A stretch of DNA of 36,168 nucleotides, taken from the NCBI GenBank assembly GCA_021741905.1, contig JAIOWZ010000013.1, positions 1 to 36,168 of the forward strand, given 5' to 3'. This DNA comes from Candidatus Planktophila sp. GTDB taxonomy: Bacteria; Actinomycetota; Actinomycetes; Nanopelagicales; Nanopelagicaceae. The notes under the pieces are model-generated. The model was not told where the DNA came from and searched no databases. It was given only the letters and a program-made list of their open reading frames with translations. Of this stretch, positions 1 through 36,168 are shown one piece after another. The first letter of the stretch is position 1; the number at the start of each line of letters is the position of its first letter. A program made the position numbers and the translations under genes.

Positions 1-76
1 CTCAGTCGGACGCTTAATCAGTACCCGTTTCATGTTTTGCATAATCGGTATCGCTGGAGCAAGAGGAAGACCGTGA

Positions 77-93
77 TTCGAGGATTTCTCGAA
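77..93 (+). promoter_or_regulatory. hairpin in cold-shock gene leader
   Basis: A perfect 6-bp inverted repeat, TTCGAG and CTCGAA around a 5-base loop, sits about 28 bases before the cold-shock start codon. Cold-shock mRNAs commonly have structured leaders that refold with temperature, so this may be such an element. That is inference; the transcription start is not known, although CATAAT at 40-45 could be a -10 box. Confidence 0.35.
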
Positions 94-121
94 ACACCCA
101 CATATCGAAGGAAATAAATAC

Positions 122-325
122 ATGGCAACAGGCACAGTTAAGTGGTTCAACTCTGAAAAGGGTTTCGGTTTCATTGCGGTTGATGGTGGCGGAGCTGATG
201 TTTTCGTTCATTACTCAGTAATCGAAGGAAACGGATACAAGTCCCTTGAAGAGGGTCAGGCAGTTTCATTTGAGGTCGTACAGGGAGCAAAGGGCCCTCA
301 GGCTGATGCAGTAAAGCCTGCTTAA
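122..325 (+). CDS. cspA: cold-shock protein (CspA family)
   Basis: A 67-residue single cold-shock domain, the usual full length of the family. The RNA-binding motifs are both visible: KGFGFI (RNP1, about residues 14-19) and VFVHYSVI (RNP2, about 27-34), after the typical N-terminus TGTVKWFN. Such proteins bind single-stranded RNA and DNA in the cytoplasm, melt secondary structure and act as transcription antiterminators or RNA chaperones. The ATG is preceded by GAAGGAAA, a good ribosome binding site. The gene is monocistronic, ending in a strong hairpin terminator. Whether it is cold-induced or constitutive cannot be read from the sequence. Confidence 0.95.
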
Positions 326-340
326 TCAACACTAACTTAT

Positions 341-374
341 AAAAAACCCCGCCGGGTAACTGGCGGGGTTTTTT
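341..374. terminator. bidirectional intrinsic terminator
   Basis: A perfect stem AAAAAACCCCGCC (341-353) and GGCGGGGTTTTTT (362-374) encloses an 8-base loop. The GC-rich core has an A tract on one side and a T tract on the other, so it can end transcripts from both directions. It lies between the stop codons of the convergent cold-shock and M23 peptidase genes. Confidence 0.93.
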
Positions 375-375
375 A

Positions 376-963
376 TTACTTCGGTTCAGGTGGAAGATCG
401 CCCACTTTCAAACGTTTAGCGTCAACTTCTTTTGCTGGAGAAAGATCTTTTCCAGCTTTCCACGCATCTAAATATTTCCACGGCCACACCATTCCGCGTC
501 GTACCCACCATGTTTGAGCTGGAGTACTCCATGACAAACCAAAGTGAATGTGTGGTTTTGTTCCACGAGCACTTCCGGTTGCACCAACAGTTCCCAATAA
601 ACGACCAGCTTTTACTTGAACGCCTGGTTGAATACTTAGTGGAATGGTTTTCAAATGTGAGGCGTAATATCGAACTCCATCATCTCCGATAAAAGAAACA
701 TACAGACCGCCACGGTCCACACCTAGATTTGTCTTTCCTGACCACGAATCAATCCGATTGACCTCATCAACAACTCCTGATGTCACCGCAACATATTTAC
801 AGCCTGCTTTGGCCAATATGTCTGTGGCTGGATAATCATGATGTGCCTTTGTATATGTGTAATCACATCCAATAACTGGAAACACATAATTTGGTGCTGC
901 CTGTGCTGGTGAAACCGTTGTTGCCATCACCAAAACAGCGATTACAGATGCTTTTAATCTCAT
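376..963 (-). CDS. secreted M23 family metallopeptidase
   Basis: A 195-residue protein with an N-terminal signal peptide (about residues 1-22, ending AQA). The M23/LytM zinc site is visible as HHDYPATD (H41/H42 and D48), H103 and the HIHF motif (H138, H140). M23 enzymes cut peptide cross-links of peptidoglycan outside the membrane, so this is probably a small cell-wall hydrolase. There is no separate wall-binding domain. The gene follows blh on the same strand with a 4-base gap and no Shine-Dalgarno sequence, but TAACCT lies exactly 6 bases before the ATG, suggesting a leaderless transcript of its own. The precise bond cleaved is not predictable. Confidence 0.88.
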   Translation of the reverse strand: MRLKASVIAVLVMATTVSPAQAAPNYVFPVIGCDYTYTKAHHDYPATDILAKAGCKYVAVTSGVVDEVNRIDSWSGKTNLGVDRGGLYVSFIGDDGVRYYASHLKTIPLSIQPGVQVKAGRLLGTVGATGSARGTKPHIHFGLSWSTPAQTWWVRRGMVWPWKYLDAWKAGKDLSPAKEVDAKRLKVGDLPPEPK

Positions 964-967
964 TGCC

Positions 968-1915
968 CTAGGTTAACGCTGCACGATCCAATTTTGCCGT
1001 AACCATCATGTGAGGAACAGTGAGCGCCCACACAACAACTAGCGCCATCCAGAAGAACTCATCTGTGAAATCTTGACCGCTTAACGCCAACAGCCCAGCC
1101 ACGACAAAGGTTCCAATCAGGGCAGGCAAACCTGGAATAACCGCCTTTGAAAATGCTTTTTTGAGCATTCCTTGAGCGATGTTCTCCATGCATCCTGGAA
1201 GTGAAAGTGTAAGTCGGGCTGTGTGGCGCATCGCGTGCCAGCATCCAAAGTACACAGCAAATGCAATAAGTGGAGGTGCAAGATGGGCTAATAGCAGTAA
1301 CAAAGTCAGATCTAGGGCCTCTCTGTTTCTCTTTCCAAAGACCATAACTCCGATAGCAAGGCTTGTAAAAACAGTAATCGTTAGCAAAATCTCTAAATCT
1401 AATCCTTGATGCCAATTGATCAGCGCAGGATTAACAGAAGCTAAAGCCTCGGTGCTGGCAGAGTTAACAAGTGGAATAAAGACTGGGGTAAAGCCTGCTG
1501 CCGGGATATAAAACCAGCGGTTAAGTTTTCTCAAATCATCCGTCCGCTTATCAATTTCATTAATGAAGGCGGCATCTCCGATTCCAAAGTGAACTGCACT
1601 CATGAAGAGCACAAGAATAAAACCAACAGTATTAAAATTTAGGATTCCAAACACAGCAACAATTGCAATAGTGACATAGACAAGAATAAATAGCGCCATT
1701 TTTTTGGGCTGTGCTTTTGGAAGTGTTACCAGGTGATCTAGTGCCCCATGCGGAATTCCGATCGCAAGTGCAATAACGGCGATGACTACTTGCCAGCTCA
1801 TCGAGGACTCACCCAATAGATCTGAAAAAATCAAGGAAGTCAGAATTGCCAGACCCACAGAAATTGTTGAGAGGAGGCGAACCCGATTAAAGAGTACAAC
1901 TGCATTTTTTTGCAT
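968..1915 (-). CDS. blh: Brp/Blh-family beta-carotene 15,15'-dioxygenase
   Basis: A 315-residue, strongly hydrophobic multi-pass membrane protein. The family's conserved histidines, presumed iron ligands, are visible: H56 in GIPHGALDH, H109 in AVHFGIGD, H227 and H231 in CWHAMRHT, and H302 in VPHMMV. Blh enzymes split beta-carotene centrally into two retinals, the chromophore of microbial rhodopsins. The adjacent, divergent crtYc-crtYd pair would make the beta-carotene substrate from lycopene. The ATG has a strong ribosome binding site (AGGGGGAG). No rhodopsin gene is in the window, so the retinal is presumably used by an opsin encoded elsewhere. Confidence 0.9.
   Translation of the reverse strand: MQKNAVVLFNRVRLLSTISVGLAILTSLIFSDLLGESSMSWQVVIAVIALAIGIPHGALDHLVTLPKAQPKKMALFILVYVTIAIVAVFGILNFNTVGFILVLFMSAVHFGIGDAAFINEIDKRTDDLRKLNRWFYIPAAGFTPVFIPLVNSASTEALASVNPALINWHQGLDLEILLTITVFTSLAIGVMVFGKRNREALDLTLLLLLAHLAPPLIAFAVYFGCWHAMRHTARLTLSLPGCMENIAQGMLKKAFSKAVIPGLPALIGTFVVAGLLALSGQDFTDEFFWMALVVVWALTVPHMMVTAKLDRAALT
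970..975 (-). promoter_or_regulatory. -10 box of leaderless M23 peptidase promoter
   Basis: TAACCT on the minus strand, 6 bases before the ATG at 963; it overlaps the blh stop codon (968-970) by one base. This is the spacing expected when the start codon is the first transcribed base. Confidence 0.55.
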
Positions 1916-1966
1916 GTCTCCCCCTTTTTGGCAACCCTATCAAAGACGAATGTGAGAAGATCTGAT

Positions 1967-2314
1967 GTGCAGAAATTCGGATACATGGCGATGCTCGCCT
2001 TCACGGTCTTTGGCTCATTTTGGCTAGAGATTTTTCTCAAGACCAGCGTTTTAAAACGGTGGAAGAGAGCATTAATCAGCATCTTGCCAATTAGCTTCTT
2101 TTTTCTTGTGTGGGATGCCTATGCGATTGCTCAGGGACATTGGTTCTTCAATCGAGACCGAATGCTCGGGATTTATGGTCCCTTTGATATTCCATTAGAA
2201 GAGTTTCTCTTCTTCATCATTGTTCCAATGGCAGCGATCTTGACCATAGAAGGTGTCACAACAGTTAAGCCTCATCTTCGTGAAAAAGAATTCGGAAAGG
2301 ATGAAGAGAAGTGA
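1967..2314 (+). CDS. crtYc: lycopene cyclase domain protein, N-terminal half (CrtYc-like)
   Basis: A 115-residue membrane protein of the CarR/CrtYc-CrtYd lycopene cyclase family, with about three transmembrane helices and the signature PLEEFLFF (residues 76-83). In actinobacteria two such small subunits together cyclise the ends of lycopene to give beta- (or epsilon-) rings. I chose GTG at 1967 (MQKFGYMAML...) because this gives the usual family N-terminus and has GAGAAGA upstream. A TTG at 1910 would overlap blh, and the ATG at 1985 would cut into the first helix. It overlaps crtYd by 4 bases and diverges from blh with only 51 bases between the starts. Confidence 0.85.
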   Translation: MQKFGYMAMLAFTVFGSFWLEIFLKTSVLKRWKRALISILPISFFFLVWDAYAIAQGHWFFNRDRMLGIYGPFDIPLEEFLFFIIVPMAAILTIEGVTTVKPHLREKEFGKDEEK

Positions 2315-2634
2315 TCTATAGCGATATTGCCATAGCCGCCTTCTGCATCTCCATCATGGTGGATCTGTTTGTGTTCAAAAACTCACTTCTCACACGCCTT
2401 GCATTCTGGTTTTCATACATGATCATTCTTCCTTTCCAATTGCTCACCAATTGGTGGTTAACCCATAACCGAAGTGATGGAAAAGCGATAGTTATGTATG
2501 ACCCTGATTCAATAATTGGAATTCGCATCGCATCTGCCCCAATAGAAGACCTATTATTTGGTTTTGCCCTTGTTTTATCAGTTATGGGCATGTGGGAGTT
2601 CTGGGGCAGGCGCGGATTCCAGCGCAACAAATAA
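2311..2634 (+). CDS. crtYd: lycopene cyclase domain protein, C-terminal half (CrtYd-like)
   Basis: A 107-residue, three-helix membrane protein with the hallmark PIEDLLFGF (residues 77-85), the counterpart of PLEEFLFF in the preceding gene. The two are expected to act as a heterodimeric lycopene cyclase. It starts at GTG inside a GTGA overlap with the stop of crtYc, which implies translational coupling. Ring type (beta versus epsilon) cannot be decided by eye, but the neighbouring blh argues for beta-carotene. No phytoene synthase or desaturase gene lies nearby. Confidence 0.87.
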   Translation: MIYSDIAIAAFCISIMVDLFVFKNSLLTRLAFWFSYMIILPFQLLTNWWLTHNRSDGKAIVMYDPDSIIGIRIASAPIEDLLFGFALVLSVMGMWEFWGRRGFQRNK

Positions 2635-2656
2635 CTACAGTAAAGTTCACCCGTTA

Positions 2657-2730
2657 GGGGCGGTAGCTCAGTTGGTTAGAGCCCGGAACTCATAATTCCG
2701 TCGTCGTCGGTTCGAGCCCGACCCGCCCCA
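2657..2730 (+). tRNA. tRNA-Met (anticodon CAT)
   Basis: A full cloverleaf of 74 bases: acceptor GGGGCGG/CCGCCCC, D arm GCTC/GAGC, anticodon stem CGGAA/TTCCG with loop CTCATAA (anticodon 2691-2693), T arm GTCGG/CCGAC with loop TTCGAGC, discriminator A. The normal G1-C72 pair argues against an initiator tRNA. CAT could also be lysidine-modified tRNA-Ile2, but the body resembles elongator Met. The 3' CCA is not encoded. Confidence 0.93.
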
Positions 2731-2747
2731 CTAGTTTCAGCCATGAA

Positions 2748-2870
2748 TTACCCAACAAGCCATGAAGCGATATCTACGCCCTTCACAACCAGAACCATCA
2801 AGATGAAGACAACTACTCCACCGATTCGATAAATCTTTCGACAAATTTCTTCGGCACTGAAGGACAACAT
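2748..2870 (-). CDS. possible 40-aa single-pass membrane peptide
   Basis: A 40-codon frame starting at ATG (2868-2870), 9 bases after the stop of the larger gene upstream and ending before tRNA-Met. The peptide has a short charged N-terminus (about residues 1-16, with RKIYR) followed by a hydrophobic stretch of about 13 residues (GGVVVFILMVLVV, 17-29), then a short tail, as in small membrane proteins. No clear Shine-Dalgarno is seen. The preceding TAG stop forms TAGCTG 6 bases before the ATG, close to but not matching the leaderless -10 pattern seen elsewhere in the window. I recognise no family; it could be chance. Confidence 0.4.
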   Translation of the reverse strand: MLSFSAEEICRKIYRIGGVVVFILMVLVVKGVDIASWLVG

Positions 2871-2879
2871 CAGATGCAG

Positions 2880-3995
2880 CTAAAACCAGACCCCGAAACC
2901 AATCGATGTGCGATAGCCAGAAGATCTCTCTATGTGGCCACCATCAAGAGTCACTGGGAAGTAATTCGCCAACTGCTCCAACAGAGGATGGATCCTTTGG
3001 TTGTAGAAAGTCCTACTCTCATCCTTCGACATTCCGCTACAAATCGTGGTCGTGATGACATCTCCACCTCTAAATGTCCATGTTAGATGTAGCTTTTGCC
3101 AGTTATTTGAGTCATATCCAAAGTGAACGACACTATGTTCAGATCCGACACTTAATGAGACAACACTATCTAGGCTCCAAGTATATGCTCTACCAGCTTT
3201 CTTAAATAAGCCATCAGATATTTTTTTCGGGATAAAGGCCATATGCTTTTCTGAAAAAACAGCTATGGCTGAATTCATGTAGTCCATGTCATCATCAAAG
3301 TCCATGAACTTATATACACCAACCGCTGGAGATAGCGTTACATTGTAAGCATTGCTTTTAATGTAACTCACGAGTTCAGGCTTGTTCTTGAAGAGCTTAA
3401 TGACTGAAAGTTCCTCAATTTGCTTTGCGACTAACGCATCCTGTTTGGCTTTTTCTTCCAAAGCTTCGAAAGAGTCTTGGATTCTCTGGACACACACCGT
3501 GCGCTCTGCGTCTGTCAGGCTGGGCATCAACTCTTTTGATGCAATCCGCGCGCTGAAATTTTTCACAGCTTCGGTTACAGTGGGCATTGCTTTATGATGC
3601 ATACGTTTCACAAATGGAACCACGCTTTGCTGATAAGGCGAATCTGCATCCCCAAATAACAGACCTACCGGAATATAGCTAGGTATGTCATCTAATGATT
3701 CAATAAACATTTCGACCATTCGAATTACATACATGTTGTCGCCCTGCTCAACACAACTAACTATCATGTCTAAAATTACTTGAGAGTAGAGTGGAGCCCC
3801 TTTGAAGTCTAGCTTTGTAAATTCACGGATATGCTTGTGGATTCTTTGCGTGGGCACTTGCTCACCCGGTAGCATCATAAATGGGTATTTATGACCTGTT
3901 AATTGCTTGTAGAAGTTTCCTAGATCATCCCTTGAACTTGAATAGTCCACAAAGGGTTTTTTCAAACAAGAATCGACTAACTGTTGCGGTTCCAT
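2880..3995 (-). CDS. hypothetical protein, no family recognised
   Basis: A 371-residue soluble protein with no signal peptide or membrane segment. I place the start at ATG 3995 because AAAGG lies 7 bases before it; the GTG at 4013 would add six residues. The middle (about 165-220) is charged and helical (EALEEKAKQDALVAKQIEEL). The last 120 residues alternate hydrophobic and polar residues in a way that suggests a beta-rich PH/GRAM-like fold (SEKHMAFIPKK ... YTWSLDSVVSLSV), which is only an impression. It faces away from another PH-domain gene at 4195. Location beside a tRNA gene and lack of recognisable relatives fit an accessory gene. Confidence 0.7.
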   Translation of the reverse strand: MEPQQLVDSCLKKPFVDYSSSRDDLGNFYKQLTGHKYPFMMLPGEQVPTQRIHKHIREFTKLDFKGAPLYSQVILDMIVSCVEQGDNMYVIRMVEMFIESLDDIPSYIPVGLLFGDADSPYQQSVVPFVKRMHHKAMPTVTEAVKNFSARIASKELMPSLTDAERTVCVQRIQDSFEALEEKAKQDALVAKQIEELSVIKLFKNKPELVSYIKSNAYNVTLSPAVGVYKFMDFDDDMDYMNSAIAVFSEKHMAFIPKKISDGLFKKAGRAYTWSLDSVVSLSVGSEHSVVHFGYDSNNWQKLHLTWTFRGGDVITTTICSGMSKDESRTFYNQRIHPLLEQLANYFPVTLDGGHIERSSGYRTSIGFGVWF

Positions 3996-4061
3996 GACAT
4001 ACCTTTCGATCACATTTAACCCACCCTTTCAGAAATCGGGGGATAAATAAAGGGGTCTGGA

Positions 4062-4079
4062 TGGTCATTTTTATGACCA
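4062..4079. repeat. inverted repeat between divergent genes
   Basis: TGGTCAT and ATGACCA form a perfect 7-bp inverted repeat around four T residues, in the 199-base space between the gene starting at 3995 and the PH-domain gene at 4195. No T tract follows, so it is more likely a protein-binding site than a terminator. The rest of the space shows no other clear element. Confidence 0.4.
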
Positions 4080-4194
4080 GTAAGTGAGCCGAAGATGGGC
4101 TTCCAGGGAAAGTACTCTCTCGCTCTAGCGTTGTTCCTAACTCTTTTCACTTGGACCGATAAACTTCAGCTAGTCAAGATTTAAGGAGATAAAG

Positions 4195-4572
4195 ATGGCA
4201 GAAGTAAACACGATTCTTAACTGGACCTTGGTGTCTGAGTGCCCAATTCCAGACGACATTCATCCACTTTTGGTTGATGGCGAGACTCCGGTTGCGGCAT
4301 ATAAGACATTCCGCGATACAGCTGTTTTCACAAATCTTCGACTGATTGTCCGAGACGCACAAGGCCTGCGGGGGAAGAAAATTGAAATCTATAGTCTTCC
4401 TTACTCATCTATCAATATGTGGTCCTCTGAAAACGCAGGTTCGTTTCTGGATATAAATGCAGAACTAGAGCTATGGACGCGCGCTGGACACATCAAGGTA
4501 AACCTTGCAAAAGGTATCGACATCCGTAAGTTTGATCGCATCATCGGGGAAGCGATTCTAAAGAACCATTAA
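4195..4572 (+). CDS. bacterial PH-domain protein (bPH_1/DUF1696-like)
   Basis: A 125-residue cytoplasmic protein matching the pattern of the bacterial pleckstrin-homology family formerly DUF1696: GETPVAAYKTFRDTAVFTNLRLIVRDAQG, then GKKIEIYSLPYSSI, then a segment corresponding to the family's ETAGxxDxDxEL (here ENAGSFLDINAELELW) and KGIDIRKFDRIIGEAIL at the end. Family members form ring oligomers of unknown function. The start is secure: AAGGAGA lies 5 bases before the ATG. It is probably monocistronic; the next gene begins 72 bases later. No operon context reveals its role. Confidence 0.8.
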   Translation: MAEVNTILNWTLVSECPIPDDIHPLLVDGETPVAAYKTFRDTAVFTNLRLIVRDAQGLRGKKIEIYSLPYSSINMWSSENAGSFLDINAELELWTRAGHIKVNLAKGIDIRKFDRIIGEAILKNH

Positions 4573-4644
4573 TCCACCTCTACTAACCTCCTTGAGTATC
4601 TGTCTATAAATCTCGAAAATCCCTCTCACAACGATTGGAACATT

Positions 4645-4956
4645 ATGAACAGCAAGTTGAAGATCGCGTTGAAGATTCTGGTCCCATTGTTTCTATTAGT
4701 GCCGCTGGCCTCTTGTTCAGCAGTTGCAGAGCTGAGTGGGGTCACGCTCGATGTTTCCTTAGTTGAGGAAAACATCGAGGAAGGTGTTCTAGATCAGGGT
4801 GGTTACTATGTTGTAGCCACTTGTCCGGATCCGCTGGTGGGAGAAGTTGGCGATACCCGTACTTGCACCATTGAAGACGAGTATGGCGATGTGGAGTTTG
4901 TTGATGTAACAATTCAAAACTCTGAAGGCGACATAGTCTGGCAAGTTAGAGGCTAG
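4645..4956 (+). CDS. lipoprotein with DUF4333-like domain
   Basis: A 103-residue protein with a lipoprotein signal: positively charged start, hydrophobic stretch and lipobox LASC with the acylated Cys at residue 24. The mature part has two cysteines (C60, C74) spaced as in the actinobacterial DUF4333 family, which has the pattern 'CP...V.GxxxxCxI.......VxVxxxxGxxxW', and ends QNSEGDIVWQVRG. It is expected on the outer face of the membrane; function is unknown. The ribosome binding site is weak (TTGGAACATT). It lies between two unrelated genes and shows no operon partner. Confidence 0.75.
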   Translation: MNSKLKIALKILVPLFLLVPLASCSAVAELSGVTLDVSLVEENIEEGVLDQGGYYVVATCPDPLVGEVGDTRTCTIEDEYGDVEFVDVTIQNSEGDIVWQVRG

Positions 4957-4967
4957 AGCACCTAACC

Positions 4968-4992
4968 TAGTAATACTTATTTCGTATTACTA
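4968..4992. promoter_or_regulatory. inverted repeat overlapping oxidoreductase promoter
   Basis: TAGTAATAC (4968-4976) and GTATTACTA (4984-4992) form a perfect 9-bp inverted repeat with a 7-base spacer, 6 bases before the ATG at 4999. It overlaps a candidate leaderless -10 box TACTAT (4988-4993). No T tract follows, so an operator is more likely than a terminator. Confidence 0.5.
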
Positions 4993-4998
4993 TCTCTC

Positions 4999-6072
4999 AT
5001 GACCACAATCGCAATCATCGGGGCAGGTTGGCGCGCGGAGTTCTATATTCGTATCGCGCAACTAATGCCCGAGCGTTTTGAGATTATTGGGGTTGTCGCA
5101 CGTAAAGAAGATGCTCGAATCTCACTAGAGCAAGAGTTCGGAGTGCGAACCTTTTCTTCTCTTAGTCAATTACTGAGTTACAAGAAACCTGATTATGCAG
5201 TCAGTAGCGTTTCGTGGGATTCAAATCCAGGTGTTGTAGAGGAATTAGTTAAAGCTGGAGTTCATGTTCTCTGCGAAACTCCCCCAGCGCCCACAGTTGA
5301 AGCGTTACAGAATCTATGGAAGGCCGTCGGCGCATCTAGAATGGTGCAAGTTGCCGAGCAATATTTGAATCTGCCAGGTCACGCCTCTCGTTTAGCAATA
5401 ACTCAATCGGGGACTATTGGCGAAGTAACATCGGTTGAACTCTCATCAACACATGGCTATCACGCAGTAGCCATCATGCGCGGATTTCTTCAATCTGGAT
5501 TTGAGCCAACCTCGATCACGACTCGACAATTTGAGGCACCACTGGTTAATCCACTTTCACGCGATGGATGGAATAGTGATTTAACCCCACAACTGGCAAA
5601 AACTACGATTTCTTTAATTGACTTTGGCTCTGGAAAATCTGGTGTTTATAACTTCGTGGACAACCAATGGCACAACCAACTTCGCCATCGCAGAATTGTT
5701 GTGCGCGGCAGTAGAGGTGAGATCGTTGATGATGCTGTGATTCGCTTAATCGATGGTCCAGCAATAACAACCTCCCGAATTGAGCGTTATCAACTGGGCT
5801 ATGACCTAAACCTTGATGGATTTGATACCGAACATCTTTCCTTTGATGGAAAAGTAGTTTTCAAAAACCGATTCACAGGACTTCGATTTATGGATGAAGA
5901 GATCGCAATTGCACAATTAATGGTGCAAATGGCAGATTGGATAGAAGGAAAGACAAAAGCGCCTTATCCACTTAACGAGGGATGCCAAGACCAATTGATT
6001 TCTCTAGCCATGGATGAATCAATTACAACCGGAAAAAATGTCCTGGTCGATAAACAAAAATGGGCTAATTAG
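4999..6072 (+). CDS. Gfo/Idh/MocA family NAD(P)-dependent oxidoreductase
   Basis: A 357-residue protein of typical family length. The N-terminal Rossmann fold starts IAIIGAGWRAEF (residues 4-15) and is followed by the expected strand HVLCETPPAPTVE. In most members this position reads EKP with a lysine used in catalysis or cofactor binding; here it is E93-T94-P95. The C-terminal alpha/beta domain follows to the end. Family members oxidise or reduce sugars, inositols and related compounds; the substrate here is unknown and the gene is not in a sugar operon. No Shine-Dalgarno is present: a leaderless promoter with TACTAT 5 bases upstream is likely, covered by an inverted repeat. Confidence 0.85.
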   Translation: MTTIAIIGAGWRAEFYIRIAQLMPERFEIIGVVARKEDARISLEQEFGVRTFSSLSQLLSYKKPDYAVSSVSWDSNPGVVEELVKAGVHVLCETPPAPTVEALQNLWKAVGASRMVQVAEQYLNLPGHASRLAITQSGTIGEVTSVELSSTHGYHAVAIMRGFLQSGFEPTSITTRQFEAPLVNPLSRDGWNSDLTPQLAKTTISLIDFGSGKSGVYNFVDNQWHNQLRHRRIVVRGSRGEIVDDAVIRLIDGPAITTSRIERYQLGYDLNLDGFDTEHLSFDGKVVFKNRFTGLRFMDEEIAIAQLMVQMADWIEGKTKAPYPLNEGCQDQLISLAMDESITTGKNVLVDKQKWAN

Positions 6073-6155
6073 GCGTTAATCAAGTAAGGCTTCCCCTATG
6101 TACTGCCAGCACTCATTTACCTGATACCCATGTGTCTATTGGACAAACATAGGCG

Positions 6156-6161
6156 TAACTT
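6156..6161 (+). promoter_or_regulatory. -10 box of leaderless response-regulator promoter
   Basis: TAACTT ends 6 bases before the ATG at 6168, with no Shine-Dalgarno in between. TGTCTA lies 17 bases upstream as a weak -35 candidate. Confidence 0.55.
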
Positions 6162-6167
6162 TGAGTT

Positions 6168-6833
6168 ATGAGCGATCGAGTCTTGCTAGTTATAGACGAC
6201 GCCTTTGAATTATCGACGATGGCCGATGCACTCAAACTGCATGGGACAAATGTCATAGGGGAAGCACAGAAAAAGTCATCAGCGATCTTGTTAATGCGAA
6301 GCTTGCAACCAAATGTGCTTCTTATAGATATGCATTTGTCTGATGAGCACTCAATTGAAATAGCAAATGCGATTCGCAAGGAGTCTCCTTCAATTGGCAT
6401 TGTCATGCTTGTTGCATGCGCCGATCTTCGATTGCTTGGTGAAATTACTAGTGACATTCCTCATGGGACCAAGATGGTTATTAAGAAGTCCATGAACAGC
6501 GTCACCGCCTTATGCGATGTTATTTCCGAGTCCCGAACCTTTGTCCCTGAATCACCGGTGAGCTGGGTCAATGGCAATGTTTCAATTCATGAAAAAGCCC
6601 TAGAGAATTTGATGTCACATCTAACAGATCTTCAAATTGAAACACTGCGCCTTGTGGCCGATGGCTTAACAAATGCTGAGATTAGTCGTATGAGGTTTGT
6701 TAGTGAAAAAGCAATAGAACAGATCGTTTCTCGAATTGCAATGGTACTTAATGTGCAACCCGACCGGTCAAAGAATTTACGAGTGCAGTTAGTTGGCGAA
6801 TACTTCAAGTGGATAGGCGCGCCAAGACACTAG
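6168..6833 (+). CDS. orphan NarL/LuxR-type response regulator
   Basis: A 221-residue protein with an N-terminal receiver domain (about 1-120) and a C-terminal LuxR-type helix-turn-helix (about 150-205, LTDLQIETLRLVADGLTNAEI). In the receiver the acidic pair D10/D11, phospho-acceptor D54 (LLIDMHL) and Lys at 106/107 are present. The conserved Thr/Ser switch residue after the fourth strand (MLTA in typical members) appears replaced by Val (V82, MLVAC), so the phosphorylation response may be altered. No histidine kinase is adjacent. The regulator probably binds DNA; targets are unknown. The downstream 85-aa gene begins 41 bases after its stop. Confidence 0.85.
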   Translation: MSDRVLLVIDDAFELSTMADALKLHGTNVIGEAQKKSSAILLMRSLQPNVLLIDMHLSDEHSIEIANAIRKESPSIGIVMLVACADLRLLGEITSDIPHGTKMVIKKSMNSVTALCDVISESRTFVPESPVSWVNGNVSIHEKALENLMSHLTDLQIETLRLVADGLTNAEISRMRFVSEKAIEQIVSRIAMVLNVQPDRSKNLRVQLVGEYFKWIGAPRH

Positions 6834-6874
6834 TTCTCCTCTTCTTTATACTTGCAAAGGTAAAGTTCACGCCT

Positions 6875-7132
6875 ATGGAACTAGACCAGATTCGCGCGCA
6901 GTGGAATCAAATCCTTGACGCCCTTGAATCTGAAAACCGTGTCGCCTGGATCGCTTACTTTGATGCTCGTCTCAGTTCATTTGAGAACGGAGTTCTGACC
7001 TTGGATTTTTCAGATAGCCGCAAGTTTGCGACCTCCCATGAATACTCAGAAACTCGTCCAAATTTAAAATCTGCCCTGCAGGCTGCAATCAAGTCCACTA
7101 TCGGCATAGACGTGGAAATCATCGAGCAATGA
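6875..7132 (+). CDS. small protein resembling the DnaX (tau/gamma) C-terminal domain
   Basis: An 85-residue protein. I chose ATG 6875 over the upstream GTG because the latter would overlap the previous gene and add an unlike leader. The pattern 'W..IL..L....R..W.......L.SFE.GVLTLDFSD...' followed by NLKSALQAAIKSTIGIDVEIIE resembles the tail domain of actinobacterial DNA polymerase III tau/gamma, but there is no ATPase part. TAAAGT lies 8 bases before the ATG; no Shine-Dalgarno is seen. The stop overlaps the muramidase start by ATGA, so the two are probably co-translated. Role unknown; similarity is by eye only. Confidence 0.6.
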   Translation: MELDQIRAQWNQILDALESENRVAWIAYFDARLSSFENGVLTLDFSDSRKFATSHEYSETRPNLKSALQAAIKSTIGIDVEIIEQ

Positions 7133-8748
7133 AGCTAAAGATCTATTTACTGGCCGTTTCATTGGTAGTTGCAGTTATGGGTGCGCCACAATCAGTTGCA
7201 GCCTCATCAGCGCTATCGATGTCTATCAGGCAAACACCGAGTGCATCTGAATCTTTGTTGACCTTGTATGGAAATCTCACGCCAATCCGGTCGGGTACCA
7301 CCGTAAAGATTCAAGTTGATACAGATGGAAAGTGGACGACAACTCGATTTACGACAAAGGTCACCAAAGTTGGGACCTGGAAGGTAACCGCCCTTGCAAC
7401 AGCGCTTAACGCAAAGGTTCGCTATCGCGCCGTCTCGGTAATCTCAGGCAAGAGTTTGTACTCCCCCATTCGTTCAATCACTGTTAAGCAACAGCCAGAG
7501 ATTTCAAATACTGATCCTGCTCAATTTATAGATTTAACTGGACCTGGTGGTCGCATACATGGGGCAGACATTAGCCGTTGGCAGCACCCCAACGATAAAA
7601 CTATCGATTTTGTAAAGATGTATGCAGCGGGAATGCGATTTGTTTTCATCAAGGCATCAGATACTCGCGAGTCAGCGGATCTGCTTGCAGTTAAATACGC
7701 CGCGATGGATCACCATGCTGCACAAGCTGCTGGAATTTACACAGGTTTTTACCACTACGCCGTCTTACCCGATGTGACATCACCTGATGACATTAAGAAG
7801 GATGCTTTTGCCCAAGCACAAAAGGTTGTGTGGCGACTTGCATCAATGGGCGGTTACTCGGATCGAGATCTTCCCTATGCCCTAGATCTAGAAAATAGGT
7901 GTGTCCGCTACTCCTCTTCTGGTGCCTGCCAAAAATATGCAACACGCAGTGCTGTAACTTTATGGGCAACAACTTTTCTGGCATCACTCAAGGAAAAAAC
8001 GGGACGCACCCCCATTTTGTATTCCTATGCAGCCTTTTTAGAGAGTTCCATGACCCGGACTCCGGAACTTGCTCAATATCCATTGTGGCTTGCGCAGTAT
8101 GCAATCGATCCAGCTAATCCGATAAACCAGCCAGGATTAAAAGCTGGCGGCTGTTATGTTCACTCTTGGACAGGTGAAAATTGCGATTCCCAATGGACTG
8201 TGTGGCAGTACTCCTCATGTGGCATTGCGCCAAAGTACGGAGTTCCCGGAAATAGACTTGATCTCAATGTTTTCCGTGGGACCCCTTCATCATTTTTAGA
8301 TTTAGCCAAAGGAAGTTGGAAACCAACCCTTGTTGATTTAATGCCACAACAAGAGCCAACTGTGCTCACCGTTGTGGATCAATCCTCAAGTACCACAAAC
8401 AAACTTGTTACCTTCAAAGTAAATGTTGTCCGGCCCAATGGCTCTCCCGTTGTGACTGGAAGCGTGAAATTAGTCTTTGATAAAACAACAACACCGCAAA
8501 GCAAGCCGATTCAAACAATATTGCGTGAAACAAGTGGAGTATGGACTCTTGCTCTTAAAGGGGTTCTAGCTGGCACATATAGTGGAAAGGTTTTGTTTGA
8601 AGATATTTCTGGAACCCATGCTGAATCAGCTTTTCCAGTGACATTCACCGTGACACAGGGTGCAACACCGACTGCTAAGCCAACTCCATCAGCAACAGCT
8701 ACCAAAAAGCCAACTACTGATGGCTGCAGAGGGCAGATTAAGAATTAA
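7129..8748 (+). CDS. secreted GH25 muramidase (lysozyme)
   Basis: A 539-residue exported protein. Signal peptide about 1-25 (ending VAASS); an Ig-like beta domain about 28-120; the GH25 catalytic barrel about 142-395 with D147 in GADISRW and the acidic pair D253/E255 in YALDLEN; a second Ig-like domain about 410-515; and a Thr/Pro/Ala-rich tail (TPTAKPTPSATATKKPTT). GH25 enzymes hydrolyse the beta-1,4 link between MurNAc and GlcNAc, so it acts in wall remodelling or on other bacteria. Start ATG overlaps the preceding stop by 4 bases. Its 3' end overlaps the convergent glpD by 11 bases with no terminator. No LPXTG or membrane anchor is visible. Confidence 0.92.
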   Translation: MKLKIYLLAVSLVVAVMGAPQSVAASSALSMSIRQTPSASESLLTLYGNLTPIRSGTTVKIQVDTDGKWTTTRFTTKVTKVGTWKVTALATALNAKVRYRAVSVISGKSLYSPIRSITVKQQPEISNTDPAQFIDLTGPGGRIHGADISRWQHPNDKTIDFVKMYAAGMRFVFIKASDTRESADLLAVKYAAMDHHAAQAAGIYTGFYHYAVLPDVTSPDDIKKDAFAQAQKVVWRLASMGGYSDRDLPYALDLENRCVRYSSSGACQKYATRSAVTLWATTFLASLKEKTGRTPILYSYAAFLESSMTRTPELAQYPLWLAQYAIDPANPINQPGLKAGGCYVHSWTGENCDSQWTVWQYSSCGIAPKYGVPGNRLDLNVFRGTPSSFLDLAKGSWKPTLVDLMPQQEPTVLTVVDQSSSTTNKLVTFKVNVVRPNGSPVVTGSVKLVFDKTTTPQSKPIQTILRETSGVWTLALKGVLAGTYSGKVLFEDISGTHAESAFPVTFTVTQGATPTAKPTPSATATKKPTTDGCRGQIKN

Positions 8749-10399
8749 CCTCAAGTAACTGATCTAAAGCAGCTTTTTCCCGTTCAACTAATTCTACATA
8801 TTGAGCAATGGATTCTTTTCGATCCTTTGCGCTCCACTCGAGAACTGGTGCAAGAAGTGCTGCAACATCCTCTGCCAGATAAACAGCATGGTTTGTGGCC
8901 TCAAAAGAGAGACGGGTACGGCGCGAAATCACATCATCGACTGTAAGGGCACCCTCATGTGTTGCTGCATAAACTATTTCAGCTTTGATATAGGGCAGAT
9001 CGGTATCTAATTTTGCCGCTAATTTTGGTTGCTCATCAATAATTTCAAGAATCTCACTAATAAGAGAGCCGTGTCGATTGAGCAAATGTGTCACAGTTTC
9101 AACATCTAGCCCAGATTCCTGCGCAATACGCTCTTTCTGCTGCTCTAATGCGAAATAGCCATCTGCTCCAACAAGTGGCAGTTTTTCGGTGACAGATTCT
9201 TTTGTCAATCGGCGTAATTCAATTACTGCGCGATCAATAACATCTTTGGCCATAACGCGATATGTCGTGTATTTGCCACCAGCAATAGATACAAATCCAG
9301 CAACTGGTCTATCTACTGTGTGCTCACGTGAGAGCTTTGTTGTCGTGGCGCTCTTGTTGTTTGCAACTAGTGGGCGCAATCCTGCATAAACTCCGATGAT
9401 CTCTTCGGCTTTTAACTTTGGCTTGAGTACTCGATTTGCCTGATCCAATATGTATTGGACATCTTCTTTGCTTGCAAGGGGTTCTGCCCGATCGCCTTCG
9501 TAAGGGGTATCTGTTGTTCCAACAATCCATTTGCCTGCCCAAGGGATTATGAACAGTACCGAAACCGAAGTCTTCACAATGATTCCTGCATCAGATTTAA
9601 TGGCAGAACCTGGCATGACTATGTGTGCGCCTTTACTCATGGTCACGTTATATCCAGGAGTTATATCAAATTGCTCATGTAGTTGATCGCTCCAGACGCC
9701 AGCGCACATCACTGTTGCACCAGCTTTAATGGCAATTTTCTTTCCAGAAACTAAATCAAGAGCGTTAACACCAACAACTCTTTTGCCCTCACGGATCAGA
9801 GATTGGGCAGATATTCGCGTGGCAATGAGTGCCCCATGACGCGCAGCTGTTCTCGCAACTGACATTGTGTGGCGGGCATCATCTACTTGGGCATCAAAGT
9901 ATTTGATTGCACCAGTAACAAGATCATGGCGCAAAGATGGGGCAATTTCATTTATCTGCTTTTGACTCAAATGCTTATGCCATGGCATTGAGCGTCGAAA
10001 TCCGCGCAGTGCGTCATATAAGGCCAGTCCTGCTCCAACATAGGTGCGCTCTTTGAGTTTTTCAGTCAGTGGAAACAAAAATCCAACTGGCTTAACAAGG
10101 TGAGGGCAGAGTGTTGAAACCATTAATTCACGCTCGTGTAATGCTTCACGCACTAATTTAAAATCATACTGTTCAAGATATCTAAGGCCACCATGTATTA
10201 ACTTGCTGGATCTGCTGGATGTGCCAGCAGCAATATCTTGTGACTCAATGAGGGCAACTTTTAAACCTCGAGCTGCAGCATCTAATGCCGCTCCTACGCC
10301 ATTTACTCCCCCGCCAATAACGAGAATGTCGAACTGTTGGGTCCCAAGTTGTGAAATGGCAGTCTCGCGCTGGTCGGGGCCAAGTTGTGACAAGAACAT
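8738..10399 (-). CDS. glpD: aerobic glycerol-3-phosphate dehydrogenase
   Basis: A 553-residue flavoprotein of normal GlpD length. The FAD-binding motif IGGGVNGVGAALDAAARG is at about 29-46, followed by SSRSSKLIHGGLRYLEQYDF, a family signature. The C-terminal DAO_C domain ends at ELVEREKAALDQLLEVNS. The enzyme oxidises glycerol 3-phosphate to dihydroxyacetone phosphate and passes electrons to quinone at the membrane. ATG at 10399 has GGAG 11 bases upstream. It diverges from glpK across a 64-base space, so the two supply a short glycerol-to-DHAP route; no glpF facilitator is present here. Confidence 0.95.
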   Translation of the reverse strand: MFLSQLGPDQRETAISQLGTQQFDILVIGGGVNGVGAALDAAARGLKVALIESQDIAAGTSSRSSKLIHGGLRYLEQYDFKLVREALHERELMVSTLCPHLVKPVGFLFPLTEKLKERTYVGAGLALYDALRGFRRSMPWHKHLSQKQINEIAPSLRHDLVTGAIKYFDAQVDDARHTMSVARTAARHGALIATRISAQSLIREGKRVVGVNALDLVSGKKIAIKAGATVMCAGVWSDQLHEQFDITPGYNVTMSKGAHIVMPGSAIKSDAGIIVKTSVSVLFIIPWAGKWIVGTTDTPYEGDRAEPLASKEDVQYILDQANRVLKPKLKAEEIIGVYAGLRPLVANNKSATTTKLSREHTVDRPVAGFVSIAGGKYTTYRVMAKDVIDRAVIELRRLTKESVTEKLPLVGADGYFALEQQKERIAQESGLDVETVTHLLNRHGSLISEILEIIDEQPKLAAKLDTDLPYIKAEIVYAATHEGALTVDDVISRRTRLSFEATNHAVYLAEDVAALLAPVLEWSAKDRKESIAQYVELVEREKAALDQLLEVNS

Positions 10400-10437
10400 A
10401 TGCGTTGCTTCTCCGTAACCAGTGAGTACGCTAAGCC

Positions 10438-10454
10438 TAACTTACGGCAAGGGG
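10438..10454 (+). promoter_or_regulatory. glpK -10 box and ribosome binding site
   Basis: TAACTT (10438-10443) is a candidate -10 box and AAGGGG (10449-10454) a Shine-Dalgarno sequence 9 bases before GTG 10464. This element decides the start of glpK: an upstream GTG at 10422 would place both inside the coding region. Confidence 0.5.
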
Positions 10455-10463
10455 TTGTGCGCA

Positions 10464-11963
10464 GTGGCATCTATCGGGACCTATATCGGCAGTTTGGATC
10501 AGGGAACTAGTAGTACCCGATTCATGATTTTTGACCATGCCGGCAAAGTTGTTGGACAGCACCAACTAGAACATCGCCAAATACTTCCGCAAGCAGGCTG
10601 GGTAGAACATGACGCCGCTGAAATTTGGGAGAGAGCTCAAGAAGTTATCGCTGGCGCACTCAAGCAAGCCAATATTTTGGGCTCTGATTTGGCCGCAATA
10701 GGCCTCACCAACCAACGTGAAACAACCGTGGTGTGGGATGTAACAACTGGTCAACCACTCTCCAATGCAATTGTCTGGCAAGACACTAGAACAACTGAGT
10801 TCTTGGCAACGCTCTCAGATGCCCAACAGCAGCAGATTCGCCATAGGACCGGTTTAACTATCGCTCCTTACTTTGCTGGCAGCAAGATGAATTGGTTTCT
10901 TGCCAATGTGCCAGCTGCACAAAGTGCCAATGCGCGCTTTGGGACTATTGATTCCTGGCTGCTGTGGAATTTATCCGGTGGTGTCCGAGGGGGCGTGCAT
11001 GCAACTGATGTAACAAATGCCAGTCGCACCTTATTGATGAATCTTGAAACTCTAGATTGGGATGAAGAACTTCTTTCTATCTTTGGGGTTTCACGATCGG
11101 CCCTTCCTGTCATTAAATCCTCCTCTGAAACCTATGCATTTACCGATCCCCATGGTCCATTTGGAACTGCAATTCCAATTGCTGGAATTTTGGGTGATCA
11201 ACAAGCGGCAATGGTTGGCCAGGTGTGCTTTGAGCGGGGCGAATCAAAGACAACATATGGAACTGGAAACTTCGCACTCCTTAATACCGGCACTGAAATT
11301 GTCCGCTCCAAAAATGGCCTACTAACAACGGTTTGTTTCAAATTAGGTGACGCCCCAGCCCACTATGCACTTGAAGGATCAGTTGCAGTGACAGGCTCTG
11401 CTATTCAATGGCTGCGAGATCAATTAGGGATCATCACCAACGCTGCAGAAACAGAAGGCTTAGCTTCATCCGTTCCCGATACCGCAGGTGTTTACTTCGT
11501 CCCAGCATTTTCAGGTTTATTTGCTCCCTATTGGCGAAGCGATGCGCGCGGCGTAATTGTTGGATTAACTCGCGCTGCAACTAAAGCACATATTTCCCGC
11601 GCAGCCCTTGAGGCAATTTGTTATCAAACTCGAGATGTCATGGATGCGATGGTGGCCGATAGCGGCGTTCCCATGAAAGAAATGCGCGTGGACGGTGGAA
11701 TCACAGCAAACTCATTTTGCATGCAACTGCAAGCAGATGTGATGGGAATCGATATTACTCGCCCATTAATCGGTGAAACCACAGCACTTGGTGCGGCATA
11801 TGCTGCTGGTTTAGCGGTTGGTTATTGGTCATCAACTGATGAACTTCGAAAGCAATGGCAACAATCGCGTCGATGGAGTTCGGCAAGTACTGCCGAACAA
11901 CGGGATATTGGTTATGCGGGGTGGAAGAAAGCAGTGGAGCGAACCTTGAATTGGGTTGATTAA
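10464..11963 (+). CDS. glpK: glycerol kinase
   Basis: A 499-residue FGGY-family kinase from GTG 10464, close to the usual length of about 500. The N-terminus [18 protein letters not shown] is the phosphate-binding loop; [28 protein letters not shown] and [19 protein letters not shown] are further conserved blocks. It phosphorylates glycerol to glycerol 3-phosphate with ATP in the cytoplasm, feeding GlpD encoded divergently. An earlier GTG (10422) would add 14 residues not found in relatives and lacks a ribosome binding site. The stop overlaps that of the convergent alpha-galactosidase gene by 4 bases. Confidence 0.95.
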
Positions 11964-14062
11964 GCCTTTGTAATTTCAATCAAGAACGCATTTGCTGGTG
12001 CCAGAATTGGCGCAGTCACACCGATTGCAGCAAGTGCCGAGCCTGACAGTGTTATTCCATTCATCCATTCAGGTGGGGCGATCAACATAAAGCGTGGCTC
12101 ACCTGCTGGAAACACAGCCTTGATTACATAGTTTGCGCTCTCATCTAATCCAGGAAATTTAAGTGGTGATGGATGAACTGAAACCGTTGGAGTCAATTGC
12201 ACATAGGCAAAAAGTGCTCGTGAAGCATCATGTGCTCGAACGCCATGTAGATATGCATGTGATTCTGGATAATCAACCCGAACCATTTTTCCTGAATGAA
12301 GTAGACCGCGATTGTTCTTGTAGTACTGCGCCCACGTTGCTAAATGCTTTCGCTCTTCAGTCGTTGCTTCTGTGATGTTCCATTCAATACCTGCGTGACC
12401 AAAAAGTGCAGTCGTTGCACGCATAGAAAGTTCTAAGGTGCGCCCTGTTTGGTGGCCATGGGTGGGTCCGATGTGGGTGCCAAGAAGTTCTGGAGCAATA
12501 ACTTGAGCAGTCCAGCGCTGAATTGTTTGGCGCTCTAACGCATCATTATTATCACTTGTCCAGAATCGATCCACGAGATCAATGACTCCTAAATCAATAC
12601 GTGCACCGCCTGATGCACATGATTCAATTTCAAGTCCTGGATGACGCTTCTTAAGCTCTGCAAACAAACGATAAATCGCTTGGGTTTGGCGATGAACACC
12701 TGCTGCGCCTAAGTGACCGGCATCAACTAGAACACGATTGTGATCCCACTTAATGTAGGCGATGTTGTGAGCTGCTAAGACTGCAGAGGTTTGCTCAAGC
12801 ACATGATTAAAGGCACCCTCATGGCCAATATCTAGAACTAATTGGTGACGCCAAAGTGGTGGAACTCGATCTGCTTCATGCAAAATCCATTCAGGATGGG
12901 CTCGATACAAATCAGAATCTGGGTTAACCATTTCCCCTTCAAACCAGAGGCCAAATTCAATTCCCTTGTCATTGATGTACTTAATTATTGGAGACAGACC
13001 ATGTGGCCAGACAGCAGGATCAATCACCCAGTCACCTAGGCCTGCGCGGTCATTGCGCCTGGAGTGGAACCAGCCATCATCTAGAACAACGCGCTCTATG
13101 CCAATTTCGGCTGCAACATCAATGAGGGCTTTGATCTTTTCTTCATCGTGATCAAAGTACAACGCTTCCCACATGTTCAAAGTCAGAGGTCGAGGCCGCT
13201 TTGGATGAACATCGCGGGCGCGAAGGTATGAATGATAGGCAGCACTTACGCCATCTAACCCTTCTGCCGAATAAACTGAAACTAATGCAGGTGCTTCATA
13301 TGTTTGACCAGATTCCAATATCAATTCACCTGGTAGTAATAGTTCACCAGCACCAATTGATTGTGATCCATCAAATAGCTTTTCAACCAAGTAATGCGAG
13401 TTACCGCTCCATGCAATGCTTGTTGCCCAGGCGCTACCTGATTGGAAAGATGTCTGCGCGGTCAATGCGATATCTGCGATTGAAAAATTGTGTCCGCTGC
13501 GACCTTCACGAGATTCGCGAACCCACGTGCCGGTTGCAATTTCTTTGCGCTGAGGGTTACGTTCATTAGACCAACGACCTGCAAAATCTAAAGTTTGTGT
13601 TGCCTCTTTTGGAAGTGGCAACCAATGTATGAACTCATTAAGGCAATATTGACTTTCTCCAATGTTTTTAACTGTTGCTCGTTGAAACAAAACACCATGC
13701 ACATCAAGATCAAAAGTTATAACAACTTCAAGTTCTGCATGGAAATCGATCAATGTAACCGTGACATGGTTTGCCTGATGATGAAAATCGGTTACCTCAA
13801 ACTTTGTTGACCATGCTTTTCCATTGCGATGTCCAGATAATGTTGGTCGGCCTAAAAACCCACGGGAACTCTCGCGCATGACTCCGGGAAACTGTGGCTG
13901 ATCCCATGAGCTATTTGCAATCGATGGACGGATAGCTGTTTGCACAGATGCGATATCTCCATGCACGGGTGCTCCCCAGTGTTGGATCACCAGGGCCCCA
14001 TCGACTACTTCGAGAAGCAGCGATGACGATGGTGCGCTCAATAGTGCAGATTGCTTACTCAC
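11960..14062 (-). CDS. GH36 alpha-galactosidase
   Basis: A 700-residue cytoplasmic enzyme (no signal peptide). An N-terminal beta-sandwich (about 1-285) precedes the GH36 barrel, with DDGWFHSRR (328-336), nucleophile D440 in YIKWDHNR and acid/base D504 in WTSDNND, then a C-terminal beta domain. It releases galactose from alpha-galactosides such as melibiose or raffinose-type sugars; the divergent galT-galE-galK operon would metabolise the galactose. Because it is intracellular, an importer must exist elsewhere. Start GTG 14062 has no Shine-Dalgarno; TACTCT 6 bases upstream points to a leaderless mRNA. Its end overlaps glpK by 4 bases. Confidence 0.93.
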
Positions 14063-14067
14063 AAAGG

Positions 14068-14074
14068 TAGAGTA
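14068..14074. promoter_or_regulatory. overlapping divergent -10 boxes, alpha-galactosidase and galT
   Basis: On the minus strand TACTCT (14069-14074) lies 6 bases before the alpha-galactosidase GTG. On the plus strand TAGAGT (14068-14073) lies 9 bases before the galT ATG. The two start codons are separated by only 20 bases, so the two promoters would occupy the same DNA and each -35 region would fall inside the other gene. Confidence 0.45.
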
Positions 14075-14082
14075 ACGACACT

Positions 14083-15195
14083 ATGGGCGAGAGTAAAAAA
14101 CTAAAAGCAGGCGTCATCAGAAATGATCGCCATATGGCCGATGGTCGGACTATTCGTTACTACGACACTGCCGGCCAAGCGCGAAATGTTGAAGATGCCA
14201 GACCCCAAGAGGAGCAACCAGGAATCGGTGAACTGCGTCTTGATCCATTAGTTAATGAGTGGGTTGTTATGGCAGCTCATCGACAGGGCCGAATCTTTCT
14301 GCCACCAAAAGAGCTCTGTCCTTTGTGTCCCACGAATGGTGAGTTACTGACTGAAATCCCTGAATCTGATTTTGAAGTAGTTGTTTTTGATAATCGCTCC
14401 CCTTCACTTCGCCCACCAGCTGGTGATTGGGCACTTCCTGACATGGTTGGGCCTGATACTGATTTAGGAACTGCAGCCGGTAAGTGTGAAGTGATTTGTT
14501 TTACAGCAGAACATGGAAAATCTTTTAAGGATTTAACTCCGCAACGTGCTCGCACTTTGCTGGAAGCGTGGATTGATCGCACCTCAGAGCTTTCGCAAGA
14601 ATCCTTTATCCAGCACATCGCGCCGTTTGAAAACCGTGGCGAGGAAATTGGCGTCACTCTTTCTCACCCACATGGTCAGATATATGCCTATTCTTACATT
14701 CCCCCACGTGTGGAAAAAATGTTGGCAGCTGCCAAGAAATACAAGGAGCAAACTGGCAAGGTTTTGTTTGATGAAATCGTTGCCCGTGAAATTCGAGATA
14801 ATGAACGTATTGTTGCCCGCAATGACCGTTGGATTGCATTTGTCCCGTATGCGGCTAGATACCCATTTGAAATTCACATCGCACCACTCAACCCTGTTGC
14901 AGATCTAACTGGCTTAACCGATGCAGATCGTGATGCATTTCCAGAGATCGCCCTCGAAGTCACACGTAGATTAGATGGCGTCTTTGGAATTGAAATGGCA
15001 TACATCGCAGCCTGGCATCAAGCACCAGTGCAAGTTGGCAGGGATGTCATGCGTCTGCACTGGCAAATCACAAGCGTGCGCCGGGCACCTGGAAAATTGA
15101 AGTACTTAGCTGGCTCTGAATCTGCCATGGGTGCATTCATAATGGATATGCGCCCTGAACAATCTGCAGCACAGTTGAGAGAAGTAGTTTTGTAA
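14083..15195 (+). CDS. galT: galactose-1-phosphate uridylyltransferase
   Basis: A 370-residue HIT-superfamily enzyme. The active site H195-P-H197-G-Q199 (SHPHGQIYAYSYIPP) carries the nucleophilic histidine, and C79/C82 (CPLC) match the N-terminal zinc ligands. It swaps UMP between UDP-glucose and galactose 1-phosphate, the middle step of the Leloir pathway. First gene of a tight galT-galE-galK operon: its stop shares one base with the galE start (TAATG). No Shine-Dalgarno precedes the ATG, so initiation is leaderless or nearly so. Confidence 0.95.
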   Translation: MGESKKLKAGVIRNDRHMADGRTIRYYDTAGQARNVEDARPQEEQPGIGELRLDPLVNEWVVMAAHRQGRIFLPPKELCPLCPTNGELLTEIPESDFEVVVFDNRSPSLRPPAGDWALPDMVGPDTDLGTAAGKCEVICFTAEHGKSFKDLTPQRARTLLEAWIDRTSELSQESFIQHIAPFENRGEEIGVTLSHPHGQIYAYSYIPPRVEKMLAAAKKYKEQTGKVLFDEIVAREIRDNERIVARNDRWIAFVPYAARYPFEIHIAPLNPVADLTGLTDADRDAFPEIALEVTRRLDGVFGIEMAYIAAWHQAPVQVGRDVMRLHWQITSVRRAPGKLKYLAGSESAMGAFIMDMRPEQSAAQLREVVL

Positions 15196-16148
15196 TGCGG
15201 GTTTTAGTAACTGGTGGAACTGGCTATATCGGATCGACTGCTGTTGAAATATTACTCACTCAGGGCTTTGAAATCTCAATCTTGGATGATTGCAGCATGG
15301 GCCATGCCGATACCGTCCCTGCTGGTGTGCGCTTTGTTCAGGGTTCACTTCTAAATGTTGATGAAGTTGCCGAGGCCCTGACTGGTTGTGATGCGGTCAT
15401 GCACTTTGCGGGTAAATCTCTAGTCGGAGAATCAGTTGAAAAACCGGACCTTTATCATTCGGTCAACGTTGATGGAACTCGCATCGTGCTAGATGAAATG
15501 CGCAAACAAAAGATCACAAAGTTTGTCTTTTCATCATCTGCAGCCACATATGGCGAGCCAAAGGTTGTGCCAATTTTAGAAACTTCTGAAACTCATCCAA
15601 CTAATCCATATGGTGCGACAAAGCTGGCTATTGATCACATGATCACTGCAGAGTCAGCAGCCTATGGCATTTCCGCAGCCTCACTGCGTTACTTCAATGT
15701 GGCAGGTGCTCTCCAGGCAGATCGTGGATGGTTAGCAGAGCGACATAACCCGGAAACACATTTGATTCCAAATGTTCTGCGCAGCACAACAGAAAATCCT
15801 GTAAAGATTTTTGGCACCGATTGGCCTACTACCGATGGCACATGTATTCGAGATTATGTTCATGTCATTGATTTGATTGATGCCCATATAAAGGCTCTCA
15901 ATTTGCTCCATGCACCAGGTCATGAGATCTATAACCTGGGTAGTGGTTCTGGGTACTCCGTACGCGAAGTAATTGCGGCGGCAAGTGCTGCAATTGGACA
16001 TCAAATACCATTTATTGATTCCCCGCGCCGAGCAGGAGATCCTGCAGTTTTGATTGCAGATATTTCAAAGGCGAAAGCCCATCTTAACTGGGAGCCAACC
16101 CGAGATATGAACACCATGGTTTCTGACACCTTGAAATCTATGGCCTAG
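15195..16148 (+). CDS. galE: UDP-glucose 4-epimerase
   Basis: A 317-residue short-chain dehydrogenase of the extended type. NAD-binding GGTGYIGS (7-14), the serine of FSSSAATYG (about 113-120) and the catalytic Y139-x3-K143 (NPYGATK) are all present. It interconverts UDP-galactose and UDP-glucose, regenerating the co-substrate of GalT, and can also supply UDP-galactose for glycans. The start codon overlaps the galT stop by one base, and galK starts two bases after its stop, so all three are translated together. Confidence 0.95.
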   Translation: MRVLVTGGTGYIGSTAVEILLTQGFEISILDDCSMGHADTVPAGVRFVQGSLLNVDEVAEALTGCDAVMHFAGKSLVGESVEKPDLYHSVNVDGTRIVLDEMRKQKITKFVFSSSAATYGEPKVVPILETSETHPTNPYGATKLAIDHMITAESAAYGISAASLRYFNVAGALQADRGWLAERHNPETHLIPNVLRSTTENPVKIFGTDWPTTDGTCIRDYVHVIDLIDAHIKALNLLHAPGHEIYNLGSGSGYSVREVIAAASAAIGHQIPFIDSPRRAGDPAVLIADISKAKAHLNWEPTRDMNTMVSDTLKSMA

Positions 16149-16150
16149 CA

Positions 16151-17287
16151 ATGAGTTCGATCGAGGGAAAATTTCTCCAAATATTTGGGGCAGAACCAGA
16201 TCTAGTTGCAGCAGCCCCGGGCCGAGTGAACTTAATTGGTGAGCACATTGACTACAGCGAAGGATTTGTTCTTCCCTTTGCAATCAAAGATAGGACTTTG
16301 GTTGCAGCTCGAAAGCGAGATGATTCAACTGTTCGAATTGCATCTGTTCAACGACGCAACAAGATCATCACCGTAGACATCGCCGATGTTAAGCCTGGAT
16401 TGAAGGGTGAATGGGAGCGATACGCGCTCGGTGTCTTGTGGTCTATGGATGTAAAAGGTGGTGTTGACCTGTTAATTGATGGTCATGTTCCACTTGGTGC
16501 AGGGCTATCTTCTTCGGCTGCCCTTGAATGTTCTGTGGCAACAGCCATGAATCATCTCTTTGACATGGGATTTAATCTTGAAGAACTTGCTCGCTTAACT
16601 CAAAAGGCTGAAAACCAATATGTTGGAGTCCCCTGCGGCATCATGGATCAATCAGTTTCCCTCATGGCAACAACAGGATCGGCGCTATTACTGGACTGTA
16701 GAGATCTCTCAACCCGCAATATCCCATTTGATGTTGCATCTCACGGTTTAGAGCTTTTGATAATCGATACCCAAGCCCATCATGCGTTAACCGATGGCGG
16801 CTATGCCGAGCGCCGAGCATCCTGTGAATCCGTAGCATCTAAATTATCCGTTAAATCCATGCGTGAATTAACTATGACCAAATTAGATTCTTCGCGGGGT
16901 CTGATTACAGAGACTGAATATATCCGTGCGCGGCATGCGGTCACCGAGATGAAGCGGGTTCTAGATTGCGTCGAGGCATTAAGTAGCGGCGATTTTGCAA
17001 CAGTTGGGCAGTTGATTAACGCATCGCATATTTCATTGCGCGATGATTACACCGTTTCTTGCCCCGAACTGGATACGGCAGTTGAGGCATCATTGCTAGC
17101 AGGTGCTCTGGGATCACGCATGGTCGGTGGTGGTTTTGGAGGAAGTGCCATCGCTTTGATTCAGGCTTCAAAAACCACAGAAACTATTCATGCTGTTGAA
17201 AAAGCTTTCGCAGAAAAGAAATTTAAGGCCCCGCGCTTTTTTACTTCATTACCAAGTCAAGGCGCAGAGCTACTTTCTCGACGCTAA
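16151..17287 (+). CDS. galK: galactokinase
   Basis: A 378-residue GHMP kinase. The galactokinase signature GRVNLIGEHIDYSEGFVLP (24-42), the ATP-binding GAGLSSSAALE (116-126), the presumed catalytic D166 in CGIMDQSVS, and the C-terminal GGGFGGSAIAL are all clear. It phosphorylates galactose at C1 with ATP. Last gene of galT-galE-galK; the order is the reverse of the enzymatic sequence. Seventeen bases separate its stop from the convergent ACT-domain gene, with no obvious terminator. Confidence 0.95.
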   Translation: MSSIEGKFLQIFGAEPDLVAAAPGRVNLIGEHIDYSEGFVLPFAIKDRTLVAARKRDDSTVRIASVQRRNKIITVDIADVKPGLKGEWERYALGVLWSMDVKGGVDLLIDGHVPLGAGLSSSAALECSVATAMNHLFDMGFNLEELARLTQKAENQYVGVPCGIMDQSVSLMATTGSALLLDCRDLSTRNIPFDVASHGLELLIIDTQAHHALTDGGYAERRASCESVASKLSVKSMRELTMTKLDSSRGLITETEYIRARHAVTEMKRVLDCVEALSSGDFATVGQLINASHISLRDDYTVSCPELDTAVEASLLAGALGSRMVGGGFGGSAIALIQASKTTETIHAVEKAFAEKKFKAPRFFTSLPSQGAELLSRR

Positions 17288-17304
17288 ATTCTCTGACTTA
17301 AAAT

Positions 17305-17541
17305 TTAAAGCGGGATAATCGAGATTACTTCTACCCCACCAATAGCACCCAAAACATTAAGCAAATCCGTTGGATCACTGCCTGGAATTGCAACGGTGAT
17401 GTCGTCATAGCCCTTGTTATCTTCTGACTTAACAACGGCAAGTGCGCGAATATCTCCACCTGCTGCGCCGATTGCAGAGGCAAGTAGCCCTAGTGAACCT
17501 GGACGATCCGGAATTGCTACGTTAAGTTGAAATAGTGCCAT
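17305..17541 (-). CDS. single ACT-domain protein
   Basis: A 78-residue protein that is one ACT domain: FQLNVAIPDRPGSLGLLASAIGAAGGDI at the start, with the glycine-containing ligand loop at about 12-16, then VEVISIIPL at the end. ACT domains bind amino acids and regulate metabolic enzymes, but a stand-alone copy gives no clue to its partner. TAAGAT lies exactly 6 bases before the ATG, so it probably has its own leaderless promoter although it is 23 bases downstream of the Rieske gene. Confidence 0.82.
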   Translation of the reverse strand: MALFQLNVAIPDRPGSLGLLASAIGAAGGDIRALAVVKSEDNKGYDDITVAIPGSDPTDLLNVLGAIGGVEVISIIPL

Positions 17542-17547
17542 AAGAAA

Positions 17548-17553
17548 ATCTTA
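17548..17553 (-). promoter_or_regulatory. -10 box of leaderless ACT-domain gene
   Basis: TAAGAT on the minus strand, 6 bases before the ATG at 17541, in the short gap after the Rieske gene. Confidence 0.55.
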
Positions 17554-17564
17554 TCCTTAAATCT

Positions 17565-17948
17565 TTAACTCAGGATTATCCATTCGCCCTTGATGGCAAC
17601 CTTAATAATCGGAAGAGGTTTGGTTGCAGGGCCTGCAACAACTGCGCCCTTTTTGAAGGGATCAAAGCTGGCATTATGGACGGGGCAAATGATCAACTTT
17701 CGTGGCGCAAAATATTTTGCCAATCCACCTTGGTGAGGACAGATAGTTTGATAGGCAAATACGCCGGTCTTTGTGCGAAACAAAAGGGCTGGTGCGCCAT
17801 TTTTGAGTTGAAAAGAATATGTCCCGCCAACATTAACCTTGCTCAATTTCACGATCTGATTACTTGCCGCATTGGCAGGTGTTCCAAACAAGCCCGCACT
17901 AGCCCCAATGAGGGTCATTCGTAGCGCGGATCTCCGCGTGAACTTCAT
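17565..17948 (-). CDS. Tat-exported Rieske [2Fe-2S] protein
   Basis: A 127-residue protein with a twin-arginine signal (FTRRSALRM, then a hydrophobic stretch to about residue 27) followed by a small Rieske fold. The cluster ligands are C70-P-H72 and C88-P-V-H91. Such proteins fold around the cluster before export and transfer electrons outside the membrane, as part of an oxidase, bc-type complex or an independent carrier. No partner subunits are adjacent, so the role is open. The ATG is separated from the 3' end of tRNA-Asn by a single base; any promoter would lie inside the tRNA gene, or the mRNA comes from a shared precursor. Confidence 0.85.
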   Translation of the reverse strand: MKFTRRSALRMTLIGASAGLFGTPANAASNQIVKLSKVNVGGTYSFQLKNGAPALLFRTKTGVFAYQTICPHQGGLAKYFAPRKLIICPVHNASFDPFKKGAVVAGPATKPLPIIKVAIKGEWIILS

Positions 17949-17949
17949 G

Positions 17950-18021
17950 CTCCCTGACTTGGATTCGAACCAAGAACCTGTCGATTAACAGTCGACTGCT
18001 CTGCCGTTGAGCTATCAGGGA
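17950..18021 (-). tRNA. tRNA-Asn (anticodon GTT)
   Basis: A 72-base cloverleaf on the minus strand: acceptor TCCCTGA/TCAGGGA, D arm GCTC/GAGC, anticodon stem GTCGA/TCGAC with loop CTGTTAA, T arm CTTGG/CCAAG with loop TTCGAAT, discriminator G as is usual for Asn. CCA is not encoded. It lies 49 bases downstream of dnaG and one base upstream of the Rieske gene. Confidence 0.96.
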
Positions 18022-18070
18022 TTAACGGTGCAAGCGCAAACTCTAGCGCACACACGGGTTTGGGCAAAAA

Positions 18071-19912
18071 CTAAAGGCTTCCAAGCGCCAAATCATGCAG
18101 AGATCTGCGGGCACTTTCCAACGCCACTAATTGGGCAAAGGCGGCGGTGTATTCGATTTCATTCTCCACAGGATTGAGGCGTTGAAGCGATGACTTAAGT
18201 TCGGCGATAGATCTAGAAATTGCCACCTCTCGCAAACGGGCCACGATGCTTGCAACATAAACAGCAGTTGGCTTTCCATCGGCACGGATAGGTTCAACTG
18301 TTAGTTCCGTAAACAAGGCTTTCACATTCTCATCGACAATATTGTCTGGAGAAATTTTCTCGACAGAATCAATAGCTGAACGCAATGCGATGTAAGCAGG
18401 GTGAGTAAATGCTCCTACTTCAATTGAACTCCATAGCTCGCCACTAAGAAGTGAGGGTTCTTGCAACTTTGCCTTCAATACTTCGCGTTCTAGAATCAGT
18501 CGTGCCTCATTTGGATCTGGTCTGAAATTAGGTTGGGTGGTTATTTCTTCTACTGCAGATTGATTGACAGGTGCGGTCTTAACACCGCGCGAAACTGCGC
18601 GAGTAACAATTTCGACCTCAACACCAAGCCATCCGGCAAGTAGTCGTGTGTACTCGGGGCGCAGTGATTTGTCACGAATCTGTGCAACGAGTGGTGCTGC
18701 AGCATTTAGAGCGTTAACTCGTCCTTCAGCTGAATCTAATTTGTGGTGTGCCAGCTCTGCGCGGATTGCAAACTCAAACAATGGAACTCGACGAGCAATC
18801 AAATCGCGAAGTGCAAGATCGCCTTTCTCTTGACGAAGCTCACAAGGATCTAGCCCATCTGGTTCCACTGCAACAAATGTCTGTGTAACAAACTTTTGAT
18901 CCTCACTAAATGCGCGAAGTGCTGCCTTTTGTCCTGCTGCATCACCGTCGAAGGTAAAGATAACCTCACCACGAAAAGCATCATCATCCATTAACAATCT
19001 GCGCAAGATACGAATGTGGTCCGCGCCAAATGCCGTGCCACAGGTAGCAACCGCAGTGGTAATGCCTGCAAGGTGGGCTGCCATTACATCTGTGTAACCC
19101 TCAACAATTACTGCTTGACGCTTTTTAGCGATCTCTTTCTTAGCAACATCCAACCCATATAAAACTTGGCTTTTTTTATAGATCGGTGTTTCAGAGGTAT
19201 TTAAATACTTCGGGCCCTGGTCATCGGCATCACTGGCCAGCTTTCTAGCACCAAACCCAACAATGTCTCCTGAAATATCTTTAATGGGCCACATCAATCG
19301 ATTGCGGAACTTATCAATAGGACCGCGTTGGCCCATCTTTGAAAGCCCAGCTAGTTCTAACTCATCAATTGTGTAGCCAAGTGCGCGCAGGTGTTTTGTT
19401 AGTCCATCCCACTCATCTGGTGAATAACCAACCCCGAATTGTTCGCATGCTGCTTTATCAAAGCCACGTTTTGTGAGTAACTCGCGTCCATGAGCTGCAC
19501 CTGGAGAAGAGTTGAGTTGTTCTTGATAAAACTTTGCAGCCTCTACATGTGCAGCTATCAATCGATTGCGGGTACCTGATGTAACAACCGGTCCAGTGTT
19601 TGACCCCTCGTCATAGCGAAGGGTGTAACCAATACGATCTGCAAGACGTTCGATAGTTTCTGTAAAAGTCAGATGATCAATTTTCATCAAAAAAGCGATG
19701 ACATCTCCGCCGGTTTGGCAACCAAAGCAATGGAAATATCCTTTGCTGGGTGTCACATGAAATGAAGGCGATTTTTCATCATGAAATGGGCACAAACCTT
19801 TTTTCTGTCCACCGCCTGCATTTTTAAGTTGAACATAATCTGCAACAACTTCATCGATGGGTGCGCGATCGCGGATGTATGCAACATCCTCATCCCTAAT
19901 TCGACCACTCAT
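18071..19912 (-). CDS. dnaG: DNA primase
   Basis: A 613-residue bacterial primase. The N-terminal CHC2 zinc-binding domain has ligands C41, H44, C62 and C65 (CPFHDEKSPSFHV ... HCFGCQ). The catalytic core contains the TOPRIM motif VIVEGYTDVMAAH (about 267-279) and TFDGDAAGQKAA, followed by a helicase-binding C-terminal region. It makes RNA primers at the replication fork. The gene lies downstream of dgt, a common actinobacterial arrangement. It has no Shine-Dalgarno; TAGGGT, whose TAG is the stop of dgt, is exactly 6 bases before the ATG. Confidence 0.97.
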   Translation of the reverse strand: MSGRIRDEDVAYIRDRAPIDEVVADYVQLKNAGGGQKKGLCPFHDEKSPSFHVTPSKGYFHCFGCQTGGDVIAFLMKIDHLTFTETIERLADRIGYTLRYDEGSNTGPVVTSGTRNRLIAAHVEAAKFYQEQLNSSPGAAHGRELLTKRGFDKAACEQFGVGYSPDEWDGLTKHLRALGYTIDELELAGLSKMGQRGPIDKFRNRLMWPIKDISGDIVGFGARKLASDADDQGPKYLNTSETPIYKKSQVLYGLDVAKKEIAKKRQAVIVEGYTDVMAAHLAGITTAVATCGTAFGADHIRILRRLLMDDDAFRGEVIFTFDGDAAGQKAALRAFSEDQKFVTQTFVAVEPDGLDPCELRQEKGDLALRDLIARRVPLFEFAIRAELAHHKLDSAEGRVNALNAAAPLVAQIRDKSLRPEYTRLLAGWLGVEVEIVTRAVSRGVKTAPVNQSAVEEITTQPNFRPDPNEARLILEREVLKAKLQEPSLLSGELWSSIEVGAFTHPAYIALRSAIDSVEKISPDNIVDENVKALFTELTVEPIRADGKPTAVYVASIVARLREVAISRSIAELKSSLQRLNPVENEIEYTAAFAQLVALESARRSLHDLALGSL

Positions 19913-19918
19913 GTTCGT

Positions 19919-19924
19919 ACCCTA
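19919..19924 (-). promoter_or_regulatory. -10 box of leaderless dnaG promoter
   Basis: TAGGGT on the minus strand, 6 bases before the dnaG ATG at 19912. Its first three bases are the TAG stop codon of dgt. Confidence 0.55.
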
Positions 19925-21136
19925 CCGATTAGCAAGTAGGCGCGCATGTAAGGCATAGGCACCTGGGTCAGTAAGGGCAGCAACTTGGTCAATAATCACG
20001 CGCATCTTGGCGATCTCATCACCTGCCTCGTTCCATGGCTTCTGGAAGTAGGAATCTAATTCATTGGGATATTTCACAAGCATCTCTACTAGCTCGCCAA
20101 TGATCACCTGCTGTTTTGCGTATCTATCTTGTGAATGAGCCGCGTTAATTAAGTAATGCCCGGCAATCGCCTTTAAGAAATCTACTTCAAGTTTTTGCGC
20201 GCGGGGTATTTCAAGATCTGCGCTGTAGCGTGAAAGTGGGCCATCACCATGCACCTTACGTGTTTGAATCTCTGCAGCCAAAACAAAGCGACCAATTAAT
20301 TGGCTTGTTGAATCCTTCATACGGGCAAGGCTGCGGTGACTTCCATCGTAATAATGTGGCCAAGCAGACAGTGCTGCAAGACGTGCATGCGCATCAACTG
20401 CTTCTTGTTCAGTTGCATCGCTTTTGTAATCAACGGTCATAACTTTGTAAAGCTCTGCAAAATCTTGCTCAAAGTTTTTAACAGAGACCTGACCTGCAAA
20501 GATTGCATCCTCTAGGTCGTGGACAGAGTACGCGCAATCATCAGACCAATCCATAATCTGAGCTTCAATACATTTCTTTCCTGCAGGGGCATCTTTTCGC
20601 ATCCAATTAAAAATCTCTACATCATCATCATAAACACCAAACTTACGAGGATTCTCTGACCTAGGCCATGGGTACTTTGTTGCACCATCTAGAGATGCAC
20701 GGGTCAAATTAAGTCCAAGACTTTTACCATTTGCATCTACTGTCTTTGCTTCAAGGCGAACTAACAATCGAAAACTTTGAGCATTTCCTTCGAAGCCACC
20801 AAACTCTTCTGCTATCTCAGCCAAGGCTTCTTCACCATTGTGACCAAAAGGTGGATGGCCTAAATCATGAGCAAGACAAGCGGTGTCTTGTAGATCAGGA
20901 TCTGCGCCCAGTGATTCACCGAGTTCGCGACCAATCTGTGCGCACTCTAGCGAATGAGAAAGTCTGGTCCTCTGAAAATCATTTTCCCAGGGAACCGCCA
21001 CTTGAGTTTTTGCCGCCAATCGTCGCAGTGATGCAGAGTGAATTACTCTTGCTCGATCACGCATAAATTCGGTTCGCCCCGTGCGCTTTGCAGGCTCATC
21101 TAAGAACCGTTCTTGGTCAAATGCGCTATAACTCAT
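19922..21136 (-). CDS. dgt: dGTPase-like HD-domain triphosphohydrolase
   Basis: A 404-residue HD-superfamily phosphohydrolase. The metal ligands are seen as H61 (RLSHSLECAQIG), H90-D91 (CLAHDLGHPPFGH), with a later D in the SDDCAYSVHDLEDAI block. Enzymes of this group split dGTP or other dNTPs into the nucleoside and triphosphate and adjust nucleotide pools; substrate preference varies. ATG at 21136 has AAGG 7 bases upstream and overlaps the stop of the preceding DUF218 gene by ATGA. It sits between that gene and dnaG. Confidence 0.93.
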   Translation of the reverse strand: MSYSAFDQERFLDEPAKRTGRTEFMRDRARVIHSASLRRLAAKTQVAVPWENDFQRTRLSHSLECAQIGRELGESLGADPDLQDTACLAHDLGHPPFGHNGEEALAEIAEEFGGFEGNAQSFRLLVRLEAKTVDANGKSLGLNLTRASLDGATKYPWPRSENPRKFGVYDDDVEIFNWMRKDAPAGKKCIEAQIMDWSDDCAYSVHDLEDAIFAGQVSVKNFEQDFAELYKVMTVDYKSDATEQEAVDAHARLAALSAWPHYYDGSHRSLARMKDSTSQLIGRFVLAAEIQTRKVHGDGPLSRYSADLEIPRAQKLEVDFLKAIAGHYLINAAHSQDRYAKQQVIIGELVEMLVKYPNELDSYFQKPWNEAGDEIAKMRVIIDQVAALTDPGAYALHARLLANR

Positions 21137-21786
21137 GGCGATACCTTAGTAACAATGTCTGCATCAGGTAAGTGATCACTTATTCGAATGCCTCGCCTAC
21201 CTGCGGTTATGTATGCCAAATATGCGCCAGCTTCTCGAATGAGGTATCTATAACCGCTATTTTCAAGTGTATTAGGACCAGTTTGCACTGGTGAGCATGT
21301 TCCAAGAATTCCTTGATCATTTGCCATCGTTACTGCGCGTTTGCAGTGATATGGATCGGTCACAATAATCACATCGCTGACATATCGTTTTTTCATTACA
21401 GCTGCAAATGCCTTGGTACTGACCAAAGTATCGCGACCTTCTTCAACTGCAATGATGTTTTTTGCTGGCACTCCATTCATACGCAGCCAATACTTGCCAG
21501 ATGCCGCCTCGGTTGTTCGATCCCCTGGCGCTCCCGCTCCAACGGTAATGATTAGCGGCGCATACCCAAGTTCATAAATTCTCTTTGCTTCAACAAGTCG
21601 TGCTTCAAGTGCTTCGCCCGGCTTACCATCTAGTTGAGCAGCACCTAAAACAACAATCACATCTGCTTGACGCACTATTGGATTATTTGCCGCACGCCAT
21701 ACCTGTGAAACACCATAGGCAGGGCCAATCAGAGCAAGAATTACTACAACTGTGATTATGCGGCGAATCCATCTAAATAGAAACAT
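21133..21786 (-). CDS. DUF218/SanA-YdcF family membrane protein
   Basis: A 217-residue protein with one N-terminal membrane helix (about 9-30) and an external DUF218 domain: ADVIVVLGAAQLDGKPGEALEARLVEAKRIYELG, then VTDPYHCKRAVTMANDQG. SanA/YdcF-like proteins influence envelope integrity and may act on wall or lipid precursors, but their reaction is unproven. Its stop overlaps the dgt start by 4 bases, and its start lies directly after the dusB stop, so it belongs to the dusB-dgt transcription unit. Confidence 0.85.
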   Translation of the reverse strand: MFLFRWIRRIITVVVILALIGPAYGVSQVWRAANNPIVRQADVIVVLGAAQLDGKPGEALEARLVEAKRIYELGYAPLIITVGAGAPGDRTTEAASGKYWLRMNGVPAKNIIAVEEGRDTLVSTKAFAAVMKKRYVSDVIIVTDPYHCKRAVTMANDQGILGTCSPVQTGPNTLENSGYRYLIREAGAYLAYITAGRRGIRISDHLPDADIVTKVSP

Positions 21787-22953
21787 TTATCCGCCTGAAA
21801 ATGCATCCTCTAGTTCAACATGAACTAGTTCATCGGGATCATTGAGCCAGCCATCCGGCAATGTTGGAGGACGACCATGACTTGTCCGACCACGTGGTTT
21901 ATCTCCAACCTCTGTTGGATACGGCTGATCTTCAAGTAAATCCAACAAATTACGCATCTCTTGTAGGGAGGAAACCATGCCAAGATCATGTCGAATCTCG
22001 CGAGGCACACGGAAGCCCTTTAAATACCAGGCCATGTGCTTCCGCATATCGCGCATTCCGCGATCTTCAGACTCTAAATATTCGACAATCAAATTAGCGT
22101 GACGGAACATCACTTCACGCACTTCATGCAATGTAGGTGTGATCTGGTGTCCATCACCTTTGAGAGCAGAAACTAAATCTGTAAATAACCATGGGCGCCC
22201 AAGACAGCCACGACCAACAACTACGCCTGCACAACCACTTTTTTCGACCATGTCGATTGCATCGCGGCCAGACCAAATATCTCCATTGCCCAAAACAGGT
22301 ACTCCCGTTGGCTTTAAATGCTCTACAAGGCGCGCAATTGCAGACCAATCAGCTTTTCCTTCATACATTTGTGCCGCTGTGCGAGCATGTAATGCAACCC
22401 ATGCAACACCTAAATCTGCGGCTGATTTAGCCGCCTCTAAATAAGTTTCATGATCGCTATCAATACCGATGCGCATCTTTACCGTGACCGGAATACCAAA
22501 GGGCTTTGCTGCTTCTACTGCAGCACTAACAATGTTGCTAAATAGTTTGCGCTTGAAAGGAAGGGCTGCTCCCCCACCTTTACGAGTCACCTTTGGCACA
22601 GGACAACCAAAATTCATATCAATGTGATCAGCTAAATTTTCTTTTCCAAGCATTGTTACCGCAGCACGCATTGTTGCTGGATCGACGCTATATAACTGGA
22701 CAGAACGTGGCCATTCATCTTTGCCTGGAACAATCATTCGAAGTGTTTCTGGGCGGCGCTCAATTAACGCTCGAGCTGTGACCATTTCAGAGACAAATAA
22801 TCCCGCACCTTGTTCGCGGCATAGTGTGCGAAATGGAGCATTAGTTATTCCGGCCATGGGTGCTAGAACAACCGGTGGATCTATGTAGTGATCACCGCTT
22901 GCTAATGGAAGTAAGAGTGGCTTTAGCAACCTAGTAAACGAGGCGCTAACCAT
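21787..22953 (-). CDS. dusB: tRNA-dihydrouridine synthase
   Basis: A 388-residue flavin-dependent Dus enzyme of the NifR3/DusB group. The FMN barrel starts [16 protein letters not shown] (30-45); the catalytic cysteine is C117 in [16 protein letters not shown], and [11 protein letters not shown] plus [13 protein letters not shown] follow. It reduces uridine to dihydrouridine in tRNA D-loops. The listed ATG overlaps the end of glyS by 31 bases; a TTG eight codons later is an alternative start with a smaller overlap. It is co-transcribed with glyS upstream and the DUF218 gene downstream. Confidence 0.94.
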
Positions 22954-24314
22954 GCCTCGACCTGATCAATACTGATGCGCTCTTGGGCCATTGTGTCGCG
23001 ATCGCGAATTGTCACCGCATTATCTTCAAGTGTTTCAAAGTCAATGGTGATGCAGTAAGGAGTACCGATTTCATCTTGACGACGGTAGCGGCGACCAATT
23101 GCGCCGGCATCATCAAAATCAATATTCCAGTTCTTGCGAAGTTGTGCTGCAAGATCGCGCGCCTTAGGCGATAGATCTGCATTGCGCGAAAGTGGAAGAA
23201 CTGCAGCCTTAATTGGAGCTAGGCGATGATCTAGCTTTAGTACTGCGCGCTTTTCCATCTCGCCCTTGCTATTTGGTGCCTCATCTTCTGTGAAGGCATC
23301 CATTAAGAATGTGAGTGTGCAGCGATCAACACCTGCCGCAGGCTCAATCACAAACGGTGTCCAGCGTTCGCCCTTTTCTTGATCAAAGTAAGAAAGATCT
23401 TTACCCGATGCAGCAGAGTGAGCTTTTAAATCAAAGTCGGTGCGGTTTGCAATGCCTTCTAGCTCGCCCCATTCAGTTCCGGCGAATTCAAACTTGTATT
23501 CAATATCTGCTGTGCGCTTTGAATAGTGTGACAACTTCTCTTTTGGATGATCATAAATGCGAAGGCGCTCTGGATTAATACCAAGGTCGACATACCAAGC
23601 CATACGAGTATCAATCCAGTACTGGTGCCACTCTTCATCACTGCCAGGAACAACAAAGAACTCCATCTCCATCTGCTCAAACTCGCGTGTGCGGAAAATA
23701 AAGTTTCCAGGTGTGATTTCATTACGGAAAGACTTACCAATCTGGCCAATACCAAATGGTGGCTTTTTACGTGATGTTGTCATTACCTGATCAAAGTTAA
23801 TAAAGATTCCTTGGGCGGTCTCTGGTCTTAAATAAGCAAGACCTGATTCATCTTCTACTGGTCCAAGAAAAGTCTTGAGCAATCCACTGAACTGCTTAGG
23901 TGTTGTGAACTGTCCTTTGTTTCCGCATGCCGGACAATTAACCTCTGTTAAAGACTCTGGCTTCTTCTTGTGCTTTGCTTCATATGCTTCTTCAAGGTGA
24001 TCGGCGCGGTAACGCTTATTACAAGCGGTGCACTCTGTTAGTGGGTCACTAAATGTTGCAACGTGTCCCGATGCTTCCCATACTTCCTTTGCCAAGATCA
24101 CACATGAATCAAGACCGACTACATCTTCGCGACCCATGACCATGGATTTCCACCATTGGCGCTTAACATTATTTTTTAGCTCAACGCCCAATGGGCCGTA
24201 ATCCCATGATGCTCGAAGTCCGCCATAAATTTCAGATGATGGGTATACAAACCCACGACGTTTTGCTAGTCCTACAATATTTTCTAAACGGTCTGTTGCC
24301 ACAAAATTCTCCAT
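22923..24314 (-). CDS. glyS: glycyl-tRNA synthetase (homodimeric type)
   Basis: A 463-residue class II synthetase of the single-chain alpha2 type. Conserved blocks include [11 protein letters not shown] and [15 protein letters not shown] near the N-terminus, a zinc-ribbon-like insertion with CTACNKRY and CPACGNKG (about 97-132), [12 protein letters not shown] and [26 protein letters not shown]. It charges tRNA-Gly. No convincing Shine-Dalgarno precedes the ATG. TAAAAT about 50 bases upstream could be a -10 box. It leads the glyS-dusB-DUF218-dgt run on the minus strand. Confidence 0.96.
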
Positions 24315-24383
24315 CCGGCTGGCTGTCGGCGAAAAGCAACGTGTGTTACTTCCGTGACATTATTTTACTCTGACTCTGGCAAA

Positions 24384-24662
24384 TTAAAGGACACTGCCAT
24401 ATGCACCGGGCTCATCAATTGCCTGTGCCAAGATCGGAATCGCATTCATTTTCACATTGTTGTTGCTTAAGGCTCTTCGATATGAGCCCACATTTTCCCA
24501 ATGTGTCACCAGTGACCAGAGTGTTGGGTCATCGAGGTTTTGTCCAAGCTCACCGCTTACAAATCCTGTGCAGGCAGAAAACGCCTGAAGGGCTGTGCTC
24601 AGTTGCACCTCAAATTGAGCGGCATCTGCCAATGGGACTGAAAATCGGGCTATAGCAAGCAT
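24384..24662 (-). CDS. small ABM-domain (dimeric alpha-beta barrel) protein
   Basis: A 92-residue protein with the pattern of antibiotic-biosynthesis-monooxygenase-like ferredoxin folds: MLAIARFSVPLADAAQFEVQL, then GFVSGELGQNLDDPTLWSLVTHWENVGSYRRALSN. Members are often small oxygenases, heme-degrading enzymes or have no known activity; the key residues of heme-degrading IsdG-type enzymes cannot be confirmed here. The ATG has TACGCT 6 bases upstream (leaderless). A Fur/Zur-type operator shared with the divergent ZIP gene lies over its -35 region, so it may be metal-regulated. Confidence 0.72.
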   Translation of the reverse strand: MLAIARFSVPLADAAQFEVQLSTALQAFSACTGFVSGELGQNLDDPTLWSLVTHWENVGSYRRALSNNNVKMNAIPILAQAIDEPGAYGSVL

Positions 24663-24668
24663 GGGTTG

Positions 24669-24674
24669 AGCGTA
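24669..24674 (-). promoter_or_regulatory. -10 box of leaderless ABM-domain gene
   Basis: TACGCT on the minus strand, 6 bases before the ATG at 24662. The Fur/Zur-like palindrome starts 12 bases further upstream, over the expected -35 region. Confidence 0.5.
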
Positions 24675-24686
24675 GTGGGCAGAATA

Positions 24687-24707
24687 TGGAAATGATAATC
24701 ATTTTCA
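24687..24707. promoter_or_regulatory. Fur/Zur-type operator
   Basis: A 21-base near-palindrome centred on A24697, with a perfect core AAATGATAATCATTT (24690-24704) and one mismatched pair further out. It agrees at 16 of 19 positions with the enterobacterial Fur box consensus and also resembles actinobacterial Zur boxes. It sits between the divergent ABM-domain and ZIP transporter genes, covering the -35 region of both, and the ZIP gene is followed by a Fur-family regulator. Metal-loaded repressor binding here would shut off both promoters. Confidence 0.8.
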
Positions 24708-24714
24708 TTTGTGG

Positions 24715-24720
24715 TACTTT
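24715..24720 (+). promoter_or_regulatory. -10 box of leaderless ZIP transporter promoter
   Basis: TACTTT ends 6 bases before the ATG at 24727, and the Fur/Zur operator ends 7 bases before it. Confidence 0.55.
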
Positions 24721-24726
24721 GCCTTC

Positions 24727-25470
24727 ATGAATACAGCCATCCTCCTTGCCGCATTAACAGCCGTTGCCACTACAACTGGTGGGTTTATCGCCATCAAAGT
24801 TAAGGATCGTCTGCACTTGGTCCTTGGATTGTCGGCGGGTCTGCTTCTCGGCTTAGTCGCCTTTGACCTTTTGCCTGAAGTTTTCGAGATGAATACCTCG
24901 ACCTTTGGCAATGTCCCTGTTGTTTCAATTGCATTAGTAATTGGCTTTTTAATACTGCATTTTGCTGAACAGCTTTTTGGCTCTCATGAACCAGCGCACA
25001 GCGATTATGGTCATGATCACGAACACTCATTAAACATCGCAGGCACCCTAGGTGCTGCTGCAATGGCGGGGCATGTTTTTCTAGATGGACTTGCACTTGG
25101 CCTTGCTTTCAAAGTGAGCGATGCGTTGGGCTATGCCGTCTTTATCGCGATCTTGGCCCACGCTTTTAGCGATGGTCTCAATACCGTTTCACTCTTGATT
25201 AAGAGCGGCCATTGGACCAAGACTTCGATTCTATTATTGGGCGCAGATGCAGTGATGCGCATTAGCGGCGCGGCACTTGGCAGCTATATCGCTTTTTCAG
25301 ATCAATCAATGGCGTTGTATTTGGCGGCATTTTCAGGCTTTGTTATTTACCTTGCAACCTCACACATCTTGCCTGAAGCACACTCTCGTCATCCATCCCG
25401 CTTAACAATGCTTGCGACAATTGCAGGCGTTGTTGCCATGTGGCTGATAGTTGGAAACATCGGTGAGTAG
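24727..25470 (+). CDS. ZIP family divalent metal transporter
   Basis: A 247-residue membrane protein with about eight helices. The metal-site helices show H116/D120 (GHVFLDGLALG) and H145/D149 (AHAFSDGLNT), variants of the ZIP HxxxE pattern, and the cytoplasmic loop is histidine-rich (HSDYGHDHEH, 91-100). It imports zinc, possibly iron or manganese. I use ATG 24727, which has a -10 box 6 bases upstream; an upstream in-frame TTG at 24709 would lie next to the operator. The downstream Fur-family gene overlaps its end by 8 bases, so importer and repressor form one autoregulated operon. Confidence 0.88.
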   Translation: MNTAILLAALTAVATTTGGFIAIKVKDRLHLVLGLSAGLLLGLVAFDLLPEVFEMNTSTFGNVPVVSIALVIGFLILHFAEQLFGSHEPAHSDYGHDHEHSLNIAGTLGAAAMAGHVFLDGLALGLAFKVSDALGYAVFIAILAHAFSDGLNTVSLLIKSGHWTKTSILLLGADAVMRISGAALGSYIAFSDQSMALYLAAFSGFVIYLATSHILPEAHSRHPSRLTMLATIAGVVAMWLIVGNIGE

Positions 25471-25828
25471 ATCTAACCCACGTGTTCTAAGCACTTTAGA
25501 ACGTGCCGGAGGCTTTGCCAGCGCACAAGAAGTATATAAATTGATGCAGCGCGAAGGTGAAAAAATAGGTTTAACCACTGTTTATCGTTCCTTGCAAAGT
25601 CTGGTCAATGACAAGATTGTTGATGTATTGCGACGCGATGATGGTGAAGCAATTTATCGTCTCTGCGGAGAAAACCATCATCACCACCTTGTGTGCAAGA
25701 GCTGTGGCGAGACCGTTGAAATTGAAGGTGTCGCAATTGAAAAATGGGCGAAAGCAATGGCCGCAGAACATGGTTTTAGAGATGTCGGACATACCGCAGA
25801 GATCTTTGGTCTCTGCTCAAAATGTTAA
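25463..25828 (+). CDS. zur: Fur-family metalloregulator, probably Zur
   Basis: A 121-residue Fur-family repressor from GTG 25463 (GGAAA 6 bases upstream); an upstream TTG is less likely. The DNA-binding helix region [12 protein letters not shown] (36-47) is followed by the dimer domain with [10 protein letters not shown] (72-81) and GLCSKC at the very end; C78, C81, C118 and C121 make the structural zinc site. It overlaps the ZIP importer gene and lies between glyS and uppS, where mycobacterial zur also lies, which favours zinc rather than iron. Its 3' end overlaps the convergent uppS by 4 bases. Confidence 0.88.
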
Positions 25829-26529
25829 GCCTTACCAAACCTTCTATCTCTAGCTGAGTACTCCTCAATCGCTTTCCACAATGTCTTTCGTGTTACATCT
25901 GGCCACAACACATCCATAAAGACAAACTCAGCGTAAACACTTTGCCAAGGCAGAAAATTACTGGTGCGCTGCTCCCCCGAAGATCGAAGAAATAAGTCAA
26001 CATCACTCATCTGTGGAGAATCTAAATATTTAGCAAAGACCTTGTCGGTAATTGCATCTGCCTTAACTTTGCCGCGCTTCACATCGCGAGCAAGCTCTGC
26101 AGCGGCATCGACAATCTCTGCGCGCCCGCCATAATTAACACACATATTCAAAGTCAACTTCTTATTCTTTTTTGTTAGCTCTTCAGCCTCTTCTAACTCA
26201 TTGATAACACTGCTCCACAATCGCTTGGGACGTCCAATCCAACGGATTCGAACACCCATCTCGTTCATTTGATCGCGGCGTCTGCGAATAACATCTCTGT
26301 TAAAGCCCATCAAGAATTTGACCTCTTCGGGTGATCGACGCCAATTCTCTGTTGAAAATGCATAAGCGCTGATCTCTTTAACGCCAAATTCAATTGCACC
26401 TTTAACAACATCAAATAACGCTGCTTCTCCTGCTTCATGTCCTGCTGTGCGAGGTAATCCACGCTTTTGCGCCCAACGCCCATTGCCATCCATAACAATT
26501 GCAACATGATGAGGAATCTTTATTGTCAT
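25825..26529 (-). CDS. uppS: cis-isoprenyl diphosphate synthase
   Basis: A 234-residue UPP-synthase-family enzyme. The catalytic Asp (D14) and surrounding motif [32 protein letters not shown], and the C-terminal [18 protein letters not shown] with AEFVF are typical. It condenses isopentenyl diphosphate units in cis to make the polyprenyl carrier (C50-C55) used for peptidoglycan; product chain length cannot be told. The start overlaps the recO stop by 4 bases, a common actinobacterial pairing. Confidence 0.95.
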
Positions 26530-27257
26530 ACCCGCTCCACCATTGGCAAGGAACGCAAGCCGCGTTCAAGGTGCCATTGTAAGTATGCCGCGATTAAACC
26601 ACTAGCCTCTCGGCGGTTTTTTCCTTCACTTGCCGATGCAATATCCCAATCACTAGAGAGCAATGCTCCCATCAGTTCAAGAGTTTCTGGCGCAGGGGTT
26701 GCGCAAGCCGATGGCCGACAATCTGCGCACACTGATCCACCGCCAACTAATGAAAAGTATCTATGTGGTCCGGGTGCTTCACACTTTGAACAAATAGTCA
26801 TTGATGGTGCATACCCGGCAACAGCTAAAGACCTCAACAAAAATGCATCGAGAATTAACAGTGGTTCATAGCGATTTTCTGCCAATGCTTTCATGCTACC
26901 AACTACTAATTGAAACTCTTGCAACGCTGGTTCATTTTCTTGGCTTGTAAAACGCTCTGCTGCTTCCAAAATCGCTGCAGCAACTGTCCAGCGCTGATAA
27001 TCCTCGGTTAACGCTTCTCCATAATTCATTAACGCTTCTACTTGTGTGACAGTGTCGAAAGTTTTACCGGTATAGAGCTGAATATCTACGTGGCTTCCAG
27101 GTTCAAGCCGTGCTCCAAATTTTGATTTGGTTCGACGAACCCCTTTTGCCACGCCACGAATACGTCCATGATCGCGGGTAAGCATTGTGATGATGCGGTC
27201 TGCTTCTCCAAGTTTTTGAGTGCGCAATACAATTGCCTCATCCCGGTACAAACTCAT
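26526..27257 (-). CDS. recO: DNA repair protein RecO
   Basis: A 243-residue protein with an N-terminal OB fold ([24 protein letters not shown]... about 4-80), a helical middle and a C-terminal zinc motif CSKCEAPG ... CADC (about 182-204). RecO anneals SSB-coated DNA and with RecR loads RecA at gaps. It lies between leuA and uppS. TACCTT 7 bases before the ATG suggests a leaderless promoter, although leuA ends only 22 bases away. Confidence 0.93.
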
Positions 27258-27264
27258 ACGGGTA

Positions 27265-27270
27265 AAGGTA
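27265..27270 (-). promoter_or_regulatory. -10 box of leaderless recO promoter
   Basis: TACCTT on the minus strand, 7 bases before the recO ATG at 27257, in the 22-base gap after leuA. Confidence 0.5.
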
Positions 27271-27279
27271 GTGCGTGGA

Positions 27280-29016
<1,737 letters not shown>

Positions 29017-30330
29017 TTAAAGGACGGGCAAATAGCGATCAAGTTCAAAAGCGCTGACTTGGCGGCTGTACTCAAGCCATTCTGCCCGCTTATTGCGTAA
29101 CACATATTCAAATACATGCTCCCCTAGGGTTTGGCGAACTAACTCGCTCTTTTCCATTTCAATGATTGCTTCATTCAGATTTGAAGGCAGTGCAACAGCA
29201 TCCTTTGAGTCACTTAAAACATACTTTTCTTCAACACCTTTAAGGCCTGCAGCCAACATCACCGCGTAGGCAAGGTATGGATTACATGCTGTATCTGGTG
29301 ATCTGAATTCAATTCGTGTTGAGTTTTCCTTCTTTGGCTTATACATAGGAATTCGAACGAGTGCGCCGCGATCGCTCTGACCCCAATTAGCTATTGCTGG
29401 TGCTTCTCCTCCGCCATGTAAACGCTTATAAGAATTGACCCACTGGTTCGTGATTGCGGTGATTTCTGGTGCGTGCTTAATGAGCCCTGCAATAAATGAA
29501 CGTCCAACAGAAGAAAGGTTAAATTCTGCATTTGGATCATAAAATGCATTGTCTTCACCTTTAAACAAAGAAACATGAGTATGCATTCCGCTACCTGGAT
29601 GATCGGTAAATGGCTTTGGCATAAATGAGGCATGGAAACCTTGATCCATGGCAACCTCTTTAATAACATGGCGAAAAGTCATGATGTTGTCGGCAGTAGA
29701 TAGCGCATCTGCATCTCGTAGATCGATTTCTTGTTGACCTGGTCCACCTTCGTGATGTGAAAACTCAACGCTAATACCCATCGCTTCAAGCAAAGTAATT
29801 GCCTGCCTGCGAAAGTCGTGGCCCACTGCAGCAGGTGTGTGGTCAAAGTATCCACCTTGGTCAACAGGCACTGGTGCAACACCTGTTTCAGGAGTGCTCT
29901 TAAACAAGAAGAATTCAATTTCAGGGTGTGTGTAACAGGTGTAACCCATTGTTGCGGCTTTATCTAAAATTCGGCGCAAAACATTGCGGGGGTCAGCTGG
30001 TGAGGCAGAACCATCTGGCATGGTGATGTCACAAAACATTCGAGCTGCCCCTGGTGCTTCGGTGCGCCATGGCAAAATAGAAAATGTTGCTGGATCTGGT
30101 TTTGCTAACATGTCAGATTCAGTTACACGCGCAAATCCTTCAATTGAAGAGCCATCAAAGCCAATTCCTTCATCAAATGCATTTTCAAGTTCAGCTGGTG
30201 CAATCGCTACAGATTTCAAAAATCCCAATACATCGGTAAACCACAAACGCACAAAGCGAATATTGCGCTCTTCCAGGGTGCGAAGTACGAACTCTTGCTG
30301 CTTATTAAGATCTGTAGACATAAGACCCAT
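29017..30330 (-). CDS. glnA2: glutamine synthetase, GlnA2-like
   Basis: A 437-residue type I glutamine synthetase. The N-terminal stretch FVLRTLEERNIRFVRLWFTDVLGFLKSVAI and IGFDGSSIEGFARVTESD strongly resembles mycobacterial GlnA2. Catalytic blocks (PEIEFFLF, HHEGGPGQQEID, GSGMHTHVSL, RIEFRSPD) are present. No adenylylation-site tyrosine is seen (LPSNLNEAIIEME instead of a NLYDLP-type loop), so control is probably not by adenylylation. It makes glutamine from glutamate and ammonia. A second in-frame ATG at 30321 is an alternative start. TAACTT at 30343-30348 is a possible -10 box. It follows cysE by 36 bases. Confidence 0.94.
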   Translation of the reverse strand: MGLMSTDLNKQQEFVLRTLEERNIRFVRLWFTDVLGFLKSVAIAPAELENAFDEGIGFDGSSIEGFARVTESDMLAKPDPATFSILPWRTEAPGAARMFCDITMPDGSASPADPRNVLRRILDKAATMGYTCYTHPEIEFFLFKSTPETGVAPVPVDQGGYFDHTPAAVGHDFRRQAITLLEAMGISVEFSHHEGGPGQQEIDLRDADALSTADNIMTFRHVIKEVAMDQGFHASFMPKPFTDHPGSGMHTHVSLFKGEDNAFYDPNAEFNLSSVGRSFIAGLIKHAPEITAITNQWVNSYKRLHGGGEAPAIANWGQSDRGALVRIPMYKPKKENSTRIEFRSPDTACNPYLAYAVMLAAGLKGVEEKYVLSDSKDAVALPSNLNEAIIEMEKSELVRQTLGEHVFEYVLRNKRAEWLEYSRQVSAFELDRYLPVL

Positions 30331-30366
30331 TCTTACAAATGCAAGTTACGGCTGTGTTAACTACTC

Positions 30367-30879
30367 CTAGATAACAAAGAAATCAGCGTGATCAAGCATG
30401 GTTCTTGGCGCTAAATCTTTAGTAATGACCGCGTTAGCGCTAATTCTAGATCCCTCGCCAACGGTGACATTTCCGAGCACCCGTGCCCCAGCGCCAATAA
30501 TCACATTATTTTCAATGGTCGGATGGCGGTTACCCTCTTCAATCCCACGAGCACCCAGTGTTACATCGTGATACATCATCACATCATCACCGATAACTGA
30601 AGTTGCACCGATGACAACACCCATACCGTGGTCAATAAAAAAGCGACGGCCTATTTTTGCTGCTGGATGAATTTCAATTCCGGTTGAAGAACGCACCAAG
30701 TTGGAATGAATACGCGCAATCAATTTGAGTCGGCGGTTCCATAAGAAATGTGAAATTCGATGTCCCCAAATCGCATGCACACCTGGGTATGCCAAAGCGA
30801 CCTCTAAACGATTACGCGCAGCCGGATCATGGCTCAGCGCGTTATCAAGGTCTTCAATGATGCGACTTAATATTGGCAT
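30367..30879 (-). CDS. cysE: serine O-acetyltransferase
   Basis: A 170-residue enzyme of the shorter CysE type: an N-terminal helical domain followed by a left-handed beta-helix of hexapeptide repeats (from about residue 70, [30 protein letters not shown] onward) with the family's DHG and HPTI blocks. It acetylates serine with acetyl-CoA to give O-acetylserine, the substrate of CysK encoded just upstream. Three bases separate it from the cysK stop with no Shine-Dalgarno, so it depends on cysK translation and hence on the same control. Confidence 0.95.
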
Positions 30880-30882
30880 GAA

Positions 30883-31809
30883 TTAGTCAACCAAATCCTC
30901 ATAGAGAACTGTTGATAGATAACGCTCACCATTTGACGCACAGATAACAACGATGTTCTTGCCTGCAAACTCTGGACGCTTTGCAATCTCTGAAGCCGCC
31001 CACAACGTTGCACCAGATGAAATACCAGCAAGGAAGCCTTCTTCTGCACCAGCACGGCGTGCATACTTAATTGCATCTGCCGCTGTTGCATCCAAGATTT
31101 CATCATAAACGGTGCGATCTAAAACATTAGGAATGAAGTTAGCTCCAATTCCTTGAATTGGGTGTGGTCCTGGCTCTCCACCATTTAAAATTGGAGATGC
31201 AGCTGGTTCGACACCAAACACCTTAATTGCAGGATTCTTTTCCTTTAAGTATTGCCCAGTACCAGTAATTGTTCCGCCTGTACCAATGCCTGAAATGAAT
31301 GCATCAACCTTGCCATCTAGATCGCGCCAGATTTCTGGTCCAGTTGTTGTGCGGTGAATAAAAGGACCTGCTTCGTTTTCAAACTGGCGAACTAACACAG
31401 CGCCAGATTCGGCAAGCTTTTCTGCAGCAGCAACTGCGCCCTTCATGCCTTCACCAGCTGGAGTTAGTACTAACTCTGCTCCGTATGCACGAATGAGCTT
31501 GCGACGCTCCTTTGAAACTGACTCTGGCATCGTCATAATCGCCTTATATCCACGTGCTGCCGCAACCATTGCAACTGCAATTCCGGTGTTTCCAGATGTT
31601 GCTTCAACAATTGTTCCGCCTGGCTTTAGTTCACCACTTGCTTCTGCAGCATCAATCATGGCAACGCCAAGACGATCCTTCACAGATGAAGTTGGGTTAT
31701 AGAACTCGAGCTTGGCATAAACGTTTCCCGCCGCGCCATCTGTGATCTTGTTGATACGCAGTAATGGTGTGTTTCCAAAAATTTCTGTGATGCTGTTATA
31801 GACCTTCAT
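30883..31809 (-). CDS. cysK: cysteine synthase (O-acetylserine sulfhydrylase A)
   Basis: A 308-residue fold-type II PLP enzyme. The PLP lysine is K44 in NPTSSVKDRLG; the phosphate and substrate loop TSGNTGIA (71-78) and GTGGTITGTG follow. It replaces the acetyl group of O-acetylserine with sulfide to form cysteine. The ribosome binding site AGGGGAGAAC is unusually strong for this window. A 74-base spacer separates it from an upstream cysteine-rich leader ORF that very likely controls cysK and cysE. Confidence 0.97.
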   Translation of the reverse strand: MKVYNSITEIFGNTPLLRINKITDGAAGNVYAKLEFYNPTSSVKDRLGVAMIDAAEASGELKPGGTIVEATSGNTGIAVAMVAAARGYKAIMTMPESVSKERRKLIRAYGAELVLTPAGEGMKGAVAAAEKLAESGAVLVRQFENEAGPFIHRTTTGPEIWRDLDGKVDAFISGIGTGGTITGTGQYLKEKNPAIKVFGVEPAASPILNGGEPGPHPIQGIGANFIPNVLDRTVYDEILDATAADAIKYARRAGAEEGFLAGISSGATLWAASEIAKRPEFAGKNIVVICASNGERYLSTVLYEDLVD

Positions 31810-31883
31810 AGTTCTCCCCTAAAAATAGTTTTTGATTTTGGTGAAATGGTGAAAAATTGACTGGCAGCGAAAAAGCAAAAGAA
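31810..31883 (-). promoter_or_regulatory. leader-to-cysK spacer with strong, possibly sequestered RBS
   Basis: This 74-base spacer ends in AGGGGAGAAC, the cysK ribosome binding site (31811-31820). Its GGAGA can pair with TCTCC (31902-31906 on the minus strand), which lies inside the leader ORF between its first and second Cys codons. A ribosome held at the last Cys codons would cover that segment and free the site. The pairing is only five base pairs and has not been folded computationally. The spacer is otherwise T-rich and shows no intrinsic terminator. Confidence 0.4.
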
Positions 31884-31961
31884 CTAGCAGCTACAAGATG
31901 TGGAGAGGCAGAAATCAACAACACGGTTTCGTGTAAATAACCAGTTGATGATCGTAAGCAT
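31884..31961 (-). CDS. cysteine-rich leader peptide upstream of cysK-cysE
   Basis: A 25-codon ORF (ATG 31961 to TAG 31884) whose peptide ends CLSTSCSC: four... of its last eight residues, three are Cys (codons 18, 23 and 25), with TGC the very last sense codon. TAGAAT lies exactly 6 bases before the ATG, so the ORF is probably leaderless and starts the cysK mRNA. Actinobacteria (studied in mycobacteria) use short ORFs with Cys codon tracts to sense charged tRNA-Cys: slow translation at the Cys codons exposes the downstream ribosome binding site. The same layout here implies that cysteine shortage raises cysK and cysE translation. Too short for ordinary gene finders. Confidence 0.72.
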   Translation of the reverse strand: MLTIINWLFTRNRVVDFCLSTSCSC

Positions 31962-31967
31962 GTGCAA

Positions 31968-31973
31968 ATTCTA
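31968..31973 (-). promoter_or_regulatory. -10 box of cysK operon promoter
   Basis: TAGAAT on the minus strand, 6 bases before the leader-peptide ATG at 31961, so the leader ORF would be the first thing transcribed. No strong -35 is seen. Confidence 0.6.
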
Positions 31974-31997
31974 CTGAATTGATTTATTTAAGCGAGT

Positions 31998-32012
31998 TGC
32001 AAATGATTTGCA
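31998..32012. promoter_or_regulatory. palindrome upstream of cysK promoter
   Basis: TGCAAATGATTTGCA, a perfect 6-3-6 inverted repeat centred about 44 bases before the proposed transcription start of the cysK operon and 2 bases after the nadE stop. The position suits an activator or repressor site. No T tract follows, so it is not a standard terminator of nadE. Confidence 0.4.
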
Positions 32013-32014
32013 GG

Positions 32015-33664
32015 TTACTGCTCATTCCAGCGTGAGGTCATTGGCAGGCGGCGATCTTTTCCAAATGCTCGCGCAGAGACCTTGGTGCCAGGTGGATATT
32101 GGCGACGTTTGTATTCAGCCTTATCAACTAGTGAAATAACACGGCGCACTAATTCAGGGTCAAAGCCATCGGCAAGTAGTACTTGGTAGCCATGATCCTC
32201 ATCAACATATGCTCGCAGCACCTGATCCAACAGTTCATAGTCAGGCAATGAATCAGAATCCTTTTGATCTGGACGCAGTTCAGCACTTGGCTCTTTTGTT
32301 ATTGATCGCTCAGGAATTGGTGGGGTTTGCCCGCGCTCCACCGCCACCGCATTTCGATATCTAGCAAGCGCCCACACATCAGTTTTATAAATATCTTTAA
32401 TCGGAGCAAAGCCGCCTACGGCATCTCCATAAAGTGTTGAATATCCAACAGCTAACTCACTCTTATTGCCTGTGGCCAAAACTAGGTGGCCCTCTTGGTT
32501 AGAAATACCCATCAAAGTGGTTCCGCGAACTCGCGCCTGCAGATTCTCTTCAGCTAAACCATTTAAAACAAGGTTGGCCATATAGGCATCAACCATCGGT
32601 GCAATCGGTGTGGTTCTGAAGTGAATGCCGGTGGCATCTGCCAAAGTCTGGGCATCTTCGACAGAATGACTCGATGAATACTTACTTGGCATTGCAACAC
32701 CATTGACCCGCTTGGCACCCAAGGCATCAATTGCAATTGCAGCCACCAATGCCGAATCAATACCACCAGATAATCCAAGGACTACAGATTTAAATCCATT
32801 CTTGCCAACATAATCACGAAGGCCCATAACAAGGCCCTGCCACATTTCGGCTTCATTGGACAAACGTGTTTCAACTGCTGGTGCTACAGAATCAGCATGA
32901 GAAGTTTGTTCTTCAGAAATTACTACATCTGGTCGTGAACTACCTTCGGCACATTCAATATCAACAACTATGAGTTGATCATCAAACTGGGCGGTGCGAG
33001 CAATTACTGCTCCATCTTTGCCAACAACAATGCTGTCGCCATCAAAAACCAAATCATCCTGACCACCTGTCATGTTGACGTAAGCAACAGGTGCTCCAAT
33101 TTCCTGGGCCCGCTTTTGAACTAGCGCCAATCGGACATCATCTTTGTTGCGCTCAAACGGTGAGCCGTTCGGAACAACCAATAAGCCAGGGGTTCTCTCT
33201 GAAATTGTTTCTAGTGAATGCCAAATGTCTTCACAAATTGCAACTGCTACATCAACACCATGGATTCGCACTACAAGGGTTTGATCCCCGGCCACAAAAT
33301 TTCGAAACTCATCAAAGACGCCGTAATTGGGTAAGTGGCGCTTTACATATCTAGCCTTGATCTTTCCCTCATGGATTACCGCAACTGCGTTCTTAGGCCC
33401 TTTGTCCAGATACCCAACAACTGCCACTAAATCACCAGTAATTCCAGCGGCAATCTCTTCGACAGCTTTGATGCTGGCTGCTTGAAAAGATGGTCGAAGT
33501 GCTAGATCTTCAACGGGGTATCCAGTCACAATCATTTCGGGGAAAACAATCAGATTTGCGCCTTGCCCTTGAGCATCTCTTACTGACTTAGAAATGAGCC
33601 CAGCATTGCCCGCAAGGTCACCAACGGTTGGGTTGATTTGGGCTAGCGCCACGCGCAACTTCAT
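32015..33664 (-). CDS. nadE: glutamine-dependent NAD+ synthetase
   Basis: A 549-residue two-domain enzyme. The N-terminal nitrilase-like glutaminase domain has the triad E43 (VFPEMIVTGYP), K108 (RYVKRHLPNYG) and C144 (AICEDIWH); the C-terminal synthetase has the P-loop LSGGIDSALVAAI. It converts nicotinic acid adenine dinucleotide to NAD+ using glutamine as the ammonia source, the last step of NAD synthesis. The ATG has no Shine-Dalgarno but TACACT exactly 6 bases upstream. It diverges from panB across 74 bases. Confidence 0.96.
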   Translation of the reverse strand: MKLRVALAQINPTVGDLAGNAGLISKSVRDAQGQGANLIVFPEMIVTGYPVEDLALRPSFQAASIKAVEEIAAGITGDLVAVVGYLDKGPKNAVAVIHEGKIKARYVKRHLPNYGVFDEFRNFVAGDQTLVVRIHGVDVAVAICEDIWHSLETISERTPGLLVVPNGSPFERNKDDVRLALVQKRAQEIGAPVAYVNMTGGQDDLVFDGDSIVVGKDGAVIARTAQFDDQLIVVDIECAEGSSRPDVVISEEQTSHADSVAPAVETRLSNEAEMWQGLVMGLRDYVGKNGFKSVVLGLSGGIDSALVAAIAIDALGAKRVNGVAMPSKYSSSHSVEDAQTLADATGIHFRTTPIAPMVDAYMANLVLNGLAEENLQARVRGTTLMGISNQEGHLVLATGNKSELAVGYSTLYGDAVGGFAPIKDIYKTDVWALARYRNAVAVERGQTPPIPERSITKEPSAELRPDQKDSDSLPDYELLDQVLRAYVDEDHGYQVLLADGFDPELVRRVISLVDKAEYKRRQYPPGTKVSARAFGKDRRLPMTSRWNEQ

Positions 33665-33670
33665 TTTTCA

Positions 33671-33676
33671 AGTGTA
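33671..33676 (-). promoter_or_regulatory. -10 box of leaderless nadE promoter
   Basis: TACACT on the minus strand, 6 bases before the nadE ATG at 33664. Confidence 0.55.
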
Positions 33677-33738
33677 ACGGGGGTACCCTTTGCCTTGTAC
33701 CCGGGGACTGCTTCAGGCGGCTTCGAGGAGAGGAAATA

Positions 33739-34551
33739 ATGGAAACTTTATATGGCGGTGCGCTGCATCGACGCGTCACAATTGTGGATCTAGCCGCTGC
33801 CAAAGGGCGCGGTGAAAAGTGGGCCATGCTCACTTCCTATGAATCCATGACCGCTGAAATCTTTGATGAGGCAGGAATTCCAGTGCTGCTAGTTGGAGAT
33901 AGCGCCGGCAATAATTTCTTAGGTGAAGAGAACACCATCCCGGTAACAGTTGATGAGTTAATCCCCCTTGCTCGCGCGGTAGTCCGCGGCTCACAGCGGG
34001 CCATGGTTGTTGCAGATCTGCCCTTTGGATCCTATGAAGCATCTGCCGAATTAGCCCTTGCAACATCGGTTCGCTTTTTCAAAGAGTCTGGGGTGATGGC
34101 GGTAAAGCTTGAAGGTGCCCAGATTGAAACTGTGAAAAAACTTGTCGCTAGCGGAATTCCAGTGATGGGCCACCTTGGCTTAACCCCGCAATCGATGCAT
34201 CAATTAGGTGGCTACAGAGTCCAGGGCAGAGCTGATGGTGATGTAATTGTCGAAGCTGCAAAAGCTCTACAGGCAGCTGGAGCCTTTGCCATTGTCTTAG
34301 AACTTGTCCCAGCAGAATTAGCTGCTCGAATCACCGCTGAATTAACCATTCCAACTATTGGAATTGGTGCTGGCGTTAATTGCGATGCCCAGGTTCTGGT
34401 GTGGACAGACTTGATGGGCATCACCAAAAAGGCCCCAAAATTAGCTAAGGCATATCGCAATTTAAGAGCGGAAATGTTGGCGGCAACAGCAGAGTTTGCC
34501 GCCGATGTTCGCTCTGGCCAATTCCCCACCGAGGCCCAAACCTTCAACTAG
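33739..34551 (+). CDS. panB: ketopantoate hydroxymethyltransferase
   Basis: A 270-residue TIM-barrel enzyme of usual length. Conserved stretches are AMLTSYESMTAEIFDEAGIPVLLVGDSAGNNFLG with the magnesium-binding Asp, VADLPFGSYEAS, AVKLEGAQ and PVMGHLGLTPQSMHQLGGYRVQGR. It transfers a hydroxymethyl group from methylene-tetrahydrofolate to 2-oxoisovalerate, the first step towards pantothenate and coenzyme A. A strong ribosome binding site (GAGGAGAGG) precedes the ATG, and TACCCT at 33684-33689 is a possible -10 box. No other pan gene is adjacent. Confidence 0.96.
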   Translation: METLYGGALHRRVTIVDLAAAKGRGEKWAMLTSYESMTAEIFDEAGIPVLLVGDSAGNNFLGEENTIPVTVDELIPLARAVVRGSQRAMVVADLPFGSYEASAELALATSVRFFKESGVMAVKLEGAQIETVKKLVASGIPVMGHLGLTPQSMHQLGGYRVQGRADGDVIVEAAKALQAAGAFAIVLELVPAELAARITAELTIPTIGIGAGVNCDAQVLVWTDLMGITKKAPKLAKAYRNLRAEMLAATAEFAADVRSGQFPTEAQTFN

Positions 34552-34576
34552 TCCCAACTTCAATTAAGGTAGCGGC

Positions 34577-35869
34577 GTGGCCCGATACGCAATTGATCTC
34601 GCACCTTTACGAAAGTCCAAGGACTTTTCCTTATTGTGGGCTGCCGGTTTGATCTCCTACTTCGGCTCGATGATCACCTATGTTGCGGTGCCCTTTCAAA
34701 TCAAAGAACTGACCGGCTCTTATGTTGCAGTTGCCATTAGTGGCTTAGTGGAAATCCTTCCCCTGATCATCTTTGGCCTTTATGGCGGAGTTTTAGCCGA
34801 TGCCCTAGATCGCAAGAAATTGATTTGGGTAACCGAGCTACTCTCCCTTCTTTTCACCGCAATTTTGCTGATTAATTCCATGATGGATTCACCTAGCCTG
34901 CTACTGATCTACATCGTCTCAGGATTATTTGCTGCAACCAGTGGATTGCGCCAACCTGCGATGCAGGCAGCCCTTCCTCGGCTTGTCGATCATGAAGATA
35001 TGACAGCTGCTGCGGCGTTGATGAGTTTGCGTTGGCAAATTGGCGTGATTGTGGGGCCAGCCATTGGTGGAATTTTGATTTCAACATATTCAGTGGCAGT
35101 TGGCTATGCCGCAGATATTGCAACCTTCATCATTTCAATTGCATTAATCGCCTTTATGAAAAACATCCCACCCTCCCACGAGGCTGAAGCCCCATCCCTG
35201 TCAGCATTAATTGATGGTGTGAAATATGCATTCAGCCGAAAGGATTTACTGGGCACCTACCTCATTGATTTGGCTGCAATGTTTTTTGCGATGCCCACCG
35301 CACTTATTCCATTTTGGGCCGATCAGTTAGGTGCACCGTGGGCCCTGGGTCTGCTCTATGCCGCAGGAACAATTGGTTCTATTGCAATTGTCCTCACAAG
35401 TGGTTGGGCAAAAAATGTTCACTTCTATGGTCGGGCAATTATGTGGGCAGCAATTGGTTGGGGCGTAGCCATCGCCTTATCGGGTGCGACTAATTACCTA
35501 TGGCTGGTACTTCTGTTTCTCACTTTGGCTGGTGCATCGGACATGATTAGCGCCCTCTTTAGATCTGCAATGTGGAACCAAACCATCCCCGACAATCTTC
35601 GCGGACGCCTTGCCGGAATTGAGTTGCTCTCTTATTCAATAGGACCACTAGCCGGTCAGATGAGAGCAGCTTCTATGGCTGCGGCTACTACTTTAAGTAT
35701 CTCGGTAACAAGTGGTGGAATCATTTGTGTGATCGTGGTCGTGCTACTGGCCAGTTTCTTGCCGGATTTCAGAAAATTCGACATCAGAACCAACAAATAT
35801 GCCCTCGAAAACCAGAAAATGGCGGAAAAATTACCCACAAACCCTCAATCCGAGGAGGAGATTTCATAA
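34577..35869 (+). CDS. MFS exporter (EntS/DHA3-like)
   Basis: A 430-residue polytopic membrane protein with about 12 helices. The N-terminal LRKSKDFSLLWAAGLISYFGSMITYVAVPFQIKELTGS and the loop GGVLADALDRKKLIWVTEL fit the DHA3/EntS branch of the major facilitator superfamily, which includes enterobactin and macrolide exporters. Substrate unknown. GTG 34577 has AAGG 7 bases upstream; it starts 25 bases after panB and is probably on the same transcript. The hydrophilic C-terminal tail (about 35 residues) is charged. Confidence 0.85.
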   Translation: MARYAIDLAPLRKSKDFSLLWAAGLISYFGSMITYVAVPFQIKELTGSYVAVAISGLVEILPLIIFGLYGGVLADALDRKKLIWVTELLSLLFTAILLINSMMDSPSLLLIYIVSGLFAATSGLRQPAMQAALPRLVDHEDMTAAAALMSLRWQIGVIVGPAIGGILISTYSVAVGYAADIATFIISIALIAFMKNIPPSHEAEAPSLSALIDGVKYAFSRKDLLGTYLIDLAAMFFAMPTALIPFWADQLGAPWALGLLYAAGTIGSIAIVLTSGWAKNVHFYGRAIMWAAIGWGVAIALSGATNYLWLVLLFLTLAGASDMISALFRSAMWNQTIPDNLRGRLAGIELLSYSIGPLAGQMRAASMAAATTLSISVTSGGIICVIVVVLLASFLPDFRKFDIRTNKYALENQKMAEKLPTNPQSEEEIS

Positions 35870-36095
35870 CTTGACAGATTTTTGTGGGATTTTTACAAGT
35901 TTTCGCAAAATCAATACATCATGTAAATAAAAAATGGCGAAATCTTCGCAAATGCATAAATATTTTCAAATATAAATTTGCGACACGCGCTAAATAATTT
36001 GTCACAAAATGTTGGCATTTTTGCCCAAATGATGTCACGCTTATCCACGAACAGGTTTGGGTGACGGATCCGAACCATTCCGATAGGAGAAGTAC
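35870..36095 (+). promoter_or_regulatory. AT-rich upstream region of H1-like gene
   Basis: This 226-base gap is clearly richer in A and T than the flanking genes. It holds TTGACA (35871-35876), a perfect -35 hexamer, with TACAAG 17 bases later as a weak -10 box. Two copies of TTCGCAAA occur (near 35903 and 35947), the second forming the small hairpin GCGAA-ATC-TTCGC. AGGAGA precedes the next start codon. No convincing gene is present. Confidence 0.4.
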
Positions 36096-36168
36096 GTGGC
36101 CGCAGCAAAGAAAGCAGCACCAAAGAAGCGCAAGAAGGCAGCAGCACCAGCTGCACCAAAGAAGCGCC
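36096..36168 (+). CDS. histone-H1-like basic protein (start only)
   Basis: The first 24 codons of a gene cut by the window edge. From GTG 36096, with AGGAGA 6 bases upstream, the protein begins with almost only Ala, Lys, Pro and Arg (AAAKKAAPKKRKK, then AAAPAAPKKR). Such tails occur in histone-H1-like and HU-tail nucleoid proteins of actinobacteria and would bind DNA. The folded part, if any, lies beyond the window, so the family is not certain. Confidence 0.6.
   Translation, partial: MAAAKKAAPKKRKKAAAPAAPKKR

Follow-up and report, generated by a model that had tools for sequence, protein, structure and literature searches.

A conserved Cys-codon leader ORF before cysK-cysE in freshwater Nanopelagicaceae, a probable cysteine-sensing attenuator

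Directly upstream of the cysteine synthesis genes cysK-cysE in a 36,168-nucleotide stretch of Candidatus Planktophila DNA (hereafter the window) lies a 25-codon ORF with three Cys codons towards its end. We consider it most likely that this leader controls cysK-cysE by attenuation that senses Cys-tRNA. We favour this reading because the leader and its -10 box recur before cysK in 45 of 135 genus genomes, because the peptide is under purifying selection and keeps a Cys nine residues past a conserved Asp (D+9), because it is homologous to Cys leaders found across the class, and because the cysK Shine-Dalgarno sequence (SD) pairs with the ORF more than a synonymous control does and is predicted to open when a ribosome sits at the Cys codons.

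The leader ORF and its locus

The features that we refer to below are as follows.

30367..30879, minus strand: cysE, serine O-acetyltransferase (TIGR01172, 221.3 bits against a cut-off of 210.65)
30883..31809, minus strand: cysK, cysteine synthase A (TIGR01139, 433 bits against a cut-off of 350.95)
31812..31820, minus strand: cysK SD AGGGGAGAA (from the sequence and an alignment of 40 leaders, A3)
31884..31961, minus strand: leader ORF MLTIINWLFTRNRVVDFCLSTSCSC, stop included, 25 codons (from sequence, conservation and selection)
31887..31889, minus strand: Cys codon 25, nine residues past Asp16 (Cys in 40/42 distinct genus ORFs)
31893..31895, minus strand: Cys codon 23 (Cys in 39/42 distinct genus ORFs)
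31902..31913, minus strand: candidate anti-SD TTCTGCCTCTCC, codons 17-20 (from alignment folding and single-sequence folds)
31908..31910, minus strand: Cys codon 18 (Cys in 42/42 distinct genus ORFs)
31920..31935, minus strand: possible hairpin, codons 9-14 (two synonymous third positions covary, few independent contrasts)
31968..31973, minus strand: -10-like TAGAAT, six bases 5' of the leader AUG (from sequence)
31992..32012, minus strand: operator-like TGCAAATCATTTGCAACTCGC, Nur-box-like (tTGCaa-N5-ttGCAA), 30 nt 5' of the leader AUG, one of the assembly's three perfect pattern sites
32015-33664, minus strand: nadE, the gene 5' of the leader, 53 bases from the leader ORF

Read directly on the minus strand, the leader starts with an ATG at 31959-31961 and stops with a TAG at 31884-31886, 74 bases before the cysK ATG (at 31809), and the TCTCC within it occupies 31902-31906. 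A preliminary description had named the TAGAAT box, the ATG, Cys codons 18, 23 and 25, the 74-base spacing, the TCTCC and the SD, and every one of these positional details proved correct. A simple scan detected no sigma-70-like promoter at the leader, and an Rfam search of 31500-32300 detected no riboswitch or T-box, its two matches (E 2.3 and 4.3) lying on the opposite strand and far under the gathering scores. Between the leader ORF and cysK there is no terminator; the only terminator-like match falls inside the ORF (31921-31934; 0.2 expected).

Conservation and selection within the genus

A search of 61 genus genomes yielded 20 close cysK loci with readable upstream DNA, 19 of which have the ORF in the same position, the exception being L017 in genome G041. 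A leader profile run against 135 genus genomes returned 46 strong matches from 45 genomes, each at an E-value no higher than 1.6e-14; all 46 have a TANNNT box at the leaderless distance 5' of the start codon, and all 46 have cysK downstream (45 found by script and L083 by eye). Recurrence before cysK at this rate, in 19/20 loci and 46/46 profile matches, is far beyond chance. The preliminary description would have been refuted had relatives lacked the ORF or its Cys codons, and this comparison came out in its favour. Weak profile matches in L091, L097, L098, L100 and L101 have no leader core and were taken as chance.

Over 42 distinct genus ORFs (from 44 of 78 nt, the set also used for codon covariation), pN/pS is 0.18, and it is 0.08 over codons 7-18, the most constrained part; Asp16, Phe17 and Cys18 are each invariant (42/42). 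The expectation that the rest of the leader would drift around its Cys codons was therefore wrong: on these comparisons, purifying selection covers the entire peptide. The kept peptide body and D+9 Cys suggest that the nascent chain matters, and not the Cys codons alone. Three leaders (L008, L009 and L088) end in GCC rather than CSC and have spacers to cysK of 128-159 nt, that of L008 containing the palindrome ATCTGAAATTTCAGAT. One bin, G091, holds two differing leader-cysK copies, L038 (C67) and L082 (C32), possibly from two strains binned together.

Kinship with actinobacterial Cys leaders

The window peptide had no match in NCBIfam (at E 10) or Pfam, and cysK leaders from other genera scored 15-18 bits against NCBIfam (cut-off 45; 27 for cis_reg_atten) or had no match. 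Such leaders, for example MFEIKEWLFTRRRIIDFGRITTCSC (L196), bridge the genus type to class-wide leaders, among them VSARLELMLTKRRAVDLCRVAGCCCCCCSC (L163), which exceeds the Ms5788A cut-off (54.9 against 45 bits) and precedes DUF4395-like and rhodanese-like ORFs. In profile-profile comparisons (hhalign) of sets that we chose ourselves, the cysK leaders gave 96.4% against the class-wide set and 98.6% against the bridge set, and the bridge set gave 97.6% against the class-wide set; the class-wide match supports the earlier suggestion that the leader on cysK-cysE is related to the mycobacterial Cys leaders. Given this homology and the lack of an NCBIfam match, we class the window leader, by sequence, as a divergent variant of the actinobacterial Cys leaders and not as a Ms5788A member.

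A combined leader profile at E 0.02 matches 148/201 genomes of the order and 107/246 of the class, these matches having been inspected in part. Among 76 distinct cores from fetched loci of the wider family, the D+9 residue is Cys in 73, and at D+2 (position 18) 47 cores have Cys, 25 Gly and 4 Ala; judged from these cores, the constant Cys of the wider family is the last one, nine residues past the Asp, rather than the one at position 18. Sixteen of the best 80 named loci for the window CysK have such a leader (15 MAGs and one isolate chromosome, L178); L195 alone of these is titled Nanopelagicaceae, and the other 15 presumably belong there too. The remaining 64 (including Microbacteriaceae, Cellulomonas and Mycolicibacterium) have no leader by our motif rule, which may overlook very divergent ones. 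Four MAGs titled Bifidobacterium breve or Streptomyces griseus (L180, L181, L184 and L196) have a CysK 73-90% identical to that of the window and the same leader type, and their titles look wrong.

The available parts of two studies describe cys operons, cbs, cysA2, Rv0485 and nirA as preceded by Cys leaders (Seliverstov 2005, PMC1262725; Shell 2015, PMC4633059), those of a third mention conserved cysteine-rich regulatory short ORFs (Smith 2022, PMC9094748), and an excerpt of a citing paper (PMC13236596) describes the M. smegmatis Cys leaders as translational attenuation. Among the matches listed, the open-licence literature contained no report of a Cys leader in this lineage.

Other Cys leaders in the genus and the assembly

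A second leader type, MFFTKRRVIDYCRITSTSC, comprises 26 leaders (25 in the genus and L149 in another genus), each with a rhodanese gene downstream (26/26; of 27 loci tried, L099, at a contig end, was unmatched). By simple patterns, 10 of these 26 starts look leaderless and 16 stand behind an SD-like sequence. Leaders resembling TKRRVIDYCRITSTSC precede rhodanese in L062-L081, L092-L096 and L149. In many loci the rhodanese gene is followed by a second ORF with an ERGRFCF stretch, presumably YeeE-like; the piece of it that we tested had no Pfam match.

Two further leaders in the assembly itself, MLLAATKRRVIDYGRIAASLCLA and MLLAATKRRVIDYGRMTASLCIA, are followed by DUF4395, Fur-family and YgfZ-like genes. 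Loci L135 (G000:C44) and L136 (C14) are two DUF4395-Fur-family-YgfZ-like operons with a Cys leader and the operator, and each has an inverted repeat, TAATTGTT...AACAATTA, that starts at the leader stop codon. Close copies of the Fur-family gene of this operon occur once in each of six single-contig genomes and twice in the assembly, and the one on C44, a 7-kb contig, may therefore not belong to this bin.

Operator and promoter geometry

The operator pattern TGCRANNNNNTNGCAASTSGC matches the assembly perfectly at exactly three places, one before each of the three leaders; since the pattern was derived from these same leaders, recovering them is built in, and the informative part is the absence of other perfect sites. 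G015, G067 and G125, which are complete, each have two perfect sites, one at the cysK leader and one at the DUF4395 leader, and none elsewhere. Perfect sites occur in 10/17 genomes scanned (none in G133, G134, G014, G066, G136, G140 and G144); the one in G062 (L279) has no clear leader behind it, and site inspection covered the perfect sites other than those of G137 and G063. One-mismatch sites were, in many genomes, not clearly above a reversed-pattern control. The strict pattern precedes 44/46 cysK-type leaders, the other two being one base off, and 30-32 nt separate the operator end from the leader start codon.

This fixed spacing suggests a transcript that begins at the leader AUG. Such a start is best supported by seven leader-free loci, in which the gene's own ATG stands 31 nt past the operator: DUF4395 in L275-L277, and cysK in L278 (G041), L189, L190 and L193, the L193 operator being one base off. 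All seven are natural leader-free versions of the leader promoter.

The Fur-family protein of the DUF4395 operon matches PDB 3EYY, which we take to be Nur of S. coelicolor, with 154 bits (the next entry has 61), and Ni-SOD is found in 10/10 genomes tested. A further Fur-family match, more remote at 34% identity, lies at 25496-25828 on the plus strand of the window, with a TAA inside the matched stretch. The operator matches, by sequence only, the Nur box tTGCaa-N5-ttGCAA, the consensus that the accessible part of PMC3919588 gives for Streptomyces coelicolor.

Pairing between the leader and the cysK SD

In the single-sequence fold of the window, codons 19-20 (TCTCC) pair with the cysK SD at 0.98, as the preliminary description had proposed for TCTCC and GGAGA, but the proposal carried over to part of the leaders only: pairing reaches at least 0.6 in 16/43 leaders, namely 16/29 WLF and 0/14 WFF leaders (single folds), and in the alignment this helix has 87% of cells paired, against 46-81% for slid versions, with 251/500 shuffles reaching 87% and no covariation. 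RNAalifold on the 40 leaders proposes a helix between UUCU.CCU (codons 17-19) and the SD's AGG.AGAA. This helix has 96.4% of cells paired (slid versions 45-79%); we did not prefer it to TCTCC/GGAGA, as it shows no covariation and reaches at least 0.5 in just 4/43 leaders in single folds. Alignment A3 holds 40 of 47 extracted leaders, leaving out three with long spacers, one with a miscalled start and three from other genera; the extraction also gave 10 loci without a usable start. The suggested folding of the leader region recovered the SD helix in the window; the overall folding energy was no better than that of shuffled sequences (z +0.83; 162/200 shuffles fold at least as well).

Mean pairing of the SD core with the ORF is 0.52, against 0.32 under synonymous-codon randomisation (36 of 41 rows, leaving out three long spacers and two miscalled cysK starts), and 10/12 WFF rows show hardly any such pairing. 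When a ribosome was simulated on 46 of the 47 leaders, mean predicted SD openness was 0.33 for the free RNA, 0.40-0.42 with the ribosome at C18, C23 or C25, and 0.39 with it at the stop. The predicted change is small in the window (0.18 to 0.24-0.29), and in L003 openness goes from 0.14 to 0.32-0.63.

A hairpin within codons 9-14 is kept as a possible lead from the aligned sequences: its two synonymous third positions covary in 27/29 Val14 rows, the best of 105 such pairs, and the pairing is mostly broken in the 13 Ile14 rows. Against shuffles it stands out on two measures (0/500) and is ordinary on two others (160/500 and 378/500), and the tree gives 3 independent contrasts, of which about 2.6 agree in direction and none runs counter (median p 0.25). 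Codons 4-6 and 14-16 were also considered as an outer stem, which was rejected because its covariation was not above shuffles.

Proposed mechanism and alternatives

In the attenuation that we favour, the transcript would begin at the leader AUG, 30 nt past the operator, and ribosomes would load on this 5'-terminal AUG and translate the leader. With Cys-tRNA charged, the ribosome would finish and leave, codons 17-20 would pair with the cysK SD, and cysK-cysE would be translated poorly; with Cys-tRNA scarce, it would halt at the Cys codons, chiefly the last one, where it would mask codons 17-20 and so expose the SD. A ribosome at the last Cys would hold the conserved TRNRVVD in its upper exit tunnel, which may strengthen the pause. 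Several results count against this reading: a ribosome at the stop is also predicted to open the SD (0.39), the change in the window is small, neither SD helix covaries, 10/12 WFF rows hardly pair, the fold is not above shuffles, and G041 retains cysK without the leader.

The unpaired WFF leaders would be accounted for if control were exerted through Rho, which would act on the bare, pyrimidine-rich spacer after leader termination and stop transcription before cysK unless a ribosome stalled on the Cys codons stood in the way, the SD pairing then being incidental. The available text of Seliverstov 2005 (PMC1262725) proposes Rho-dependent control for cys leaders. A Rho gene is present in 122/135 genus genomes and in 44/44 good ones, no terminator-like match lies between ORF and cysK, and the spacers are 47-67% pyrimidine in 38 rows of normal length (41/45 rows entered this set, four being dropped by a start rule); the three long-spacer leaders, however, have just 34-40% pyrimidine, and SD pairing is on average above its synonymous control. 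We regard Rho-dependent attenuation as the chief competitor to Cys-tRNA attenuation at the SD, and as rather unlikely.

Readings that give the leader no part in attenuation fare worse. Control of transcription only, by the Nur-box-like operator, with the leader a small peptide or relic that has no part in cysteine sensing, would fit the fixed operator spacing and the several loci that retain operator and gene without a leader, but it sits poorly with purifying selection on the peptide, the retained C-terminal Cys codons and the same core before sulfur genes class-wide, and we consider it improbable. A trans-acting small protein, which the conserved peptide body would fit, seems very improbable, as the leader stands directly before the gene in all 46 cases, its Cys-bearing C-terminus is typical of leaders, and G041 has cysK and no leader.

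Beyond Cys-tRNA attenuation as such, we tentatively raise the possibility of a two-input cassette in these streamlined freshwater Nanopelagicaceae, in which Nur-type (possibly nickel-sensing) Fur-family control of transcription would be followed by a cysteine arrest peptide set by Cys-tRNA, with the same cassette on the regulator's DUF4395 operon and the leader inserted between promoter and gene, or lost from there, in one piece. On this two-input reading, the arrest peptide would have a W-x-F-T-R-x-R-V-x-D-F core and a Cys nine residues past the Asp.

According to the available part of PMC5301498, cysteine is made by CysE and CysK in acI strain A7 and by a CysM-CysO-Mec route in three other strains. 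The leader module would give streamlined cells a concrete, testable gauge of cysteine supply and would extend the mycobacterial Cys-leader idea to cysK-cysE, with leader-free relatives as ready-made comparisons.

Comparison with known systems

Classical trp-type transcription attenuators likewise place a leader peptide rich in codons for the end product before a biosynthetic gene, but they have a terminator hairpin with a U tract, and none lies between the window leader and cysK. The Nur regulon of Streptomyces coelicolor resembles the window in that the operator fits the Nur box and that the DUF4395 operon of the Nur-like gene shares this operator; it differs in that the target here is cysteine synthesis, and the likeness is one of sequence alone. 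The actinobacterial Cys-rich leaders (NCBIfam NF042933, Ms5788A; NF042936, Ms4527A; NF042934, cis_reg_atten; Seliverstov 2005, Shell 2015, Canestrari 2020) share the short ORF, its C-terminal Cys, its place before sulfur genes, the T-K/R-x-R-x-x-D core and the D+9 Cys, and the -10 box and spacing of the genus leaders would fit their leaderless geometry; unlike them, the window type has a W-F-T-R-N-R core without an Arg after C18, and stands on cysK-cysE behind a Nur-box-like operator.
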